A stretch of 64,000 bases of DNA from Haloprofundus salinisoli (lineage in GTDB: Archaea > Halobacteriota > Halobacteria > Halobacteriales > Haloferacaceae), in assembly GCF_020097815.1 (NCBI RefSeq), contig NZ_CP083663.1, forward strand, positions 992,001-1,056,000, given 5' to 3'. Positions 1 through 64,000 of the stretch are shown piece by piece; positions within the stretch are counted from its first letter, which is position 1, and every line of letters begins with the position of its first letter. The notes below the pieces were generated by a model that worked only from the letters and a program-made list of their open reading frames with translations, did not search any database and was not told where the DNA came from. The translations under genes and the position numbers were made by a program.

Positions 1-776
1 CGTTCGTGCTCGTTTACGGCGTGGGTCGGGTGGCCGTCGAACCGCTGTTGGTTCGGGCGGTCAGGGCGCGAAACGAGAACAACCCGACAGTCGTCGGTGC
101 GGTCGAACTCTACCTCCGCATCGGCGTCGTGGCCGTCGCGTTCGGCGCGGCGCTGGGGGCGGCCGGGTACACGCGGGTGCTGACGGGGTCGACCATCGCC
201 GTCGCCATCGTCTCGCTGACGGTGGGTGTCGCCGGGCGAGAGGTGCTCGGGACGCTCGTCGGCGGGTTGTTTCTCGTGACCGACCCGGACTTCAACGTCG
301 GCGACTACATCGCGTGGGGCGACACCGAGGGCGTCGTCGAATCCATCGGCTTTCGGGTGACCCGCGTCCGGACCGTCGACAACGAGATAATCAGCGTTCC
401 GAACACGGAACTGACGACGAACGTCATCACGAAGCCGTACGGACAGAACCAGTTCCGCATCAACGAGGAGGTGGGCGTCTACTACGAGGAGGATGTAGAG
501 GAGGCCATCGGGATTCTGCGCGACGAGGCGGTGACTGACCCGGCTATCCTCTCGAACCCTCAACCGAAGATTCGCGTCACCGGCTTCGAGGGCGACCACA
601 TCCGGCTGCAGGTGCTGTTCTGGGTTTCGGAACCGACGCGGCGGACGGTACTCGACACGTTCTCGGACTACGCCCGCCGGGTCCAGGTGCGGTGTGAGAA
701 CGCCGGAATCACGCTCGGTGCGACCTCCGCGGTAGATATGGGCGGTGACCTCGCGGTCGAACGCGCCGGCGAGTGA
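1..776 (+). CDS. MscS-family mechanosensitive channel (5' partial)
   Basis: The reading frame is open to the left edge of the window, so the N-terminus is missing. The visible part begins with hydrophobic segments (about residues 30-95), followed by the conserved MscS pore/beta region, including GREVLGTLVGG, VGDYIAWGDTEG and the stretch VRTVDNEIISVPN that marks the beta domain. A soluble alpha/beta C-terminal domain ends in an acidic tail. Members of this family gate ion flow under membrane tension and protect against hypo-osmotic shock, which suits a halophile. The GTG at base 6 is only an internal in-frame codon and should not be taken as the start. Family assignment is strong; the exact subfamily cannot be told from this fragment. 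Confidence 0.85.
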   Translation, partial: FVLVYGVGRVAVEPLLVRAVRARNENNPTVVGAVELYLRIGVVAVAFGAALGAAGYTRVLTGSTIAVAIVSLTVGVAGREVLGTLVGGLFLVTDPDFNVGDYIAWGDTEGVVESIGFRVTRVRTVDNEIISVPNTELTTNVITKPYGQNQFRINEEVGVYYEEDVEEAIGILRDEAVTDPAILSNPQPKIRVTGFEGDHIRLQVLFWVSEPTRRTVLDTFSDYARRVQVRCENAGITLGATSAVDMGGDLAVERAGE

Positions 777-1095
777 GCACGGCGGGTCGCGGTCGACCGC
801 TCGGCGGCGGTCGGGAAACGACGGGGCGTTGACGAGCGAAGCGGGCGAGCGGCCGTGATGAACGAAGCGAAGCAACGGAGTCTCCGCGAGCGAAGCGGGT
901 GGAGGCTCGTCGTGAGTGAAACGAAACGACGGAATCTCCGCGCCGCGTTCGACCTGCGCCGCGCGGAGAGCGGTTCGTTCGAACCGGCGAGACGGACGCA
1001 GATTCGAGTAGCGGGGTGAAAGAAGGAATCTGAGGCCGTCTCGCCGAGGAGAAAAGAGGACGCTTAAGTAGCTCGACTAAGTAGGCTTTTGCACT
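777..1095. other. Intergenic region with degenerate GAGCGAAGC-type repeats
   Basis: This 319-base gap holds no convincing gene. It contains imperfect direct repeats built on GAGCGAAGCG and on a GGA(G/A)TCTCCGCG core (copies near 877-890 and 931-944). Similar low-complexity intergenic sequence is common between haloarchaeal genes (recalled, not searched). The last 35 bases hold the rpsL promoter. Confidence 0.6.
1063..1070 (+). promoter_or_regulatory. TATA-like box of the rpsL-rpsG operon
   Basis: The sequence CTTAAGTA is centred about 28-29 bases upstream of the rpsL ATG at 1096. That is the usual distance between a haloarchaeal TATA box and the transcription start, so the transcript probably begins at or within a few bases of the ATG. 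Confidence 0.6.
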
Positions 1096-1524
1096 ATGGC
1101 GAACGGCAAATACGCCGCACGCAAACTCAAGAAGGACCGTCAGAAGCGACGATGGTCCGACTCCGAGTACGCGCGGCGCGAACGCGGTCTTCGGAAGAAA
1201 TCGGACCCCCTCGAAGGTGCACCGCAGGCGCGGGGCATCGTCCTCGAGAAGGTCGGAATCGAAGCGAAGCAGCCGAACTCGGCGATTCGTAAATGCGTCC
1301 GTGTTCAGCTCATCAAGAACGGCAAGCAGGTCACGGCATTCTGCCCCGGCGACGGTGCCATCTCGTTCATCGACGAGCACGACGAGGTGACCATCGCGGG
1401 CATCGGTGGCGCGAAGGGTCGCGCCATGGGTGACCTCTCCGGTGTCAACTACAAGGTAGAGAAAGTCAACGGCGTCGCGATGCTCGAGCTCGTGCGCGGC
1501 AACGCGGAGAAACCGGTACGCTAA
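1096..1524 (+). CDS. rpsL: 30S ribosomal protein S12 (uS12)
   Basis: The 142-aa product is an archaeal-length uS12, a protein of the decoding centre of the small subunit. The signature [13 protein letters not shown] is present, as are the basic N-terminus and the loop around [13 protein letters not shown] near the C-terminus. The ATG follows a TATA-like box by about 28 bases, suggesting a leaderless message. The stop is separated by one base from the ATG of rpsG, so the two genes form an operon, as in the archaeal str cluster. Confidence 0.97.
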
Positions 1525-1525
1525 G

Positions 1526-2146
1526 ATGTCGGACGCAGAGAGCGAAACCCCCGAACCCGAGGCACCGGCCGACAGCGAGGAAGCGCAGGCGAGCGCGCTG
1601 CTGTTCGGCGTCTGGGACGTCTCCGAGATCGAGTACACGGACCCCAGCACCCAGCGCTACCTCAACGTGACGCCCATCGCGCACACGATGGGTCGCCACG
1701 CCTCCAAGCAGTTCCGCAAGTCCGAGATTTCGGTCGTCGAGCGCCTCATCAACCGCCTGATGCAGAGCGAGGACAACACGGGCAAGAAGCAGAAGGCGCT
1801 CGGCATCGTCCGCGACGCCTTCGAGCTCGTCCACGAGCGCAGCGAGGAGAACCCCGCCCAAGTGCTCGTCCGCGCCGTCGAGAACGCCGCACCCCGCGAG
1901 GAGACCGTCCGCCTGAAGTACGGCGGTATCTCGGTCCCGAAAGCCGTCGACGTCGCCCCCCAGCGCCGCGTCGACCAGGCGCTGAAGTTCATCGCCGACG
2001 GCGTCGCCTCCGCGAGCTACAAGTCGACGACTTCGGCCGCCGAGGCGCTCGCACAGCAGCTTCTCGGCGCTGCAGAGTACGACGTTCAGTCGTACCCCAT
2101 CAGCCAGAAAGAAGAGCGCGAGCGCGTCGCCGCCGCGGCTCGCTAA
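1526..2146 (+). CDS. rpsG: 30S ribosomal protein S7 (uS7)
   Basis: The 206-aa product is the archaeal uS7, which organises the head of the 30S subunit and contacts the E and P sites. Recognisable parts are the SKQFRKSEISVVERLINRLM helix region and the NPAQVLVRAVENAAPREE block. The first 25 or so residues are a very acidic extension typical of halophilic proteins. The gene begins one base after rpsL and is followed by a pyrimidine-rich tract, so it is probably the last gene of the operon. Confidence 0.97.
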   Translation: MSDAESETPEPEAPADSEEAQASALLFGVWDVSEIEYTDPSTQRYLNVTPIAHTMGRHASKQFRKSEISVVERLINRLMQSEDNTGKKQKALGIVRDAFELVHERSEENPAQVLVRAVENAAPREETVRLKYGGISVPKAVDVAPQRRVDQALKFIADGVASASYKSTTSAAEALAQQLLGAAEYDVQSYPISQKEERERVAAAAR

Positions 2147-2153
2147 TCTGCAG

Positions 2154-2171
2154 TCTTTCTCTTTCGTTTTT
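2154..2171 (+). terminator. T-rich termination tract after rpsG
   Basis: A pyrimidine tract with TCTTTCTCTTT and then TTTTT starts eight bases after the rpsG stop. Archaeal RNA polymerase terminates on such U-tracts without needing a hairpin. The facing gene on the minus strand ends at 2233. Confidence 0.5.
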
Positions 2172-2232
2172 CGCGCCGGTGAGCGGTGCGGCCGTCGTTT
2201 AGCCCGTTAAACGGAGCAAATCGCGTGACTTC

Positions 2233-3009
2233 TCAGTCGGCCGCCTGCGGCCCGCCGCTGCTACCGACGGCGTACGACCGGGTCACGTCGACGAGCGCCT
2301 TGCGGTAGTCGCTGGCGGTCGTCTCGACGGCGAGCGAGCGGAACTGGCGCCTGAACTCGTCGACGCGGACGTTCGGGGCGTCGTCGTCGGCGGCGTGCGC
2401 GAGGTCGTACAGGCGGTGGTCGTCGTCGACGAGCTCGTGTCGCTCGACGAGCGCGAGCGCGAACGCCGCGTTGACCGCGGTGATTTCGGGGTCGGAGGCG
2501 GCGGTGGTCCGCGTCCAGTCGGCGCGTGGAACGGCCGTCGGCTGGTCGGCCAGCGCCGCCGCCAACTGCGATTCGAGGAAGTACACCAGTTTCTCCGCCG
2601 GGGCGACCGAGATGGTGATGTCGTCGGCGTAGATGTCCTTCATGTGGTTGGCTATCTGGTAGCAGTGTACGAGTTTACGGCGCTCGACGCTCCGCCCTGT
2701 CAGCGCGAGGTAGAGCGCCTCCTCAGTCGACTGGACGTGGGAGGGGTGCGACTGCTCGTAGCGGGCCATGTGAGAGAACTCGTGGAGAGCGAGTTCGCGC
2801 GCCATCGCGCTCGTCGCGGCCTGTCGTGAGATGTTCAACACGTGGTAGTCGCCGGCGGCGTTGCTGTAGTGGCCCGCCCACGTTCGCTCGTCGGGGTCGT
2901 CTCTGACTCGGACGTGAACCGGCCACGACAACTCATACTCCGTCTCTAAGAGGTCTGCCGCGCTGAGAAAGGCGTCGGGGGCGGCAGACCCCTGCACGCG
3001 AAGATCCAT
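2233..3009 (-). CDS. Putative zincin-like protein (DUF5781-type), HExxH motif
   Basis: This 258-aa protein matches what I recall as the haloarchaeal DUF5781 family; no function is established. It carries LHEFSHMAR, a HExxH motif of the zincin metalloprotease type, about 76 residues from the start, followed by helices rich in His and Tyr (HCYQIANHMKDIYADD). An in-frame ATG exists at 3024, but the ATG at 3009 lies 27 bases from a TATA-like box (3031-3040 on this strand) and is preferred. It is divergent from fusA and convergent with rpsG. A third zinc ligand cannot be assigned, so peptidase activity is only a possibility. Confidence 0.75.
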   Translation of the reverse strand: MDLRVQGSAAPDAFLSAADLLETEYELSWPVHVRVRDDPDERTWAGHYSNAAGDYHVLNISRQAATSAMARELALHEFSHMARYEQSHPSHVQSTEEALYLALTGRSVERRKLVHCYQIANHMKDIYADDITISVAPAEKLVYFLESQLAAALADQPTAVPRADWTRTTAASDPEITAVNAAFALALVERHELVDDDHRLYDLAHAADDDAPNVRVDEFRRQFRSLAVETTASDYRKALVDVTRSYAVGSSGGPQAAD

Positions 3010-3142
3010 GCGTAATAGTGACATGGTCTGAGATAGTATGACTCTTGTGCCGCGCGTCGCGTGAAGACGGAAACGGCGTATCGACTACGCGACGAGTCGC
3101 CGAACTGGTGGTTCGGCCTGATTTTCGGGTTCTTTGCTAAGT

Positions 3143-3180
3143 GGTACGTACCCACACGGAGCCGTGTTAAACGGCCGTTT
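3143..3180. promoter_or_regulatory. Two palindromes upstream of fusA
   Basis: GGTACGTACC at 3143-3152 and AAACGGCCGTTT at 3169-3180 are perfect palindromes of 10 and 12 bases in the divergent region between the zincin-like gene and fusA. They lie about 65-100 bases upstream of the fusA ATG, where archaeal activators or repressors can bind. A CCTTTT element near 3211-3218 is the best TATA candidate for fusA. Function is inferred only from symmetry and position. Confidence 0.4.
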
Positions 3181-3244
3181 TCGACGGATTCGGCGTCGGA
3201 AAAACACTACCCTTTTGACCCTCCTGCCGGTAGGGGCATTCATA

Positions 3245-5425
3245 ATGGGCCGACGAAAGAAAATCGTACAGGAATGTGAGAAACTGATGGACAAGCCGGA
3301 GCAGATCCGGAACATCGCCATCGCCGCTCACGTCGACCACGGGAAGACGACACTTTCGGACAACCTGCTGGCCGGTGCCGGCATGATCTCCGACGCGACT
3401 GCGGGACAGCAGCTCGCGATGGACACCAAAGAGGACGAACAGGAACGCGGCATCACCATCGACGCCGCGAACGTCTCGATGACCCACGAGTGGAACGGCG
3501 AAAACCACCTCATCAACCTCATCGACACGCCGGGCCACGTCGACTTCGGTGGTGACGTGACGCGCGCGATGCGCGCCGTCGACGGTGCGCTCGTGGTCGT
3601 CGACGCCGTCGAGGGCGCGATGCCCCAGACGGAGACGGTGCTCCGACAGGCGCTCCGCGAGGGCGTCAAGCCGGCGCTGTTCATTAACAAGGTCGACCGC
3701 CTCATCAACGAGCTCCAGGAAGGGCCCCAGGAGATGCAGGAGCGTCTCCTCGACGTCATCACCGACGTCAACGAGCTCATCCGCGGCATGACCGAGGAGA
3801 AAGAGTACGACTGGACCGTCTCCGTCGAAGAGGGGACCGTCGCCTTCGGCTCCGCACTGTACAAGTGGGGTGTCTCCATCCCATCGATGCAGGAGACCGG
3901 CATCTCCTTCGGCGACATCATCGAGATGGAGGAGTCGGGCAACCGCGAGGAGCTCCACGAGCGCACGCCGCTTTCGGACGTCGTCCTCGACATGGTCGCC
4001 GAGCACTTCCCGGACCCGCTCGACGCCCAGCCCCGCCGTATCCCGACTATCTGGCGCGGCGACTCCGAATCCGAACTCGCAGAGCAGATGCGCCTCGTCG
4101 ACGACGAGGGCGAGGTCGTCTTCATGTCGACGGACATCTCGATGGACCCCCACGCGGGCGAAATCGCCACGGGTCGTCTCTTCTCCGGAACGCTCGAGAA
4201 AGGCCAGGAGCTGTACGTCTCCGGCACCGCGGGCAAGAACCGCGTCCAGTCGGTCGGTATCTTCATGGGTGACTCCCGCGAGGAGGTGAGCCGCGTTCCG
4301 GCCGGCAACATCGCCGCCGTCACCGGCCTCCGCGACGCCATCGCCGGGTCCACGGTGTCCAGCGTCGAGATGACGCCGTTCGAGTCCATCGAACACATCT
4401 CCGAGCCGGTCATCACCAAATCCGTCGAGGCGACGAACATGGACGACCTGCCGAAGCTCATCCAGACGCTCCAGCAGGTCGCCAAGGAAGACCCGACCAT
4501 CCGCGTCGAGATCAACGAGGACACCGGCGAGCACCTCATCAGCGGACAGGGCGAACTCCACCTCGAGGTCATCACTCAGCGCATCCGCGACAACCAGGGC
4601 ATCCCGGTCCACACCGGCGAGCCCATCGTCGTCTACCGCGAGGCTCCCCAGCAGCAGTCGCGCGAGGTCGAGGGTGTCTCCCCGAACCGCCACAACAAGT
4701 TCTACATCACCGCCGAGCCGATGTCGCAGGACATCGTCGACGCCATCAAGCTCGGTGAGGTGGCGATGGACATGCCCGAGCTGGAGCGCCGCGAAGCGCT
4801 GCAGGAAGCCGGCATGGACAAGGACACCTCCCAGAACGTCGAACACATCTTCGGCACGAACATCCTCATCGACGACACGAAGGGTATCCAGCACCTCAAC
4901 GAGACGATGGAGCTCGTCATCGAGGGTCTCGAAGAGGCGCTCGACGACGGTCCATTGGCGGCGGAGCCGGTGCAGGGTACGCTGCTGCGTCTGCACGACG
5001 CGCGTCTCCACGAGGACACCATCCACCGCGGTCCCGCGCAGGTCATCCCGGCGGTCCGCGAGGCGGTCCACCGTTCGCTCATCGACTCGCAGATCAAACT
5101 GCTCGAGCCGATCCAGAACGTCCGCATCGACGTCGCCTCCGACTACATGGGCTCGGCCTCCGGCGAGATTCAGGGTCGCCGCGGCCGCGTCGACGACATG
5201 TACCAGGAAGGTGACCTCATGGTCATCGAGGGTATCGCGCCCGTCGAAGAGATGATCGGGTTCTCCTCGGACATCCGCTCTGCGACCGAGGGTCGCGCGT
5301 CGTGGAACACCGAGAACGCCGGCTTCCGCGTGCTCTCGGACAGCCTCCAGCGCGACAAGATTATGGAGATCCGCGAGCGCAAGGGGATGAAGCTCGAGCT
5401 CTCGCCGGCCATCGACTACATCTAA
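3245..5425 (+). CDS. fusA: Elongation factor 2 (aEF-2)
   Basis: The 726-aa product is the GTPase that translocates tRNA and mRNA on the ribosome. The G domain shows [12 protein letters not shown] (P-loop), [13 protein letters not shown] and NKVDR in order. Domain IV contains the diphthamide site in TIHRGPAQ, with the modifiable His at about residue 594. The open frame extends 37 codons further upstream, but the ATG at 3245 begins the usual archaeal N-terminus [15 protein letters not shown]. It is separated from rpsL-rpsG by an unrelated minus-strand gene and has its own promoter region. Confidence 0.97.
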
Positions 5426-5456
5426 GCGCGACCGATCGCGCGCTTCTCTCCTTCTT
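5426..5456 (+). terminator. Hairpin and pyrimidine tract after fusA
   Basis: GCGCG at 5426-5430 pairs with CGCGC at 5437-5441 immediately after the fusA stop, followed by a pyrimidine-rich run to about 5456. The arrangement resembles an intrinsic terminator. Confidence 0.5.
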
Positions 5457-5522
5457 TCGCGGCCCCGAGCGGCGGCCACGCCGCTATCGACCGACGTCGG
5501 TCAGAATTGCGAGTGACGAAGA

Positions 5523-5530
5523 GTTATAAC
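5523..5530 (+). promoter_or_regulatory. TATA-like box upstream of the ACT/hom leader ORF
   Basis: GTTATAAC is centred about 27 bases before the ATG at 5554 and about 128 bases before the ACT-domain gene start at 5655. The spacing puts the predicted transcription start at the ATG of the short upstream ORF rather than at the ACT gene, leaving roughly a 100-base leader for the latter. Confidence 0.55.
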
Positions 5531-5553
5531 CCACGTAGCGTCAGAAGCGTAGT

Positions 5554-5658
5554 ATGCGGATTGGCGCACACCAGCCGCGGCGTATCGACACGGAGCCACA
5601 AAGCGACCGCTCCCTGTCGACAACAGGCGGGTGGCGCGTTTCGGAGGTGAACCGATGA
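5554..5658 (+). CDS. Putative 34-aa leader peptide (upstream ORF)
   Basis: An ATG at 5554 opens a 34-codon frame ending in TGA at 5656-5658, which overlaps the ATG of the ACT-domain gene (ATGA). The ATG sits about 27 bases downstream of GTTATAAC, so it should be translated as a leaderless start. The peptide has three Thr codons, two of them adjacent ACA codons, which are unusual in this GC-rich genome. They are followed by Gly-Gly-Trp. The Shine-Dalgarno sequence of the next gene (GGAGGTGA) lies inside the last codons. A cis-acting leader peptide that couples or attenuates translation of the amino-acid genes downstream is an inference. Confidence 0.45.
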   Translation: MRIGAHQPRRIDTEPQSDRSLSTTGGWRVSEVNR

Positions 5659-6182
5659 GCGACGGCGAGACGCCGCAGCCGCACACGGTTCGGCTCGAAC
5701 TCGTCGACGAGCCCGGCCAGTTGCTCGCGGCGCTGCGGCCCATCGCCGACAACGGCGGTAACCTGCTCTCCATCTACCACGAGCGCGGCAACCTCACGCC
5801 GCGCGGTCACATCCCCGTCGAAGTCGACCTGGAGTGTCCGCCGGACCGCTTCGACACCATCGTCGACGCGCTTCGAGAGAACGGCGTCAACGTGATACAG
5901 GCGGGTGCGGAGCGCTACGGCGAACAGTTGACCGTCCTTCTGGTCGGACACCTCGTCGACACGGACCTCTCGGACACGCTCCGGAGCATCGAAGAGTGCG
6001 CGAACGCGGCGCTGGCGGACCTCTCGGTGTCGGCACCCGAAGGCCGAAACGAGGTGTCGAGCGCCCGCGTCCGACTGGCGACCCAAGCGGGCAAACGTGG
6101 GAACGTCCTTGCCGTCGTCCGGGAGATCGCCGACCGGAAGGATCTCCGAGTCGTCGAACCTCTCGCGGAGGGGTCGGCGTGA
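5655..6182 (+). CDS. ACT-domain amino-acid-binding protein
   Basis: The 175-aa protein has an N-terminal ACT fold (TVRLELVDEPGQLLAALRPI, then GGNLLSIYHERG), the ligand-binding module of amino-acid biosynthetic enzymes. A second alpha/beta half (about residues 90-170) looks like a degenerate repeat. It overlaps homoserine dehydrogenase by four bases (GTGA), so it is likely the regulatory partner of that enzyme, sensing threonine or a related amino acid; the ligand is an inference. The ATG at 5655 is preceded by an excellent Shine-Dalgarno GGAGGTGA (5643-5650), unlike most genes here, which look leaderless. Confidence 0.85.
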   Translation: MSDGETPQPHTVRLELVDEPGQLLAALRPIADNGGNLLSIYHERGNLTPRGHIPVEVDLECPPDRFDTIVDALRENGVNVIQAGAERYGEQLTVLLVGHLVDTDLSDTLRSIEECANAALADLSVSAPEGRNEVSSARVRLATQAGKRGNVLAVVREIADRKDLRVVEPLAEGSA

Positions 6183-7120
6183 GAGTCGCCGTCGTCGGTG
6201 CCGGAGCGGTGGGTCGCTCCGTCGCCGAGTTGGCCGCCGACTACGGCCAAGAGGTGACGGTGCTCGCGGACTCGCGGGGCGCGGTCGTCGACGCCGACGG
6301 GGTCGACGTCGCCGCGGCGCTCGACCGGAAGCAAGAGGAGGGAAGCGTCGGCGACAGGGAGATCGGCGACGCGCTCGTGTCGGAGTACGACGTGCTCGTC
6401 GAGGCGACGCCGACGACGCTCGGCGACGCCGAGCCCGGCTTCTCGCACGTGCGAGCGGCCCTCGAATCGAACCGTCACGTCGTGTTGGCGAACAAAGGAC
6501 CGGTCGCCGAACGCTACGAGGACCTTCGTGCGCTCGAACGCGACAGCGACGGCGACGTGCTGTTCGAGGCGACGGTCGGCGGCGCGATTCCCGTCCTCTC
6601 GGCTGTCTCGGACTTCGGCCCCGACCAGATCACCGCCGCCCGCGGCGTGCTGAACGGGACGGCGAACTTCATCCTCTCGCGGATGACCGCCGAGGGGTTG
6701 GACTACGACCACGTGCTCGCGGAGGCGCAGGACCTCGGCGTCGCCGAGGCGGACCCCTCCTTCGACGTGGAAGGGACCGACGCGGCGCTCAAATGCGTCA
6801 TCCTCGGTAACGTGCTCTACGACGGCGGCTACTCGCTTTCCGACGCCGACGTCGAAGGTATCCGCGACATCCCCGGAAGCGCGCTCGAACTCGCCGCCGA
6901 AGACGGACAAACGGTGCGACTCATCGGCGAGGCGACCGCGGACGGCGTTCGCGTCGGCCCCCGGCTCGTCTCCGAAAACGGGACGCTCGCGGTGACCGGT
7001 ACCCAGAACATCGTCCAACTGGAGACGACCCACGCGGGTCGGTTGAACATCAGCGGTCGGGGGGCGGGCGGTCCCGAGACGGCGAGTGCGGTGCTATCGG
7101 ACGTTCGGCGCCTGGAGTAG
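6179..7120 (+). CDS. hom: Homoserine dehydrogenase
   Basis: The 313-aa enzyme reduces aspartate semialdehyde to homoserine in the threonine/methionine pathway. The N-terminal NAD(P)-binding motif is VVGAGAVGRSVAEL. The catalytic domain contains ANKGPVA, FEATVGGAIPVL, GVLNGTANFIL and the Asp-rich stretch EADPSFDVEGTDAALK, all characteristic. No ACT domain is fused at the C-terminus; the separate ACT protein just upstream seems to supply it. The GTG start at 6179 overlaps the ACT gene stop by four bases. The longer open frame from 5834 only reads through the ACT gene in another frame. Confidence 0.93.
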   Translation: MRVAVVGAGAVGRSVAELAADYGQEVTVLADSRGAVVDADGVDVAAALDRKQEEGSVGDREIGDALVSEYDVLVEATPTTLGDAEPGFSHVRAALESNRHVVLANKGPVAERYEDLRALERDSDGDVLFEATVGGAIPVLSAVSDFGPDQITAARGVLNGTANFILSRMTAEGLDYDHVLAEAQDLGVAEADPSFDVEGTDAALKCVILGNVLYDGGYSLSDADVEGIRDIPGSALELAAEDGQTVRLIGEATADGVRVGPRLVSENGTLAVTGTQNIVQLETTHAGRLNISGRGAGGPETASAVLSDVRRLE

Positions 7121-7128
7121 CTGTTGTC

Positions 7129-7148
7129 ACCGACTACCGCACGGTAGC
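7129..7148. repeat. 20-base repeat with palindromic core, copy 1
   Basis: ACCGACTACCGCACGGTAGC lies nine bases after the hom stop. Its core CTACCG-CA-CGGTAG is a near-perfect palindrome. An exact copy occurs on the opposite strand at 47446-47465, also downstream of a gene when read in that gene's direction. It may be a transcript-end hairpin or a protein site. Confidence 0.55.
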
Positions 7149-7201
7149 CAGTGTCAAACCGCAAGACGGCGTCGGGGTGTCCCGTATGCCGTATCGAAAT
7201 C

Positions 7202-7260
7202 GTTTTAGGGTCCTCAACCAAAGGAAACGCCACATAGCGCCTTAGCGCGTGAGCTAAACA
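7202..7260 (+). promoter_or_regulatory. tuf promoter and short structured leader
   Basis: GTTTTAGG at 7202-7209 is a likely TATA box, giving a predicted start near 7230 and a leader of about 30 bases. The leader contains TTAGC (7242-7246) and GCTAA (7253-7257), able to form a five-base-pair hairpin ending three bases before the tuf ATG. Its effect on translation is unknown. Confidence 0.4.
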
Positions 7261-8529
7261 ATGAGCGAAGACAAACCACACCAGAACTTGGCCATCATCG
7301 GCCACGTTGACCACGGAAAAAGCACGCTCGTGGGCCGACTCCTCTTCGAGACGGGATCGGTTCCGGAGCACGTAATCGAGCAGCACCGCGAAGAAGCAGA
7401 AGAGAAGGGCAAAGGCGGCTTCGAGTTCGCCTACGTGATGGACAACCTCGCCGAGGAGCGCGAGCGCGGTGTCACCATCGACATCGCCCACCAGGAGTTC
7501 GACACGGACAAGTACTACTTCACCATCGTCGACTGTCCGGGCCACCGTGACTTCGTCAAGAACATGATCACGGGTGCCTCGCAGGCTGACAACGCGGTTC
7601 TCGTCGTCGCCGCCGACGACGGTGTCGCGCCGCAGACCCGCGAGCACGTGTTCCTCGCCCGCACGCTCGGCATCAACGAGCTCATCATCGGCGTCAACAA
7701 GATGGACGTCGTCGACTACTCGGAGGACTCCTACAAGGAGGTCCGCGAGGAAGTCCAGAACCTGCTCAACCAGGTTCGCTTCAACGCCGACGACGCGACG
7801 TTCGTCCCGATCTCGGCGTTCGAGGGCGACAACATCGCCGACGCCAGCGACAACACGTCCTGGTACGACGGCCCGACGCTCCTCGAAGCGCTCAACGACC
7901 TGCCGGAAGTCGAGCCGCCGACGGACGCGCCGCTGCGACTCCCGATCCAGGACGTCTACACCATCTCCGGCATCGGTACGGTCCCGGTCGGCCGCGTCGA
8001 GACCGGTGTCCTCGAGATGGGCGCGAACGTCTCGTTCCAGCCGTCTGACATCTCTGGCGAGGTCAAGACGGTCGAGATGCACCACGAGGAGGTCCCGCGC
8101 GCGGAACCCGGCGACAACGTCGGTTTCAACGTGCGCGGCGTCGGCAAGGACGACATCCGCCGCGGCGACGTCTGTGGCCCGGCCGACGACCCACCGAAGG
8201 TCGCCGAGACGTTCACGGCGCAGGTCGTCGTCATGCAGCACCCCTCGGTCATCACGGCGGGTTACACGCCGGTCTTCCACGCCCACACGGCGCAGGTCGC
8301 CTGTACGGTCGAGTCCATCGACCAGAAGCTCGACCCCGCCTCGGGTGAGGTCGCAGAGGAGAACCCGGACTTCATCAAGTCCGGCGACGCCGCCATCGTG
8401 ACGATCCGTCCGCAGAAGCCGCTCAGCATCGAGCCGTCCGGCGAGATTCCGGAACTCGGTTCCTTCGCCATCCGCGACATGGGTCAGACCATCGCGGCCG
8501 GCAAGGTGCTCGAGGTCAACGAGCGATAA
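7261..8529 (+). CDS. tuf: Elongation factor 1-alpha (aEF-1A)
   Basis: The 422-aa GTPase delivers aminoacyl-tRNA to the ribosome. Motifs are [15 protein letters not shown] near residue 14, [32 protein letters not shown] and NKMDVVDYS, followed by two beta-barrel domains with VGRVETGVL and the C-terminal [13 protein letters not shown]. Length and motifs are those of haloarchaeal aEF-1A. The TAA stop is directly abutted by the ATG of rpsJ, so the two are cotranscribed. This completes the split str locus. Confidence 0.97.
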
Positions 8530-8838
8530 ATGCAGCAAGCACGCGTTCGCCTCGCCGGCACGAGCCCCGAGGACCTCGACGACATCTGTGACGACGTCCG
8601 CGAAATCGCGAGCAAGACGGGCGTCAGCCTCAGCGGTCCGATTCCGCTGCCGACGAAGACGCTCGAGATTCCGTGTCGGAAGTCGCCTGACGGAGAAGGC
8701 ACCGCGACGTGGGAGCACTGGGAGATGCGAGTTCACAAGCGTCTCATCGACATCGACGCGGACGAACGCGCGCTTCGCCAGCTCATGCGCATCCAAGTGC
8801 CAAACGACGTCAGTATCGAGATCGTTCTCGAAGACTGA
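8530..8838 (+). CDS. rpsJ: 30S ribosomal protein S10 (uS10)
   Basis: The 102-aa product is archaeal uS10, part of the head of the small subunit. Diagnostic segments are [20 protein letters not shown], the helix [20 protein letters not shown] and the strand [13 protein letters not shown] at the C-terminus. It starts at the base after the tuf stop codon, the classic archaeal tuf-rpsJ pair, and is followed by a strong hairpin terminator. Confidence 0.97.
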
Positions 8839-8851
8839 CTGACGCTAAGGC

Positions 8852-8898
8852 CCGTCGGAGTCCGACGGTGTCTCCACCATCCCCTTTCTTCGATTTTT
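8852..8898 (+). terminator. Terminator of the tuf-rpsJ operon
   Basis: CCGTCGG (8852-8858) and CCGACGG (8862-8868) form a perfect seven-base-pair hairpin with a three-base loop, followed by pyrimidine-rich sequence ending in TTTTT near 8897. It begins 13 bases after the rpsJ stop. Confidence 0.65.
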
Positions 8899-8949
8899 CG
8901 GATTCGTAGCCGCAGGTACGCTTTTGCGCCCGTAAGGCGTTGTTCCGGT

Positions 8950-9525
8950 ATGGTCTCCCACCAGAACAGCCCCACGCTGGACACGCTCGTCGTCTTCGGC
9001 GTCGTCTTCCTCTTCCAGAGCGTCCTCGGTCTGTTCGGGAGCGCCGTCGGGCTGTTCGCGCTGGCTCCGCCGGTCGACGTCCGTCCGTGGACGCTCGTCA
9101 CGAGCGTGTACGCCCACGCGGGCGTCGGCCACCTGCTCAGCAACGTCGTCGCGCTCGTCGTCGTCGGCTTCTTCGTCGAGCAGGGGACGACGCGGTGGCG
9201 GTATCACACGTTCTTTCTAACGACCGGCGTTCTCGCCGGACTCGCCGAAATCGGATTCGACTCGGTGTTCGGCCGCGCTGTCGGCGTCATCGGCGCGAGC
9301 GGCGCGATCTTCGCGCTCGCGGGCTACCTGCTGGCGGCGAATCCGGTGACGGACTCGGTGCTCGGGCGGTTGAAGCTGAACGGGCGGACGCAGGTCGCGT
9401 TGGTCGTCGCCGCGGCCGTCCTCGTCGCCGCGCTCGGCGCGGGACCGAACGTCGCCATCGTCGCTCACGGCACCGGATTCGTCCTCGGCCTCGTCGCCGG
9501 GCGACTCCGACTGCTCAGCGTGTGA
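8950..9525 (+). CDS. Rhomboid-family intramembrane serine protease
   Basis: The 191-aa protein is almost all membrane (six hydrophobic segments). The catalytic pair is visible: Ser117 in GASGAIFA and His173 in VAHGTGFVLG, as in rhomboids that cleave substrates within the bilayer. The motif HAGVGHLLSN in the second segment is also typical. The usual WR dipeptide of the L1 loop is not obvious. A TATA-like GTACGCTTTT element ends about 26 bases upstream of the ATG. Substrates are unknown; in haloarchaea rhomboids have been linked to surface glycoprotein maturation. Confidence 0.88.
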   Translation: MVSHQNSPTLDTLVVFGVVFLFQSVLGLFGSAVGLFALAPPVDVRPWTLVTSVYAHAGVGHLLSNVVALVVVGFFVEQGTTRWRYHTFFLTTGVLAGLAEIGFDSVFGRAVGVIGASGAIFALAGYLLAANPVTDSVLGRLKLNGRTQVALVVAAAVLVAALGAGPNVAIVAHGTGFVLGLVAGRLRLLSV

Positions 9526-9594
9526 CTCCCTCGCGGAGGCGGGCGAAAACAGAAGCTACAAGTACGGCCCACGGGTTAGTTGGGGTGCAGACGA

Positions 9595-9666
9595 GGGCTC
9601 GTAGATCAGTGGCAGATCGCTTCCTTCGCAAGGAAGAGGCCCGGGGTTCAAATCCCCGCGAGTCCA
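9595..9666 (+). tRNA. tRNA-Ala (anticodon CGC)
   Basis: The 72-base gene folds into a cloverleaf. The acceptor stem GGGCTCG (9595-9601) pairs with CGAGTCC (9659-9665), with discriminator A at 9666. The anticodon arm CTTCC-TTCGCAA-GGAAG gives anticodon CGC, reading GCG. The T arm CGGGG-TTCAAAT-CCCCG carries the conserved TTCAAAT loop. CCA is not encoded, and no intron is present. Confidence 0.93.
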
Positions 9667-9908
9667 TCTTCTTCGGTCGTTTCACTCCCTCAGCCGATGC
9701 ACTCGCGTAGTCACACTCGCTCGTTTGCGTGACCCCCGCGAGTCTACGATAGTTCCTTGCCCGAGAGGCGACGGAGTCTCGTGTGTCACCGACCACGTCG
9801 ACAGCACTGACCACACGGTCGTCGTGCGGTCGGAGAAACGCGAGACGCGCGTCTGCCCGGCGAGTTCCGAACCAAAAAACGACTCCGTGCTGCGGCGGTC
9901 GCCGCGAG

Positions 9909-10040
9909 TTAGTTGCCGCCCAAGAAACGCATCCCCAGCGCGACGAGAATGGTGAGAATCCCGGCGATGGTCGCAAACGGCGGGATGGGGATGAACAACA
10001 GCACGATACCGACGAGTAGCACGATTGTACTGATTCGCAT
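9909..10040 (-). CDS. 43-aa single-span membrane protein
   Basis: A short frame encodes a protein that is nearly all hydrophobic, starting MRISTIVLLVGIVLLFIPIP and ending in GMRFLGGN. The proline pair splits it into two short hydrophobic stretches, so it is either one long span or a hairpin. Tiny membrane proteins of this kind recur next to housekeeping genes in haloarchaea, but I know no function. The frame extends open upstream to 10508, but only this segment has protein-like composition. It is divergent from the other small membrane gene at 10303. Confidence 0.6.
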   Translation of the reverse strand: MRISTIVLLVGIVLLFIPIPPFATIAGILTILVALGMRFLGGN

Positions 10041-10302
10041 AGGAACGAAGCCAACGTCGAGAAAGGTAACTGCTGGGGCAGAAACTCCGAGGCGGACGCC
10101 GCCACCGTCACCCGCTATCACGAACCGAGCAACAAACCCATCGCCGAGCAGCGGATTCGAATCGGCTACGACGCCTCCGACACCGAGAGCGAAGACCAGA
10201 ATGTCCGCGGGAAGACCCTCTTTGCGGGTGAGGGTGCCGTATCTATCAGTGTGGAGATATCTGACCCCAAGAGTGAACCTGTCGAACGTCGTACTGACGC
10301 TC

Positions 10303-10491
10303 ATGGGAGCGATACAGAACGTCGCGCGGAGTATCGACAACGTGACGCGCCGCGTCTGGGACCGACAGGGGACGCTGATGCGGGCGGTCGTCCTGCTGTT
10401 GCTCATCGTCTCGGGAATCGGCATCCCGCTCATCCTCCTCGCGCTCGTCGCACGCCTCATCGTGGAGGATAGCCGCGGTAGCGCGTACTGA
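10303..10491 (+). CDS. 62-aa small membrane protein
   Basis: The product has an amphipathic, charged N-terminus (NVARSIDNVTRRVWDRQG) and one strong hydrophobic segment (AVVLLLLIVSGIGIPLILLA) followed by a charged tail. A GTG at 10273 would add ten residues and cannot be excluded. I do not recognise a characterised family. It is divergent from the 43-aa membrane protein and convergent with the ABC permease gene that ends at 10521. Confidence 0.6.
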   Translation: MGAIQNVARSIDNVTRRVWDRQGTLMRAVVLLLLIVSGIGIPLILLALVARLIVEDSRGSAY

Positions 10492-10520
10492 ATCGCGTCG
10501 TAGCCCAACGGGGCGGGGCC

Positions 10521-11657
10521 TCAGCCGCGAAGCGCCTCCACGGGCGGTTCGTTCGCGGCCTTCCACGCCGGGTAGAGGCCGCTGACGAGGCTGACGACCA
10601 CGCCGAAGGCGAACGCGCCGACGAGGTAGAGGCCGTTGCTCGGGTCGAGGGCGACGGCCAGCGTCACCGGCGTGAAGTAGTACAGTCCCGCGGTGACCGA
10701 GGCGCTGAGTGCCGCCCCGACGGCGCCGCCGACGGTCCCCAGAAGCGCCGCCTCGACGACCAGCATCCGCAGCACGTCGCGTCGCTGGACGCCGACGGCG
10801 CGCAACACCCCGATTTCTCCCCGTCGCTCCGAGGTGCTCATCAACATCACGTTGAAGATGCTCACCCCGGCGACGACGAGCGAGATACCCGCCAGTCCGA
10901 GCAGGAACGCGTTCAGGAGCGAGAAGAACTCGCCGATCTGTTCGAGGATGGTCGAGAACTCGAACACCGTGACGCGCTCTTCGCGGGCGTTCAGTTGCTC
11001 GCGGACCGACGCCGCAATCTGGCTCGCGTCCTCGCCGGAGTCGGCGCGGATGACGACCTGGTTGTACTCGTCGCTGACGAACTCCTCGGGCGGCAGGACG
11101 ACGCCGTCGTCGGGCGACACCGGCGAGATGTCCTCGGTCGGCGCGAGAACGGCGATGACTCGATACTCGTTACCTTCGATGTCGACGATGCTGCCGACCT
11201 GTAAGTCGAGTCGGTCGGCCAGCGCAGACCCGACGATAGCGCCCTGTCTGTGTCGCTCGGGGAGCGTCCCCTCCGAGGCGGTGAAAAGCACCGTCGGCGT
11301 CGAGATGCCGTAAAGGGTCGCAAACGACTGCCCGCGACCGTTCGAGACGACCGCACCGTCGCTGATAAGCGGCACCGCCGTCCCCTGTCCGGCGGTGAGC
11401 TGCTGTATCGTCTCCACCTCACGGGTGTTCAGCGACGTGACGCCCGCGTCCTGGTTCGGACCGACGACGACCTGATCGCCAATCGCGCCGAGTTCGTTCG
11501 TCGCCGACAGTTGGAGGACGTTGCCGAAGATGCCCAGGGTGGCGATGGCGAGCACGCCGATGACGATACCCAGCGCCGCCAGCGCCGAGCGCAGGCGGTT
11601 CCGGTCGAGGTTGCGCCACGCCATCAGCAGCGCGGGGAACCGTCGGTCGAGTGTCAC
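10521..11657 (-). CDS. ABC transporter permease, MacB/FtsX type
   Basis: The 378-aa protein has the MacB_PCD-FtsX architecture: a first transmembrane helix near residues 20-45, a large extracellular domain (about 46-250) and three C-terminal helices, the first following GEFFSLLNAFLLGLAGISLVV. LMSTSERRGEIGVLRAVGVQRRDVLRML is the conserved cytoplasmic coupling loop. It overlaps the ATPase gene by four bases and is the last gene of a three-gene operon. Such permeases usually do not move small solutes through a pore but transmit mechanical force or export peptides or lipids. The substrate is unknown. Confidence 0.9.
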   Translation of the reverse strand: MTLDRRFPALLMAWRNLDRNRLRSALAALGIVIGVLAIATLGIFGNVLQLSATNELGAIGDQVVVGPNQDAGVTSLNTREVETIQQLTAGQGTAVPLISDGAVVSNGRGQSFATLYGISTPTVLFTASEGTLPERHRQGAIVGSALADRLDLQVGSIVDIEGNEYRVIAVLAPTEDISPVSPDDGVVLPPEEFVSDEYNQVVIRADSGEDASQIAASVREQLNAREERVTVFEFSTILEQIGEFFSLLNAFLLGLAGISLVVAGVSIFNVMLMSTSERRGEIGVLRAVGVQRRDVLRMLVVEAALLGTVGGAVGAALSASVTAGLYYFTPVTLAVALDPSNGLYLVGAFAFGVVVSLVSGLYPAWKAANEPPVEALRG

Positions 11658-12472
11658 GCGTCCTCCGGGTCGGTGTGCTGATTCTCCCCGTCGGCCGCAC
11701 GCACGTCGACGACGTTGCTCCCCGCACCGTCTGCGTTTCGGTCCCGGACGACGCCGTCGACGAGACGGACCGTCCGGTCGGCGTAGTCCGTCACCTGCGG
11801 GTCGTGCGTCACCGCGACGACGCTCACGCCCGTCTCGCAGATGCGGCGGAACTCGTCGAGAATCTGTGCGCCCGTCTCCTGGTCGAGGTTGCCGGTCGGT
11901 TCGTCGGCCAGCAGGACTCGCGGCCGGTTGACGAGGGCGCGGGCGATGGCGACGCGCTGTTTCTGTCCGCCCGAGAGCTCGTTCGGCGTGTGGTCGAGGC
12001 GGTCGCCGAGGCCAACCCGTCTCAAGAGGTCGCGCGCTCGCTCGGTCGCCTCGGGGTCGTCCTCGAAGATGGTCGGCAGTTCGACGTTCTCGGTCGCCGT
12101 CAGCGTCGGGATGAGATAGAAGTCCTGAAAGACGAAGCCGATGGCCTCCTTTCGGGCGTCGGTCTGCGCTCTGTCGTCGAGCGTCGTCACGTTTCTTCCC
12201 AGGAGGTAGCGCTCGCCCGACGTCGGTTCGTCGAGCAAGCCGAGCATGTTCAAAAGTGTGGACTTGCCGCTCCCGCTGGGGCCGACGATGGCGACGAACT
12301 CGCCGGAGGCGACCGCGAAGTCGATGCCGGCCGACGAGTCTCCGCCTCCGCCGAGCGCGACGACCGTCTCGCCGCCCGTCTCGTACACCTTTCTGACCCC
12401 CCGAAGTTCGAGCGTCGGGCCGTCGTGGGCATCGACGGCCGCGTCCCCGAACGACGGTGACTGCTCGGTCAT
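11654..12472 (-). CDS. ABC transporter ATP-binding protein, LolD/MacB type
   Basis: The 272-aa protein contains Walker A GPSGSGKST, the signature NELSGGQKQRVAIARAL, Walker B VLLADEPTGNLD and the switch His in VVAVTHDP. An insertion of about 15 residues between the first strand and Walker A (ALGGGGDSSAGIDF) is slightly longer than in LolD. It overlaps both neighbours by four bases, which indicates a tightly coupled operon with the FtsX-type permease and a surface-anchored partner. Confidence 0.92.
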   Translation of the reverse strand: MTEQSPSFGDAAVDAHDGPTLELRGVRKVYETGGETVVALGGGGDSSAGIDFAVASGEFVAIVGPSGSGKSTLLNMLGLLDEPTSGERYLLGRNVTTLDDRAQTDARKEAIGFVFQDFYLIPTLTATENVELPTIFEDDPEATERARDLLRRVGLGDRLDHTPNELSGGQKQRVAIARALVNRPRVLLADEPTGNLDQETGAQILDEFRRICETGVSVVAVTHDPQVTDYADRTVRLVDGVVRDRNADGAGSNVVDVRAADGENQHTDPEDA

Positions 12473-13809
12473 CGGCGGCGGCGGACGACGACGAGCGCTG
12501 CGGCCGCGGCGAGACTCACCCCGAAGAGCGCGACGAGCGCGCCCGCGTCGACCGAGAGCGACGAGAAGAGACCGCGTTCGCGCTCCGGCGGCGACAGCGA
12601 CCGGTCGTACGGGAGTTCGGCCGTCTCGGTGTATCTGACACCGTTTGTCACGTACGTCACGTCGACGGGGACGACGGTCACGTTCTCGCGGTCGACCTCC
12701 GCGGTGAGGTCGAACGGCGCGAACTCGTTGCCGTCGATGGTGCCGACGAAGTAGTCGCGGACCGGGTACGTCGGCGAGACGTGTTCGGCGTCGCCGACCG
12801 AGACGGTGACGCCCGTCACCGAGGCCTCACCGGGGTTGCCCGCGTTGCCGCTGATGCGCAACACGCCGTCGGGCCCCATCGAGAGGTTGACGCTCGTCAG
12901 CGCGATCGACCCGGAGGCGGGGTCGAACGGGAACTCGGTTCGGGCGGTGCCGTCGCGTTCGCCGACGCGGTATCGAGCCTCGAACGCGATGTCGTCCTGT
13001 CGGCCGACGAAGCTCAGGTCGACGGTGGTCCGCGCGGACTCTCCGGGCGCGAGCGGTCCGGCGATCGACTGTCGCGGGAGTTCGGTGCCGTCGCTCACCG
13101 GCACGACGACGATATCTCGCAGCGGCGCGTTTCCGAAGTTCGTCACGACGACGTCTATCTGGCCCGGTTGCGCCTCGTCGTCGCCGCTTCCCTGCAGCGC
13201 ACCCTGTCCGCCGTCACCGCCACCGAGCAGTGCGCCGAGTTGTCCGCCGGTGGGCTGTTGGGCGTCGCTCTGGACCGACTCGACGCGGACGGCCACGTCG
13301 TCTTCAAGCGGCCTGATGGACACGGGTTGGTGGTAACGCGTCGTCGCTTCCTCCCCGTCGACGGTGTAGGAGGCGCGCACTGTCACCTCTCGTTGGCCGG
13401 TCTCACGAGGGAGAAAGACGAACGATAGCTCCTCGCTCGTCCCGGCGGCGAGTACGGCGACGGTTTGGCGGGCGACGACGGCGTCGCCGCCTGCGACTTC
13501 GGCGGTGACGGTGACGTTTCGCATCGGCGTCGTCGTCGGGTTCGACAGCGTCACGGTCGCTCGGTTCTGCGTCTCGGCGACGAATCCCGTGGCGTTGAGT
13601 TCGATTTGGGGGGCGGGTCCGGTGGCTTGCAGCGGCGCACCTGAAATCTGTAGCGACGACCTCTCGACCTGGGTGAACGGCGTCGGCGACGGACCGGAAT
13701 CGGTGGCGATACCGATGGCCGCGTCTCTCGGCTCCGACGGGACTGCGCCGACGGGAACCGAAGACACGACGAGGAGGAGACACGCGAGAAGCGCGGCGAC
13801 TGCCTTCAT
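12469..13809 (-). CDS. Membrane-anchored extracellular protein (COG1361/CARDB-like), ABC partner
   Basis: The 446-aa protein starts with a Sec-type signal (MKAVAALLACLLLVVSSVPV), followed by two or three Ig-like beta domains of the S-layer/CARDB kind (for example PTTTPMRNVTVTAEVAGGDA and RQSIAGPLAPGESARTTVDL). It ends in a single transmembrane helix (ALVALFGVSLAAAAALVVV) and RRRR, so it is an ectodomain tethered at the C-terminus. The open frame extends to 13968, but the signal peptide fixes the ATG at 13809. It is the first gene of the ABC operon and could act like a MacA-type periplasmic adaptor; that role is an inference. Confidence 0.8.
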   Translation of the reverse strand: MKAVAALLACLLLVVSSVPVGAVPSEPRDAAIGIATDSGPSPTPFTQVERSSLQISGAPLQATGPAPQIELNATGFVAETQNRATVTLSNPTTTPMRNVTVTAEVAGGDAVVARQTVAVLAAGTSEELSFVFLPRETGQREVTVRASYTVDGEEATTRYHQPVSIRPLEDDVAVRVESVQSDAQQPTGGQLGALLGGGDGGQGALQGSGDDEAQPGQIDVVVTNFGNAPLRDIVVVPVSDGTELPRQSIAGPLAPGESARTTVDLSFVGRQDDIAFEARYRVGERDGTARTEFPFDPASGSIALTSVNLSMGPDGVLRISGNAGNPGEASVTGVTVSVGDAEHVSPTYPVRDYFVGTIDGNEFAPFDLTAEVDRENVTVVPVDVTYVTNGVRYTETAELPYDRSLSPPERERGLFSSLSVDAGALVALFGVSLAAAAALVVVRRRR

Positions 13810-13990
13810 TACGACAGTGAAGGGCGCGACCGGCAAATAGATTGTCGAGCGCGTGATGGTTTCGGGAGCCGGCCGGGGTGTCGCCGAGAGCGGGAGAGAA
13901 ATTGAGAACGGAGTCGAGCGTGGAGAGCTTCCGCGGCACACGACGACACGGTCGCCGTCGAGCCACACCCGCTATCGAACTACTCGGCGT

Positions 13991-15301
13991 CTACTCGTCG
14001 CTCTGGTCGTCGCTCTCGTCTTCGTCCTCCTCGACGACGACGAGGCCGCGGCTGTTGACGGCGTAGGGGTCGAGGCCGACCTCCTGCATGAACTGCTTGT
14101 AGAGCCGTTCTGCGGTTTCGGCGTCCTTCTGTCGGTCGGAGGCGCGGTCGCAGAGTTCGACGAGGTCCTCGGGGACGTCGTTCTCGTGGACGATCCAGTG
14201 GTTGATGAGGTCCGAGAGCCGGCGGATGGGCGAGGTGAAGTGGCCGTAGATGTCGAAGTTCAGCGCGTGGTGACCGCCGAAGGGGTCGTTCATGTACTTC
14301 GCCCGCGGCATCACCTTGAGGACGGCGCGCTGAATCTTGTTGAGCATCCGCGGCGGAGCCTCCTCGAGTGCCGCGTTGACGGCTTTCCGGGGGTCGTCCC
14401 ACGACCCGCCGGGGATGCTCACGTTGTCGAGCTCGGCGATCTCGCGCAGCGCCTTGTCCCACTGGTCGGGCGTCGGTTGCGGGTGGACGCGGTACATCGC
14501 CTCGACGCCGCGGCCCCACATCAGTTCGTGCGTGACCGCCTTGTTCGCCTTCAGCATACACTCCTCGATGATGGTGTGCGCGTGGTCGCGACTCGGGTTG
14601 AGCACGAGCGACCCGTCCTCCTTTCGCTGCTCGTGCATCTGGTCTGCGAGCTCGTAGGAGAGCGTTATCTCGTCGTGCAGCGGCGCGTCGGGGTCGTCGA
14701 GGCGCTTCTCGCACTGGCTGTAGGTGAGTCGCTCGTCGCTCTCGATGACGGATTTGTAGATGTCGATGGACTCGTAGCCGAGGTTCTCCTTGTCGAGGCG
14801 CATCTCGACGGTGTGGGCGAGTCGCTCCTCGTTGGGGACCAGAGAGCAGACCGTCTCGGCGAGGATGGGCGGCAGCATGTGGACGGTGTAGGCGGGGAGA
14901 TACACCGTGTTGCCGCGTTTGACCGCCTCGGCCCACATCTCCGAGCCGGGGTGGACGTAGTGGCTCACGTCGGCGATGTGGACCCACAGCGTGTACGCCT
15001 CGTCGTCCTCCTCGATGCTGATGGCGTCGTCGAAGTCCTGGGCGTCGGCGGGGTCGGTCGTCCACGTCGTCATCTCCCGAAGGTCGCGGCGGTCGTCGAC
15101 GGCGTCTCGAATCTCGGCTTGGACGTCCTCGGTTCGCTCCTTGGCCTCGCGGCGGACCTCCGGCGGGAACTCGTCGCGGATCTCGAACTCCTCGAACAGT
15201 TCCTCGCGTTTGTTCCGCAGATGGCGGTCGAGTTCAGGGTCTATCTCGACGGGACCCTGGCCCTCGGCGGTGCCAGCCTGCGCTTGTGCGTCGTTCGACA
15301 T
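13991..15301 (-). CDS. rnr: Ribonuclease R-family exoribonuclease (RNB domain)
   Basis: The 436-aa protein is essentially a bare RNB catalytic domain, shorter than bacterial RNase R because it lacks cold-shock and S1 domains. Haloarchaeal RNase R is known to be this minimal form. The active-site region DPADAQDFDDAISIEE carries the Asp cluster for two metal ions. WVHIADVSHYV and YGHFTSPIRRLSDLINHW are further RNB signatures. It hydrolyses RNA 3' to 5' and replaces the exosome in haloarchaea that lack one. The C-terminus is a Glu/Asp tail. A TATA-like stretch lies about 27 bases upstream of the ATG at 15301. Confidence 0.92.
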   Translation of the reverse strand: MSNDAQAQAGTAEGQGPVEIDPELDRHLRNKREELFEEFEIRDEFPPEVRREAKERTEDVQAEIRDAVDDRRDLREMTTWTTDPADAQDFDDAISIEEDDEAYTLWVHIADVSHYVHPGSEMWAEAVKRGNTVYLPAYTVHMLPPILAETVCSLVPNEERLAHTVEMRLDKENLGYESIDIYKSVIESDERLTYSQCEKRLDDPDAPLHDEITLSYELADQMHEQRKEDGSLVLNPSRDHAHTIIEECMLKANKAVTHELMWGRGVEAMYRVHPQPTPDQWDKALREIAELDNVSIPGGSWDDPRKAVNAALEEAPPRMLNKIQRAVLKVMPRAKYMNDPFGGHHALNFDIYGHFTSPIRRLSDLINHWIVHENDVPEDLVELCDRASDRQKDAETAERLYKQFMQEVGLDPYAVNSRGLVVVEEDEDESDDQSDE

Positions 15302-15381
15302 AGGCGAGAAAAAGAGCGAGAGGTAGTTAGTCGTGTCGGGGTCCGGCGACGCGTTTCCTCGCGCCGAGCGCCGAAAGCGAG

Positions 15382-15675
15382 TTACTCCTCGGGTCGGCCG
15401 TACCGGTCTTCGATCGCGTGGAGATAGCGCGTGAGAAACTCCGACTGCGGTAGTCCGTCCTGTTCGATATCGAGTATGAGTGACTCCAGTTCGCCCCGGG
15501 GTTGCCAGCAGAGCTCTCGGTGACAGCCTTTGCAGAGATACTCGAACTGTTTGCCGTGACGGTTCCAGCGGTCACCCTCCTTGTCGTACTCGCGGGCCTC
15601 CGACCGGAGCACCGACGAACCGCAGGCGATGCAGACGACGGTCTTCCGGTCCCGACCCGTGCGGGAGCGCCACAT
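15382..15675 (-). CDS. Small zinc-ribbon protein, conserved haloarchaeal
   Basis: The 97-aa protein has four candidate zinc ligands in CIACG and CKGCHRELC, spaced about 30 residues apart like a treble-clef or ribbon finger, with a basic N-terminus and an acidic C-terminus. I recall it only as a conserved haloarchaeal DUF family without function. CTAAGTA about 27 bases upstream of the ATG supports the chosen start. It ends about 80 bases upstream of the RNase R start on the same strand, so cotranscription is possible. Confidence 0.7.
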   Translation of the reverse strand: MWRSRTGRDRKTVVCIACGSSVLRSEAREYDKEGDRWNRHGKQFEYLCKGCHRELCWQPRGELESLILDIEQDGLPQSEFLTRYLHAIEDRYGRPEE

Positions 15676-15859
15676 GGATGAGAGGTTGACGGGGGCGTAC
15701 TTAGCGTTTATGCGGCGTCAGACGCTCGTTCACGGGCGAGATACTGTTATCTGTTGAGGAGTGTAAACGGGCAGTTTACGTTCTCGCGTCGGTCGGCGGT
15801 TCGACCGCCGGAGCGCACAGAGCGGGCGATTTATTCGCTCGGAACGTCACGAGGCGCGT

Positions 15860-16339
15860 ATGAACGTCAAATCGCGGCATCACCTCCGAAGCGACGACAT
15901 CAGATCGCTGGAGGAGACGCTCTCGGAGACGCTCGGCGTCGACCTCGACGGCGACACCTACGAGTTCGTCGAACTCACCGGCACCGAGTTCGACCTCGTG
16001 TTGGTCGACGGCGCTCCCGCCGTGCTGTACCTGGGCGACGAGCCGTTTCTCACGGTGGAGGGTGCCAACGAGTACCCGCCGCAGAAACACGTCGTTACCG
16101 TCGACGCCGGTGCCGTCTCGTTCGTCAGCGGCGGCGCGGACGTGATGCGCCCCGGTATCGTCGACGCCCACGAGGACATCGAAGCGGGAGACCTCGTCGC
16201 CATCGCCGAGGAGACCCACGGGAAGGTGCTCGCCGTCGGTCGGGCGCTCGAAGCCGGTGCCGACCTCGTCGGCAACTCGGGGAAAGTCGTCGAGTCGGTC
16301 CACTACGTCGGCGACGACCTGTACCAGTTCACCGTCTGA
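15860..16339 (+). CDS. PUA-domain RNA-binding protein (MCT-1/Tma20-like)
   Basis: The 159-aa protein has an N-terminal DUF1947-type region (HHLRSDDIRSLEETL) and a C-terminal PUA domain (VMRPGIVDAHEDIEAGDLVAI and GKVLAVGRALEAGADLV). This layout matches the archaeal relatives of eukaryotic MCT-1/Tma20, which act with the translation initiation and recycling machinery. The short product has no catalytic tRNA-modification domain, so it is an RNA-binding factor rather than a pseudouridine synthase or transglycosylase. It stands alone between divergent and convergent neighbours. Confidence 0.85.
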   Translation: MNVKSRHHLRSDDIRSLEETLSETLGVDLDGDTYEFVELTGTEFDLVLVDGAPAVLYLGDEPFLTVEGANEYPPQKHVVTVDAGAVSFVSGGADVMRPGIVDAHEDIEAGDLVAIAEETHGKVLAVGRALEAGADLVGNSGKVVESVHYVGDDLYQFTV

Positions 16340-16372
16340 GCGCGTCCGAACTCCTTCTGTATCCCCGGCGTC

Positions 16373-17107
16373 TCACTCCCCGTCGGCGGTTTCAACGTCG
16401 ACTCCGTCGAGCTCCTCCGAGATATCGTCCGTTTCCTCCTCGTGCTGTTCGAGGACGATCTCGTAGCCCCGCTTGGCCTCCTCGTAGGTCGCACGCAAAT
16501 CCGAGACGGGCGTCTCCGTGGCGTCGACGCGCAGGTCGTCGGTGAAGTCGCCGGGTTCGTCGTCCGTGCGCTCGACGAGCAGCGCGGCGCTCTGGACGGG
16601 CAGCTCCTCGCGCTTGTCGCCGCCGACTTCGTGACCCGCTTCGAGTGCGTCGATCAGCCGCTCGGCCAGCGGCGCGTCGCCACCGGCGGTCGACTCGTAC
16701 GCTTCCGCCGCGGCTTCGACGACCTCCTCGCCGACCAGCAGGTTGCCCGCGACGGTGTAGTTCTCGCCCTCGACGTGGCCGTACCAGTCGTTGCACTCCT
16801 CGCCAGAGAAGGCGAACGTTCCCTCGGCGTCGACGCCGTGGAGTTGTCGCTGGGCGCTGCCCTCGTCGGCGTTCAGAAGCGACCGAAGCGCGTCGTCGAC
16901 GGCGAGACCGTCGTCGATGTACTCGATTCCCTTCCGGCCCAACTCGACGTTGACGAGGCTCTGCGTCGCCACTGCGCCGTGCTCGCTGGCGAAGGGGCAG
17001 AGCGTCCCGACGCCGGGCAGACGAGTCGTCACCGCGACGCCGAAGCGCAACTGTCCGTCGCCGTCGTCGTCCTCGTACTCCTCGCGGACGCAGATGCTGA
17101 AAGTCAC
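16373..17107 (-). CDS. DUF1028 family protein (Ntn-hydrolase-like)
   Basis: The 244-aa protein matches DUF1028: the N-terminal strand TFSICV, GVAVTTRLPGVGTLCPFAS, GAVATQSLVNVELGRKGIEYI and GNLLVGEEVVEAAAEAYE. I chose the GTG at 17107 over a TTG at 17134 because it matches family N-termini and lies about 27 bases from GATTTTTG (17131-17138 on this strand). With that start Thr is the second residue, a possible N-terminal nucleophile after Met removal if, as I recall, the family belongs to the Ntn-hydrolase clan. A Glu/Asp-rich coiled segment forms the last 50 residues. The reaction is unknown. Confidence 0.85.
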   Translation of the reverse strand: MTFSICVREEYEDDDGDGQLRFGVAVTTRLPGVGTLCPFASEHGAVATQSLVNVELGRKGIEYIDDGLAVDDALRSLLNADEGSAQRQLHGVDAEGTFAFSGEECNDWYGHVEGENYTVAGNLLVGEEVVEAAAEAYESTAGGDAPLAERLIDALEAGHEVGGDKREELPVQSAALLVERTDDEPGDFTDDLRVDATETPVSDLRATYEEAKRGYEIVLEQHEEETDDISEELDGVDVETADGE

Positions 17108-17251
17108 GGTGGTGCGGTAGCGGCGGCCGCGCAAAAATCTCCGTGTACCGGCACGTCCCGACCGTTCGGTGAGTCGACTCGGGAGGTCGACTCGGCGCAG
17201 CGACTCACCCTCTCACCCTCCGCGACGTTCCGCGTCGACTCCCCGTCGTGT

Positions 17252-17331
17252 CGATTCACTCTCGGTCGCGCCGATTCACTCTCGGTCGCGCCGATTCACT
17301 CTCGGTCGCGCCGACTTACTCCCCGTCGCGC
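17252..17331. repeat. 20-bp tandem repeats over the 3' end of the glycosyltransferase gene
   Basis: The 20-base unit CGATTCACTCTCGGTCGCGC occurs three times without change at 17252-17271, 17272-17291 and 17292-17311. A variant unit at 17312-17331 contains the last codons and stop of the glycosyltransferase (minus strand), and a more degenerate unit may precede at 17232-17251. On the coding strand each unit reads like a copy of the gene's Arg-Arg-Asp-X-Glu-stop end. There are no CRISPR-like spacers. Confidence 0.85.
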
Positions 17332-18653
17332 CGACTCGTGACGTACACCGAGGGTCGTCGAAGAACGAACTCGTCGAGAAACGCCGCCAGAACCACCGCG
17401 CTCTGGAGGGCGAAATACGCCGGAAGGAGAACCGGGGCGACGTACTCGCGGGGGTCGTGACGGCGACCGTCGAGGCCGTCCCGGAGAAAGAGCGCGTAGG
17501 GAAGCGAAAGCGACAGCAGCGAACAGAGCGGTAGCCACCGGGACGCGGGAGCGGCCGCCGCGAGCTCCACGGCCGCGTCTGCCTCGGCGACGGCGGCCGG
17601 GGAGAGGAGCACGACGACCGGAACCGACAGCAACGCGGCGAACGTGTAGGCGGCGTCGAGGCGGGTCAGTACGGACGTGTGCGGACTGCGGAGCAGGTCG
17701 CCGAGCGACCGCCGGGCGACCTGCATTCCGCCGCGGGCCCACCGCCGACGCTGGCTTCCCCACGCCGACAGCGTCGCCGGATTCAGTTCGGTGGCGACGA
17801 TGGCCGGGTCGACGCGGACACTCCCCCCGCGAGTGTGGATTCGCGTCGCCATCTCCACGTCTTCGAGCAACACGGTCTCGTCGAAGGGACCGAGTCGGGT
17901 CAGCGTCTCCGTCCGAAAGAACGCTTGGCCGCCGGTAAAGAGCGTGAACCAGCCGAGACGCGAACGCGCGACGAACGCCAGTCGCTCGGCGAGATGTCGT
18001 TCGACGGTCACGCAGAGCGACAGCAGCGACTCGCCGGCGTTCCGTCCGTAGCTTCGACCTTTGACACACCAGACGTCGCAGTCGGCCGCCAACCAGCCGA
18101 CCGCCCGCGAGACCGAATCGGGCGCGAGACGCTGTCCGGCGTCGAGACTCGCGACGATCTCGCCGTCGACGTACGGCAGTACGTGGTTGACCGCCGCCGC
18201 CTTCCCCCCGGGCGGCTTCGACCGCTCTACGGCACGGACGCGGGAGTCGGCCGCGGCGGCGCGTCGTGCGACCGCCGCCGTGCCGTCCGTCGACGCCGCT
18301 TCGTACCCGATGAGCAGTTGCACCCGGTCGGCGGGGTAGTCGAGCGCGGCACAGCCAGCGAGCGTCTCTCGGAGCGCGTCGGCGTCGTTGTACGCCGTGA
18401 CGACGACGCTCACCGTCGGCGGGTCCGTCGGGCGCTCCGGTGGGTCGGGGTTCGGCAGGCAGGCGACAGCCGTCACGAGAATCGCTCTGAGAACGCCGCC
18501 GACGGCGGCGAGTGCGCAGAGACCGAGAAAGAGCGGCACGTACCACTCGAACACGAGCGCGGGCGCACAGAGCGCCGACGCGACGACTGTCGCCGCGGCG
18601 ACGGTCGCCCCCGCCCGTCTCACGTCGCCGTCGCCCGGCGTCTCGACCTTCAT
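17316..18653 (-). CDS. Membrane glycosyltransferase, GT2 family
   Basis: The 445-aa protein has two N-terminal helices, a GT2 domain starting PTVSVVVTAYNDADALRET, and four or so C-terminal helices, like processive or polyprenol-linked transferases. LLEDVEM (Glu264-Asp265) and QRRRW (301-305) are the later GT2 motifs. The DxD position reads Asp171-Ala-Gly, so its second Asp is missing, which could alter metal or nucleotide binding. The longer open frame runs through the upstream gene; the ATG at 18653 overlaps that gene's stop by four bases. The likely role is building a surface glycan; donor and acceptor are unknown. Confidence 0.88.
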   Translation of the reverse strand: MKVETPGDGDVRRAGATVAAATVVASALCAPALVFEWYVPLFLGLCALAAVGGVLRAILVTAVACLPNPDPPERPTDPPTVSVVVTAYNDADALRETLAGCAALDYPADRVQLLIGYEAASTDGTAAVARRAAAADSRVRAVERSKPPGGKAAAVNHVLPYVDGEIVASLDAGQRLAPDSVSRAVGWLAADCDVWCVKGRSYGRNAGESLLSLCVTVERHLAERLAFVARSRLGWFTLFTGGQAFFRTETLTRLGPFDETVLLEDVEMATRIHTRGGSVRVDPAIVATELNPATLSAWGSQRRRWARGGMQVARRSLGDLLRSPHTSVLTRLDAAYTFAALLSVPVVVLLSPAAVAEADAAVELAAAAPASRWLPLCSLLSLSLPYALFLRDGLDGRRHDPREYVAPVLLPAYFALQSAVVLAAFLDEFVLRRPSVYVTSRRDGE

Positions 18654-19135
18654 CGACCGTCGTGCGGTTCTCGGGTGCCGAACCAGATGCCGATCGTGAG
18701 GCCGTAGACGACGTGACCGGCGTGGAAGACGACCGCTTCGTCGTGGTCGAGGTCCATCCCCAGCAGACGGCCGAGGACGACCTGCGTGCCGAACACCGAG
18801 AGCGCGAGGCTGTAGAGGACACCGACGGCGAGCGACGTCGTCAGCCCTCGGTCGCGGAGCGTTCGCTCGACTGGGACGAAGGCGACGCCGCCGCCCGCGC
18901 CGTAGAGAAAGTGCAGCAGGAACGCGGGCCCGAGCGCGTCGGGGTCGCCGCCCGCGTACTGCTCCCAGAACGCGCCCGTCGGCGGGAGCGAGCGCGCGAC
19001 AGGGAGTCGAAACAACGTCATCACGGCCGTCCCGATGAGACCGGCCCAGACGCCGGTGACGAGCGGGTGGTCTCGGAACGCCCGGTCGGTTCGGTCCGCG
19101 ATACGGTCGACGGGGTCGGACGATGCGGAACTCAC
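18650..19135 (-). CDS. Conserved membrane protein (DUF6789/DUF1440-like)
   Basis: The 161-aa protein has four hydrophobic segments, including LVTGVWAGLIGTAVMTLFRL and SLAVGVLYSLALSVFGTQVV, and a conserved FLYGAGGGVAF between them, with His residues near the last helix (HAGHVVYGL). I recall similar haloarchaeal proteins as DUF6789; no function is known. The start is a GTG. It is translationally coupled to the glycosyltransferase by an ATGA overlap, so a joint role in the envelope is plausible. Confidence 0.7.
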   Translation of the reverse strand: MSSASSDPVDRIADRTDRAFRDHPLVTGVWAGLIGTAVMTLFRLPVARSLPPTGAFWEQYAGGDPDALGPAFLLHFLYGAGGGVAFVPVERTLRDRGLTTSLAVGVLYSLALSVFGTQVVLGRLLGMDLDHDEAVVFHAGHVVYGLTIGIWFGTREPHDGR

Positions 19136-19287
19136 ACGGTAGAGACCAGAAGGCGACAGAAAGGTGTTCGGGGACCCGTCGCTTCGATGGGGTGTTTGCG
19201 ACGGAGCCGGTCCGTCGGAAGCGGGTCGACCGGCGTCGGCGGCCGTCTGACGTAAGAACTATTTGGCGACCCGCCACTGTAGGTGGC

Positions 19288-19638
19288 ATGGGTATTATGA
19301 GCAAGATTCTCGGGAACGGACAGCGCTCCACCGAGGACTACGTCGAACTGAACCTCGACGACTTCGACACCGCACAGGGCGAGGCGGGAATGACGGTCCA
19401 CATCGCCGAAATCGCCGGTCAGCAGGACGTCATCGCCATCAAAGACGCCGTCTACGACGGCGACTTCGTCATCGCGGACATCACGCGCCTCCGGACGCAG
19501 GACCGGACGGTCGAACACATCGTCGACGAACTCCAGCAGGTCGCCCGCGAAGTCGACGGCGACATCGTCCAGAAAGGCGACGACCAACTCATTCTCGCGC
19601 CGACGGGCGTCCGCATCGCGCGGCAGAAACTGAACTGA
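19288..19638 (+). CDS. sepF: Cell-division protein SepF
   Basis: The 116-aa protein is the archaeal SepF, the membrane anchor of FtsZ at the division ring. It has a short N-terminal amphipathic segment (MGIMSKILGN) for membrane contact, an acidic linker and the SepF core with VIAIKDAVYDGDFVIADITR and GDIVQKGDDQLILAPTGVRI. An internal ATG at 19297 is an alternative. The GCCAC and GTGGC arms at 19273-19277 and 19283-19287 flank five bases directly before the ATG. From memory, sepF lies next to uvrA in Haloferax volcanii; here two methyltransferase genes are interposed. Confidence 0.93.
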   Translation: MGIMSKILGNGQRSTEDYVELNLDDFDTAQGEAGMTVHIAEIAGQQDVIAIKDAVYDGDFVIADITRLRTQDRTVEHIVDELQQVAREVDGDIVQKGDDQLILAPTGVRIARQKLN

Positions 19639-19663
19639 ACTGCGCGACGAGCGTCTCTCGCGG

Positions 19664-20611
19664 TCAGTCGTCCGCGACGGGTTTCGGGACCGTCTCGACG
19701 CGTCGGGGCCCGTTGGTCGCATCACGACTCGCGGCCGGTTTTTGCGCGTACCGACACCAGCCGGGGCCGTCGTACTCGTCGAAGTAGACGTAGTGGACGG
19801 CGAGTTCACCGTGCTGGGCTTCGGGCGCTCGCTCGGTGACGAACGTGTCGAACGCGTCGTTCCAGCCGACGTGCGGCGAGACGAGGATGCCACCGGGAGC
19901 GAGATGTTCCCACGCGAGGTCGAACTCGAACAGCATCCCCGTCTTCGAGTGCTCCGAATCGTGGACGAACAGCTCTATCTCGCCGATCTCCTCCAAGAGC
20001 TGCGGGAGTTCCTGCTGCGGGCGTCCGGTGACGAGTTGCCAGCGTTCGCGGAGGTCGTCGGGGACGATCCAACCGGGTTGCTTGCCCGCCGGGAGGAGGT
20101 GGCTGCCGTCCTCACAGCAGGAGGGGCGGCGTCGCTCGTAGTGTCGTTTCGTCTCGGGGTCGAGTTCGTCGAGCTGCGCCGAGCAGTCGATGGAGTACAG
20201 CGTGCCGTGGTCGTTCACCGAGAGCGCGGCGAGAATCGCCAGCGTCGACACGCCGTTGTAGACGCCCGTCTCGACGACCGACGTGGGTCGAAGCTTCCGG
20301 ACGAGCGCGTAGTAACGGACGCACTCCTCCTTGTGAGAGTCGTAGATCGGTTGCGAGTGTTCCTGCCACGCTTCGTACAACAGGCCGGGAACAGGACCCT
20401 GATTGAACTCCGCTTCGTACGCCTCGAACTCCGCTCTACTGTCGAAGAAGCGGTCGACGAACAGCTCGCGGGAACGGGTTTTGCGTTCGTACAGCGACCA
20501 GGATGCACCGGGGTGTAGCGTGTAGAAACATCTCGTCGCCAGCGGTTTGGTCCACGAGGGGGCGCTCGTGTATGCAGCACGACGTACGCGGCTGAGAGAC
20601 GGGACCTGCAT
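19664..20611 (-). CDS. Class I SAM-dependent methyltransferase (Methyltransf_24-like), copy A
   Basis: The 315-aa protein has a Rossmann methyltransferase core: motif I VVETGVYNGVSTLAIL, an acidic strand end YSIDCS, and IELFVHDSEHSKTGMLFEFD, where the DSEH segment probably forms the active site. An N-terminal region of about 100 residues (FYTLHPGASWSLYERK) is shared with its neighbour. The ATG at 20611 is preferred over 20626 because an AT-rich TATATAATT-like element (about 20634-20645) is the right distance away. It is a tandem paralogue of the next gene. The acceptor is unknown; similar genes cluster with glycan synthesis in haloarchaea. Confidence 0.82.
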   Translation of the reverse strand: MQVPSLSRVRRAAYTSAPSWTKPLATRCFYTLHPGASWSLYERKTRSRELFVDRFFDSRAEFEAYEAEFNQGPVPGLLYEAWQEHSQPIYDSHKEECVRYYALVRKLRPTSVVETGVYNGVSTLAILAALSVNDHGTLYSIDCSAQLDELDPETKRHYERRRPSCCEDGSHLLPAGKQPGWIVPDDLRERWQLVTGRPQQELPQLLEEIGEIELFVHDSEHSKTGMLFEFDLAWEHLAPGGILVSPHVGWNDAFDTFVTERAPEAQHGELAVHYVYFDEYDGPGWCRYAQKPAASRDATNGPRRVETVPKPVADD

Positions 20612-20805
20612 ACCTCTACGTGACAACGTACTCCGATATAATTAGATGCACCGTAGCAACGCGTAATATCCGGCTTCTCCGGGGAATGGGCTCCGTTCGT
20701 GCGTCGCCGGCGGTCGGCGAAAGAGAGAGCGCGAAGACGCGGCCACAGCGAGTTCGGCCGGGCCAGCGTGCGAATTACCGAGACAGCGACCCGAGCGGCC
20801 CCCAG

Positions 20806-21744
20806 TTAGTCGTCCGATACCAGTTGGGGTTCGAGCGGAGACGCCCCGGCCGTCGATGCGGTGAGCGGCTTTCGGGCGTACTTACCCCATCCCGGTTGGC
20901 TGTGTTTGTCGAAGTGGATGTAGTGGACGGCGGTCTTGCCGTACTCGGCGTTAGGGGCACGCTCGGTGACGAACGTGTCGAACGCGTCGTTCCAGCCGGC
21001 GTGGTGCGAAAAGAGCATCCCGCCGGGGGCAAGGTGTTCCCACGCGAGGTCGAACTCGAACAGCATCCCCGTCTTCGAGTGCTCCGAATCGTGGACGAAC
21101 ATATCGACCGACTCCAGTTTCGACAGCAGTTTCGGGAGTTCGCGCTGGCTGCGGCCGGTGACGAACTCCCACCGGTCGTGGAGCTTCTCGGGGACGACCC
21201 AGCCCGGTTCCTTGTCGGCGGGAATGAGGTGGCTGTCGCGCTGTGAACAGGACGGACGACGACGCTCGTACCGTGCTACGTCGGCTTCGTCGGTCGGATC
21301 CAGAAGCGACGAGTAGTCGATGGAGTAGAGCGTCCCGGAGTCGTTTCTGTCGAGCGCGGCGAGAATCGCCAGCGTCGACACGCCGTGGAAGACGCCCGTC
21401 TCGACGACTGTCTGCGGCTTGTACTTCCGGATGTACGCGTAGTACCGCACGCAGTCGGCCTTGTGGATGTCGTAGAAGGTCTCGTTGCCGAGTTCTTGGT
21501 ACGCGCGTCTGAGATTCTCGGCGATGACGCCGTTCATGAACTCCGCTTCGTACGCCTCGAGTTCCGCTTCGCTGTCGAAGAACTGCTCGATGAACGCTTG
21601 GCGGGTGAGCTCTTTCTCTTTGAACGTCTCCCACGACGCATTGGGATGGAGAACGTAGAACGCTTTCCGCACCGCGGGTCTCACCCACTCAGGAATAGCG
21701 TCGAACGTCTTCTGTCGTGCGCGCTTGACATGCCGAACCAGCAT
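20806..21744 (-). CDS. Class I SAM-dependent methyltransferase (Methyltransf_24-like), copy B
   Basis: The 312-aa paralogue of copy A has motif I TVVETGVFHGVSTLAIL, YSIDYS and VDMFVHDSEHSKTGMLFEFD. The two proteins align over nearly full length with scattered differences, yet 67 bases (21035-21101 against 19905-19971) are identical, which points to gene conversion. The ATG at 21744 lies 27 bases from an ACTTTTAGTG promoter element, so the upstream ATG at 21807 is not used. The surrounding intergenic DNA is clearly AT-richer than the rest of the window. Confidence 0.82.
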   Translation of the reverse strand: MLVRHVKRARQKTFDAIPEWVRPAVRKAFYVLHPNASWETFKEKELTRQAFIEQFFDSEAELEAYEAEFMNGVIAENLRRAYQELGNETFYDIHKADCVRYYAYIRKYKPQTVVETGVFHGVSTLAILAALDRNDSGTLYSIDYSSLLDPTDEADVARYERRRPSCSQRDSHLIPADKEPGWVVPEKLHDRWEFVTGRSQRELPKLLSKLESVDMFVHDSEHSKTGMLFEFDLAWEHLAPGGMLFSHHAGWNDAFDTFVTERAPNAEYGKTAVHYIHFDKHSQPGWGKYARKPLTASTAGASPLEPQLVSDD

Positions 21745-22040
21745 GGATGTACCTACGAGTCTAGCCACTAAAAGTACGTGCCGATGAATATCTCCAGAAT
21801 TAGACAATTCTCTTTATCCGTTAGACAGTTTTTACTGTATGTAATTCTTCAACTAGTGGTTGGAGGAACCGGGCGTTCCGTTTCGGGAATTCCCCTATTT
21901 CGACCCGGTGACGGGCACTGAGTACAGTGTTCGGGATTCGGAAGGGGCCGAATAACGGCTGTATGGTCACCATTCTGTGTGAGTCGATATCACTCGGAAC
22001 CGACGAGTATTCAGGTATCCCCGACATAGCGTGCTTCCAG
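21745..22040. other. AT-rich intergenic region between the methyltransferase pair and uvrA
   Basis: This 296-base divergent region is visibly richer in A and T than its surroundings, especially 21765-21850. It holds the promoter of methyltransferase copy B (ACTTTTAGTG on the minus strand at 21766-21775) and, near 22006-22013, a GAGTATTC element 27-30 bases from the uvrA ATG. No other gene is apparent. Confidence 0.55.
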
Positions 22041-24995
22041 ATGAGTAAGGACTACATCGAGGTCCGAGGGGCCGAAGAACACAACCTCAAAGATCTCGAC
22101 GTGCGCATCCCACGTGAAACGTTCACGGTGGTCACGGGGCTGTCGGGGTCCGGGAAGTCGTCGCTCGCGTTCGAGACGATCTACGCCGAAGGGCAGCGTC
22201 GATACATCGAGTCGTTGTCGGCGTACGCCCGGAACTTCCTCGGGCAGATGGACAAACCGCAGGTCGAGTCCGTCGAAGGGCTCTCGCCGGCGATCTCCAT
22301 CGACCAGAAGAACGCCGCGAACAACCCCCGCTCGACGGTGGGCACCGTCACCGAACTCCACGACTACCTCCGCCTCCTGTACGCTCGCGTCGGCACGCCG
22401 CACTGTCCGGAGTGCGGCCGCGAGGTCGGCGAGCAGAGCGCCCAGCAGATGGTGCGGCGCATCCTCGAACTCCCCGAGGGGACCCGCGCGAAGATCGCCG
22501 CGCCGGTCGTCCGCGACCAGAAAGGCGCGTTCGAGGACCTGTTCGACGAACTCGTCTCAGAGGGGTACTCCCGCGTCGAAGTCGACGGCGAGGAGTACGA
22601 CCTCGCGATGGAGAAACCCGACCTCGACGAGAACTACGACCACACCGTCGACGTCGTCGTCGACCGAGTGAAGATATCGGCGGAAGCGCGCTCGCGTATC
22701 ACCGACTCCGTCGAGACGGTGCTCGAAGAGGCCGACGGCGTGCTGAAGGTCATCGTTCCCGACCCGCCCGCGGCCGACGAGTTCCACCTCGGCACCGAGG
22801 CCCGCGCGACCGGCGACCTCGCCGGCGGTGGCGACGAGCGCCTCGTCGTCGAGTTCTCCGAGGAACTCGCCTGCACGCACTGCGGCATCGACTTCTCCGA
22901 AATCGAGACGCGGTCGTTCTCCTTCAACTCGCCGCACGGCGCGTGTCCCGAGTGTGAGGGCATCGGCAACACCAAGGAGATAGACCCCGAGCTCGTCGTC
23001 GAGGACCCCTCGAAACCCATCAAACACGTCTTCGAGCCGTGGAGCTACAAGCGGTCGTACTACCGGACGCGACTCGACTCGGTCGCCGAGCACTTCGGGG
23101 TCAGCGTCTCGACGCCGTTCGAGGATCTCGACGACGACGTGCAGCGGCAGTTCCTCTACGGCACCGACCGACAGGTCGTCTTCGAGCGCCAGACGCGAAA
23201 CGGCGTCCGCCGGAAGACGAAGCGGTTCGAGGGCGTCATCCCGAACCTCGAACGCCGCCACATCGAGACGGAGTCGAAAGGCACCCGCGAGCACATCGAG
23301 GAGTACATGGCCGTGACGACCTGTCCGGCCTGCAACGGCACGCGCCTGAAGCCCCAGTCGCGTTCTGTCTACATCGACGGCATCGCCATCACCGAGGTGA
23401 ACCGGATGAGTATCGGCGACGCGCTCGCGCATTTCGAGAGCCTGGAGGCGGACCTCACCGACCGCGAGCGGACCATCGCCGAGGAGATTCTCAAGGAGAT
23501 TCGCGCGCGACTCGGCTTCATGACCGAGGTCGGTCTCGACTACCTGACGCTCGACCGGGAGGCGTCGACGCTCTCCGGCGGCGAGAGCCAGCGGATTCGG
23601 CTGGCGACGCAGGTCGGGTCCGGACTCGTCGGCGTGCTGTACGTGCTCGACGAACCGTCTATCGGCCTCCACCAGCGCGACAACGACAAACTGCTCGACA
23701 CGCTCGAAGGCCTGCGCGACCTCGGTAACACGCTGCTCGTCGTCGAACACGACGAGGAGACGATGCGCCGTGCGGACAACATCATCGACATGGGTCCCGG
23801 GCCGGGCAAGCGAGGCGGTGACATCGTCGTGCAAGGCGACTTCGACGAGGTATGCGAGGCGGACAACTCCATCACAGCCGACTACCTCTCGGGACGAAAG
23901 GACGTTCCGGTGCCCGAGACGCGGCGCGGGCCCGACGGCGAGCTCACGGTTCGAGGCGCGCGCCAGCACAACCTGAAGGACCTTGACGTGTCGCTCCCGC
24001 TCGGCACGTTCACGGCGATTACGGGCGTCTCGGGGTCCGGGAAGTCGACGCTCATACACGACATCCTCTACAAGGGACTGGCCCGCGAGATGAACAACAA
24101 CACCTCCGTCGACCCCGGCGACCACGACGCCATCGAGGGCATCGACCGAATCGAGACGGTGCGTCTCATCGACCAGTCGCCCATCGGGCGGACGCCGCGG
24201 TCGAACCCGGCGACGTACACCGGCGTCTTCGACTACGTCCGCGATCTGTTCGCCGAGACGAAGCTCTCGAAGCAGCGCGGCTACGAGAAGGGTCGCTTCT
24301 CGTTCAACGTCAAGGGCGGTCGCTGCGAGGAGTGCGGCGGCCAGGGTGACGTCAAAATCGAGATGAACTTCCTCTCGGACGTGTACGTCCCCTGCGAGGA
24401 GTGCGGCGGCGCACGCTACAACGACGAGACGCTCGACGTGACGTACAAGGGCAAGACCATCGCCGACGTACTCGGCATGGAGGTCGACGAGGCCTACGAG
24501 TTCTTCGAGGCGAACTCCCAGATTCGGCGACGCCTCCAGCTGCTCAAGGACGTCGGCCTCGGTTACATGACGCTCGGCCAGCCGTCGACGACGCTCTCGG
24601 GCGGCGAGGCCCAGCGCATCAAACTCGCCGAGGAACTGGGGAAGAAAGACACCGGCGACACGCTGTACCTGCTCGACGAGCCGACGACGGGGCTGCACAA
24701 AGAGGACGAGCGAAAGCTCATCGACGTGCTGCACCGCCTCGTCGACAACGGCAGTACCGTCGCCGTCATCGAACACGAGCTCGATCTGGTGAAAAACGCC
24801 GACCACGTCCTCGATTTGGGTCCGGAAGGCGGCGAGAACGGCGGCGAAGTCGTCGCCGCCGGGACGCCCGAGGAGGTCGCCCGCGAGGAGTCGTCGTACA
24901 CCGGCCGCTACCTCCGCGACATGCTCCCGGCCGTCGATATCGAGGGACCGCGCGCCGACCAGCGCGAACCCGCGAAGCCGACGACCGACGACTGA
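22041..24995 (+). CDS. uvrA: Excinuclease ABC subunit A (UvrA)
   Basis: The 984-aa protein is a full-length bacterial-type UvrA, the damage-recognition ATPase of nucleotide excision repair. Two ABC modules are present: Walker A at 33-40 (GLSGSGKS) and about 662-670 (GVSGSGKST), with signatures [12 protein letters not shown] and [12 protein letters not shown]. Zinc-binding Cys pairs occur in [20 protein letters not shown] and CEECGGQ/CEECGG. Haloarchaea obtained uvrABC from bacteria. The frame is open 38 codons further upstream, but [16 protein letters not shown] is the family N-terminus and has a TATA-like element at the right distance. Confidence 0.97.
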
Positions 24996-25210
24996 GCGCG
25001 GAGACGAAGAGCGCAGACGCTCGGGAAGGGCGAACAGCCGGCGGAGGGACGTCTTTCGCGAGGGGTTCGCCGGACACCCGCCTCGACCCCGTCGCGGTAC
25101 GACGTTACATCGAGAGCGTCTGGACTCTCTATCGGTTGTAAACTCTCGTCCGGCGAACGGTCCGGGAAATCGGCGGCGCGCTTATCTACGCCGCGACCAA
25201 ACCGCGGGGT

Positions 25211-26203
25211 ATGACAACACAGTACGCAGCGTTGCGGAACGTCCTCCTCGTGGTCCGCGGCGGTCCCGGCGAGTGGCTCGTCGACAAGCGATTGGCCGAC
25301 CGCGACATCGAGTGTCTCGGCGTCGCACCCGACGGGAAAACGGCGTTCTGTGGGACGTTCGATGCGGGTCTCTGGCGGAGCGACAACGAAGGACAGACGT
25401 GGCACCGCGTCGGTGACGAGACGCTCACCGACCCGGTGATGTCGGTGGCCGTCGACCCGACCGACTCCGACCGCATCTGGGCTGGTACCGAACCCAGCGC
25501 GGTGTATCGCTCGGACGACGGCGGCGACTCGTGGGAGGAGTGCGAGGGGCTGACAGAGCTCCCGTCGGCGGACGACTGGTCGTTCCCGCCGCGGCCCCAC
25601 ACCCACCACGTCCGCTGGATAGAGGTCGACCCCTCCGACGCCGACCATCTCTACGTCGGCATCGAGGCGGGTGCGCTGGTGCAGACCCACGACGGCGGCG
25701 AGACGTGGGAGGACCGCGTCCCCTCGGCGCGACGCGACAATCACAGCCTGACGACGCACCCGGACGCGCCTGACCGAGTGTGGTCGGCAGCGGGCGACGG
25801 CTACGCAGAGAGCGACGACGGCGGCGAGACGTGGGACCACCCGCAGGAGGGGCTGGACCACCGCTACTGCTGGAGCGTCGCCGTGGGGCGCGAGGCGAAG
25901 AACGTGCTCGTCTCGGCGGCCAGCGGCGCGCGGACGGCACACAACGCCGACTCGGCCGAGACGTACGTCTATCGACGCCGTCCCGGCGAAGCGTGGAAAC
26001 GACTCGACGGCCTCCCGACCGGCGAGGGCGTCACGCGCCCGGTGCTCTCGACGGACGACAGCGGGTCGTTCTACGCGCTGTCGAACCGCGGTCTGTTCCG
26101 GTCGCCCAACAGCGGGAAGACGTGGGACCGCGTCGACATCCCGTGGCCGGAGGCGTACGAGTCGCAGACTGCGCGCGGGTTGGCGGTGGTCGCGGAGTCG
26201 TAG
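25211..26203 (+). CDS. Asp-box/BNR beta-propeller protein
   Basis: The 330-aa protein contains five Asp-box repeats of the SxDxGxTW type: SDNEGQTW, SDDGGDSW, THDGGETW, SDDGGETW and SPNSGKTW, about 45-70 residues apart. Each closes a blade of a beta-propeller. There is no signal peptide or transmembrane helix, so it is probably cytoplasmic. Similar proteins are annotated as BNR or sialidase-like, but no glycosidase catalytic residues can be assigned and binding or scaffolding is as likely. GCTTATCT about 27 bases upstream supports a leaderless ATG at 25211. Confidence 0.8.
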   Translation: MTTQYAALRNVLLVVRGGPGEWLVDKRLADRDIECLGVAPDGKTAFCGTFDAGLWRSDNEGQTWHRVGDETLTDPVMSVAVDPTDSDRIWAGTEPSAVYRSDDGGDSWEECEGLTELPSADDWSFPPRPHTHHVRWIEVDPSDADHLYVGIEAGALVQTHDGGETWEDRVPSARRDNHSLTTHPDAPDRVWSAAGDGYAESDDGGETWDHPQEGLDHRYCWSVAVGREAKNVLVSAASGARTAHNADSAETYVYRRRPGEAWKRLDGLPTGEGVTRPVLSTDDSGSFYALSNRGLFRSPNSGKTWDRVDIPWPEAYESQTARGLAVVAES

Positions 26204-26268
26204 TCGCAGTGCGCGCGCCGAGTCGAACCGAGAAGGTATATAGTCGTTCGGCGGGTCACTCACGACCG

Positions 26269-27348
26269 ATGTACGATTTCGTCGTGGTCGGCGTCGGTCC
26301 CGCCGGCGCGCGCTTCGCCCGTCGCGCCGCCGAGGAGGGGTACGACGTGCTCGCGCTCGAAAAAGGGGAGGTCGGCACCCCACTGGCGTGTTCGGGACAC
26401 GTCAGCACCGACATCTGGGAGTACGTCCCCGACGCGGCGAAAGAGAAACTGTTCCAGAACCGCATCTACGGCGCGAACTTCCGCGTCGGCGGCCCCGACA
26501 CCGACGCGAACCCCTTCTACAAGGACGAGGAGATATCGAACGTCATCGACCGCGTCGGACTCGACCGGACGCTCGCCGACGCCGCCCGCGACGCCGGGGC
26601 CGACGTGCGCGAGGGCCACACCGTCACCGACGTCCGAGAGCACGCCGACGGCGTCACCGTCACGGCGAGCGTCGGCGGCGAGGAGGAGACGTTCGAGGCG
26701 AAGATGGTTGCCGGCTGCGACGGCCCCGTCTCGAAGGTCCGCCGCGAGGTCGGCCTGCCGGAACCGGGCGAGTTGCTTCACGGAGTTTTGGCGTTCGACG
26801 ACGACCCGGACCACGGCGACTTCGTCGACGTCCACCTCACCGTCCCGCGCTTTTTCGCGTGGCGCATCCCCCGCGGCGAGGCGGGCGTCGAGTACGGACT
26901 GGCCGCACCGCCGGGCAAGGAGGTCAGAGAGATGTTCGACGTGCTGACCGACACCTACGACGTGGAGACGAGTCACTTCTGCTCGGGCGCGATACCCATC
27001 GGCCCGCCGCCGTCGGTCACCTCCCGACGGGTGTTTCTCGTCGGGGACGCCGCCGCCCAGACGAAACCGTTCACCGGCGGCGGTATCCTCTACGGCATGA
27101 CCGCCGCCGACCACGCGGTCCGCGAGATCGACCCCGACCGCCCGCGGACGCTCGGCGACTACGAGACGGCGTGGCGCGCGGACCTCGAACGGGAGATTCG
27201 ACTCGGCCACTGGGTTCGCCGCGCCTATTCCTTGCCGGAGCCCGTCCAGCGCGCCGGCCTGAAGGCGCTCTCGGGGAAAATCGGCGTCCATATGGACCGA
27301 CCGTCGTCGCTGTTCTCGGCAGAACAGTTGAAAGCGTTCTTCTCGTAG
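26269..27348 (+). CDS. Geranylgeranyl reductase-family FAD protein
   Basis: The 359-aa flavoprotein begins with the dinucleotide-binding motif VVGVGPAGARFARRAAEEG, has ACSGHVS after it, and GDAAAQTKPFTGGGI near residue 260, the FAD pyrophosphate motif of this family. Members hydrogenate the geranylgeranyl chains of archaeal lipids or, as paralogues, menaquinone side chains. Haloarchaea carry several, so which substrate this one uses cannot be told. The TATA-like GGTATATAG lies about 30 bases before the ATG. The long open frame from 25780 is read-through of the previous gene in another frame. The 3' end is tandemly copied downstream. Confidence 0.88.
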   Translation: MYDFVVVGVGPAGARFARRAAEEGYDVLALEKGEVGTPLACSGHVSTDIWEYVPDAAKEKLFQNRIYGANFRVGGPDTDANPFYKDEEISNVIDRVGLDRTLADAARDAGADVREGHTVTDVREHADGVTVTASVGGEEETFEAKMVAGCDGPVSKVRREVGLPEPGELLHGVLAFDDDPDHGDFVDVHLTVPRFFAWRIPRGEAGVEYGLAAPPGKEVREMFDVLTDTYDVETSHFCSGAIPIGPPPSVTSRRVFLVGDAAAQTKPFTGGGILYGMTAADHAVREIDPDRPRTLGDYETAWRADLEREIRLGHWVRRAYSLPEPVQRAGLKALSGKIGVHMDRPSSLFSAEQLKAFFS

Positions 27349-27396
27349 CAGTCGAACGCGTTCTTCTCGTAGTCGCCGAGTCCGTTCTTCTCGTCG
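27325..27396. repeat. 24-bp tandem repeats over the 3' end of the reductase gene
   Basis: The last 24 bases of the gene, ending in GCGTTCTTCTCGTAG, are followed at 27349-27372 by a copy with two differences, also ending in TAG. A more diverged third unit is at 27373-27396. The period of 24 preserves reading frame, so loss of the first stop would add Gln-Ser-Asn-Ala-Phe-Phe-Ser. Confidence 0.8.
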
Positions 27397-27404
27397 CTCT
27401 CTGC

Positions 27405-28502
27405 TTACTGCGTCAGCGCCTCGTACGTCGGCAACCGCCCCGAGCGGTCGCTCCCGTCGACGAACGGGAGGTCCGTCCGCGTCGCCGGAACCGACTCGCC
27501 GTCGACGCGCACCGACAGGTCGGTCGCTTCGACGTCGAAGTCGACGAGCGCGAGCGCGATAGCGTGGTCGAGCGTCGGACTGCCGACGGCGCGGGTCACC
27601 TCACCGACCGAGGCGTCGCCGTCGAACACGGCCGCGCCGGCCTCGGGGAGCGCGTCGGGGAGCAGACCGACGAGGCGCTTGCTCGGCCGGCCGCGGTTTT
27701 CGACCTTCGAGACGACCTCCTGACCGACGAAACAGCCCTTCGAGAAGTCGAGCGCGTTGCGGACGCCGAGGACGTTCGGCAGGCGGCCGTCGAGCTCGGA
27801 GGCGAAAAGCGGCGTGCCGGCCTCAGCGGTGAGCGTCTCCCACGTCCGGTAGCCGAACGGAACGGCGTTCAGCCCGTGAACGAGCAGCGTCGCGAACACG
27901 TCGGGCGCGTCGGCGGCCGCGCAGACGATCTCGTAGCCTTCCTCGCCGGTCGGTGCGTCGGCGGCGACGACGGTTACGCCCGCGTCGCCCATCGACCCGC
28001 GGACGAACGAGAGATGTGGTTCCGGCGCGCCCGCGCCGTTGAGCACGGAGGCGACCTTCTCCGTCGACTGGGGGCCGTGGACGCCGAAGACGCCGAAGTC
28101 GGTCGAGGCGTTGCGGATCTCGACGTCCTGGATGAACACCTTCTCCTGCCAGTCGGCGACGAGCGACTCGGTGACCTGTGGCGGCGTGAACAGCAGCAGT
28201 CGCTCGCCGGCGTTGTAGACGTACATGTCCGCCTCGATGCGGCCCTGCGGGTCCAGAAGGAGCGCGTACGTTCCCTCGCCGTCCTCGCGCGGGACGCGGT
28301 TCGAGACGACGTTGTCGACGTACTCGATTCGGTCGTCGCCTTCGACGACGACGACGCCGTAACCCATCTCGATGACGCCGACGCCGTGTCTGACCGCTCT
28401 GTGCGTGCGCTCGGGGCGACCGTAGTGGGCGACGACGCGGCGGTCGTCGCGCGTCTCGTAGGTCGCGCCGTGGTCGTCGTGGAGGTCTCCGACGAGAGTC
28501 AT
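27405..28502 (-). CDS. YgfZ/GcvT-like folate-binding protein
   Basis: The 365-aa protein has the GcvT fold and the YgfZ signature KGCFVGQEVVSK near residue 255. In bacteria YgfZ supports repair or assembly of certain iron-sulfur enzymes using a folate; it is not a glycine cleavage T-protein when this motif is present. Further family features are LDPQGRIEADMYVY and GEEGYEIV. I chose the ATG at 28502 because TTTTTACT (minus strand, about 28524-28533) lies 27 bases away; the ATG at 28523 would be inside the promoter. NifU-like genes elsewhere in the window fit an Fe-S theme but are not linked. Confidence 0.87.
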   Translation of the reverse strand: MTLVGDLHDDHGATYETRDDRRVVAHYGRPERTHRAVRHGVGVIEMGYGVVVVEGDDRIEYVDNVVSNRVPREDGEGTYALLLDPQGRIEADMYVYNAGERLLLFTPPQVTESLVADWQEKVFIQDVEIRNASTDFGVFGVHGPQSTEKVASVLNGAGAPEPHLSFVRGSMGDAGVTVVAADAPTGEEGYEIVCAAADAPDVFATLLVHGLNAVPFGYRTWETLTAEAGTPLFASELDGRLPNVLGVRNALDFSKGCFVGQEVVSKVENRGRPSKRLVGLLPDALPEAGAAVFDGDASVGEVTRAVGSPTLDHAIALALVDFDVEATDLSVRVDGESVPATRTDLPFVDGSDRSGRLPTYEALTQ

Positions 28503-28549
28503 CGCCGAGAGATAGGTCGGCACGCAGTAAAAACGGTGTCCACCTGACT

Positions 28550-28849
28550 TCAGAGACCGAGGCGGTCTCGAACCGCGTCGAAGAGGCTCTGCTCGTTCTC
28601 GACGGTCTCGTCGGCGTCGGGGACGACGCAGTCGGCGGGCATGATGAGGACTCGCTCCCGGGTCTGGTCGACGGTGATGAGACCGTCGGCTTTCAGCTCC
28701 GCCAGCGCCGATTCCAGCGTGTCGATGTCGGCGTCGACCGCGGCTCGCAGTTCCAGAACCGTCATTCCGTCGTCGGCTCGGTCGACGAGCGCGTCGAGTA
28801 CCGCGACTTCCACGCCGCCTCTATTGCGATACTCCCGCTTGGCTCTCAT
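28550..28849 (-). CDS. Small winged-helix protein, conserved haloarchaeal
   Basis: The 99-aa protein looks like a winged-helix DNA-binding domain: helices LDALVDRADDGMTVLELRAA and TLESALAELKADGLITV followed by a wing RERVLIMPAD, then an acidic tail. I recall it as a DUF6432-type haloarchaeal protein, without known function. It lies upstream of the YgfZ-like gene on the same strand and may regulate or be cotranscribed with it. A GTAAAC element about 27 bases before the ATG suggests a leaderless start. Confidence 0.7.
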   Translation of the reverse strand: MRAKREYRNRGGVEVAVLDALVDRADDGMTVLELRAAVDADIDTLESALAELKADGLITVDQTRERVLIMPADCVVPDADETVENEQSLFDAVRDRLGL

Positions 28850-29034
28850 ATGCTATGCATTCTCCCCGACCGGTTTACCGTTACCGGCGGGTTGTTCCGA
28901 CTATCGTGATTGGACTACTGTCAGTTTTTTCTGTCGTGTTCGAGTGGAGACCGGTCTATCCGCCTCGGTGGCGTCGGCCAGGCGTCAGACACCGAGGGGG
29001 TAGTTTTTAGTTACGGAGGTCGGAAGTCCCGCTA

Positions 29035-29889
29035 ATGGGACTCAGGTGTCTGCTCGGGCACGACTTCGACGAACCGGAGTTAGAGCGCGAGCGGGAGGAA
29101 AACGGCGAAGAGAGGGTCGTCACCATCCGCGAGGTGAAGACCTGTATCCGCTGCGGCGAGACACAAGTCGTCAGCGAGAACAAGGAAGTCACGGCCATCC
29201 CGGGTACCGGGTCAGCGGCCGACGACGAGGAGACGGGCGAGTTCGCCGCCGAGACGGAGCTCACCGGCGACACGATCGAGGAGCAGTTCAACGACGGCGA
29301 CGAGTTCGAGCCGCCGCAGAGCGCCGAGGAGGACGACGGCATCATCCTCGACGACGAGGACGAGCCGGAGCCGGAACCCGAGCGCCAACCGGGTGAGTGG
29401 CCCGAGGCGAACGTCGGCGACGGGAGAGATGACCGGATGCCGACGGTCGAAGAGATTGAAAGCGCGGGCGGAGACGGCGCAGACGCCGACGCGACCTCCG
29501 AGGACGACCCGACGCCGTGGCCGGAGGTCGGCGGCGAGGACGAGGGGTTCGACGCCGAACCCTCCGACGGGTCGCCGACGGACGTGACGTTCGGCGGCCT
29601 CGCGCCGGAGCGAAACGACTACGACACCGACTACGAGGGCCGCGACGGGTACGACGCGGAGTTCATCGCCAACGGTAACGGAGATCTCAACGGCGCCAGC
29701 GACACCGCAGAGGGGTTCACGCGCGCCGAGAACGCCGCGGTCGAACTGGAGACCCAGATCGAGGACGTGCCGACGGAGTACGTCTGTCCCGAGTGCGGGC
29801 TCACCCGTCCGTCGAACGGCAGTTCACTCCGCGCGGGCGACATCTGTCCGGACTGCCGCCGGGGCTACATCGCAGAGCGCAAGCGGTAA
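29035..29889 (+). CDS. Acidic protein flanked by two zinc-binding motifs
   Basis: The 284-aa protein has CIRCG near residue 37 and, at the C-terminus, CPECG and CPDC, which could form a zinc ribbon across about 20 residues. Between them lies a long, disordered, extremely acidic linker with runs of Glu, Asp and Pro. I recall it as a haloarchaeal DUF7093-type protein; no role is known. Zinc ribbons at both ends of a flexible acidic tether suggest a bridging protein. TTTTTAGT (29005-29012) sits about 27 bases upstream of the ATG. Confidence 0.75.
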   Translation: MGLRCLLGHDFDEPELEREREENGEERVVTIREVKTCIRCGETQVVSENKEVTAIPGTGSAADDEETGEFAAETELTGDTIEEQFNDGDEFEPPQSAEEDDGIILDDEDEPEPEPERQPGEWPEANVGDGRDDRMPTVEEIESAGGDGADADATSEDDPTPWPEVGGEDEGFDAEPSDGSPTDVTFGGLAPERNDYDTDYEGRDGYDAEFIANGNGDLNGASDTAEGFTRAENAAVELETQIEDVPTEYVCPECGLTRPSNGSSLRAGDICPDCRRGYIAERKR

Positions 29890-30015
29890 TCGAGGCTTTT
29901 TTCCAGCGGTCGAGGGAAGCGAGGAGCGCGACAAATCACCCGTCAGCCTCTCACACGGGTATATAGGGCAGGCCCGGACGAAACAAGTAAACCATCCCCT
30001 CGCAAACGGTGGCGC

Positions 30016-30399
30016 ATGAAGCAGTACAAGATGCGACGCGGCGAGACGCTCGAGGAGAACGCGCCGGACCTCAAAGCGACCATCGAACGCTACTTCGGTC
30101 CGGTCACCGGGACGGAGGACCACGACGGCCACGAACTGTACGTCGTCGCTGAACCGGACAACCCCGTCTTCGAGCGCATCATCGCCGGCGCGGCGACGTT
30201 CAGCGGCAAGAAGGACCAACTCGCCGTCCACTTCGAGGAGCGCGACGCCGCCGAGGTTATCGCGGAAGGCAACGCCGACGCCGCCCAGGACGCCGTCAAC
30301 GCCAAAAACGAGTTCCTCCTCGAAGTGACGGGCCGCGACGCGAAATCTCGCCGCGAGTCGATGAAGCGCGCCGTCGAGGACGACGCGCCTGACGTCTAG
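30016..30399 (+). CDS. DUF5611-type conserved archaeal protein
   Basis: The 127-aa protein starts MKQYKMRRGETLEENAPDLK and contains ERYFGPVTG and GAATFSGKKDQLAVHFEERD, with an alpha/beta pattern and no membrane segment or metal motif. I recall this family (DUF5611) from haloarchaea and some methanogens; function is not established. TATATA at 29960-29965 is 50 bases upstream and would leave a leader of about 25 bases, while AAGTAAA near 29988 would give a near-leaderless start. It is convergent with an SDR gene across an inverted-repeat element. Confidence 0.75.
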   Translation: MKQYKMRRGETLEENAPDLKATIERYFGPVTGTEDHDGHELYVVAEPDNPVFERIIAGAATFSGKKDQLAVHFEERDAAEVIAEGNADAAQDAVNAKNEFLLEVTGRDAKSRRESMKRAVEDDAPDV

Positions 30400-30743
30400 A
30401 ACACCCACCTTTTGCGCTGCGGAGCGGCTTCACCGCGAAGGCTTAGCAGACGCAAAGCGTCTGCTCTCGGACTAAAAGCACAGCGTCACCCCCTCAGCGC
30501 TGACGCGCCTTCGAGGGTTCCTCGGCCCACTCGCTCGGGCTATCACCCTCACTCGTGATGGGGCTGCTGGCGGCGACCCCCCACAGCCGGTCGTCGCTAT
30601 CTGTTGCGCCGCGAGTGAGCGAAGCGAACGAGCGGGCTGAGGAGCGAAGGGAGGCGGCGAAGCCGCCGAACTGAGCGACGAATGCTTTTGGCCGAGCTTT
30701 TGCCGAGGGCTGCCGGAGGCAGCCCGCAGCGCAAAAGGTCGTT
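30400..30743. repeat. Gene-free 344-base region with 333-base inverted-repeat-bounded element
   Basis: ACCTTTTGCGCTGCG at 30407-30421 is repeated in perfect inverted form at 30725-30739, bounding a 333-base block that fills almost the whole gap between two convergent genes. Inside are hairpins such as AGCAGACGC/GCGTCTGCT (about 30447-30467) and GAGCGAAGC-type low-complexity sequence, but no gene. The T-runs at both ends would serve as terminators for the flanking genes. It could be a small non-autonomous element or a symmetric terminator pair. No target-site duplication is evident. Confidence 0.6.
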
Positions 30744-31481
30744 TTATAGGGTCTCGGGCAACCATCCGCCGTCGATCTCGACGTTCTCGCCGCTGATGTA
30801 GCCGCTGTCCTCGTCGAGGAAGAACAACACCGCCTGCTGGACGTCTTCGAAGGAGGCGGGGCGGCCCCGCGGCAGTTCGTCGGGGAACTCGTCGGAGTTC
30901 TCGACGACGTACGGCGAAACGGCGTTGACCGTGATCTCGCTGTTCTGGGTGTCGGCCGCGAGCATCCGCGTGAACATCAACACGCCAGTTTTGGCGACGA
31001 AGTACGGGAAGTTCTTCGGGTAGACGAGCGCCTTCTCGCTGCCCGCGTAGCCGACGTTGACGATGCGACCCCAGTCGGCCTCTCGCATCCCCGAGAGCGC
31101 GCGCTTCGAGCAGAGATACGTCCCGTAGAAGTTCGTCTCGACGACGCGCTGCCAGGTGTCGAACTCGATGTCCTCCCAGTGTAACGGCGCGAAGTCGCCG
31201 ACGTTGTTCACGAGGACGTCGACGGTGCCGAGGGCGGATTCGGCGGCCGAGAACAGGCCGTCGACGCTCTCGGGGTCGGTCACGTCGCCCTGTACCGTCG
31301 TCGTCGAGACTCCCCGACTTTCGGCCTCCGAGGCGACGTCTCCGGCTTCGTCGGCGCTTGAGTAGTAGTGAACGGCGACGTCGGCACCGCAGTCGGCCGC
31401 CGAGAGCAGCAGTTCCCGGCCGATGCCTTTCGCGCTGCCGGTGACGAGAACGGTACGACCCGAGAGGTCGGGAGCGAGCAT
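30744..31481 (-). CDS. SDR-family oxidoreductase
   Basis: The 245-aa enzyme has the short-chain dehydrogenase fold: cofactor loop VTGSAKGIGREL, DVLVNNVGDFAP, and the active-site Tyr/Lys in YFVAK. The Arg/Ser preference at the end of strand 2 suggests NADP(H), but this is uncertain. The expected catalytic Ser is replaced by GYAGS, with the Ser one residue off, as in some divergent members. The C-terminal SGYISGENVEIDGGW is typical. The substrate is unknown. ACTTTTGC about 27 bases upstream supports the ATG at 31481. Confidence 0.88.
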   Translation of the reverse strand: MLAPDLSGRTVLVTGSAKGIGRELLLSAADCGADVAVHYYSSADEAGDVASEAESRGVSTTTVQGDVTDPESVDGLFSAAESALGTVDVLVNNVGDFAPLHWEDIEFDTWQRVVETNFYGTYLCSKRALSGMREADWGRIVNVGYAGSEKALVYPKNFPYFVAKTGVLMFTRMLAADTQNSEITVNAVSPYVVENSDEFPDELPRGRPASFEDVQQAVLFFLDEDSGYISGENVEIDGGWLPETL

Positions 31482-31615
31482 ACCGGAACGTCGGCGACCG
31501 CGAGCAAAAGTGTGGACTGTCGCGGGGACAATCTACATGTTCCACGAGAGCGATTGACATCGTAGAGCGACTGCAGAGCGCTGAAAATATTTATTCGACG
31601 CCGAGTAAATCCGTC

Positions 31616-31640
31616 GTCACGTTTAAGTTGTGAACGTGAC
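31616..31640 (+). promoter_or_regulatory. uspA promoter with inverted repeat over the TATA box
   Basis: GTCACGTT (31616-31623) and AACGTGAC (31633-31640) are perfect eight-base inverted arms separated by nine bases. They enclose TTTAAGTT, the TATA-like box 27 bases before the uspA ATG. A dimeric repressor bound here would block TBP, so this is a strong operator candidate. Confidence 0.55.
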
Positions 31641-31651
31641 TACCGCTAGTT

Positions 31652-32107
31652 ATGGCAATAGACACGATTCTGTTAGCAGTCGGGGCCGGAGACGCCGAGC
31701 GCATCGACCGACTCGGCGAGGTCGCCGTCGACATCGCAGGGCCGACCGGCGCGACGGTCGTTCTCGGCCACGTCTTCACCCGACAGGAGTACGACGAGAC
31801 GATCGACAAACTGGAGTTCGACCTGACCGCCGAGGAGGTCTCGCCCGACGACGTGGCGTCGCGGCACGCGACGATACGCGACCTCACGAAGATGCTCGAC
31901 GAGGCCGGCGTCGACTACGAAGTTCGCGGCGCGGTGGGCAAACACGGGACGAGCATCGTCGACTTGGCTTCGAGCGTCGGTGCCGGCCAGATCATCGTCG
32001 GCGGCCGACAGCGCTCGCCGACCGGAAAGGCCGTCTTCGGCAGCACCGCACAGGAAGTCATGCTATCAGCGCCGTGTCCGGTGACGTTCGTCCGTTCGGA
32101 GAACTGA
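31652..32107 (+). CDS. Universal stress protein (UspA family)
   Basis: The 151-aa protein is a single Usp domain: N-terminal strand TILLAVGAGDAERIDRLGEV and the ATP-binding loop GGRQRSPTGKAVFGSTAQEV, which fits the G-2x-G-9x-G(S/T) motif with an inserted residue. Usp proteins bind ATP and modulate stress survival; the partner here is unknown. The predicted promoter is overlapped by a perfect inverted repeat, so expression is probably regulated. It is followed by an AIM24-like gene on the same strand. Confidence 0.92.
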   Translation: MAIDTILLAVGAGDAERIDRLGEVAVDIAGPTGATVVLGHVFTRQEYDETIDKLEFDLTAEEVSPDDVASRHATIRDLTKMLDEAGVDYEVRGAVGKHGTSIVDLASSVGAGQIIVGGRQRSPTGKAVFGSTAQEVMLSAPCPVTFVRSEN

Positions 32108-32168
32108 ACCCCCGCGGTCGAGGCGAGCGAGGCGAACACTCATCGACCCCTGTGTGGCATACACTCAC

Positions 32169-32861
32169 ATGGAGCACGAAATCGAGTTCGCCCCGACGTT
32201 CACCCTGTTAACGCTCTCGCTGGAACCCGGTGAGACGGTCCGTACCGAGGCGGGGTCGATGGTCAGTTACGACGACGGCATCGACATCGAGACGAGCGCC
32301 GACGGCGGTCTCTTCGGATCGCTCAAGCGAAGCCTGCTGGGCGGCGAGAGCTTCTTTCAGAACACGTTTACCGCCCGCGAAGCCGGGGAGGTAGCGCTCG
32401 CGCCGCCGCTTCCCGGCGACATCGCGGACTACCACCTCGACGACGAGACGCTGTTCGTGCAGTCGGGGTCGTATCTCGCTTCGGGCAGAGACGTCGAACT
32501 GGACACGCAGTTCGGCGGCGGTCGGTCGTTCTTCGGCGGTGAGGGGCTGTTTCTGCTCCGTCTCGACGGAACCGGCCCGGCGTTTCTCTCCAGTTACGGT
32601 GCAGTTCGAGAGGTCGAACTGGCCGAAGGCGAGCGATACACCGTCGACACGGGCCACATCGTCGCCTTCGAGTCGACGACGACGTTCGACGTGCGCGCGG
32701 TCGGCGGCTTTCGTTCCACGCTGTTCAGCGGCGAGGGACTGGTCTGCGAGTTTGAGGGACCGGGTCGCGTCTGGACGCAGACCCGTAGTCCGGACGCGCT
32801 GCTCACGTGGCTGATTCCGAAGTTGCCGACGAACGCTTCGAACGCCGGAAGTAGTAACTAA
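32169..32861 (+). CDS. AIM24/TIGR00266-family protein
   Basis: The 230-aa protein has the duplicated beta-rich AIM24 fold: TVRTEAGSMVSYDDGIDIET, LLGGESFFQNTFTA, LFVQSGSYLASGRDVELD and GEGLVCEFEGPGRVWTQTRS. Mitochondrial AIM24 is needed for inner-membrane integrity; prokaryotic members are uncharacterised. A GTG at 32154 would add five residues. The ATG at 32169 matches family N-termini (MEHEIEF) better. It follows uspA by 61 bases and may be cotranscribed. Confidence 0.88.
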   Translation: MEHEIEFAPTFTLLTLSLEPGETVRTEAGSMVSYDDGIDIETSADGGLFGSLKRSLLGGESFFQNTFTAREAGEVALAPPLPGDIADYHLDDETLFVQSGSYLASGRDVELDTQFGGGRSFFGGEGLFLLRLDGTGPAFLSSYGAVREVELAEGERYTVDTGHIVAFESTTTFDVRAVGGFRSTLFSGEGLVCEFEGPGRVWTQTRSPDALLTWLIPKLPTNASNAGSSN

Positions 32862-32900
32862 ACATCGAGTAATTTGTTATACGGTACCGCTAGACGTGCA

Positions 32901-32915
32901 GTAGGGGCGCCCTAC
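32901..32915. terminator. GTAGGG/CCCTAC hairpin between AIM24 and ROK genes
   Basis: GTAGGG (32901-32906) and CCCTAC (32910-32915) form a six-base-pair stem with a three-base loop 40 bases after the AIM24 stop. It could end that transcript or be a protein site for the kinase gene; no T-tract follows. Confidence 0.35.
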
Positions 32916-32997
32916 GGGCAGATTAAGCGACATGATAACCGGAATCTGACGTATCGAATCTGTGCAGTTAAGTGGCGGGACGGTGGTTGTGGATACA

Positions 32998-33966
32998 ATG
33001 GCCTACTACGTGGGCGTCGACCTCGGCGCGACGAACGTCCGAGCGGTCGTCGCCGACGACGACGGAACCATCATCGGAAACACGAAACACGCGACGCCTC
33101 GCGGCCCGACCGGTATCGCGGTCACCGAGGAGGTGCTCAGCGTCGTCCGCGAGGCCTGCGACGAGGCGGGCGTCGACCCGACGGACGTCGTCGCCGCGGG
33201 CATCGGCTCTATCGGGCCGCTGGACCTCGCCGAGGGCGCGATAGAGCAACCGGCGAACCTCCCCGACACCATCGACCGCATCCCGCTGACGGGGCCGCTT
33301 TCGAAACTGCTGGAGACCGACGAACTCTACCTCCACAACGACACGAACGCGGGCGTCATCGGCGAGCGCTTTTACTCGGACCGCAACCCCGACGACATGG
33401 TGTATCTCACCATCTCCTCGGGTATCGGCGCGGGCGTCTGCGTCGACGGCGAGGTGCTCAGCGGGTGGGACGGCAACGCGGGCGAAGTCGGTCACATGAC
33501 TATCGACCCGCACGGCTTCCGCACCTGCGGCTGCGGCCACGATGGTCACTGGGAGGCGTACTGTTCGGGGAACAACATCCCGCGGTACGCAGAGGAGCTC
33601 CACGCGGAGGACCCCGTCGACACGACACTCCCGGTCGAAGAGCCGGAGTTCTCCGCCATCGACGTGTTCGAGCACGCGGGCGAGGACGATTTCGCCGACT
33701 ACGTCATCGAGCAGGTCGGCCACTGGAACGCGATGGGCGTCGCCAACACCATCCACGCCTACGCGCCGCTCATCGTCTTCATCGGCGGCGCGGTGGCGCT
33801 GAACAACCCCGATCTCATCATGGACCCCATCCGCCGGAAGATGGACGAGATGGTGTTCATCAACGTCCCCGACATCCAACTGACGACGCTCGGCGACGAC
33901 GTAGTGGTTCGCGGGGCGCTCGCCAGTGCGATGACCGGTGGAACGGGCGACCGAGCGCGGTTTTAA
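32998..33966 (+). CDS. ROK-family sugar kinase (glucokinase-like)
   Basis: The 322-aa protein has the ATP-binding start GVDLGATNVRAVVADDDG, the sugar-binding LHNDTNAGVIGE with catalytic Asp, and the zinc motif CGCGHDGHWEAYCSG, in which the third position is His instead of the more common Cys. Substrate-binding GNAGEVGHMTI is conserved. Glucokinase or N-acetylmannosamine/fructokinase activity is possible; glucokinase is the most common haloarchaeal role. GTTAAGTG, 28 bases before the ATG at 32998, supports a leaderless transcript and rules out the upstream start at 32962. Confidence 0.87.
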   Translation: MAYYVGVDLGATNVRAVVADDDGTIIGNTKHATPRGPTGIAVTEEVLSVVREACDEAGVDPTDVVAAGIGSIGPLDLAEGAIEQPANLPDTIDRIPLTGPLSKLLETDELYLHNDTNAGVIGERFYSDRNPDDMVYLTISSGIGAGVCVDGEVLSGWDGNAGEVGHMTIDPHGFRTCGCGHDGHWEAYCSGNNIPRYAEELHAEDPVDTTLPVEEPEFSAIDVFEHAGEDDFADYVIEQVGHWNAMGVANTIHAYAPLIVFIGGAVALNNPDLIMDPIRRKMDEMVFINVPDIQLTTLGDDVVVRGALASAMTGGTGDRARF

Positions 33967-34076
33967 TGCCGCGCTGATTCGCCCGTCGCGGCGCAGGGGC
34001 ACGGGCGACCGACGCGACGGTACCGCACCGGCGACGGAGACGCGTCGCTTATTCGCCTGCACGTACAGCACCACCT

Positions 34077-35564
34077 ATGCGCAGACGTGACGTGCTGCGC
34101 GGAAGCGCCGCCGCGCTCGGTCTCTCGACCGTCCCGACGCTGACGACGAGTCGCGTCGACGCACACCCGGGGCCGTACCGCCCCTACGGGTTCGTCGACG
34201 TCCGGGGGGCGAAAGAGGCCGTCGTCGCTCCCGACGGACAGCGAGCGTTCGTCGCCGCCACCGGTGGGTACGCCGTCGTCGACCTCTCGGTCGCCGACCG
34301 ACCCGAACTGCTCGCCGAGCGTCGAGAGCTCCTCTCGGAGCGCGAAGGGGGACCGCTGCGGCAGGTGTGGGACGTGAAACTCGACGACGCTCGCGACCGA
34401 CTGCTCGTCGTCGGCCCCGCCAACGGCATTCCGGGCGCGCTCTCGGGGCTGCTCGTCGAAGACGTCTCGAACCCGCAGGACCCGGAGACGCTGGCTTTCT
34501 TCGAGACCGACTACCCGATTCACAACTGCTATTTCAGCGGCGGCTACGCCTACCTCACCGCCAACGAGTACGACCGCAATCCGCTCGTCGCCGTCGACCT
34601 CCGCGACGACGACCCGCGGGAGGTCGCCCGGTGGTCACTCTTGGACGAGAACTCCGCGTGGGACGACGTCTCGGCGGGTCGCCGCACCGTTCACGACGTG
34701 TGGGTACAGGACGGCGTCGCGTACCTCGCCCACTGGGACGCCGGGACGTGGATGCTCGACGTCTCGGACCCGACGAACCCGCAGACGATCGGCCGCCTCG
34801 ACGGTCCCTCGCCGTCGTCGCTCGCGGTCTCCGACGGCCAGCGCGCTCGACGGGAGGCGACCGTGCCGCCGGGTAACGACCACTACGTGGCGACGAACGA
34901 GGACGGAACGCTGCTCGGCGTCGGCAAGGAATCGTGGGCCGAAGGGACCGACGGCGAACTGGTCGGCGGGCCGAGCGGCGTCGAGCTGTGGGACGTCTCG
35001 GACCCGGCGGACCCCCAGAAACTGTCGACCATCGATCCGCCGCCGACGCCGGACCCGACGTACGGCGGCGTCTGGACCACCTCACACAACTTCGAGCTCC
35101 GCGACGAGCGACTGTACACCTCCTGGTACCGAGGCGGCGTCAAGCGTCACGACATCTCCGACCCGTCCAACCCGGAGGAGCTCGCGTGGTGGCGCGACCC
35201 CGGCCACGCGAGTTTCTGGACCGCTCGCCTCGCCGTCCCCGGAGAGACGTTCGTCGCCAGTAGCATGGGCACCGACGACGCCACCGGACGGCTGTACGTC
35301 TTCCCCGACCACGCGGGACAGCAGGCGAATCCCCCATCGCTCGGGGAGTCCGAGACCAGCGGCGTCGACGTGCTGACACCGACCGAGTCGCCGGAACGCG
35401 AGAACGGAGACGCGAACGACGAGGCGAATCCGGGGTCGACCGGCGGCGACGCCGACTCGTCGGCTATCCTCGCACCCGGGTTCGGCGTCGGGACCGCGGT
35501 GGCGGCGCTCGGCGTCGGCGCGTGGTGGTCGACCCGGCGAGAGAAGAACGGACAAAACGAGTAA
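34077..35564 (+). CDS. Tat-exported LVIVD-repeat surface protein with PGF-CTERM-like tail
   Basis: The 495-aa protein opens with RRRDVLRGSAAALG, a twin-arginine signal, so it is exported folded. The body has repeated LVIVD-type beta-propeller units (LLVEDVSNPQDPETLAFF, MLDVSDPTNPQTIGRL, LWDVSDPADPQKLSTI, RHDISDPSNPEELAWW). After an acidic Thr/Ser/Glu-rich linker the C-terminus reads APGFGVGTAVAALGVGAWW plus basic residues, closely like the PGF-CTERM signal cut by archaeosortase A for lipid attachment. Expected location is the cell surface; the ligand is unknown. GCTTATTCG about 27 bases upstream is the likely promoter. Confidence 0.88.
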   Translation: MRRRDVLRGSAAALGLSTVPTLTTSRVDAHPGPYRPYGFVDVRGAKEAVVAPDGQRAFVAATGGYAVVDLSVADRPELLAERRELLSEREGGPLRQVWDVKLDDARDRLLVVGPANGIPGALSGLLVEDVSNPQDPETLAFFETDYPIHNCYFSGGYAYLTANEYDRNPLVAVDLRDDDPREVARWSLLDENSAWDDVSAGRRTVHDVWVQDGVAYLAHWDAGTWMLDVSDPTNPQTIGRLDGPSPSSLAVSDGQRARREATVPPGNDHYVATNEDGTLLGVGKESWAEGTDGELVGGPSGVELWDVSDPADPQKLSTIDPPPTPDPTYGGVWTTSHNFELRDERLYTSWYRGGVKRHDISDPSNPEELAWWRDPGHASFWTARLAVPGETFVASSMGTDDATGRLYVFPDHAGQQANPPSLGESETSGVDVLTPTESPERENGDANDEANPGSTGGDADSSAILAPGFGVGTAVAALGVGAWWSTRREKNGQNE

Positions 35565-35595
35565 CGAGACGACGGTAGCGGACGACGGCGCGTGA

Positions 35596-36675
35596 TTAGG
35601 AACTCGCCTCGACGTCGGTGTCAGCCTTCTGGTCGGTCGGGTCGCGCATCTCGCCCATCACCTCTTCGAGGGCGTCGGTCGCGGTGAGCAACCCGACGAC
35701 TTCGCCGTCTCTCCGCACGAACGCTAACTCCTGCTCTTCCTCCTGGAACCGGTCTATGGCCTCGCTGACCGTCGTCTCCGCGTCGAGCGTCAGCGGCGGA
35801 GCCGCGATGTCCTCGAACGTCACCTCGCCGGACGAGAGCCCGTCGTAGGCGTTGATGACCGTGGGCGCGTAGACGATCCCGCGGAAATCGGAGAGCGACT
35901 CACCGGTGAGCGGGAATCGCGTGTGCGGATTCGCCTCGACGACGGCGAGGTTCTCTTCCACGGAGAACGCCGTCGAGAGCACGGCCACGTCGTCGACGTC
36001 GACCATCACCTCGGAGATCGGTTCCTCGCCGACTTCGAGCGCGTTCATCACCTCTTCGCGGCGTTCCTCCGAGAGGTCGCCGGCTTCGAGAATCGACGCC
36101 ATCTGCCGGCGGAGGTCGGCGCGGTTCTCCACGCTGTCCTCTTCGGCTTCGGTCCACGACCGGGTGAGTTCGACGCCGAACAGGCGGAGCGTCCACTTGG
36201 CGACGCCGTCACCGAGTTTGATGATGGGGTAGATGGACATTGCGAAGTAGTACAGCGGCGTCGCGCCGTACGTACAGACCCACTTGCTCCGCTCGACGCC
36301 GAGGTAGGTCGGCGTCTGTTCGCCGTGGGTGAGGTGGACCAGGTTGATGACGAGGAACGCGAGAATCGCGCCCGCGCTGATCGAGGCGAGGAACGTTCCT
36401 TCGATGAACGGCTCGAAGATGGCCGCCAGCGCCGGTTCGGCGACGATACCGACGGCGATGCTGGTCGCGGTGATGCCGACCTGGCAGCTCGTGAGATAAA
36501 TTTCGAGGCGGTCGGTCATGTCCCACGCCCGTTCGAGCGCCTTCGAGCCCTGGAACTCGGACTCGGGGAACTGTCGGACCCGCGTGAGCGCGAACTCGAT
36601 AGCGACGAAGAAGCCGTTCGCCAGAATGAGTAGGACTCCGACAAGTAACCGAACCGCGATGACGGGAGCTTCCAT
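35596..36675 (-). CDS. CNNM/HlyC-type membrane protein with CBS pair
   Basis: The 359-aa protein has a DUF21 (CNNM) membrane domain of four helices (LLVGVLLILANGFFVAIEFAL at the start, GITATSIAVGIVAEPALAAIF next), two CBS motifs (about residues 205-330) and an acidic tail. It lacks the CorC/HlyC C-terminal domain. Relatives export magnesium or cobalt or regulate such transport. HLTHGEQTPTYLGVERS is the conserved region after helix 3. The ATG at 36675 is supported by CTATTTTG about 30 bases upstream; an ATG at 36705 lies within that promoter. Confidence 0.87.
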   Translation of the reverse strand: MEAPVIAVRLLVGVLLILANGFFVAIEFALTRVRQFPESEFQGSKALERAWDMTDRLEIYLTSCQVGITATSIAVGIVAEPALAAIFEPFIEGTFLASISAGAILAFLVINLVHLTHGEQTPTYLGVERSKWVCTYGATPLYYFAMSIYPIIKLGDGVAKWTLRLFGVELTRSWTEAEEDSVENRADLRRQMASILEAGDLSEERREEVMNALEVGEEPISEVMVDVDDVAVLSTAFSVEENLAVVEANPHTRFPLTGESLSDFRGIVYAPTVINAYDGLSSGEVTFEDIAAPPLTLDAETTVSEAIDRFQEEEQELAFVRRDGEVVGLLTATDALEEVMGEMRDPTDQKADTDVEASS

Positions 36676-36823
36676 GTAGCCGTACTGTTCGCGGTACAAG
36701 AACAAAATAGCCGGGGGCGACGATTACCCTCCTACCGGCCCTGCGTCCGTCTGCGGCCGACTCGGGCCCGACGGCCCACGGCGAACCACAACATACGCAT
36801 AGCTGCGGTTCCAAGAGTCGCCA

Positions 36824-37150
36824 ATGAGCGACGACAGCCTCAAGGAGCAAATCGAGAACTGGATGGTCGGCCAGATGCCCATCATCCAGATGCACGGCGG
36901 GACGAGCGTCGTGCGCGAAGCGAACCCGGAGACGGGTGAAGTCGTCGTCGAGCTCGGCGGCACCTGTTCCGGCTGCGGCATCAGCAACGTCACCGCGACC
37001 AACATCAAAGCCGACCTCATCCGCGACTTCGAGGATGTCCGAGACGTGACGGTGAAGGTTCCGAGCACCGGCGATCAGGGCAGCAGCACGGTCGAAGGCG
37101 GCCGCGGGGGGGAGCTGCAGTTCTCCAACGAGTCGGCCGAACACTTCTGA
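36824..37150 (+). CDS. NifU C-terminal-domain protein (Fe-S scaffold)
   Basis: The 108-aa protein is a stand-alone NifU/Nfu domain with the cluster-binding pair in CSGCGIS (Cys-x-x-Cys) and the preceding VVVELGGT. Such proteins carry [4Fe-4S] clusters to target enzymes. The spacing from the ATG to an ATAC element near 36795 fits a leaderless start. The N-terminal helix ([21 protein letters not shown]) is usual for the domain, and the last 30 residues are a hydrophilic extension. Confidence 0.9.
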
Positions 37151-37339
37151 ATCAGCCACAGCCCGTCGGTACCGTCAGCGCCCGTCCGCCGCAACATCGA
37201 CCCCACCCTCGCCTTTTTCACCGATAACGAAACCATCCGTTCGCGTGTACTGACCGTCACACGAAGTCGGCCATGACGGGAGTGCGGAGCACCGCTTCGC
37301 ATCACGGAATCCCTCGATGCTCCGTCTGTTCGCCAGCTC

Positions 37340-38734
37340 TCAGAGCGCCCGCTCTAACGACGATGCGACCTGTCGCGTCTTCTCCGCCAGTTGCTCGGAG
37401 ACGTGTCCGGCCTCGACGGCCGCGTCGAGTTCGTCGTCGTCGACGCGTTCGACCCGCCCGTCCGGGTGTTTCACCACGTCGACGTGTAGGTCGACGTAGC
37501 GAATCTCGTCGGGGAAGCACTCGACCGGCGTGCAGATGTTGACGTACGTCCCCTTCCGCTCGCAGTCGGCACCCCGGTAGACCGTCGGGTACCACCAGCG
37601 GCCCTCGCGGAACTTCGTGAGCGCCGTGTCGCCGCTCTCGCGCTTCGTGCCGAGCGCGTCGTAGCGTCCGCCGCCGGACATCGTCCGCTCGACGGCGACC
37701 GTCCCCTCGTCGTCGCGTTCGACGACTTCGCCCGAACCGAGCGTGATGAGCCGTCCGTCCGGTTTACCGTGGCCGATTCGAACGGAGTCGCCCTCGACGG
37801 GGCCGAACTGGTCGGCGACGACGCCGAACGGGAACTCACCGTCCTCGAACTCGCAGAGCGCCTCCGCCAGATCGACGCCGGCGCTCGCGGCGTTCGCCGC
37901 GGCCTTCGTCCGGTGGTGGCCGGGCATCGTCGTCGACACCTTTCGACGCAGGTCGTCGAGCGCGAACCGCGACTCGCGGCCGAACCAGACCCACGCACCG
38001 GCGGCGGGGACGACGACGCCGGGGTCGCCGACGGACTCGTCGAGCGCCGCGTCCATCGCCCGGGCGCGGTCGCTCGCGCCGTCGAGCGCCTCCCGGAGCG
38101 CGGTCATATCCGCCTCCGTGGCGCTGTGTCGCCAGCGGATGCCCCACCCCTCGGGAACGTCGGGGTCCAGCAGGTCGGTCATCCCCGCGAGTTCGCGCCC
38201 GGCCGCGTCGTCGTGGGTCGCCACCGTCGTCTCCTCCCGGCCGGGAACGAGCGTCACGAGGCCGTCGTGGGCGCGGAGTTCGGTGTCCAACTGCGGTCGG
38301 TCGTCGTCCCACGGCGGCGTCGACGAGGTCACCTGTACGCGGAGCGCGTCGCCCGCTTCCACGCGGTCGTCGGCGTTACGGTAGGGGAGGTAGCCGTCCG
38401 TCGCGCCGAGGTCCACGACGGCACCCCCGCCGAGCGTCTCTCTCACCCGTCCGTCGAACACCGCCCCTTCGGGTGCCGGGTCGGTCCACGCGAAGGCGTC
38501 GATGCCGACCGCTCGGAGTCGCTCGCGGGCGCGGTCGACGGCCGTCTCGTCGCCGGTGACGCCGACGCCCTGGCGGTCGTCGGTCGTCTCGACGGCGACG
38601 TCGTGGGTCTCGGCGTCGAACTCGGCGTCGAACCGTCGCTTGATGGGACCTGACGCCTGCACAACGTCGTCGCCCGCGTCGAGGAACAGTCGCGTCAGCG
38701 CCGTCGTGTAGATGCCGCGGACGCGGACCTTCAT
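37340..38734 (-). CDS. RNase E/G-like FAU-1 protein
   Basis: The 464-aa protein matches the archaeal FAU-1 family, described in Pyrococcus as an AU-rich RNA-binding protein with RNase E-like activity. An N-terminal domain with an S1-like segment (GGGAVVDLGATDGYLPYRNA) is followed by the central region with HHRTKAAANAASAGVDLAE and a C-terminal DUF402 domain (WYPTVYRGADCERKG and YVDLHVDVVKHPDG). The ATG at 38734 overlaps the stop of the upstream gene by four bases; the longer open frame to 38845 reads through that gene. It probably takes part in rRNA or mRNA processing. Confidence 0.87.
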   Translation of the reverse strand: MKVRVRGIYTTALTRLFLDAGDDVVQASGPIKRRFDAEFDAETHDVAVETTDDRQGVGVTGDETAVDRARERLRAVGIDAFAWTDPAPEGAVFDGRVRETLGGGAVVDLGATDGYLPYRNADDRVEAGDALRVQVTSSTPPWDDDRPQLDTELRAHDGLVTLVPGREETTVATHDDAAGRELAGMTDLLDPDVPEGWGIRWRHSATEADMTALREALDGASDRARAMDAALDESVGDPGVVVPAAGAWVWFGRESRFALDDLRRKVSTTMPGHHRTKAAANAASAGVDLAEALCEFEDGEFPFGVVADQFGPVEGDSVRIGHGKPDGRLITLGSGEVVERDDEGTVAVERTMSGGGRYDALGTKRESGDTALTKFREGRWWYPTVYRGADCERKGTYVNICTPVECFPDEIRYVDLHVDVVKHPDGRVERVDDDELDAAVEAGHVSEQLAEKTRQVASSLERAL

Positions 38735-39105
38735 AGGGCGTCGGGGTCGCGGGCGAACCGCACTCGGTCGTGGACCGTCGGGCCGAGCGTCAGTTCGACG
38801 ACGTCGTCGGAGAGGATTCGACCGCCTTCGACGGGAACGCCCCACGAGTCGAACTGGAGGTAGCCGCGCATGCTCGCGCCGTGGGTGTAGAGGTCGACGT
38901 GGTCGACGACGTGTTGCTGTATCTCGTCGCTGCTGTGTGCCATCTCCATGTCGGAGTAGAACGTTCCGCCGTCGGCGAAGAACGCCGCCAGCGCGTCGGC
39001 GTCTTCGGCGACAGCCTCGGCGACGAGGTCCGACGCCTCCCGAATCTGCTCGGTGTCGACGCCGACCTCCCGGAGCGCCGCCTGCGTTCGCGAGTCGAAG
39101 TGCAT
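38731..39105 (-). CDS. Conserved haloarchaeal protein upstream of FAU-1
   Basis: The 124-aa protein has a helical first half (REASDLVAEAVAEDADALAA) and a beta-rich second half (SMRGYLQFDSWGVPVEGGRI), with no membrane segments. I recall it as DUF7532-type, with no known function. Its stop overlaps the FAU-1 start (ATGA), so the two are translationally coupled and may act together on RNA. MHFDSRTQAAL at 39105 is chosen because the frame upstream has poor, Arg/Pro-rich composition. Confidence 0.72.
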   Translation of the reverse strand: MHFDSRTQAALREVGVDTEQIREASDLVAEAVAEDADALAAFFADGGTFYSDMEMAHSSDEIQQHVVDHVDLYTHGASMRGYLQFDSWGVPVEGGRILSDDVVELTLGPTVHDRVRFARDPDAL

Positions 39106-39224
39106 ACCCGACGTTGGGCGGGAGGGGATTTCAGCGTACCTCGTTGACGGCGGTGCGGACGCGGAGCCTCGCGGGCGGTGCAAGCGGGCCCAAGAGATTA
39201 GGCGTCTCCGGGAGACGTACCATC

Positions 39225-40241
39225 ATGCCGAACGAACGGGATCCTATCGAACGGGCGTCGGCGGGGTCGGTCGATCTCTACGACGTTTCGACGTGGGAGG
39301 AGCGCAGCTCCCTCGACGGGCTGTCGGTGTTTCTCTGGAAACTAATCACGGCGACGTTACGGTTCGTCATCATCCTCGTCGCGTTGCTGTTGCTCGTCGC
39401 CATCGGCGGCCTCACCGTCGTCTCGACACCGGAAGTGGGGATACTGACGGTTCTGTCGGTGGTTCCGGCGCTCGCACTGGCCGGCTACGTCTACTACTCG
39501 GACGTGACGAGCAACGAACCGCTGTCGCTGCTGGTCGCTACCTTTCTGCTCGGGGTGCTGACGGCGAACTTCGCGGCGCTCATCAACAGCGCGTTCTCGG
39601 AGTACTTCCAGCTGGTTCCGGTCATCGGGATGGTCTTCTTCTACTATCTCGTCGTCGGCCCCGTCGAGGAGACGGTCAAACTGCTGGCGGTTCGTCTGTA
39701 CGCGTATCGGAGCGAGCGCTTCGACGCCGTCATCGACGGCGCGGTGTACGGGGCGATGGCCGGTCTCGGCTTTGCGACCATCGAAAACGCACTGTACATC
39801 ACGCAGGGCGTCGAACCCACGCAGTTGGAGTTCGGACTCGAACTCATCGGCGTCGGTGGGGAGATAACGGCCGTCCGGGCGCTCGCCGGCCCCGGCCACG
39901 TCATCTACTCGGCGTTCGCGGGCTACTATCTCGGCCTCGCCAAGTTCAACCGCGAGAACAGCGGCCCCATCGTCGTCAAAGGGTTGCTCATCGCCGCGTT
40001 CATCCACGGCACGTACAACACCACCGTCGGCCTCGGGTCGGGGCTCATCTGGTTGCTCATGCAGACCGTCGTTCCGTTCAGCGTGCCGCAACTGGCCGCG
40101 TACCTCTGCTACGTTATCCTCTACGACGGCTTCTTCGGGTACCTGCTCTACCGGAAGATCAAGCGCTACCGCAACACCTACTGGGCGGTCCACGACGACG
40201 AGACTGTCCGCGACGAGAGCGTCGTCGAGAAGTCGACGTAG
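39225..40241 (+). CDS. PrsW-family intramembrane metalloprotease
   Basis: The 338-aa protein has eight or so hydrophobic segments and the PrsW signatures in order: VGPVEETVKLLAVR (EExxK), ATIENALYI (ENxxY), AGPGHVIYSAFAGY and AAFIHGTYNT with candidate metal-binding His. Bacterial PrsW cuts the anti-sigma factor RsiW; archaeal substrates are unknown. The ATG at 39225 is chosen because the open frame upstream (from 38712) is an Arg-rich shadow of the FAU-1 operon. The first 35 residues are hydrophilic and cytoplasmic. Confidence 0.9.
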   Translation: MPNERDPIERASAGSVDLYDVSTWEERSSLDGLSVFLWKLITATLRFVIILVALLLLVAIGGLTVVSTPEVGILTVLSVVPALALAGYVYYSDVTSNEPLSLLVATFLLGVLTANFAALINSAFSEYFQLVPVIGMVFFYYLVVGPVEETVKLLAVRLYAYRSERFDAVIDGAVYGAMAGLGFATIENALYITQGVEPTQLEFGLELIGVGGEITAVRALAGPGHVIYSAFAGYYLGLAKFNRENSGPIVVKGLLIAAFIHGTYNTTVGLGSGLIWLLMQTVVPFSVPQLAAYLCYVILYDGFFGYLLYRKIKRYRNTYWAVHDDETVRDESVVEKST

Positions 40242-40318
40242 TCGGGCGGAAATGCGCGTTTTAGCGCCGCTTCGGCGGTTGTAACGCTCCTCCCTGCCCA
40301 CAAAGGATATGTACTGTC

Positions 40319-40344
40319 ATGCCATAGCACGACCTGTATGGCAT
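40319..40344 (+). promoter_or_regulatory. Inverted repeat over the start of the 60-aa zinc-finger gene
   Basis: ATGCCATA (40319-40326) and TATGGCAT (40337-40344) are perfect eight-base inverted arms with a ten-base spacer. The right arm contains the ATG at 40338. A GGATATGTAC element near 40305 would place the transcription start at the same spot, so a bound dimer would block initiation. Confidence 0.5.
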
Positions 40345-40520
40345 CTGAACCCAGCGACGACATGTTCGACCAGTTCTTAACTGACCGTGGTCACGAGACG
40401 GAACCGCAACGCTGGGATCGATCCTATAACAAGAAACAGTGTCCGGACTGCGGGGCGCTCCACGACGATACGGACGACGCCGTGACGTGTACGGTCTGCG
40501 GGTGGGACCCCGCCGCCTGA
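40338..40520 (+). CDS. 60-aa zinc-finger protein (HVO_0416-type)
   Basis: The protein has two Cys pairs, CPDCG and CTVCG, 15 residues apart, forming a small zinc ribbon, with an acidic N-terminus. I recall a matching family named after Haloferax volcanii HVO_0416, one of the tiny one-domain zinc-finger proteins that affect growth, biofilm or swarming when deleted. A perfect inverted repeat overlaps its start codon, so self-regulation or control by another small regulator is possible. Confidence 0.85.
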   Translation: MASEPSDDMFDQFLTDRGHETEPQRWDRSYNKKQCPDCGALHDDTDDAVTCTVCGWDPAA

Positions 40521-40828
40521 GTTCGGTCTCCATCGGTCCTCACCATTTTTCTGCGGCCGGCTCTCGAACACCGAGCGTCAGCGACGCATCCGGGCGTCAG
40601 CGACGGGTCTGAGCGTGCGTCGACACGTCTGGCCCCGAGTCGACACTAGAGGCGGTCGACCGGTTGCGTGCCCGACGACTCGCCCGCTGTGTCGCCGACG
40701 GTTCGGCCCGTTTCGTGAGCGTAGTCGGTGCGGACTCGACGGGAGGGTCGAAGACCGGTCGATGACCGCGTTCACGCCGCCGAAAGAAGCCACGTGGTTT
40801 ATCACACCGCAGGGCGTGAACCGGGATA
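40521..40828. other. 308-base intergenic region upstream of the UvrD-type helicase
   Basis: No gene is convincing here; the minus-strand frame at 40578-40805 has shadow-like Arg/Ser composition. The region holds a T-run near 40545-40549 (possible terminator), a direct repeat GCGTCAGCGACG at about 40574-40585 and 40592-40603, and GTGGTTTATCAC near 40795-40806, which provides the TATA box about 27 bases before the helicase ATG. Confidence 0.5.
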
Positions 40829-42673
40829 ATGGCTGAGACAGCTCCCACCGTCACCCGGCTGTTCGGTGGCCCGGGCAGCGGGAAGACCACCGCCCTTCTC
40901 AATCGCGTCGAAGAGTTACTCGAAGAAGATGACGTCGAGTTCCGCGACATCCTCGTCGTCTCCTACACACGTGCAGCGGCCCAAGAAGTCAGAGAACGCC
41001 TCGCCGAGCGCCTCGACATCTCTCCCCGCGCGCTCCAAGGCAACGTCTGTACGATGCACGCGAAAGCGTACGAACTGCTCAACCTCTCGCGCGGCGACGT
41101 CGTCGGCGAGAAGGACAAAAAGGAGTTCTGCGAGGAGTTCGGCCTGGAGTACGAGGACGAGTACGGCGGTAAGGGCCGCCGAACCGCCCGCTCGACGACC
41201 ATCGGCAACAAGGTCATCGCCACGAGTCAGTGGCTCCAGCGGACCCAGCGCGACGTCGCCGACTGGTACGACGTGCCGTTCCAGTGGAACGTCGAGAAGG
41301 TTCGACTGCCCCCCGAAATCGACCCCAACGCCCAGGAGGGGAACAAGTACACGCCGACGTGGCCCTCCTCGGACGACCGCGTCGACATCCCCGAGGCGAT
41401 TCGCGGCTGGCGCAACTACAAGGGACAGAACGGCCTCGTCGGCTTCGCCGACATGCTCCAGCGGGTGAAACAGCGCTCGCTGTTGCCGAGCGTCGACTAC
41501 CTCGTTATCGACGAGTTCCAGGACATCACGACGCTGCAGTACGAGGTGTACGAGGAGTGGAAGCCGCACATGAAACGCGTGCTCATCGCCGGCGACGACG
41601 ACCAGGTCGTCTACGCGTGGCAGGGCGCGGACCCCAACCTCCTGTTGGACGCCGAACGCGACGAGGACGAGGTGCTCCCGAACTCCTACCGACTTCCCTC
41701 GCGCATCCTCAACGTCGTCAACAAGGAGATTCGACACATCGAGAAGCGCCAGGAGAAGGACCTCAAACCGAGAAAGGAGGGCGGCGTCGTCGAGGCCGTC
41801 GAGAATCCCTCGATGCTCAACCTCGTCCGCAACGTTCGCTACACTGTCCAGCAGGACGACGGCGACATCATGCTGTTGTTCCGGGCGCGCTACCAGATGT
41901 TCCAGTTCATCGACGACTTCATCAAGGAGGGCATCCCGTTCAGCGTGCTCACCGACCAGCGGATGTGGACCGACCGCCTCACCCAGTACGTCCGCGGCGT
42001 CGAGCGCATCGAGAACGAAGAGCCCATCACCGGCCTGCAGGCGCGGCGCTTCGCCGGCATGCTGCAGGAGTCGGCGTTCGGCTCGAACGACCGTGACGAC
42101 CTCTACGACCTCATCGACGACTACGAGGAGGAGGCTGACGTCGACGACCTCGCCGAGATCGAGATCCCGCTCGCCGAAATCAAGAACCTCGTACCGTTCC
42201 TCCCCGACTCCACGTCCGCCAGCGACATGGTTCGGAAAGTGACGAGCTTCCAGCGCAAGTCCATCGACGCGTACTTCGGCGGGAAGTACGAGGGGATGGA
42301 CCCCAACCGCGTCCGCATCGGCACCATCCACTCCGCGAAGGGTCGCGAAGCCGACCACGTGTTCGTCGCCACCGACCTCACCGAGAAGGTGGTCGAACAG
42401 ATGGCGGCGACCGTCGACCAGCAGGGTATCGAGGTCGAGGGCGTCGAGGAGTTCACGAAGACGACGAGCCCCGTCCCGGTGCTGACGAACAACGAGCGCC
42501 GCGTGTTCTACGTCGGGATGAGCCGCGCGCGCGAACGCCTCGTCCTCCTCGAGAACCTCGTCGACGGCGCGCCGACGCTTCCCATCAGCGTGCTCCTGCA
42601 CAACGAGATCCGCGACGAACCGGCCGAGGAGATGCTGGAGAAGGCCCAGGAGCCGCCGACACCGGAACCGTAG
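40829..42673 (+). CDS. UvrD/Rep-family superfamily 1 helicase
   Basis: The 614-aa protein shows the SF1A helicase motifs in order: FGGPGSGKTTALLNRV (I), VVSYTRAAAQEVRERL (Ia), LVIDEFQDIT (II), AGDDDQVVYAWQGAD (III), LPNSYRLPSRIL (IV), GTIHSAKGREADHVFVATDL (V) and VFYVGMSRARERLVLL (VI). It would unwind DNA 3' to 5', probably in repair or replication restart. It is shorter than UvrD because the 2B-type insertions are reduced. The following M24 peptidase gene begins three bases after its stop, so the two are cotranscribed. Confidence 0.93.
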   Translation: MAETAPTVTRLFGGPGSGKTTALLNRVEELLEEDDVEFRDILVVSYTRAAAQEVRERLAERLDISPRALQGNVCTMHAKAYELLNLSRGDVVGEKDKKEFCEEFGLEYEDEYGGKGRRTARSTTIGNKVIATSQWLQRTQRDVADWYDVPFQWNVEKVRLPPEIDPNAQEGNKYTPTWPSSDDRVDIPEAIRGWRNYKGQNGLVGFADMLQRVKQRSLLPSVDYLVIDEFQDITTLQYEVYEEWKPHMKRVLIAGDDDQVVYAWQGADPNLLLDAERDEDEVLPNSYRLPSRILNVVNKEIRHIEKRQEKDLKPRKEGGVVEAVENPSMLNLVRNVRYTVQQDDGDIMLLFRARYQMFQFIDDFIKEGIPFSVLTDQRMWTDRLTQYVRGVERIENEEPITGLQARRFAGMLQESAFGSNDRDDLYDLIDDYEEEADVDDLAEIEIPLAEIKNLVPFLPDSTSASDMVRKVTSFQRKSIDAYFGGKYEGMDPNRVRIGTIHSAKGREADHVFVATDLTEKVVEQMAATVDQQGIEVEGVEEFTKTTSPVPVLTNNERRVFYVGMSRARERLVLLENLVDGAPTLPISVLLHNEIRDEPAEEMLEKAQEPPTPEP

Positions 42674-42676
42674 GCG

Positions 42677-43915
42677 ATGGCAGGCGATTCGGAGACGGGC
42701 GTCGGTTCGGAGGCCGACGCGGGTTCGGAGGCCGACGGCACGGCCACCCCGTCGTGGCCGGAGCAACCCAGTACCGACTACGGGTTTCTGAAGCGGGCGC
42801 TCGCGGAAGCCGACGCGGACGCGTTCGTCCACGTCGGCGACCGTTTCGACGACGATATGCGGTATCTCACGCGCTTTTCGGGACCGGACCGCGACTACGC
42901 GTTCGTCTTCGTCGGCGACGCGGGAGGCGACACCGCGACCCTCTGTGCACCCGCACTCTTCGAAGAACAAGCAGAGCGCGAGTTCCCCGGCGACGTCGTG
43001 CGGATGGAGAGCGTCGGCGACCCGGCGGGCGAACGCGCCCGCGGCGTCCTCGACGACCCGCTCGGTGGCGACGGAACCCTACTCGTTCCGCAGGGAATTC
43101 CCCACGACGCCGCGCTCTATCTCGAACGCGCGGGCTACGAACTGCAGTCGACGAGCGCCGTCGCCGACGCGCGGGCGGTGAAAACCGAGGCTGAACTCGA
43201 CTGCCTCCGCCGCGTCCAGCGGGCGACGGCCCGCGGGATGGCGCGGGCGGAGACGATTCTCGCGGAGGCGACGCCCGAGGGCGACGAACTCCTCTGGGAC
43301 GGCGCGCCGCTGTCGACGGAGCGCCTGCGCCGACAGGTGAACGCGACGCTCGCCGCCTCCGGCGTCGGCGACGCGGGCAACACGGTCATCGGCGCGGGAC
43401 CGTCGTGCGCGGACCTGCACTTCACCGGGACCGACGACATCGCGCCGGGGGAGACGGTGCTCTTGGACATCTCGCCGCGCGGCCCGCACGGCTACTACGG
43501 CGACCTGACGCGGACGTTCGTCGTCGACGGCGACGGCGGGTGGGAGCGCCGCGCGTACGTTGCCGTCGAAGCCGCACAACGGGCCGCGTTCGGCGAACTC
43601 GACGCGGGGGCGGGTGTCGCCGCGAGTACGGTCCACGAGGAAGCGGCCGCCGAGGTCGCCGCCTACGGCTTCTCGGTCGGCGCGGAACCCGGCTTCACCC
43701 ACGGCACCGGCCACGGCGTGGGCGTGAGCCTCCACGAAGCACCGTCGTTGCGGGCGGACGAACCGCTGGAGGCGGGGATGGTCGTCACGGTAGAACCGGG
43801 CGTCTACGACTCGTCGCAGGGCGGCGTCCGCATCGAGGATTTGGTCGTCGTGACCGAGGACGGCTACGAGGTGCTCGCCGAGTATCCGACGGGTATCGTC
43901 CCGCAGACCCGCTAA
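42677..43915 (+). CDS. M24-family Xaa-Pro peptidase
   Basis: The 412-aa protein has an N-terminal creatinase-like domain and a C-terminal pita-bread metallopeptidase domain. Metal ligands can be seen in LDISPRGPHGYYGDLTRTF (two Asp), FTHGTGHGVG (His), VEPGVYD (Glu) and GGVRIEDLVVV (Glu). It would remove N-terminal residues before proline in the cytoplasm. The first 35 residues are an acidic, Gly/Ser-rich extension. It is directly coupled to the helicase upstream; a functional link is not evident. Confidence 0.9.
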   Translation: MAGDSETGVGSEADAGSEADGTATPSWPEQPSTDYGFLKRALAEADADAFVHVGDRFDDDMRYLTRFSGPDRDYAFVFVGDAGGDTATLCAPALFEEQAEREFPGDVVRMESVGDPAGERARGVLDDPLGGDGTLLVPQGIPHDAALYLERAGYELQSTSAVADARAVKTEAELDCLRRVQRATARGMARAETILAEATPEGDELLWDGAPLSTERLRRQVNATLAASGVGDAGNTVIGAGPSCADLHFTGTDDIAPGETVLLDISPRGPHGYYGDLTRTFVVDGDGGWERRAYVAVEAAQRAAFGELDAGAGVAASTVHEEAAAEVAAYGFSVGAEPGFTHGTGHGVGVSLHEAPSLRADEPLEAGMVVTVEPGVYDSSQGGVRIEDLVVVTEDGYEVLAEYPTGIVPQTR

Positions 43916-43916
43916 T

Positions 43917-44177
43917 CTACTCCTGCTTTTCGTCTGGTTCGTTCTTCTCGGGCGTCTTGACCGCAGAGCCGACGACTCTCTCGGCGGCTTTCCCGGGGAT
44001 GTCGTCGGGCGTCGTGACGTAGCGCGGGACGAGCACCATCGCCGCGGCGACGGCGAGGAGCCCGACGCCGAACAGCGCCTCGCCGTTCGCCAGCTGTTCT
44101 AGGCCGTAAATCGCCACGGGGATGGCGAAGACGAGCGTCACCGCCAGTCCGATGGTGTCCAGTATTCCGAGCGCCAT
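43917..44177 (-). CDS. 86-aa membrane protein
   Basis: The protein has two hydrophobic segments (GLAVTLVFAIPVAIYGLEQL and LFGVGLLAVAAAMVLVP) and a hydrophilic, mixed-charge C-terminus of about 35 residues. I recall it as a DUF7533-type haloarchaeal protein; function is unknown. Its stop lies two bases from the stop of the convergent M24 gene, and it is divergent from riboflavin synthase. Confidence 0.68.
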   Translation of the reverse strand: MALGILDTIGLAVTLVFAIPVAIYGLEQLANGEALFGVGLLAVAAAMVLVPRYVTTPDDIPGKAAERVVGSAVKTPEKNEPDEKQE

Positions 44178-44318
44178 TGGCGCGAGTATCCGGCGAAGAG
44201 AGAAAAATGCGACGAGTGCGGTGAGCGCGGTGAGCGCGACGGGCCCGCAGCGAGGGCGCGAGGCGGCGTACCGGGGTCGAACACAACGCTTTCACACCGT
44301 TGCCGCCAACTCGGGAGC

Positions 44319-44927
44319 ATGTTTACCGGAATCGTCGAGCGGACCGGCGAAGTAACGGCAGTCGAAGACGCCGGGGGCGGGCGTCGTCTCCGCATCAGCG
44401 CGCCGGGGTTCGACGACTTGCACCACGGCCAGTCCATCAGCGTCAGCGGCGTCTGTCTCACCGTCGAGGAGTTCGAGAACGCGGGCGACGACGCGTGGTT
44501 CTCGGTGTTTCTCGCCGCGGAGACGGTCGACAAGACGTATCTGGGCGAGGTCGTGGAGGGCGACGCCGTGAACCTCGAACGCGCGCTCGCCGCGGACGGG
44601 CGGTTCGACGGCCACGTGGTGCAGGGCCACGTCGACGCGACGACCGAGGTGACCGCGATAGAGCAGGTGGGCGACGACTGGCGCTTCGAGTTCTCGATGC
44701 CCGAGGGCTTGGGGCGGTACGTCGTCTCGAAGGGGTCGATTACGTTGGATGGAATTAGTCTGACCGTGGCGGAGCGGACGTCCGAGACGGTGGCGGTGGC
44801 GATTATTCCGACGACGTACGATTTGACGACGCTCTCGGAGAAGTCCGTCGGAGATTCGGTTCACGTCGAGGTGGACGTGGTGGCGAAGTACGTGGAGAAC
44901 ATGCTGGAGGGGTATCAGCTGGAGTAA
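44319..44927 (+). CDS. ribE: Riboflavin synthase (bacterial-type alpha subunit)
   Basis: The 202-aa enzyme carries the family start MFTGIVERTGEV and two homologous beta-barrel halves. The first has SISVSGVCLTV and GHVVQGHVDATTEV, and the second has SITLDGISLTV and the C-terminal VVAKYVENML. It dismutates two 6,7-dimethyl-8-ribityllumazine molecules to riboflavin. Many archaea use an unrelated lumazine-synthase-like enzyme instead; haloarchaea have this bacterial type. There is no visible FMN riboswitch upstream, and no other rib gene is adjacent. Confidence 0.94.
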   Translation: MFTGIVERTGEVTAVEDAGGGRRLRISAPGFDDLHHGQSISVSGVCLTVEEFENAGDDAWFSVFLAAETVDKTYLGEVVEGDAVNLERALAADGRFDGHVVQGHVDATTEVTAIEQVGDDWRFEFSMPEGLGRYVVSKGSITLDGISLTVAERTSETVAVAIIPTTYDLTTLSEKSVGDSVHVEVDVVAKYVENMLEGYQLE

Positions 44928-45020
44928 CTCCAGAAAAGCATGCGAGAAGGAGCGTTGCGTGGGCTCGCGTTCGAGTATCAGGCCAGAAACCGTAACCCCA
45001 CGACGCACAGTTTATCTCGC

Positions 45021-45491
45021 ATGTCGGACTCCGAACTTACGCGCCGAACCGTACTGCGAACGACGGCTGGAGTCGCCGTCGCGTCCACTGGGCTCGCGAC
45101 GCTCACCGGCTCCGCCGCCGCCCACTTCCCGCGGGAACTCGCCGTCGATATCAGGCCCGGAAGCGAGAGGAACGCCATCAATCCTCGAAACCAGGGACGG
45201 GTGATTGTCGCTGTCCTCCAGACGGACGCGTTCGACCCGACGGAAGCGGAGGTACGCTATCGCTTCGGCGCGCCGGACGTCGTCGCCGATGGCGGGGGTA
45301 CAGAACCTGTTTCACATCGCACTCAAGATGTCGACGGCGATGGCCGCGGCGACCTCGTCCTCCAGTTCCCGACCGCCGAGACCGGCTTCGAAGGTGACGA
45401 ATCCGAAGGAGAGCTCCGTTGGGACCGCGACGAGAGCCGCGAACACGGCCTCTCGGGACGAGATACGGTCGTACTCGTCGGCCGGAGTTGA
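45021..45491 (+). CDS. Tat-secreted small beta protein
   Basis: The 156-aa protein has a twin-arginine signal (RRTVLRTTAGVAVASTG, cleavage probably after SAAA). The mature part VDIRPGSERNAINPRNQGRV and DVDGDGRGDLVLQFPTAETG resembles a domain repeated in secreted bacterial proteins, with an EF-hand-like calcium loop DVDGDGRGD. It lacks a membrane anchor, so it should be released or surface-associated. The ATG at 45021 is chosen from the Tat signal; the open frame starts 27 codons earlier. Function is unknown. Confidence 0.75.
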   Translation: MSDSELTRRTVLRTTAGVAVASTGLATLTGSAAAHFPRELAVDIRPGSERNAINPRNQGRVIVAVLQTDAFDPTEAEVRYRFGAPDVVADGGGTEPVSHRTQDVDGDGRGDLVLQFPTAETGFEGDESEGELRWDRDESREHGLSGRDTVVLVGRS

Positions 45492-45574
45492 ATTTCGGTT
45501 CTCAGCAAACCCTCAGTAGTCACGGGAAGATTTTCAGCGAAACAGCTCCTCGTATCAGGTATCTCGACGGCTGC

Positions 45575-47080
45575 CTACAACCCGTACAGATCCTCGAACT
45601 TCTCGGTCACGTACTCCGAGAAGTACTCCGCCGTCAACGGCTCGCCCGTCGCCTCCACAATCAGTTCGTCCGTCGGATACCGCTTGCCGTGTCCGTGGAC
45701 GTTCTCGGTGAGCCAGTCCCAAAGCGGCGCGAAGTCGCCCTCTCGAATCATCCCGTCGACGTCGTCGAACTCCTCGCGGATGGTCGCGTCCAACTGCGCG
45801 GCGAACACACTACCGATGGTGTAGTTCTGGAACGATGCGAACCAGCTCGACCAGTGGATATCCTGCAGACAGCCTTCGGCGTCGTTGTCGGGGCGGATGC
45901 CGAGATACTCCTCGAACGTGTCGCCCCAGACTTGGGGCACGTCTTCGACGTCGATTTCTCCAGCGACGAGCTGGCGCTCGATTTCGAACCGGAGGATGAT
46001 GTGCAGGTGGTAGGTCGCCTCGTCGGCCTCCACTCGGATGCGGTTGTCCGGTTTGATGCGGTTGGCGGCGGCGTAGGCGCTCTCGGCGGTCACGTCGTCG
46101 GCGTCGGGCAGGTGCGATTTGACCTCGGGGAGGAAAAAGTCCCAGAACGCCCGCGTCCGGCCGACGTGGTTCTCCCAGTACCGGGATTGGGACTCGTGAA
46201 TCCCGCTGCTGACCGACTCGCCGAGCGGCGTCGCGTACTTTTCGTCCGGCAGACCGAGTTGATAGGAGGCGTGGCCGAACTCGTGGATAGTCGCCATCAG
46301 CGCGTCCAGCGGGTCGTCGTCGTGGTAGCGCGTCGTCACGCGGGCGTCGAACTGCGTGCCGAAGGTGAACGGGTGCGCGGAGGTGTCGAGGCGGCCGCGT
46401 TCCTCGGGGTAGCCGAAGGCGTCGAGCGCCGCCTCAGAGAGCGCCTGCTGGGCGTCGTCGGGGTACGCGCTCGTGAACGGTGTCGGGAGGTCGTCGCCGT
46501 TCTCCCGGACGTTTTCGATGAGCGGAATCAGCGTCTCGCGGAGGTCGTCGAACACTTCCTCGACTTTCGACAGCGGGAGATGCGGCTCGCGGTCCTCGAA
46601 CATCACCTCGAAGGGGTCGCGGTCGGGGTCGATGTGTTCGGCGCGCTCGCGGTGGAGGTCCAAAAGGCGCTGGAGATGCGGCGCGAACGCGTCGAAGTCG
46701 TCGTTCTCTTTGGCGTCCTGCCACGCCTCGTGCGCCTCGGCCTGGGCTTTCGTGAGCTCCTCGACGAGGTCGCTCGGGACGTACGCGGCGCGTTCGTGCT
46801 GGCGTCGAATCTCGCGGACCACGGCCGTTTGGTCGTCGGAGAGGTCCGATTCGTCTACGGCGTCGAGCGCCTCTACGAGGTCGTCGCTCGTCAGGAGGTC
46901 GTGGTGAACCGCCGAGAGCGCGGACTGCTGTTCGGCGCGGGCGGGTGCACCGCCCTTGGGCATCATCACGTGCTGGTCCCACATGAGGTAGCCGGAGGCG
47001 TGGTCGACGTTCGAGATGCGCTTGTACTGGGCGAGAAGGTCGTCGTACGCCTCGGTCGTCGTCTCGTGAGTCGATGACAT
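45575..47080 (-). CDS. M32-family metallocarboxypeptidase, copy 1
   Basis: The 501-aa protein is a thermostable-type M32 carboxypeptidase (Taq/Pfu carboxypeptidase family). The zinc motif is ATIHEFGHASYQLGLP (HExxH), with a downstream Glu in GIHESQSRYWENHVGR; FDARVTTRY and IRVEADEATYHLHIILRFEIER are further family signatures. These enzymes trim C-terminal residues from peptides in the cytoplasm. The ATG at 47080 matches family N-termini and removes an upstream basic stretch. It is a tandem paralogue of the next gene. Confidence 0.93.
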   Translation of the reverse strand: MSSTHETTTEAYDDLLAQYKRISNVDHASGYLMWDQHVMMPKGGAPARAEQQSALSAVHHDLLTSDDLVEALDAVDESDLSDDQTAVVREIRRQHERAAYVPSDLVEELTKAQAEAHEAWQDAKENDDFDAFAPHLQRLLDLHRERAEHIDPDRDPFEVMFEDREPHLPLSKVEEVFDDLRETLIPLIENVRENGDDLPTPFTSAYPDDAQQALSEAALDAFGYPEERGRLDTSAHPFTFGTQFDARVTTRYHDDDPLDALMATIHEFGHASYQLGLPDEKYATPLGESVSSGIHESQSRYWENHVGRTRAFWDFFLPEVKSHLPDADDVTAESAYAAANRIKPDNRIRVEADEATYHLHIILRFEIERQLVAGEIDVEDVPQVWGDTFEEYLGIRPDNDAEGCLQDIHWSSWFASFQNYTIGSVFAAQLDATIREEFDDVDGMIREGDFAPLWDWLTENVHGHGKRYPTDELIVEATGEPLTAEYFSEYVTEKFEDLYGL

Positions 47081-47530
47081 GGCTCGTGGTTGTCCGGGGA
47101 GCGTATGAACGTCCGGGCACCGGCAGTTCGCGTTTTTCCGAATAGATGGATGAGGACTGTAGCGGGGCGTTTCGTCACGTTCGGCTAGTCGAGAGACAGA
47201 CGCCTGCTGCCGAGTCACAATGAGATGACCGCACCGCCACCGCCTGCCTCAGCCCTCCCCAGCCTCGTCGAGCGCATAAACGTGCCCGACTCCCTCGCAC
47301 ATTTGTCAGGCGGACAGAGCCGCCCTCTGGCGCGCGCCGGAGCGCCGGTTCATCGGCGCGAAAAACGTGCGAGGGACGACTGAGCGAGCGCTGTAGTGCG
47401 AGCGAAGGAGTCGGTTGGGGAGGATGAGGCATCTCGGTGCGCCCAGCTACCGTGCGGTAGTCGGTAAACCGAATCAAGTTCACTAACGAAAAACCGAATC
47501 CGATGAAAGAAAACAGCCGACTTAGACGAC
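47081..47530. repeat. 450-base gene-free region with a long imperfect palindrome
   Basis: TCCCTCGCAC (47291-47300) and GTGCGAGGGA (47367-47376) are perfect ten-base inverted arms. Between them GGCGG/CCGCC (47309-47313, 47320-47324) and CGCGCCG/CGGCGCG (47333-47339, 47354-47360) form inner stems, giving a three-way-junction shape. Symmetry continues outside as related CCCTCCCCAGCC (from about 47252) and its inverted counterpart near 47420-47433. The copy-2 peptidase 3' end and the 20-base repeat at 47446-47465 lie to the right. No protein-coding frame is convincing. Confidence 0.55.
47446..47465. repeat. 20-base repeat with palindromic core, copy 2
   Basis: This is an exact reverse-complement match of the 20 bases at 7129-7148 (core CTACCGTGCGGTAG). 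On the minus strand it follows the stop of M32 copy 2 by 65 bases. Both copies therefore lie downstream of a gene in the same orientation. Confidence 0.55.
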
Positions 47531-49057
47531 CTACGCCGAATCGAGGTCGTACAGTTCGCCGTACTTCTTGGTGACGTAGTCGAGGAAGTAGTCGGCGACG
47601 AAGTTCTCGCCCGTCGCCTCCACGACGAGGTCGTTCGTCTCGTAGCGCTGGCCGTGGCTGTGGACGTTCTCGGTGAGCCACTCGTGGAGGTCGTCGAACT
47701 CGCCGTCTCGAATCTGGCCTTCGAGGTCGTCGATGGTCTCCTCAGCTGTTGCAAAGAGCTGTGCGGCCATCACGCTGCCGAGCGAGTACGTCGGGAAGTA
47801 GCCGAAGTTGCCGTGGCTCCAGTGGATGTCCTGCAGGCAGCCCTCCGAGTCGGTGTCGGGCCGAACGCCGAGATACTCCTCGTACTTGTCGTTCCACACC
47901 TCGGGTACCTCGTCGACCTCGATCTCGCCGGAGATGAGCAGTCGTTCGATCTCGAAGCGGACGATGATGTGCATGTGGTAGGTGAGCTCGTCCGCCTCGA
48001 CGCGGATCAGGTTGTTCTCGAACACCTGGTTCGCCGCCTCGTAGGCCTCCTCGACGGTGACGTCCTCGGACTGCGGGAAGTGGTCCTTGAACGTCGGGAG
48101 GAACCGCTCCCAGAACGCCTTCGAGCGCCCGACGTGGTTCTCCCACAGCCGCGACTGCGACTCGTGGACCGAGAGGTCCCGCGGCTGGCCGAGCGGCGTG
48201 CCGTACTGCTCGTCCGGCAGGCCGTGGGTGTACGTCGCGTGGCCGAACTCGTGGATGGTCGAAAAGACTGCCCCGAGCGGGTCGGACTCGTCGAAGCGCG
48301 TCGTCACGCGGGCGTCGAACGTCGTTCCGGTCGAGAACGGGTGCGGCGCGATGTCGATGCGGCCGCGCTCCCACGGGTAGCCCAGCGTGTCGAGAGTCGC
48401 CCGCGAGAGTTCCATCTGCTCGTCCTCGTCGAACGTGCCCGCGAAGGCGTCGGTCGCGAGGTCGGTTTCGGACTCGCGAATCTCCTCGATTATCGGGACG
48501 AGCGTCTCGCGAACCTCGTCGAGAATCTCCTCGGCCTGTTCGAGCGGGAGGTACGGCTCGAACTCTGCAAAGAGCACCTCGTAGGGGTCCTTGTCGGGGT
48601 CGATATGCTCGGCGTACTCGCGCTTGAGTTCGACGTGTCGCTCCAGAAGCGGCGCGAACTTCGAGAAGTCGTCTTCGGCTTTCGCTTCCTTCCAGGCGGG
48701 TAGCGCCTCCGAGGAGGTTTCCGAGATCTCTTGGACGAGTTCGGTCGGGACGCGAGCGGCGCGCTCGAACTCGCGGCGGACCTCGCGGACGACCGCCGCC
48801 TGCTCGTCGGAGAGCTCCTCGCCCTCCAGTTCTTCGAGCAGTTCGCCGATGCCGTCTTCGACGAGCAGTTCGTGGCTGATCGCCGACAGCGTCGAGAGCT
48901 GCTGGGAGCGCGCGGGCGTCCCCTCGTCGGGCATCATCACCTGCTGGTCCCAGCCGAGCACGCCCGCCGCGTTCTGGACGTTCGAGATTCGCTTGACTTT
49001 CTGGACGAGTTCGCCGTACGCGTCCGGCGCAGAGTCGGTGGAGGCTTCGGTTGCCAT
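47531..49057 (-). CDS. M32-family metallocarboxypeptidase, copy 2
   Basis: The 508-aa paralogue has STIHEFGHATYTHGLP (HExxH), SVHESQSRLWENHVGR, FDARVTTRFDES and IRVEADELTYHMHIIVRFEIER. It aligns with copy 1 from end to end, so the pair arose by tandem duplication, but divergence is substantial and the copies are 450 bases apart with separate promoters. GTTTAATTAG (minus strand, 49080-49090) lies about 27 bases before the ATG at 49057. Different peptide specificities are likely. Confidence 0.93.
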   Translation of the reverse strand: MATEASTDSAPDAYGELVQKVKRISNVQNAAGVLGWDQQVMMPDEGTPARSQQLSTLSAISHELLVEDGIGELLEELEGEELSDEQAAVVREVRREFERAARVPTELVQEISETSSEALPAWKEAKAEDDFSKFAPLLERHVELKREYAEHIDPDKDPYEVLFAEFEPYLPLEQAEEILDEVRETLVPIIEEIRESETDLATDAFAGTFDEDEQMELSRATLDTLGYPWERGRIDIAPHPFSTGTTFDARVTTRFDESDPLGAVFSTIHEFGHATYTHGLPDEQYGTPLGQPRDLSVHESQSRLWENHVGRSKAFWERFLPTFKDHFPQSEDVTVEEAYEAANQVFENNLIRVEADELTYHMHIIVRFEIERLLISGEIEVDEVPEVWNDKYEEYLGVRPDTDSEGCLQDIHWSHGNFGYFPTYSLGSVMAAQLFATAEETIDDLEGQIRDGEFDDLHEWLTENVHSHGQRYETNDLVVEATGENFVADYFLDYVTKKYGELYDLDSA

Positions 49058-49288
49058 CGTCAACCCTTTCGAATCGATACTAATTAAACGGATGTTTCCG
49101 GTCGTCGGGGCCGGCTTTCGCTCGGCGAGCAGGTGCAACAGTAGCGAGTGTTCCCGCGTCGTCGGCGGTGGCGGGAGAGGCGGCCCATGACGTTCAAGCA
49201 GCGTCTGCGTCACTTGCAGTGGCCGCCAAATCGGCAGCAGATGACCATATAGCCCTCGCAGTCGCCTCTCCGCTGGGGGAGTGAGACG

Positions 49289-50683
49289 ATGGCGACGAAA
49301 CCACCGAGAGACGAACCGGACTACGAAACACTACAGCGGGGGGTCCACGGCGAGGTACTCCGACCCGGAGACGAGGGGTACGACGAGGCCCGGTCGGTCT
49401 GGAACGCGATGATCGACCGAAAGCCGGCCGTCGTCGTCCGGCCCAGCGGAGCGGCCGACGTAATCACGGCGGTCGGGTTCGCCCGCGACCGCGACCTCGA
49501 TCTCGCCGTCAAGGGCGGCGGACACAGCGTGGCGGGGAGCGCGGTCTGTGACGACGGACTCGTCATCGACCTCTCTTCGATGTCGTCGATTCGAGTTGAC
49601 CCGGCGTCGCGGACCGCCCGCGTCGGACCAGGCGCGACGATGGCCGACCTTGACCACGAGACGCAGGCGCTCGGCCTCGCCACGCCCGGCGGCGTCATCT
49701 CGACGACCGGGGTCGCCGGAGTCACGCTCGGCGGCGGGATGGGCTGGCTCAGCCGCAAGTACGGCCTGAGCGTCGACAACCTCCGGTCGGTCGACCTCGT
49801 CACCGCCGACGGCGAGTCGGTGCGCGCCAGCGAGGAGGAGAACCCCGAGCTCTTCTGGGCGGTCCGCGGCGGGAGCGGTAACTTCGGTGTCGTCACCTCC
49901 TTCGAGTTCGACCTCCACGAGGTCGGCCCCGAGGTTCTCTTCGGACCGATGGTCTATCTTTACGAGGACGCACCCGACGTGCTCGCGCACTACGAGAGAT
50001 TCGCCCTAGATGCGCCGCGCGAGTGCAGCGTGTGGCTGAACAGCGTGACGGCGCCGCCGCTCCCGTTCCTTCCCGTGGACGTACACGGAACCACGGTGGT
50101 GATACTGCTGGTCTTTTACGCCGGCGACCTCAAAGCGGGCGAAGCGGCGCTCGAACCGCTCCGCGAGTACGGCGACCCGATCGTAGACGCCGTCGCACCG
50201 ATGCCCTACGCGGAGGCCCAGTGCAGTTTCGACGACCTCTACGCGGCGGGCGCTCGAAACTACTGGAAGGCGGCCAACTTCACGGGGCTCACCGAGCACA
50301 CGATAGACGTCATGCTCGAGTACGCCGAGCGCTTCCCGACGCCGCAGTCGGAGATCCTCGTCCATCAGGTCGGCGGGGCGGTCAACGACGTCGCGTCGGA
50401 CGCGACCGCCTACCCGCACCGAGACGCCGAGTTCGTCGTGAACGTCGCCGCTCGGTGGGAGGACCCGTCGCGGGACGACGAGTGCGTCGCGTGGGTGCGA
50501 GCGTGTCACGGCGCACTCGCCGAGGGGGCGACCGGCGGAACGTACGTGAACTTCGAGGGCGACCGCGAGGGCCGCGAACGCAACGCCTACGGCGGGAACT
50601 ACGACCGCCTCGTCGAAGTGAAAACCGAGTACGACCCGGAGAACGTCTTCCGGTCGACGCAGAACGTGAAGCCGGCGGACTAG
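49289..50683 (+). CDS. FAD-linked oxidase (BBE/6-hydroxynicotine oxidase-like)
   Basis: The 464-aa flavoenzyme has the PCMH-type FAD domain (VVVRPSGAADVITAVGFARD, VKGGGHSVAG with the His that bonds FAD, and TLGGGMGWLSRKYGLSVDNL) and a C-terminal BBE motif (GGTYVNFEGDRE, NAYGGNYDRLVEVKTEYDP). The Cys of bicovalent members is absent from the GGGMGWL region, so single covalent or non-covalent FAD is expected. It oxidises alcohol or amine groups with oxygen; the substrate is unknown. Start context GGGGGAGTGAG suggests a short leader with Shine-Dalgarno, following a CATATAG box near 49240. Confidence 0.88.
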   Translation: MATKPPRDEPDYETLQRGVHGEVLRPGDEGYDEARSVWNAMIDRKPAVVVRPSGAADVITAVGFARDRDLDLAVKGGGHSVAGSAVCDDGLVIDLSSMSSIRVDPASRTARVGPGATMADLDHETQALGLATPGGVISTTGVAGVTLGGGMGWLSRKYGLSVDNLRSVDLVTADGESVRASEEENPELFWAVRGGSGNFGVVTSFEFDLHEVGPEVLFGPMVYLYEDAPDVLAHYERFALDAPRECSVWLNSVTAPPLPFLPVDVHGTTVVILLVFYAGDLKAGEAALEPLREYGDPIVDAVAPMPYAEAQCSFDDLYAAGARNYWKAANFTGLTEHTIDVMLEYAERFPTPQSEILVHQVGGAVNDVASDATAYPHRDAEFVVNVAARWEDPSRDDECVAWVRACHGALAEGATGGTYVNFEGDREGRERNAYGGNYDRLVEVKTEYDPENVFRSTQNVKPAD

Positions 50684-50804
50684 AAGCGTACGCGACGCGG
50701 GCAGGTGCAGTTGCGTAACCGCAGACCTCGTCGCACCCGTCAGACCACGTTCACTTTCACTCCGTCTGGCTCGAATTGATGACGCTCGTCTGAGACGATG
50801 GTGT

Positions 50805-51548
50805 ATGTTCGAAGCAGTCGTGAGCGCCGACACGCTCTCGAAGACGCTCGACCCGATCGGCGTGCTCGTCGACGAGTGCAAGATTCGACTCGACGAGGAC
50901 GGCCTCCGCATCTCGGCGATGGACCCCGCGACGGTCGGCGTGGTCGAACTCCACCTCGAAGCGAGCGCGTTCGAGTCCTACGAGGCCGACAGTGGCGTCG
51001 TCGGCGTCGACGTCGAACGTCTCGACGGCGTAGTCGGGATGGCCGACGCGGACCAACTCGTCCACCTCGAACTCGACGCGGAGACGCGACAGCTCCTGAT
51101 TCGAATCGGCGGACTGGAGTACACGCTCGCGCTCGTCGACCCCAACGCTGTTCGACAGGAACCGGACCTCGACTCGATGGAGTTACCCGCCAGTGCCGTC
51201 GTTGAGGGTCGACAGTTCGGGCGAGCGATACGGGCCGCGGAGATGGTCTCGAACCACGTCGCCGTCGGCGTCGACGAGTCCAAGGAACAGCTGTACATTG
51301 ACGCCGAGGGCGACGTCGACACCGTCCACTACGAACTGACTTCCGAGGACCTCGTCGGCCTCCGACCCGGTCCGGCTCACTCGCTGTTCTCGCTCGACTA
51401 TCTCGCCGACATGAACCGCGTCGTCCCCGGCGACGCGGCGGTGACGCTCGAACTCGGCGAGGAGTTCCCGATGCGCCTCAGCTACGAGTTCGCCGAGGGG
51501 AACGGTGCGATGCTGTACTTCCTCGCGCCGCGGATACAGAGTCGGTGA
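50805..51548 (+). CDS. pcn: DNA polymerase sliding clamp (PCNA)
   Basis: The 247-aa protein is archaeal PCNA, the trimeric ring that tethers polymerases and repair enzymes to DNA. The two-fold repeat is seen in LSKTLDPIGVLVDECKIRLD with GLRISAMDPATVGVVELHL, and later GRQFGRAIRAAEMVSNHVAV. The interdomain loop is LDSMELPASA and the C-terminus FLAPRIQSR is conserved. The surface is acidic even on the outer face, as known for halophilic PCNA. It is a stand-alone gene between the FAD oxidase and a convergent M20 peptidase. Confidence 0.96.
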   Translation: MFEAVVSADTLSKTLDPIGVLVDECKIRLDEDGLRISAMDPATVGVVELHLEASAFESYEADSGVVGVDVERLDGVVGMADADQLVHLELDAETRQLLIRIGGLEYTLALVDPNAVRQEPDLDSMELPASAVVEGRQFGRAIRAAEMVSNHVAVGVDESKEQLYIDAEGDVDTVHYELTSEDLVGLRPGPAHSLFSLDYLADMNRVVPGDAAVTLELGEEFPMRLSYEFAEGNGAMLYFLAPRIQSR

Positions 51549-51575
51549 GCGTTCCGGGGGTTCGTCACGTTACCC

Positions 51576-52682
51576 CTACACCGACTCCGCCGCGTTCCGG
51601 TAGATGCGATAACACCGCTCCAGCACGTCCACGCCGACGCTCTCGGACTTCGTGTGCGCCTCGCCGGGTTCCGACGCGCCGCAGACGACGCACGTCGTTC
51701 CGGCCTGCGCCAACCACCCGGCGTCAGTCGCGTGCGGTTTCGTCACTAACTCGGGATCGCCGTCCTGCGCGTCTTTGGCCGCCTGCAACACGGTATCGGC
51801 GAACGCCTCGTCGTCGCAGCCCATCGGCGGGAGATCCTGGTCGACGGTCCACTCGACGCCCTCGATCTCCTCGACGCGCTCCAGTTCGGCGCGGACGCCC
51901 GGCACGGTCCGTTCGTCGACGGTTATCTCGCACTCGTCGGGGATGACGTTCCACGCCGTCCCGCCGTCGATTCCGGTGACGGCGACGGTCCCGTGGAGGT
52001 TCTCGCCGAACACGTCGACCTCGGGGAACTCCAGTTCACGCACGACGTCGATGGCGTCCGACGCGCGGTAGATGGCGTTCACGCCCGATTGGGGTTCGCT
52101 GGCGTGCACCGCCGACCCGCGGGCGACGATGGTGCTGCCGCGGCGACCCTTGTGCGCGACCACCACGTCGGTGACGCCCGGTTTCGAGTAGTTCGTCGAC
52201 CCTTCGGCGACGATGGCGTAGTCGGGTGCGAAGCCCTCGTCGATGGCCGCTCGCGCGCCCGTCCCGCCGATCTCCTCACCGACGAAGCTGGCGAAGACGA
52301 GTTCGCAAGCCGGGTCGGCGTCGCGGAACGCGAGCATCGACGCCGCGACAGCGCCCTTCATGTCGGCCGACCCGCGGCCGTAGAGGCGGCCGTCGCGCAG
52401 TTCGACGACGTACTCCTCCCCTTCGTGTTGCGAGGGCGCGGGCGGCACCACGTCGTGGTGGCCGATGAGCGCTAGTGACGGCGCGTCGCCGCCGTTTCCG
52501 CTACTTGGTCCCTTTCGGGCGATGACGTTGCCCGCGCCGTCGCGAGTCACGTCGCCGTCGGTGTGCTCGCGGAGCCATTCCTCGATGGCGTCGCCCGCGG
52601 CTGTCTCGTCCTCGTGGCTGGGTATCGAAACGAGTTCGCGCGTCAGCGTCGTCACGTCCGTCGCACCGTCAGCATCGTTCAT
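51576..52682 (-). CDS. M20-family metallopeptidase (ArgE/DapE-like)
   Basis: The 368-aa enzyme carries the M20 zinc ligands: His in LIGHHDVVPP, bridging Asp in YGRGSADMKGAVA, Glu-Glu in SFVGEEIGGTGA and the late His in GEAHTKSESV. The lid domain starts VAHKGRRGSTIVARGSAVH. It hydrolyses an acyl or peptide amide; deacetylation of N-acetylornithine or desuccinylation in lysine synthesis are typical, but no arg or dap gene is nearby. The start at 52682 fits the family N-terminus and a TATA-like element on this strand near 52710. Confidence 0.88.
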   Translation of the reverse strand: MNDADGATDVTTLTRELVSIPSHEDETAAGDAIEEWLREHTDGDVTRDGAGNVIARKGPSSGNGGDAPSLALIGHHDVVPPAPSQHEGEEYVVELRDGRLYGRGSADMKGAVAASMLAFRDADPACELVFASFVGEEIGGTGARAAIDEGFAPDYAIVAEGSTNYSKPGVTDVVVAHKGRRGSTIVARGSAVHASEPQSGVNAIYRASDAIDVVRELEFPEVDVFGENLHGTVAVTGIDGGTAWNVIPDECEITVDERTVPGVRAELERVEEIEGVEWTVDQDLPPMGCDDEAFADTVLQAAKDAQDGDPELVTKPHATDAGWLAQAGTTCVVCGASEPGEAHTKSESVGVDVLERCYRIYRNAAESV

Positions 52683-52766
52683 GTCGTGCGGTAGCGGGTG
52701 ACGACGTAATAAGGGGTTGTGTGTAACGGCAAAGCGGCTAACAGCCTGGAGACGGAACTTGCGTGT

Positions 52767-53036
52767 ATGGGTGACGAGACCAACCGACGCGACGACGAAT
52801 CGACCGAGCGCGAGAGGGAGAGTCGGGAGACCGAGGAGGCGACCGGCGAGATCGACCACCCACCCAGCGAGGAGCGCAGCGACTCGCCCGTCGAGCAGAC
52901 GATGATGGACTCCGACGCGGAGACCCGAGACGCCGCGGCGGTCGAACCCGGCGAGTCGACCGGAAACGGAACGGCGGTCGAGCCGGGCGAGCCCGTCGGT
53001 GAGGACGACGAGGAGAACGACGGCGACGAGGGCTGA
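52767..53036 (+). CDS. 89-aa acidic disordered protein
   Basis: The protein is hydrophilic and low in complexity, with the conserved-looking core EATGEIDHPPSEERSDSPVE and QTMMDSDAETRDAAAVEPGE followed by Gly/Glu/Asp repeats. I have seen similar sequences in haloarchaea but know no function. The open frame begins at 52719, but the ATG at 52767 has a GCTAAC element about 28 bases upstream and is more typical. It is divergent from the M20 peptidase. Confidence 0.6.
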   Translation: MGDETNRRDDESTERERESRETEEATGEIDHPPSEERSDSPVEQTMMDSDAETRDAAAVEPGESTGNGTAVEPGEPVGEDDEENDGDEG

Positions 53037-53160
53037 GCGTGCGAGTCGAACGCGTCGAGCGAGGCGCTCGACCGCCGGGGCCGCCGGGGACCGATTTTCC
53101 CGGGACGTTGTAAGAACCAGCACTGCCACTAACTGACTGCTCTCCGTCTGTTTCCACGGC

Positions 53161-53448
53161 ATGAGCGACGACAACAGCAACGAGCGCCGAGACGACGAGG
53201 AGGAGACGCAAGGCGAGTACGGCGGCGAGGAAGACACCCAGTACGACGAGAACGACCAGAACCAGTACGGCGGCGACGAGGAGAACGTCGACGCCGTCGA
53301 GCAGACCGAGATGCGGATGGGCGACCAGAGCGACGACGAAGAGAGTTCGGACGACGAGGAGGCACAGGGAGAGGACGACGACGAAGCGTCGGACGAAGAG
53401 TGGGTGGAGTCAGAGCACGAAAACCCCGACGACGCAGACGAAGGCTGA
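53161..53448 (+). CDS. 95-aa highly acidic disordered protein
   Basis: Nearly half of the residues are Asp or Glu, with Gln/Asn/Tyr/Gly-containing repeats near the start (GEYGGEED, NQYGGDEEN) and no hydrophobic core. It is expected to be intrinsically disordered. The next gene starts one base after its stop with a GTG, so the two are translationally coupled. No function can be assigned. Confidence 0.6.
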   Translation: MSDDNSNERRDDEEETQGEYGGEEDTQYDENDQNQYGGDEENVDAVEQTEMRMGDQSDDEESSDDEEAQGEDDDEASDEEWVESEHENPDDADEG

Positions 53449-53449
53449 C

Positions 53450-54007
53450 GTGGCCGAATCGCAGGAGTCCGGCCGCGTCGACCGACGGAACAGAACCGAG
53501 CACCCGGCCCGGGCCGACGTCGAGGAGACGACGGACCGTCCGCTGCTCCGCGCGGGAGCCGTTCTCGGTGTCGGTCTCGGCGGCCTCGTCGACGTGCTCG
53601 TCTTCCATCTCGTGTTGCAGACGCACCACCTCATCTCCGGATGGGTGCCGCCGACGACGCCGGAGGCGCTGCGGTTGAATCTCGTCGCCGACGGCCTGTT
53701 CTCGCTTCTGATGGTCGCCATCATGGCCGTCGGCTTCTGGATGCTGTGGAAGACGGTCGACAGACCCGACGTGCCGTGGTCCGCCGGGACGTACGCCGGC
53801 GCGGTCGTCGTCGGGATGGCGCTTTTCAACATCTACGACGGCACCGTCGACCACTACCTTCTGGAGATGCACCACGTGACGCAGGGGCTTCAGCCGGACG
53901 TGTTCGACCTGCTGTGGCTCGTCGGGAGCGGCGTGCTGCTGGTTGCGGGCTTGCTCGTCATCCGTGCCGAGCGCAGAGAGGACGGAACGCCGCCGGAAAG
54001 ACTGTGA
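53450..54007 (+). CDS. DUF2243 membrane protein
   Basis: The 185-aa protein has four transmembrane segments and conserved His-rich motifs (VDVLVFHLVLQTHHLISGW, TVDHYLLEMHHVTQ) typical of DUF2243; the His pairs near the membrane could bind metal or heme. A hydrophilic N-terminal tail of 30 residues precedes them. The GTG start at 53450 follows the acidic protein stop by one base. Function is unknown. Confidence 0.82.
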   Translation: MAESQESGRVDRRNRTEHPARADVEETTDRPLLRAGAVLGVGLGGLVDVLVFHLVLQTHHLISGWVPPTTPEALRLNLVADGLFSLLMVAIMAVGFWMLWKTVDRPDVPWSAGTYAGAVVVGMALFNIYDGTVDHYLLEMHHVTQGLQPDVFDLLWLVGSGVLLVAGLLVIRAERREDGTPPERL

Positions 54008-54015
54008 ATTTCGGG

Positions 54016-54216
54016 TCAGTCCATCTCCGTCTCGTCGTTGTCGGTCGACGTCACTGCTCCTATCGTGCTGTTGAGAATCGCCAGGGCGGCAATAGCCGCA
54101 CCGAACGTCACAGTCAAATCTCCGCGATATGCTCCCATCGAGAACAACTGTCGGGAGATGCCGAACGCGATGATGACGATGCCGAACCTGTAACCGTTTG
54201 CTTCGAGGGGACTCAT
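54016..54216 (-). CDS. 66-aa membrane protein
   Basis: The product has two hydrophobic segments (FGIVIIAFGISRQLFSMG and FGAAIAALAILNSTIGAV) with a polar acidic C-terminus. ATG at 54216 is preferred over 54231 because a TTTGATAC element lies about 27-30 bases upstream. I do not recognise the family. It ends nine bases after the convergent DUF2243 gene. Confidence 0.55.
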   Translation of the reverse strand: MSPLEANGYRFGIVIIAFGISRQLFSMGAYRGDLTVTFGAAIAALAILNSTIGAVTSTDNDETEMD

Positions 54217-54288
54217 GACTGTCGCTCGCAAGGCGAGTCCGTATCAAACTACTGAAAAATGAGTCCGCCGTAGGCGAACGGTCTGCGT

Positions 54289-55110
54289 CTACTCGCCGCT
54301 CGGACTGTTGTACATCTCGTCGATGACTTCCTCTAAGTCGGGCATGCCGCCACCGGGTTGCTCCGGGCGGAAGGAGAACTCGCCCTTCCCGTCGGGCGAC
54401 TGCCCCTTCGTCCACCGCTGGTCGGGGTCCTCGCGCTGCTCGCGGAACGTGGACATGAAGTCGTAGTTGACGTCCTGGTTCTCCTTCTCCTGCGGGAAGC
54501 TCGCCGGGACGGGGACGTGGTCCTCCATCGTTTCGAGCGCCGCGTGCCACTGGTTCTGGTGCATCGTGTCGCGGGCGATGAGGTACGCGAGCATGTCCTT
54601 CATCCCCGGGTCGTCGGTCATCTCGTACAGTCGCGTCGCCAGCAGGCGACCCGTCGACTCGGCCATCACGTTGGCGTACATGTCGGCGGCGAGGTTGCCG
54701 GAGGCGACGACGTAGCCGCCGTTGAACGGGACGCCGTTGCTGTCGACCGGCATCGCGTGTAGCCCCGCCGAGAGCGCCTGCCGGGGCTGGCCGCCGCTCA
54801 TCATCGCGTCGATGACGGCGTCGTTCTCGCGGGCCTCCTCGCGCATATGCTCAGACGCGCCTTCGAGGTTCTTCGCGACGGCGGTGGCGAGCATCTCGAT
54901 GTGACCCAACTCTTCGGCGGCCGTCTCCATCAACAGCGTCCGGTACTCCTGTTTGTCTGCGGGGACGGCGAACGCCTGGAACATGTACTGCAGCGCGACG
55001 CGCATCTCACCCTCTGCGCCGCCGATAGCCTGCTGGAGCATCTTTGCGAAGTAGGGGTCCGGCTCCTCGACTTCGACTTCGTACTGGAGTTCGGGTTCGT
55101 GATAGAACAC
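54289..55110 (-). CDS. Manganese catalase
   Basis: The 273-aa protein is a dimanganese catalase that destroys hydrogen peroxide. Metal-binding carboxylates and His are in GGAEGEMRVALQYMFQA, AEELGHIEMLATAV, MYANVMAESTGRLLATRL and DTMHQNQW. The GTG at 55110 gives the usual N-terminus (FYHEPELQYEVEV); an ATG at 55176 adds 22 residues without family support. The C-terminus is Pro/Gly-rich. It is a non-heme alternative to KatG in haloarchaea and is probably induced by oxidative stress. Confidence 0.9.
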   Translation of the reverse strand: MFYHEPELQYEVEVEEPDPYFAKMLQQAIGGAEGEMRVALQYMFQAFAVPADKQEYRTLLMETAAEELGHIEMLATAVAKNLEGASEHMREEARENDAVIDAMMSGGQPRQALSAGLHAMPVDSNGVPFNGGYVVASGNLAADMYANVMAESTGRLLATRLYEMTDDPGMKDMLAYLIARDTMHQNQWHAALETMEDHVPVPASFPQEKENQDVNYDFMSTFREQREDPDQRWTKGQSPDGKGEFSFRPEQPGGGMPDLEEVIDEMYNSPSGE

Positions 55111-55298
55111 ACGGTGTGGGCCACGAGCAGTAACAACAAGGTGAGGCTTGTTCACCGAATCGAACGACTGCGTCAACTTTCACCGGATCGAGAACGTCCG
55201 CAGAGGCGACTGCTGAGCGGGTCGAGTTCGACTCGCGAGGGGCTGGTTCACATCTACCGCTTAAACACTCTTATCACGCTCCCGGACGCAGTAAGGGT

Positions 55299-57176
55299 AT
55301 GAACATCGTCCCGGACACGAGCGCGGTCATCGACGGCCGCGTGTCCGAACGAGTAGAGAGTGGGGCGTACGACGGCGTCACCGTCCTCGTCCCGGAGGCA
55401 GTGGTCGGCGAACTGGAGTCGCAGGCCAACGCCGGTTACGACAGCGGCTGGGAGGGGCTCGAGGAGCTCCAGCGACTCGCGGAGTACGCCGACGAGGACG
55501 CGCTCGACGTGGAGTTCGTCGGTCGTCGCCCCTCGTCGGGCGAGCAGGACGCCGCCCACGAGGGCGACATCGACGCGCTCATCCGCGACCTCGCGGACGA
55601 CCACGACGCGACGCTGTTGACGAGCGACGTGGTGCAGGCCGAGGTCGGTCGCGCGAAGGGGCTGGAAGTCGAGTACGTCGAACCGCGCATTCGCGGCGGC
55701 GAGAGCCTCGCCATCGAGGAGTTCTTCGACGAGGAGACGATGAGCGTCCACCTGAAGGCGGGGACGAAGCCGAAGGCGAAACGCGGCGCGCTCAGCGAGA
55801 TGCACTACGAGATCATCTCCGACGAAGTCTCCGACGAGATGCAGATGAAGGAGTGGGCCGACGACATCGAACAGAGCGCACGCTCCAGCAACCAGGGGTT
55901 CATCGAACTGTCAGAGCCGGGGATGAAGATCGTCCAGTTCCGCAACTACCGCATCGCCGTCGCCCGGCCGCCGTTCTCGGACGGCATCGAGATTACGGCG
56001 GTCCGCCCCATCGCCAAGACGAGCCTCGAAGATTACGAGTTCGTCGACGAACTCAAAGACCGCCTGCTCGAACGCCAGCGCGGCGTGCTTATCTCCGGGT
56101 CCCCCGGTGCGGGGAAGTCGACGTTCGCGCAGGCCGTCGCGGAGTTCCTCAACGAGAACGACTACGCGGTCAAGACGATGGAGAAACCGCGCGACCTGCA
56201 GGTCGGACCCGAAATCACGCAGTATACGGCCCTCGGCGGGCAGATGGAGAAGACCGCCGACTCGCTACTGCTCGTCCGCCCCGACTACACCATCTACGAC
56301 GAGGTCCGGAAGACGAATGACTTCGCGGTGTTCTCGGACATGCGACTGGCGGGCGTCGGCATGGTGGGCGTCGTCCACGCGACGCGCGCCATCGACGCGC
56401 TCCAGCGCCTCATCGGCCGGGTCGAACTCGGCATGATTCCGCAGATCGTCGACACCGTCGTCTACATCGAAGCCGGTGAAGTCCATACGGTGTACGACGT
56501 GACGACCGAAGTGAAAGTCCCCGAGGGCCTCACCGCCGAGGACCTCGCGCGCCCGGTCATCCAGGTGCGGAACTTCGAAACCGGTCGACCGGAGTACGAG
56601 ATCTACACGTTCAACCGGCAGGTCGTCACCGTGCCGCTCGGCGAAGACAGTGGCCGCGGCAAGAGCGAGTCGGGGGTCAGCCGCATCGCCAAACAGGAGA
56701 TAGAGCGCGAGATTCGCTCCATCGCTCGCGGTCACGTCGACGTCGAACTGAAGGGTCAGGACCGTGCGGTGGTGTACGTCGAGGAGAACGACATCTCCTA
56801 CGTCATCGGGAAGGGCGGCGGCCGAATCACCGACATCGAGGAACGCCTCGGTATCGACATCGACGTCCGAACCCACGACGAGAACCCGAAGATGGGGTCG
56901 GCAGGGTCAGCGGGAAACGCTAGCGGCGGTGGGGGCGGCCGCGTCGGCGAGCCCGACGGGGAAATCGTGACCCCCGAAATCACCTCCCGACACATCGTCG
57001 TCCGGATGGACGGCCACGTCGGCGAGACGGTCGAAGTCCGCGCGGGCGGCGAGTACCTGTTCACCGCGACGGTCGGCCGCGGCGGCGACATTCAGGTGTC
57101 TCGGGGGAGCGCCATCGCCGACGAGCTGGAGGACGCCATCGACCGGAAACAGCGGATTACCGTGGTACCCGCGTAG
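55299..57176 (+). CDS. PINA-type ATPase: PIN domain, RecA-like ATPase and KH domain
   Basis: The 625-aa protein has an N-terminal PIN domain (VPDTSAVIDGRV with the first acidic residue, then HEGDIDALIRDL and LLTSDVVQAEV), a type-IV-secretion-like ATPase core (Walker A GSPGAGKST at 267-275, RPDYTIYDEVRK as Walker B region) and a KH domain (VIGKGGGRITDIEERLG from about 502). A low-complexity Gly/Ala/Ser linker (about 532-548) leads to a C-terminal beta domain. In Sulfolobus the homologue PINA binds and moves Holliday junctions. A CTTAAAC box and a TTATC box lie upstream of the ATG. Confidence 0.9.
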   Translation: MNIVPDTSAVIDGRVSERVESGAYDGVTVLVPEAVVGELESQANAGYDSGWEGLEELQRLAEYADEDALDVEFVGRRPSSGEQDAAHEGDIDALIRDLADDHDATLLTSDVVQAEVGRAKGLEVEYVEPRIRGGESLAIEEFFDEETMSVHLKAGTKPKAKRGALSEMHYEIISDEVSDEMQMKEWADDIEQSARSSNQGFIELSEPGMKIVQFRNYRIAVARPPFSDGIEITAVRPIAKTSLEDYEFVDELKDRLLERQRGVLISGSPGAGKSTFAQAVAEFLNENDYAVKTMEKPRDLQVGPEITQYTALGGQMEKTADSLLLVRPDYTIYDEVRKTNDFAVFSDMRLAGVGMVGVVHATRAIDALQRLIGRVELGMIPQIVDTVVYIEAGEVHTVYDVTTEVKVPEGLTAEDLARPVIQVRNFETGRPEYEIYTFNRQVVTVPLGEDSGRGKSESGVSRIAKQEIEREIRSIARGHVDVELKGQDRAVVYVEENDISYVIGKGGGRITDIEERLGIDIDVRTHDENPKMGSAGSAGNASGGGGGRVGEPDGEIVTPEITSRHIVVRMDGHVGETVEVRAGGEYLFTATVGRGGDIQVSRGSAIADELEDAIDRKQRITVVPA

Positions 57177-57273
57177 CGGGCACTCCAACGCCTCGCTCAC
57201 GGCGTTCGCGGTCGGCAGTCGCTGAGTCGAAGAAGAGTAGCAGAAAAAATCGGCGTTCAGCCCGGATCGCCGA

Positions 57274-57555
57274 TTACTGTTCCGCGGCGCAGGCTTCCGA
57301 CCCACAGTCGACAGCCGCTTTCGGTTTCTCGGTGAGTTGGTAGAGATTCTGGCGCGCGTCGGCGAAGTAGACGTCCTCGTCGACGACGCCGATGCCTTCG
57401 AGTCGTTCGAGCGCGTAGCGGACGGTCCGCGCCGAGAGCATCGACTCCTGGACGATGCCTTTCTGCGTCAGAGGGCCGTTGTATTCGAGCACTTTGAAAA
57501 CCAATTTCGCGCTTGGGGGGAGGTCGTCGAGACTCTCCTGTTCTGTTCCAGCCAT
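57274..57555 (-). CDS. Winged-helix transcription regulator (MarR/ArsR-like)
   Basis: The 93-aa protein is a single winged helix: LPPSAKLVFKVLEYNGPLTQ, the recognition helix SMLSARTVRYALERLEGIG and the wing VDEDVYFADARQNLYQL. The C-terminus has Cys residues (VDCGSEACAAEQ) that could sense redox or metal. The ATG at 57555 lies 27 bases from CTTTATAC (minus strand, about 57580-57588); longer starts fall within the promoter. Targets are unknown. Confidence 0.8.
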   Translation of the reverse strand: MAGTEQESLDDLPPSAKLVFKVLEYNGPLTQKGIVQESMLSARTVRYALERLEGIGVVDEDVYFADARQNLYQLTEKPKAAVDCGSEACAAEQ

Positions 57556-57776
57556 CGTTACGAATCGAAACGGTGCACGGGTATAAAGGTTCATGGAATG
57601 GTACGCGTCAACTCGGTGCAACGAGGCGCAGCGGTGGTAACAGCAGGATCACAGGTTGACGTCCGTAAGCGACCTCCGGTAGGTTCCCTCGGGGGCGCGT
57701 TCCGCGTCGGCGGGGGCGGACCGAGAGCGCCACCCAGAGCGAACGGCTTTTGACGCCGCATATCACACCTTCAAGT

Positions 57777-58091
57777 ATGGCGACCGAAACAGCGACCGGT
57801 CTCTCCAGTCACATGCGGGGGGTGACCGTCACGACGCTCGCGTGTCTCGCGGGTATCGGGGCGGCCGTCGCCTCCGCAGTCGTGGTGGGGACGACCATCG
57901 ACGACGCCGCGAACTCACTCTCGTTGCTCATGTTCGGGGCGTTCGTCCTCGTGCAGTTCCCCCTGTTGCGCCTCCTCGGCGTCGACATGGACGGGTTCGG
58001 TGCGAAAGATTACCTCTACGTCGTGTTCATGACGTTCGCGCTCTGGTTCATCAGCTACACCGTCTTTCTGAGCACGGGTGTGACGTTCTAA
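57777..58091 (+). CDS. EMC6-like small membrane protein
   Basis: The 104-aa protein has three hydrophobic segments (TLACLAGIGAAVASAVVVG, SLLMFGAFVLVQFPLLRLL and VVFMTFALWFISYTVFLSTG) and an N-terminal cytoplasmic stretch. I recall it as the archaeal EMC6-like family, distantly related to a subunit of the eukaryotic membrane protein insertase; that assignment is from memory. Its TAA shares a base with the ATG of the ABCE1 gene (TAATG), so membrane insertion and ribosome recycling genes are translationally coupled here. Confidence 0.72.
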   Translation: MATETATGLSSHMRGVTVTTLACLAGIGAAVASAVVVGTTIDDAANSLSLLMFGAFVLVQFPLLRLLGVDMDGFGAKDYLYVVFMTFALWFISYTVFLSTGVTF

Positions 58092-59908
58092 TGGCCGACG
58101 ACAGTATCGCCGTGGTCGACCTCGACCGCTGCCAACCCGACCGCTGCAACTACGAGTGTGCGAACTACTGCCCGCCGAACCGCACGGGCAAAGAGTGCAT
58201 CACCACTCGCGGCGAGGACACGGAAGAGGGCGACCCCGACCAGATTCGTATCTCCGAGGAGATCTGCCTCGGCGAGACCTGCGGTATCTGCGTCGAGAAA
58301 TGTCCGTTCGACGCGATCGAGATCATCAACCTGCCGCAGGAGCTCACCGAGGACCCGACCCACCGTTACGGCGAGAACGCGTTCGCGCTGTACGGCCTCC
58401 CGGTGCCGGAACCGGGAAAGGTGACGGGTATCCTCGGCCCCAACGGCATCGGGAAGTCGACGGCCGTGCGGATTCTCGCCGAGGAGATCACGCCGAACCT
58501 CGGCGACTACGGCGCGGAGCCCGACTGGGGGACGGTGCTCGACCGCTACCGCGGCACCGAGCTGCAGAACTACATCGAGCGCCTGATGGACGGCGACATC
58601 ACCGTCGCTCGCAAGCCGCAGTACGTCGACCAGATTCCCAAGCAGTTCGACGGCAAGACCCGCGACCTGCTCGAACACACCGACGAGCGCGGCCAACTCG
58701 ACTACCTCGTCGACGAGCTCTCCATCGCGCCGGTGATGGACCAGTCCATCGACTCCATCTCCGGCGGCGAGCTCCAGCGCGTCGCGCTGGCGGCGACGCT
58801 CGCCCGCGACGCCGACTTCTACTTCCTCGACGAGATCACGCCGTACCTCGACATCGGCCAGCGCGTGAAAGCCGCCCGTCTCATCCAGGAACTCGCCGAG
58901 GACGACGCCGACCGCTCGATGCTCGTCGTCGAACACGACCTGGCGATTCTCGACCTGCTCACCGACACGCTCCACATCGCCTACGGTGAGCCGAGCGCCT
59001 TCGGTGTCGTCACCGCACCGAAATCGGTGCGAAACGGCATCAACGAGTATCTCAAGGGCTACCTGTCGAACGAGAACATGCGCATCCGGCCGAGCGCCAT
59101 CACGTTCGAGGAACACGCCCCGCGCGAGACGGCCAAAAGCACGCCGCTCGTCGAGTACCCCGACCTGACGAAATCCTACGGCGAGGGCGAGTTCTCGCTC
59201 GACGTCGACAGCGGGACCATCCGCCACGGCGAGGTGTTGGGCGTCGTCGGTCCCAACGGAATCGGGAAGTCGACGCTGGCGAAGATGTTCGCCGGCCAGC
59301 TCGAACCCGACAAAGGCGAACTCGACTTCCGGTTGGACATCGCCTACAAGCCGCAGTACATCGAAATCGACCAGCCGATGCGCGTCGACGTGTTCCTCTC
59401 CTCGATCACCGACGAGTTCGGCTCGTCGTACTGGAACACCGAGGTCGCGCAACCGCTCCAACTCAACCGTATCATGGAGCAGAACCTCACCGACCTCTCC
59501 GGCGGCGAGCGCCAGCGCGTCGCCATCGCGGCCTGTCTGTCGAAGGACGCCGACCTCTACGTGCTCGACGAACCGTCGGCGCACCTCGACGTCGAACAGC
59601 GCGTGCAGGCGACGACGGCCATCCGCCGCTACGCCGAGAACCACGACGCGACGGTGCTGGTCATCGACCACGACATCTACATGATCGACCTGCTGGCGGA
59701 CCGTCTGATGGTGTTCGAGGGCGAACCCGCCCAGCACGGTCACGCCTCGATGCCGCAGGAGATGCGCGCCGGGATGAACGACTTCCTCTCGGACCTCGAA
59801 ATCACGTTCCGCCGCGACGAGCGGACGGGACGGCCGCGCATCAACAAACCCGGCAGCCAGTTGGACCGCGAGCAGAAGAAGCAGGGCGAGTACTACTACG
59901 CGCCGTAA
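58091..59908 (+). CDS. rli1: Ribosome recycling ATPase ABCE1 (Rli1)
   Basis: The 605-aa protein splits 70S ribosomes after termination together with release factors. The N-terminal Fe-S domain has Cys in VDLDRCQPDRCNYECANYC and ETCGICVEKCPFDAI, for two [4Fe-4S] clusters. Two ABC modules follow: Walker A GPNGIGKST twice, signatures SISGGELQRVALAATLARD and LSGGERQRVAIAACLSKD, Walker B FYFLDEITPYLD and [12 protein letters not shown]. The C-terminal hinge GRPRINKPGSQLD is conserved. The longer frame from 57842 is read-through of the EMC6-like gene in another frame. Confidence 0.96.
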   Translation: MADDSIAVVDLDRCQPDRCNYECANYCPPNRTGKECITTRGEDTEEGDPDQIRISEEICLGETCGICVEKCPFDAIEIINLPQELTEDPTHRYGENAFALYGLPVPEPGKVTGILGPNGIGKSTAVRILAEEITPNLGDYGAEPDWGTVLDRYRGTELQNYIERLMDGDITVARKPQYVDQIPKQFDGKTRDLLEHTDERGQLDYLVDELSIAPVMDQSIDSISGGELQRVALAATLARDADFYFLDEITPYLDIGQRVKAARLIQELAEDDADRSMLVVEHDLAILDLLTDTLHIAYGEPSAFGVVTAPKSVRNGINEYLKGYLSNENMRIRPSAITFEEHAPRETAKSTPLVEYPDLTKSYGEGEFSLDVDSGTIRHGEVLGVVGPNGIGKSTLAKMFAGQLEPDKGELDFRLDIAYKPQYIEIDQPMRVDVFLSSITDEFGSSYWNTEVAQPLQLNRIMEQNLTDLSGGERQRVAIAACLSKDADLYVLDEPSAHLDVEQRVQATTAIRRYAENHDATVLVIDHDIYMIDLLADRLMVFEGEPAQHGHASMPQEMRAGMNDFLSDLEITFRRDERTGRPRINKPGSQLDREQKKQGEYYYAP

Positions 59909-60040
59909 CGCGGTTAGACGTCGCCGTCCGACGAGGTGGCCCTCGGCGTCGTCGACGACTGCAGGATTCGAGTGACATAGTTCTTCGCCAGACAGTTTAT
60001 CGGGGTGGTCGACGGACTTCGAACCCGAGATGAGCGGTCG

Positions 60041-61036
60041 ATGAGTGACGGAGAGCGGACGAGCGAAGAGGGCGATTCGCTGAACGCCGTCCAACAGTGG
60101 CTGTATCTGACGGGAAGCCGACGAATCATCACGCTCGCCGTCGTCCTCGGCGTGTTCGTCATTGTCCGCCTACTCACCGAGGCGGGCGTCCTCCACGTCG
60201 CGAGTGGTAGTTACCTCGCGACCCTGATGGGTAGCGGGACGTTCTCGGGGCTGTTGACGCTCGTGACGGTCGTCCTCTCCATCAACCAGCTCATCCTCTC
60301 ACGCGTCTTCGGATCGCCGTCGGAACTCTCCGAGCAGCTGGAGGGGAACCTCGACTTCCGGCGGAACGTCGAAGACGTCATCGGCGTGCCGAGCAGCCCG
60401 AACGAGCCGGGACCGTTCCTGGCGTTCGTCGGCGATGCGCTCCAACGGGAGGCGGGGAGGCTTCAGGAACGACTCGACGAGGAGGACCCCGAACTGGCCG
60501 CGGAGACCGAGGGGTACGCGTCGAAGCTCGTCGACTACGGTGAGCACCTCACGCACGCGCGGTCGAACAACAGTACCGTCGACGTGCTGCTCCTCTGTCT
60601 GGGAAGCGAGTACGCTGACCACTTGGATACGACGCGGAGGCTGAAGCGACAGCATCACGACAGGCTCTCCGAGGAGGCATTCGAACAGTTCGACGACCTG
60701 CTCGAACTGCTGAAGGGTGTCGCCACTGTCAGACAGTTCTTCAAGACACTCGCCATCCAACAGGACCTCGCGCGGCTCTCGCGGCGGCTCATCTACCTCG
60801 GACTGGGGGCGCTCTTGGTCGTCTACTGCTTCACGCAGGTGTACAAGAGCCCGTCGTCGATGTCACCGACGCTTACCGCGTCGACGCTGCGGTGGGTGTC
60901 GAGCGTCGTCGCCGCCGTCGTCTTCGCACCGGTGGCGCTTCTGATGGCGTACCTGCTCCGCGTCGCCACCCTCACGCTGTACACCGTCTCCGTCGGGTCG
61001 TTCGTCCCCCCGGAGGAGCGATTGGAGAACACGTAG
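60041..61036 (+). CDS. Conserved membrane protein, four helices
   Basis: The 331-aa protein has two N-terminal helices (IITLAVVLGVFVIVRLL and FSGLLTLVTVVLSINQLI), a long soluble helical domain (about 95-240) and two C-terminal helices (LIYLGLGALLVVYCF and VVAAVVFAPVALLMAYLL). I recognise no family with known function. The architecture resembles haloarchaeal membrane proteins of unknown role. A GTTTAT box near 59994 places transcription about 20 bases before the ATG at 60041. Confidence 0.68.
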   Translation: MSDGERTSEEGDSLNAVQQWLYLTGSRRIITLAVVLGVFVIVRLLTEAGVLHVASGSYLATLMGSGTFSGLLTLVTVVLSINQLILSRVFGSPSELSEQLEGNLDFRRNVEDVIGVPSSPNEPGPFLAFVGDALQREAGRLQERLDEEDPELAAETEGYASKLVDYGEHLTHARSNNSTVDVLLLCLGSEYADHLDTTRRLKRQHHDRLSEEAFEQFDDLLELLKGVATVRQFFKTLAIQQDLARLSRRLIYLGLGALLVVYCFTQVYKSPSSMSPTLTASTLRWVSSVVAAVVFAPVALLMAYLLRVATLTLYTVSVGSFVPPEERLENT

Positions 61037-61158
61037 TCGGAGCACGCAGTAGACGCTCTGTTGGGTCTCGATAGCGGGAGACGTTGTCGACCCGTGACTC
61101 GTCCGAACGTGCGAACGAGTGACAAATATATTCGCCGAGCGCGTCGACTGCACTACCG

Positions 61159-61620
61159 ATGTCGCTTCGACTCACGAGTTCGGCGTTCGACGACGGCGAG
61201 CCGATACCGGAACGCTACGGCTACGAACGGGAGAACGTCAACCCGCCGCTCACTGTCGGGGGAGTCCCGGACGGCACGAAGTCGCTGGTGCTCGTCGTCG
61301 ACGACCCCGACGCGGAGGCCGTCGCCGGGAAGGTGTGGGATCACTGGCTGGTGTGGAACGTCGACCCGGACGTCTCGGAAATTTCCGAATCGTGGTCACC
61401 GGGGCAAAACGGCGCGATAGAAGGGAAAAACGACTACGGCGAACTGGGCTACGGTGGGCCGAACCCGTCGGACCGTCGCCACCGCTACCGGGTTCTGCTG
61501 TGGGCGCTCGACCGGGAACTCGCGCTCGTCGCGGGCGCGACCCGGCGAGAACTCGGTGCGGCGATGGACGGCCACGTGCTCGCGGAGACATCGCTGTCGG
61601 GGACGTACGACCCGAGTTGA
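61159..61620 (+). CDS. YbhB/YbcL family PEBP protein
   Basis: The 153-aa protein is a prokaryotic phosphatidylethanolamine-binding (Raf kinase inhibitor-like) protein: LTSSAFDDGEPIPERYG, NVNPPLTVGGVPDGTKSLVL, VDDPDAEAVAGKVWDHWLVW, YGGPNPSDRRHRYRVLLWAL. DPDA and GP..P form the anion-binding pocket. The role in archaea is unknown. AATATATT is about 30 bases upstream of the ATG, giving a leaderless transcript. Confidence 0.92.
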   Translation: MSLRLTSSAFDDGEPIPERYGYERENVNPPLTVGGVPDGTKSLVLVVDDPDAEAVAGKVWDHWLVWNVDPDVSEISESWSPGQNGAIEGKNDYGELGYGGPNPSDRRHRYRVLLWALDRELALVAGATRRELGAAMDGHVLAETSLSGTYDPS

Positions 61621-61644
61621 GCGAGGGGACTGGTCACGGAGTCG

Positions 61645-62166
61645 TCAGCCGAACGTTCGGCTACACGTCCCGCATAGGTTCTCTTCTTTCACGTCGACCT
61701 CTCGGACCGTCGGGGAGAAACTCATCACGCATTTCGAGTTGTCGCAGTGTTCGAGGCCGAAGGTGTGGCCGATCTCGTGGACGACCTCCTTGCGGACTCG
61801 GTCGGCGAACACTTCGGAGGCCGGTTTCGTCGAGATGCCGCCGTCCGAGGAGGTCTGCAGCCGATACGTGGAGATGACCGAGCCGTTGCCGTTGAGGTAC
61901 GCCAGCCCGAAGACGTAGTTTCGGCGTCGGTAATAGAGGTCCATCGGAGTGACGCCGATGTTCTTCTCGCCGTTGCCCACACGGCTCGCCAGCTCGATAA
62001 ACTGCTCTGCCCGGTACTGGTTTCGATTGCGGTCGTACGCGCCCTCGGGGATGCCCTGCTCGTCGTGGACCGTCACGTCGCAACTGTAAACCGACCGCAA
62101 CGCGGCGGAGGCCTCGCGCTTGACCTGCGCTGGCACATCCCCGATGGGCACGATGTCGACAAGCAT
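61645..62166 (-). CDS. amzA: Archaemetzincin
   Basis: The 173-aa protein is a zinc metalloprotease of the archaemetzincin family. The catalytic zinc motif HEIGHTFGLEHC is followed by the second zinc site (CVMSFSP, DVKEENLCGTC), which is the family signature. The substrate in vivo is unknown. The ATG at 62166 lies about 28 bases from CTTTATG on this strand; an ATG at 62193 falls inside that box. The promoter is interlocked with that of the divergent UPF0146 gene. Confidence 0.93.
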   Translation of the reverse strand: MLVDIVPIGDVPAQVKREASAALRSVYSCDVTVHDEQGIPEGAYDRNRNQYRAEQFIELASRVGNGEKNIGVTPMDLYYRRRNYVFGLAYLNGNGSVISTYRLQTSSDGGISTKPASEVFADRVRKEVVHEIGHTFGLEHCDNSKCVMSFSPTVREVDVKEENLCGTCSRTFG

Positions 62167-62172
62167 GCAAGC

Positions 62173-62197
62173 GGTTAAGGTGGGACCTGTCATAAAG
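62173..62197. promoter_or_regulatory. Interlocked divergent promoters of amzA and the UPF0146 gene
   Basis: Only 39 bases separate the two start codons (62166 on the minus strand, 62206 on the plus strand). GGTTAAGG (62173-62180) is the plus-strand TATA box and CATAAAG (62191-62197, reading CTTTATG on the minus strand) is the minus-strand box. Each lies inside the other gene's core promoter, so simultaneous use seems sterically difficult. Confidence 0.5.
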
Positions 62198-62205
62198 TTC
62201 CCGAC

Positions 62206-62649
62206 GTGAAACCTCGGAGAGAAGAGGCACTCGTCGGTCGCCTGTCGGGGTACGACTCGCTCTGTGAGGTCGGCGTCGGCCGCCGACCCGAGATCGCGGC
62301 GGCGCTCGCCGAGGCGGGGTGTGCCGTGACGGCGACGGACGTCCACGAGTTTCCGGTCCCGCAGGGTGTCGAGTTCGTCCGCGGCGACCTCGTCGCCGCC
62401 AGCGAGGCAGCGACGCCCGACGAGCACTACCACGTGGACGCGCTGTACGCGCTGAACCTCCCGCCGGAACTGCACCGCCCGCTTCGGGACGTGGGCCGGG
62501 CGGTCGGCGCGGACTGCCTCTTCACGACGCTCGGGTTCGACGAACCGACGGTCCCGGTTCGGCGCGAGCAACTCGACGGTGAGACGCTGTACGTCGTCGA
62601 CGCCGACGCCCGCACGAGCGGTGGTCCGTCGCCGCGACGACGAGGATGA
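62206..62649 (+). CDS. UPF0146 family protein (methyltransferase-like fold)
   Basis: The 147-aa protein has a Rossmann-like start [21 protein letters not shown], the acidic [20 protein letters not shown] and [15 protein letters not shown], as in UPF0146, which resembles a minimal SAM methyltransferase core. The function is unknown. The GTG start at 62206 is supported by GGTTAAGG about 29 bases upstream. It is followed by a HAD hydrolase gene. Confidence 0.82.
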
Positions 62650-62735
62650 CCGCTGCGTCGAACGCGTCCGAGGAACCCCGGCGAGTTCGAGGGCTATCCG
62701 GAACGCATTTCCTGTCTCCGGTTCGCACAGATGGT

Positions 62736-63599
62736 ATGCAGACCGACGCGGTCGTTCTCGACGTAGATGGAGTGCTCGTCGACGTCGCCGACTCCTACCG
62801 CCGCGCCGTCGTCGAGTCCGTCGATCGAGTGTACGGGCGGACGGTTCCGGTGGAAGCGCTTCAGGCGTTCAAAGACGCCGGCGGGTTCAACAACGACTGG
62901 GAGTTGACGTACGCCGTCGCGCTGTACGTGCTCGCGCAGCGAGAGGGACTGAAGATACCGACCGAAGAGTTCGCGGCGCACGTCGCCGAGCGAGGCGGCG
63001 GCCTGGACGCCGCGCAGTCGGTCGTCGCCGACATGCCCAGCATCTCGCAGGCGCGAGTCCGCGATAAGTGGGACAGAGACCGCCTCCGCGAGGTGTTTCA
63101 GGCGCTGTACCTCGGCAGCGACCGCTACCGCGACTTCGAAGGCGGCGACCCGCCGTTCGAGACTGAAGGGTTCATCCACGACGAACCGGTCATCCTCACC
63201 GAGGAGACGGCGGCGAACCTCACCGACCGCTTCGACGTCGGCGTGCTGACCGGCAGACCGAGCGCCGAGGCCGACGTCGCACTCGACAGGGTCGGTCTCG
63301 ACGTGTCCGACGAGCACCGCTTCACGATGGACGACTGGGAGGAAGGGAAACCGCATCCGAGCGCGCTGATGACGCTCGCCGAACGCTTCGAGGCGGAGAC
63401 GGTGACGTTCGTCGGCGACACGCTGGACGATATCCGGACGGCCACGAACGCCGCCGAAGCCGACCCGAGTCGGAGCTACCACGGCGTCGGAGTGCTGACC
63501 GGCGGACTCACCGGCGAGGAGGGCCGCAAAAAGTACGAGGCGGCCGGAGCGGCGGCCGTCGCCGACAGCGTGAACGACCTGCCCGCGCTCCTGGAGTGA
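62736..63599 (+). CDS. HAD-superfamily phosphatase (TIGR01548-like)
   Basis: The 287-aa protein has HAD motif [14 protein letters not shown], motif [15 protein letters not shown], the Lys in [10 protein letters not shown] and motif [15 protein letters not shown]. The helical cap and [13 protein letters not shown] match the TIGR01548 subgroup as I recall it. The ATG at 62646 overlaps the previous stop by four bases and would add 30 residues, but [12 protein letters not shown] at 62736 is the natural N-terminus and has a possible TATA element at the right distance. Substrate unknown. Confidence 0.87.
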
Positions 63600-63603
63600 G
63601 CTG

Positions 63604-63840
63604 ATGGGTCGACGGCGCTTCCGGGCGTTTCTGTTCACGATGCTGGCGCTGGACGTAGCGGCGCTCGTCGTCGTCCCGTTCGTGGTTCCGCCGGATCCGA
63701 CGGCTCGGATGATGGCGTTCGCCGCGGTGCTGTTGACGATTCCGGCGATAGCGTTCTGGTTGGCCTACCGCGGCGGGTTCGAACGCCTCGGCGTCTGGTC
63801 GCCCGAGTCGGGAACCGAGGAGTCGGCCGACGACGAGTGA
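63604..63840 (+). CDS. 78-aa membrane protein
   Basis: The product has two hydrophobic segments (FLFTMLALDVAALVVVPFVV and MMAFAAVLLTIPAIAFWLA) and an acidic C-terminus. It starts four bases after the HAD gene stop, so it is probably cotranscribed. I do not recognise a characterised family. Confidence 0.62.
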   Translation: MGRRRFRAFLFTMLALDVAALVVVPFVVPPDPTARMMAFAAVLLTIPAIAFWLAYRGGFERLGVWSPESGTEESADDE

Positions 63841-63926
63841 GTTCGACGCGGCGAGCGGGTCTGGCGACTCCCGACAGTTCTCTCCGCTCGCGCAACGTTT
63901 AGGGGAGGTCCCGCCTCACATCCACC

Positions 63927-64000
63927 ATGCGAATCGCGTTACTCGGCGGAACCGGCGACATCGGCGGGGGACTGGCGCTGCGGTGGGCGTACGACACTCC
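63927..64000 (+). CDS. npdG: F420-dependent NADP oxidoreductase (3' partial)
   Basis: Only the first 24 codons are inside the window. MRIALLGGTGDIGGGLALRW is the NADP-binding start of archaeal F420H2:NADP+ oxidoreductase (NpdG/Fno), in which GGTGDIG replaces the usual GxGxxG. It moves hydride between coenzyme F420 and NADP. CGTTTAGGGG (about 63894-63903) is the TATA box about 27 bases before the ATG. Assignment rests on the N-terminus alone. Confidence 0.75.
   Translation, partial: MRIALLGGTGDIGGGLALRWAYDT

Follow-up and report, generated by a model that had tools for sequence, protein, structure and literature searches.

What does a long stretch of identical DNA shared by two neighbouring, otherwise divergent genes record? 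In the window, the whole stretch of 64,000 nucleotides of Haloprofundus salinisoli analysed here, two methyltransferase-like genes lie in the order sepF, A, B, uvrA and share 67 identical bases. A preliminary description of this DNA took the block as a sign of recent gene conversion or strong constraint, and the pair as a transferred accessory module. The locus therefore raises the question of whether A and B exchange sequence, and of whether their presence between sepF and uvrA is recent.

Results

A and B are paralogous methyltransferase genes

The locus comprises the following genes:
19288..19638, plus strand: sepF, cell-division protein, left flank (PF04472, 53.5 bits)
19664..20611, minus strand: gene A, 315 aa, ATG at 20611; predicted class I SAM-dependent methyltransferase, PF13578 (Methyltransf_24)
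20806..21744, minus strand: gene B, 312 aa, ATG at 21744; paralogue of A, PF13578 (Methyltransf_24)
22041..24995, plus strand: right flank, a gene that we take to be uvrA (DNA repair), 96-97% identical within the genus

Profile search placed both A (62.3 bits) and B (75 bits) above the PF13578 cut-off of 26.3, and pairwise alignment over 316 columns gave 177 identical residues (56%), confirming that the two adjacent genes are a paralogous methyltransferase pair. The match begins at residue 113-114. A and B have the D-S-E-H motif that is conserved after strand 4 in the Methyltransf_24 core, and they differ from the family in forming a tandem pair with approximately 110 N-terminal residues outside the match. 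A search of NCBIfam returned no meaningful family for either protein. Two origins were considered and rejected: phage (no PHROG family and no match in the phage collection) and tRNA-linked insertion (a single tRNA was detected in the window, at 9595-9666). Among the titles listed by literature searches, in which subscription journals were mostly outside coverage, none dealt with the pair or with haloarchaeal sepF-uvrA synteny.

The pair stood between sepF and uvrA before the genus radiated

The order sepF-A-B-uvrA was found in 4 of the 5 Haloprofundus genomes, the fifth (G002) having sepF-B-uvrA; orthologs of A and B were thus present in 3 and 4, respectively, of the four other genomes of the genus. 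Two-sequence comparison revealed, between sepF and B of G002, a 100-base stretch that matches the 3' end of A with 69% identity (E 3e-4), and this A-like remnant suggests that G002 lost gene A. Outside the genus, 12 of 55 genomes had sepF and uvrA less than 1 kb apart with their order unchanged, as judged from positions read by eye. These include G021, G023 and G025, which represent three genera and have a sepF 85-90% identical, and also G044 from another family. No A/B match was found around sepF of G021 and G023, and in the 7 genomes outside the genus with any A/B match, the match lay elsewhere than at sepF. The adjacency outside the genus, together with the absence of A/B beside sepF there, indicated that the sepF-uvrA neighbourhood is the older arrangement and that the pair entered it before the radiation of the genus. 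The pair does therefore interrupt this neighbourhood, as the preliminary description had proposed with reference to Haloferax. As a separate observation, the uvrA match of G052 (G052:C31:29120-32011) contains one internal TAA and may be an assembly error or a pseudogene.

The insertion itself had been suspected to be recent. A recently transferred module in the window's genome would fit a patchy distribution, and close homologues (E 1e-20) were indeed present in 6 of 170 family genomes, five of the six being Haloprofundus, and in 19 of 391 class genomes. It would also fit the low GC3 of the two genes: against a mean of 0.872 (sd 0.028) for 47 window genes, A at 0.81 lies about 2.2 sd below and B at 0.83 about 1.6 sd. 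Against this, the pair stands at the same place in four of the five genus members, with B in all five and an apparent remnant of A in the fifth, and the ortholog dS of A and B is like that of neighbouring uvrA or somewhat above it. The shared position in the genus argues for an old insertion, and we consider recent transfer extremely unlikely. The low GC3 is consistent with an old acquisition, which likely took place at or before the base of the genus.

The spacers of the locus contain two elements of note:
20638..20658, minus strand: TGCTACGGTGCATCTAATTAT, conserved element situated upstream of A and probably its core promoter; four species agree at 20 of 21 positions
21745..22040, no strand assigned: AT-rich spacer from which B and uvrA diverge; the parts beside both genes are conserved

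The flanks of the pair had been described as AT-richer than the window (65.9% GC). This holds for the B-uvrA spacer (48.6% GC), which measures 294-296 bases in all five genus genomes, but not for the A-B spacer (62.9%) or the 25 bases on the sepF side (72%). The A-B spacer is mostly variable in the four species apart from TGCTACGGTGCATCTAATTAT; conservation was also seen upstream of B, over a stretch shared by five species. The elements upstream of A and B look like separate promoters. With up to 3 mismatches allowed, each had a single occurrence in the genome, and a regulon shared through these elements was rejected on that ground. The stretch at 20638-20658 is unusually long for a conserved promoter-like element.

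The 67-base block is conserved across the genus

The two copies of the block are located as follows:
19905..19971, minus strand: 67-base block in A, identical to 21035-21101; encodes FVHDSEHSKTGMLFEFDLAWE, the motif after strand 4
21035..21101, minus strand: 67-base block in B, copy of the A block at 19905-19971

When identical runs of at least 25 bases between A and B were listed, three were obtained: the 67-base block (alignment codons 215-237), a 39-base run in the ERAP region (codons 249-262) and a 35-base run at codons 120-131. The preliminary description had located the first exactly and had put the second at about 40 bases; the third had been missed. With amino acids fixed and codons drawn independently from the codon usage of the window, the probability of a fully identical block is approximately 4e-5. 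By the yardstick of orthologs, the 67-base run is unremarkable, since ortholog synonymous similarity in the block is 0.84 per codon (gene average 0.75) and B of G003 and B of G004 share a 68-base run over the same block.

Comparison of the genus copies led to the same view. Across four A and four B copies, 7 sites of the block vary, and A-B runs between different genomes reach 36-50 bases there in 12 of 12 pairs of G000 (the window's genome), G001, G003 and G004; they are below 30 bases in all 4 pairs involving B of G002. The window's genome showed no excess of private sharing between A and B. When the four A copies were compared, the bases that its A alone carries agreed with its own B at 11 of 35 sites, and with the B of other genomes at a mean of 12.0; the corresponding values for bases private to B were 15 of 49 and 14.3. 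Taken alone, the 67-base block speaks only weakly for recent conversion, as similar runs occur between species, and the recent event proposed for this genome is not borne out.

These observations agree with an explanation that needs no conversion in the window's block, namely protein constraint combined with codon preference, the A-B distance in the core being no larger than that between species. The whole-gene A-B dS (0.625) is also near the ortholog range (0.29-0.53). The codons GAT TCG at positions 219-220 speak against it. They are common to A and B of the window's genome, and GAT is found at this place in A of G000 and G003 but, among the five B copies, in that of G000 alone. This is one hint, carried by two codons, of conversion in the window's own block. 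Weighing these points together with the regional divergence described below, we give the explanation without conversion in this block an even chance.

Alternatively, a hidden element could fix the block at the DNA or RNA level. In favour of such an element, the codons for TGMLFEFDLAW are nearly constant in all nine genus copies. However, ten distant homologues compared with the genus copies gave synonymous identities in the block of 0.41-0.85, with 0.56-0.69 expected from codon usage; the highest value, from Haloarcula pelagica, was obtained on 11 codons. These near-expected values make a family-wide DNA element unlikely, and it was rejected as a candidate. Furthermore, the ortholog synonymous identity of the block is only mildly above the gene average, and its expectation is also higher (0.62 versus 0.56-0.58 for the gene). 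We therefore regard a hidden element as very improbable.

Short-tract conversion between A and B is supported in the genus

The candidate region for exchange lies outside the 67-base block, in the SAM-binding core (coordinates taken from the alignment by hand):
20192..20230, minus strand: codons 129-141 of A, the tract where A and B agree in two sister species, G004 and G001
21322..21360, minus strand: corresponding tract of B, codons 129-141

Conversion was tested by taking the longest run of matches at variable sites in A-B pairs of the same genome and comparing it with 20,000 shuffles, either over all sites or confined locally to codons 90-160. The A-B pair of G004 had 18 consecutive matches at codons ~129-141, a length reached in 0 of 20,000 shuffles, also locally. 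In G001 the run comprised 15 matches at codons ~129-141 (p 5e-5 over all sites, 0 of 20,000 locally). Runs in the remaining two genomes were shorter: 10 in G000 (p 0.004 over all sites, 0.001 locally) and 8 in G003 (p 0.015 and 0.002), these p values being before correction for the number of pairs. Same-genome tracts therefore exceeded the shuffles strongly in two of the four genomes and weakly in the other two. Among the 12 cross-genome pairs (2,000 shuffles), one had a comparable run, A of G000 with B of G001 (11 matches, p 0.001).

The tract of G004 also indicates a direction. A of G004 carries the DRNDSGR coding sequence of G004 B, the three other A copies differ, and B of G002 shares the DRNDSGR state at the protein level; on this pattern, copying in G004 was probably from B to A. 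Bases common to exactly one A and one B were found 23 times within a genome and 25 times between genomes, where 1:3 was expected (p 5e-4, a value that is too small because sites within a tract are linked), and 14 of the 23 come from G004. In a phylogenetic tree, A and B formed two separate, well supported clades (99/99 and 100/99). Separate A and B clades were not rejected in any of the 6 segment sets, the lowest p-AU of the constrained tree being 0.196. This value belongs to the segment of codons 108-144, in whose tree A of G004 joins B of G004 with a support of 66. Collectively, the data support occasional short A-B conversion in the genus, in G004 and G001 at codons ~129-141; that part of the preliminary proposal stands, without extending to a recent event in the window's genome.

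The catalytic core of A and B is more alike than the rest

Synonymous divergence between A and B differed along the genes. The mean A-B dS was 0.51 in codons 37-144 and 0.42 in codons 216-276, as compared to 1.07 in codons 1-36 and 1.02 in codons 145-215, and it reached 3.0 in the poorly aligned tail. The ortholog mean dS was 0.34-0.54 in the first two regions and 0.44-0.62 in the other two. The synonymous distance between A and B is thus ortholog-like in the catalytic core and about twice that outside. With an A-B dS of about 1.0 outside it, the core shows a likeness that is unusual for these paralogues, so that older homogenisation is likely, which counts against the explanation without conversion. 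A regional mosaic scan in which no limits were chosen was borderline (CUSUM p = 0.054), and the evidence is suggestive of older conversion events in both core segments. The dN/dS ratio, 0.17-0.24 in the 7 ortholog pairs computed, indicated purifying selection.

A and B are predicted to methylate surface glycans

An AlphaFold2 model of B (mean pLDDT 79.1, pTM 0.79) had its best structural matches, among those listed, in catechol/cation-dependent O-methyltransferases (3tr6, Z 18.4, rmsd 4.8, 199 aligned residues), with many ties and the best 50 all within 1.5 Z. No CmcI chain was present among these 50 matches, an absence to which we attach no weight; the sequence search gave a CmcI match at E 1.2. 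The model thus resembles the cation-dependent O-methyltransferases (PF01596; SafC, COMT, caffeoyl-CoA OMT) in overall fold at Z ~17-18, a likeness that by itself shows no function. Unlike these enzymes, with which A and B share 12-19% identity among the matches listed, the pair appears to be changed at two of the three metal-ligand positions. The metal ligands of COMT are Asp, Asp and Asn. The core of A and B contains an invariant ETGV stretch and, near strand 4, D219, S220 and H222; a weak profile alignment puts D219 opposite the first metal-ligand Asp, and H/P247 and H248 opposite the Asp-Asn pair. Gene A scored 10.8 bits against PF01596, below the cut-off of 22, and B was not among the PF01596 matches. 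The N-terminus, middle and tail differ most between A and B, so the two enzymes possibly act on different acceptors.

The genomic context of homologues was read in part from a neighbour scan of 20 proteins from 5 homologue loci, several of them without a family. Distant haloarchaeal homologues adjoin genes for an epimerase/GDP-mannose dehydratase, a GNAT/FemAB protein, glycosyltransferases and a polysaccharide-synthesis membrane protein, and the homologue of Haloarcula pelagica lies near wecB, a nucleotide-sugar dehydrogenase and a DegT aminotransferase. Two plasmid homologues of the pair are in non-glycan contexts, and in the window the near neighbours of A and B are not glycan genes, except for one family-2 glycosyltransferase beyond sepF. 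The earlier suggestion of glycan or lipid methylation is therefore retained for glycans, which fit the context of several distant homologues; nothing pointing to lipids was found. Based on fold and context, A and B are most likely surface-glycan O-methyltransferases. A precedent is AglP, an N-glycosylation methyltransferase of Haloferax volcanii that is reported to modify a surface sugar (PMC4335974). The likeness to this haloarchaeal enzyme concerns the kind of substrate, predicted from context for A and B, and the pair differs from AglP in lying outside any glycosylation gene cluster.

Further features were observed around these loci. Two genes in the region 17316-19135, one for the family-2 glycosyltransferase and one for a protein of 161 aa that weakly matches DUF6789, are neighbours of sepF in the genus as well as in G021; of 40 genomes searched, only 7 had a match to the glycosyltransferase at E 1e-60. 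At 17238-17334, between a DUF1028 gene and the glycosyltransferase gene, is a short tandem array of about 4 copies of the 20-base unit CGATTCACTCTCGGTCGCGC. In the plasmid of Haloarcula sp. JP-L23 (L072, 1171-24681), a homologue of the pair lies within a long one-strand run of mostly hypothetical genes, which gives the impression of a virus or other mobile element.

Discussion

The reading that we favour, and hold to be somewhat better than an even bet, is that A and B both act as O-methyltransferases on glycans, that short conversion from time to time homogenises the catalytic core common to them, and that their substrate-facing parts have diverged. One gene would have entered, probably just behind the stop codon of sepF, in or before the ancestor of the genus, and a tandem duplication would then have given rise to A and B; the presence of the pair before the genus radiated is shown by synteny. 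The catalytic core that the two would have in common comprises the SAM-binding stretch at about codons 108-144 and the HDSEHS region at about 216-240. The N-terminus, the 145-215 segment and the tail appear to have diverged, and the two enzymes probably recognise different acceptors. Since then, short core tracts would have been copied between A and B, and one species would later have been left without A.

A more far-reaching version, which we put forward tentatively and consider rather unlikely, is that micro-conversion over tens of bases keeps the SAM-binding/catalytic core of A and B matched while leaving the acceptor segments free, each gene having its own conserved promoter, and that a probably polyploid archaeon would in this way vary the methylation of its surface sugars. 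In polyploid Haloferax, gene conversion is efficient, according to a study that deals with chromosome copies and long tracts (PMC8223754). The tracts described here differ from the Haloferax case, being tens of bases long and lying between 56%-identical paralogues rather than chromosome copies. Instead, they are like the concerted evolution of multigene families, where one paralogue receives short tracts from another in the same genome.

The kind of system is already known, and the pair is a modest further example of it. The 67-base block illustrates that a long identical stretch between paralogues is not by itself a sign of recent conversion when it is conserved in nearly all copies of a genus. 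The locus also offers, on a small scale, a natural example of conversion in short tracts between haloarchaeal paralogues that have diverged, and A and B are a candidate pair of glycan methyltransferases.
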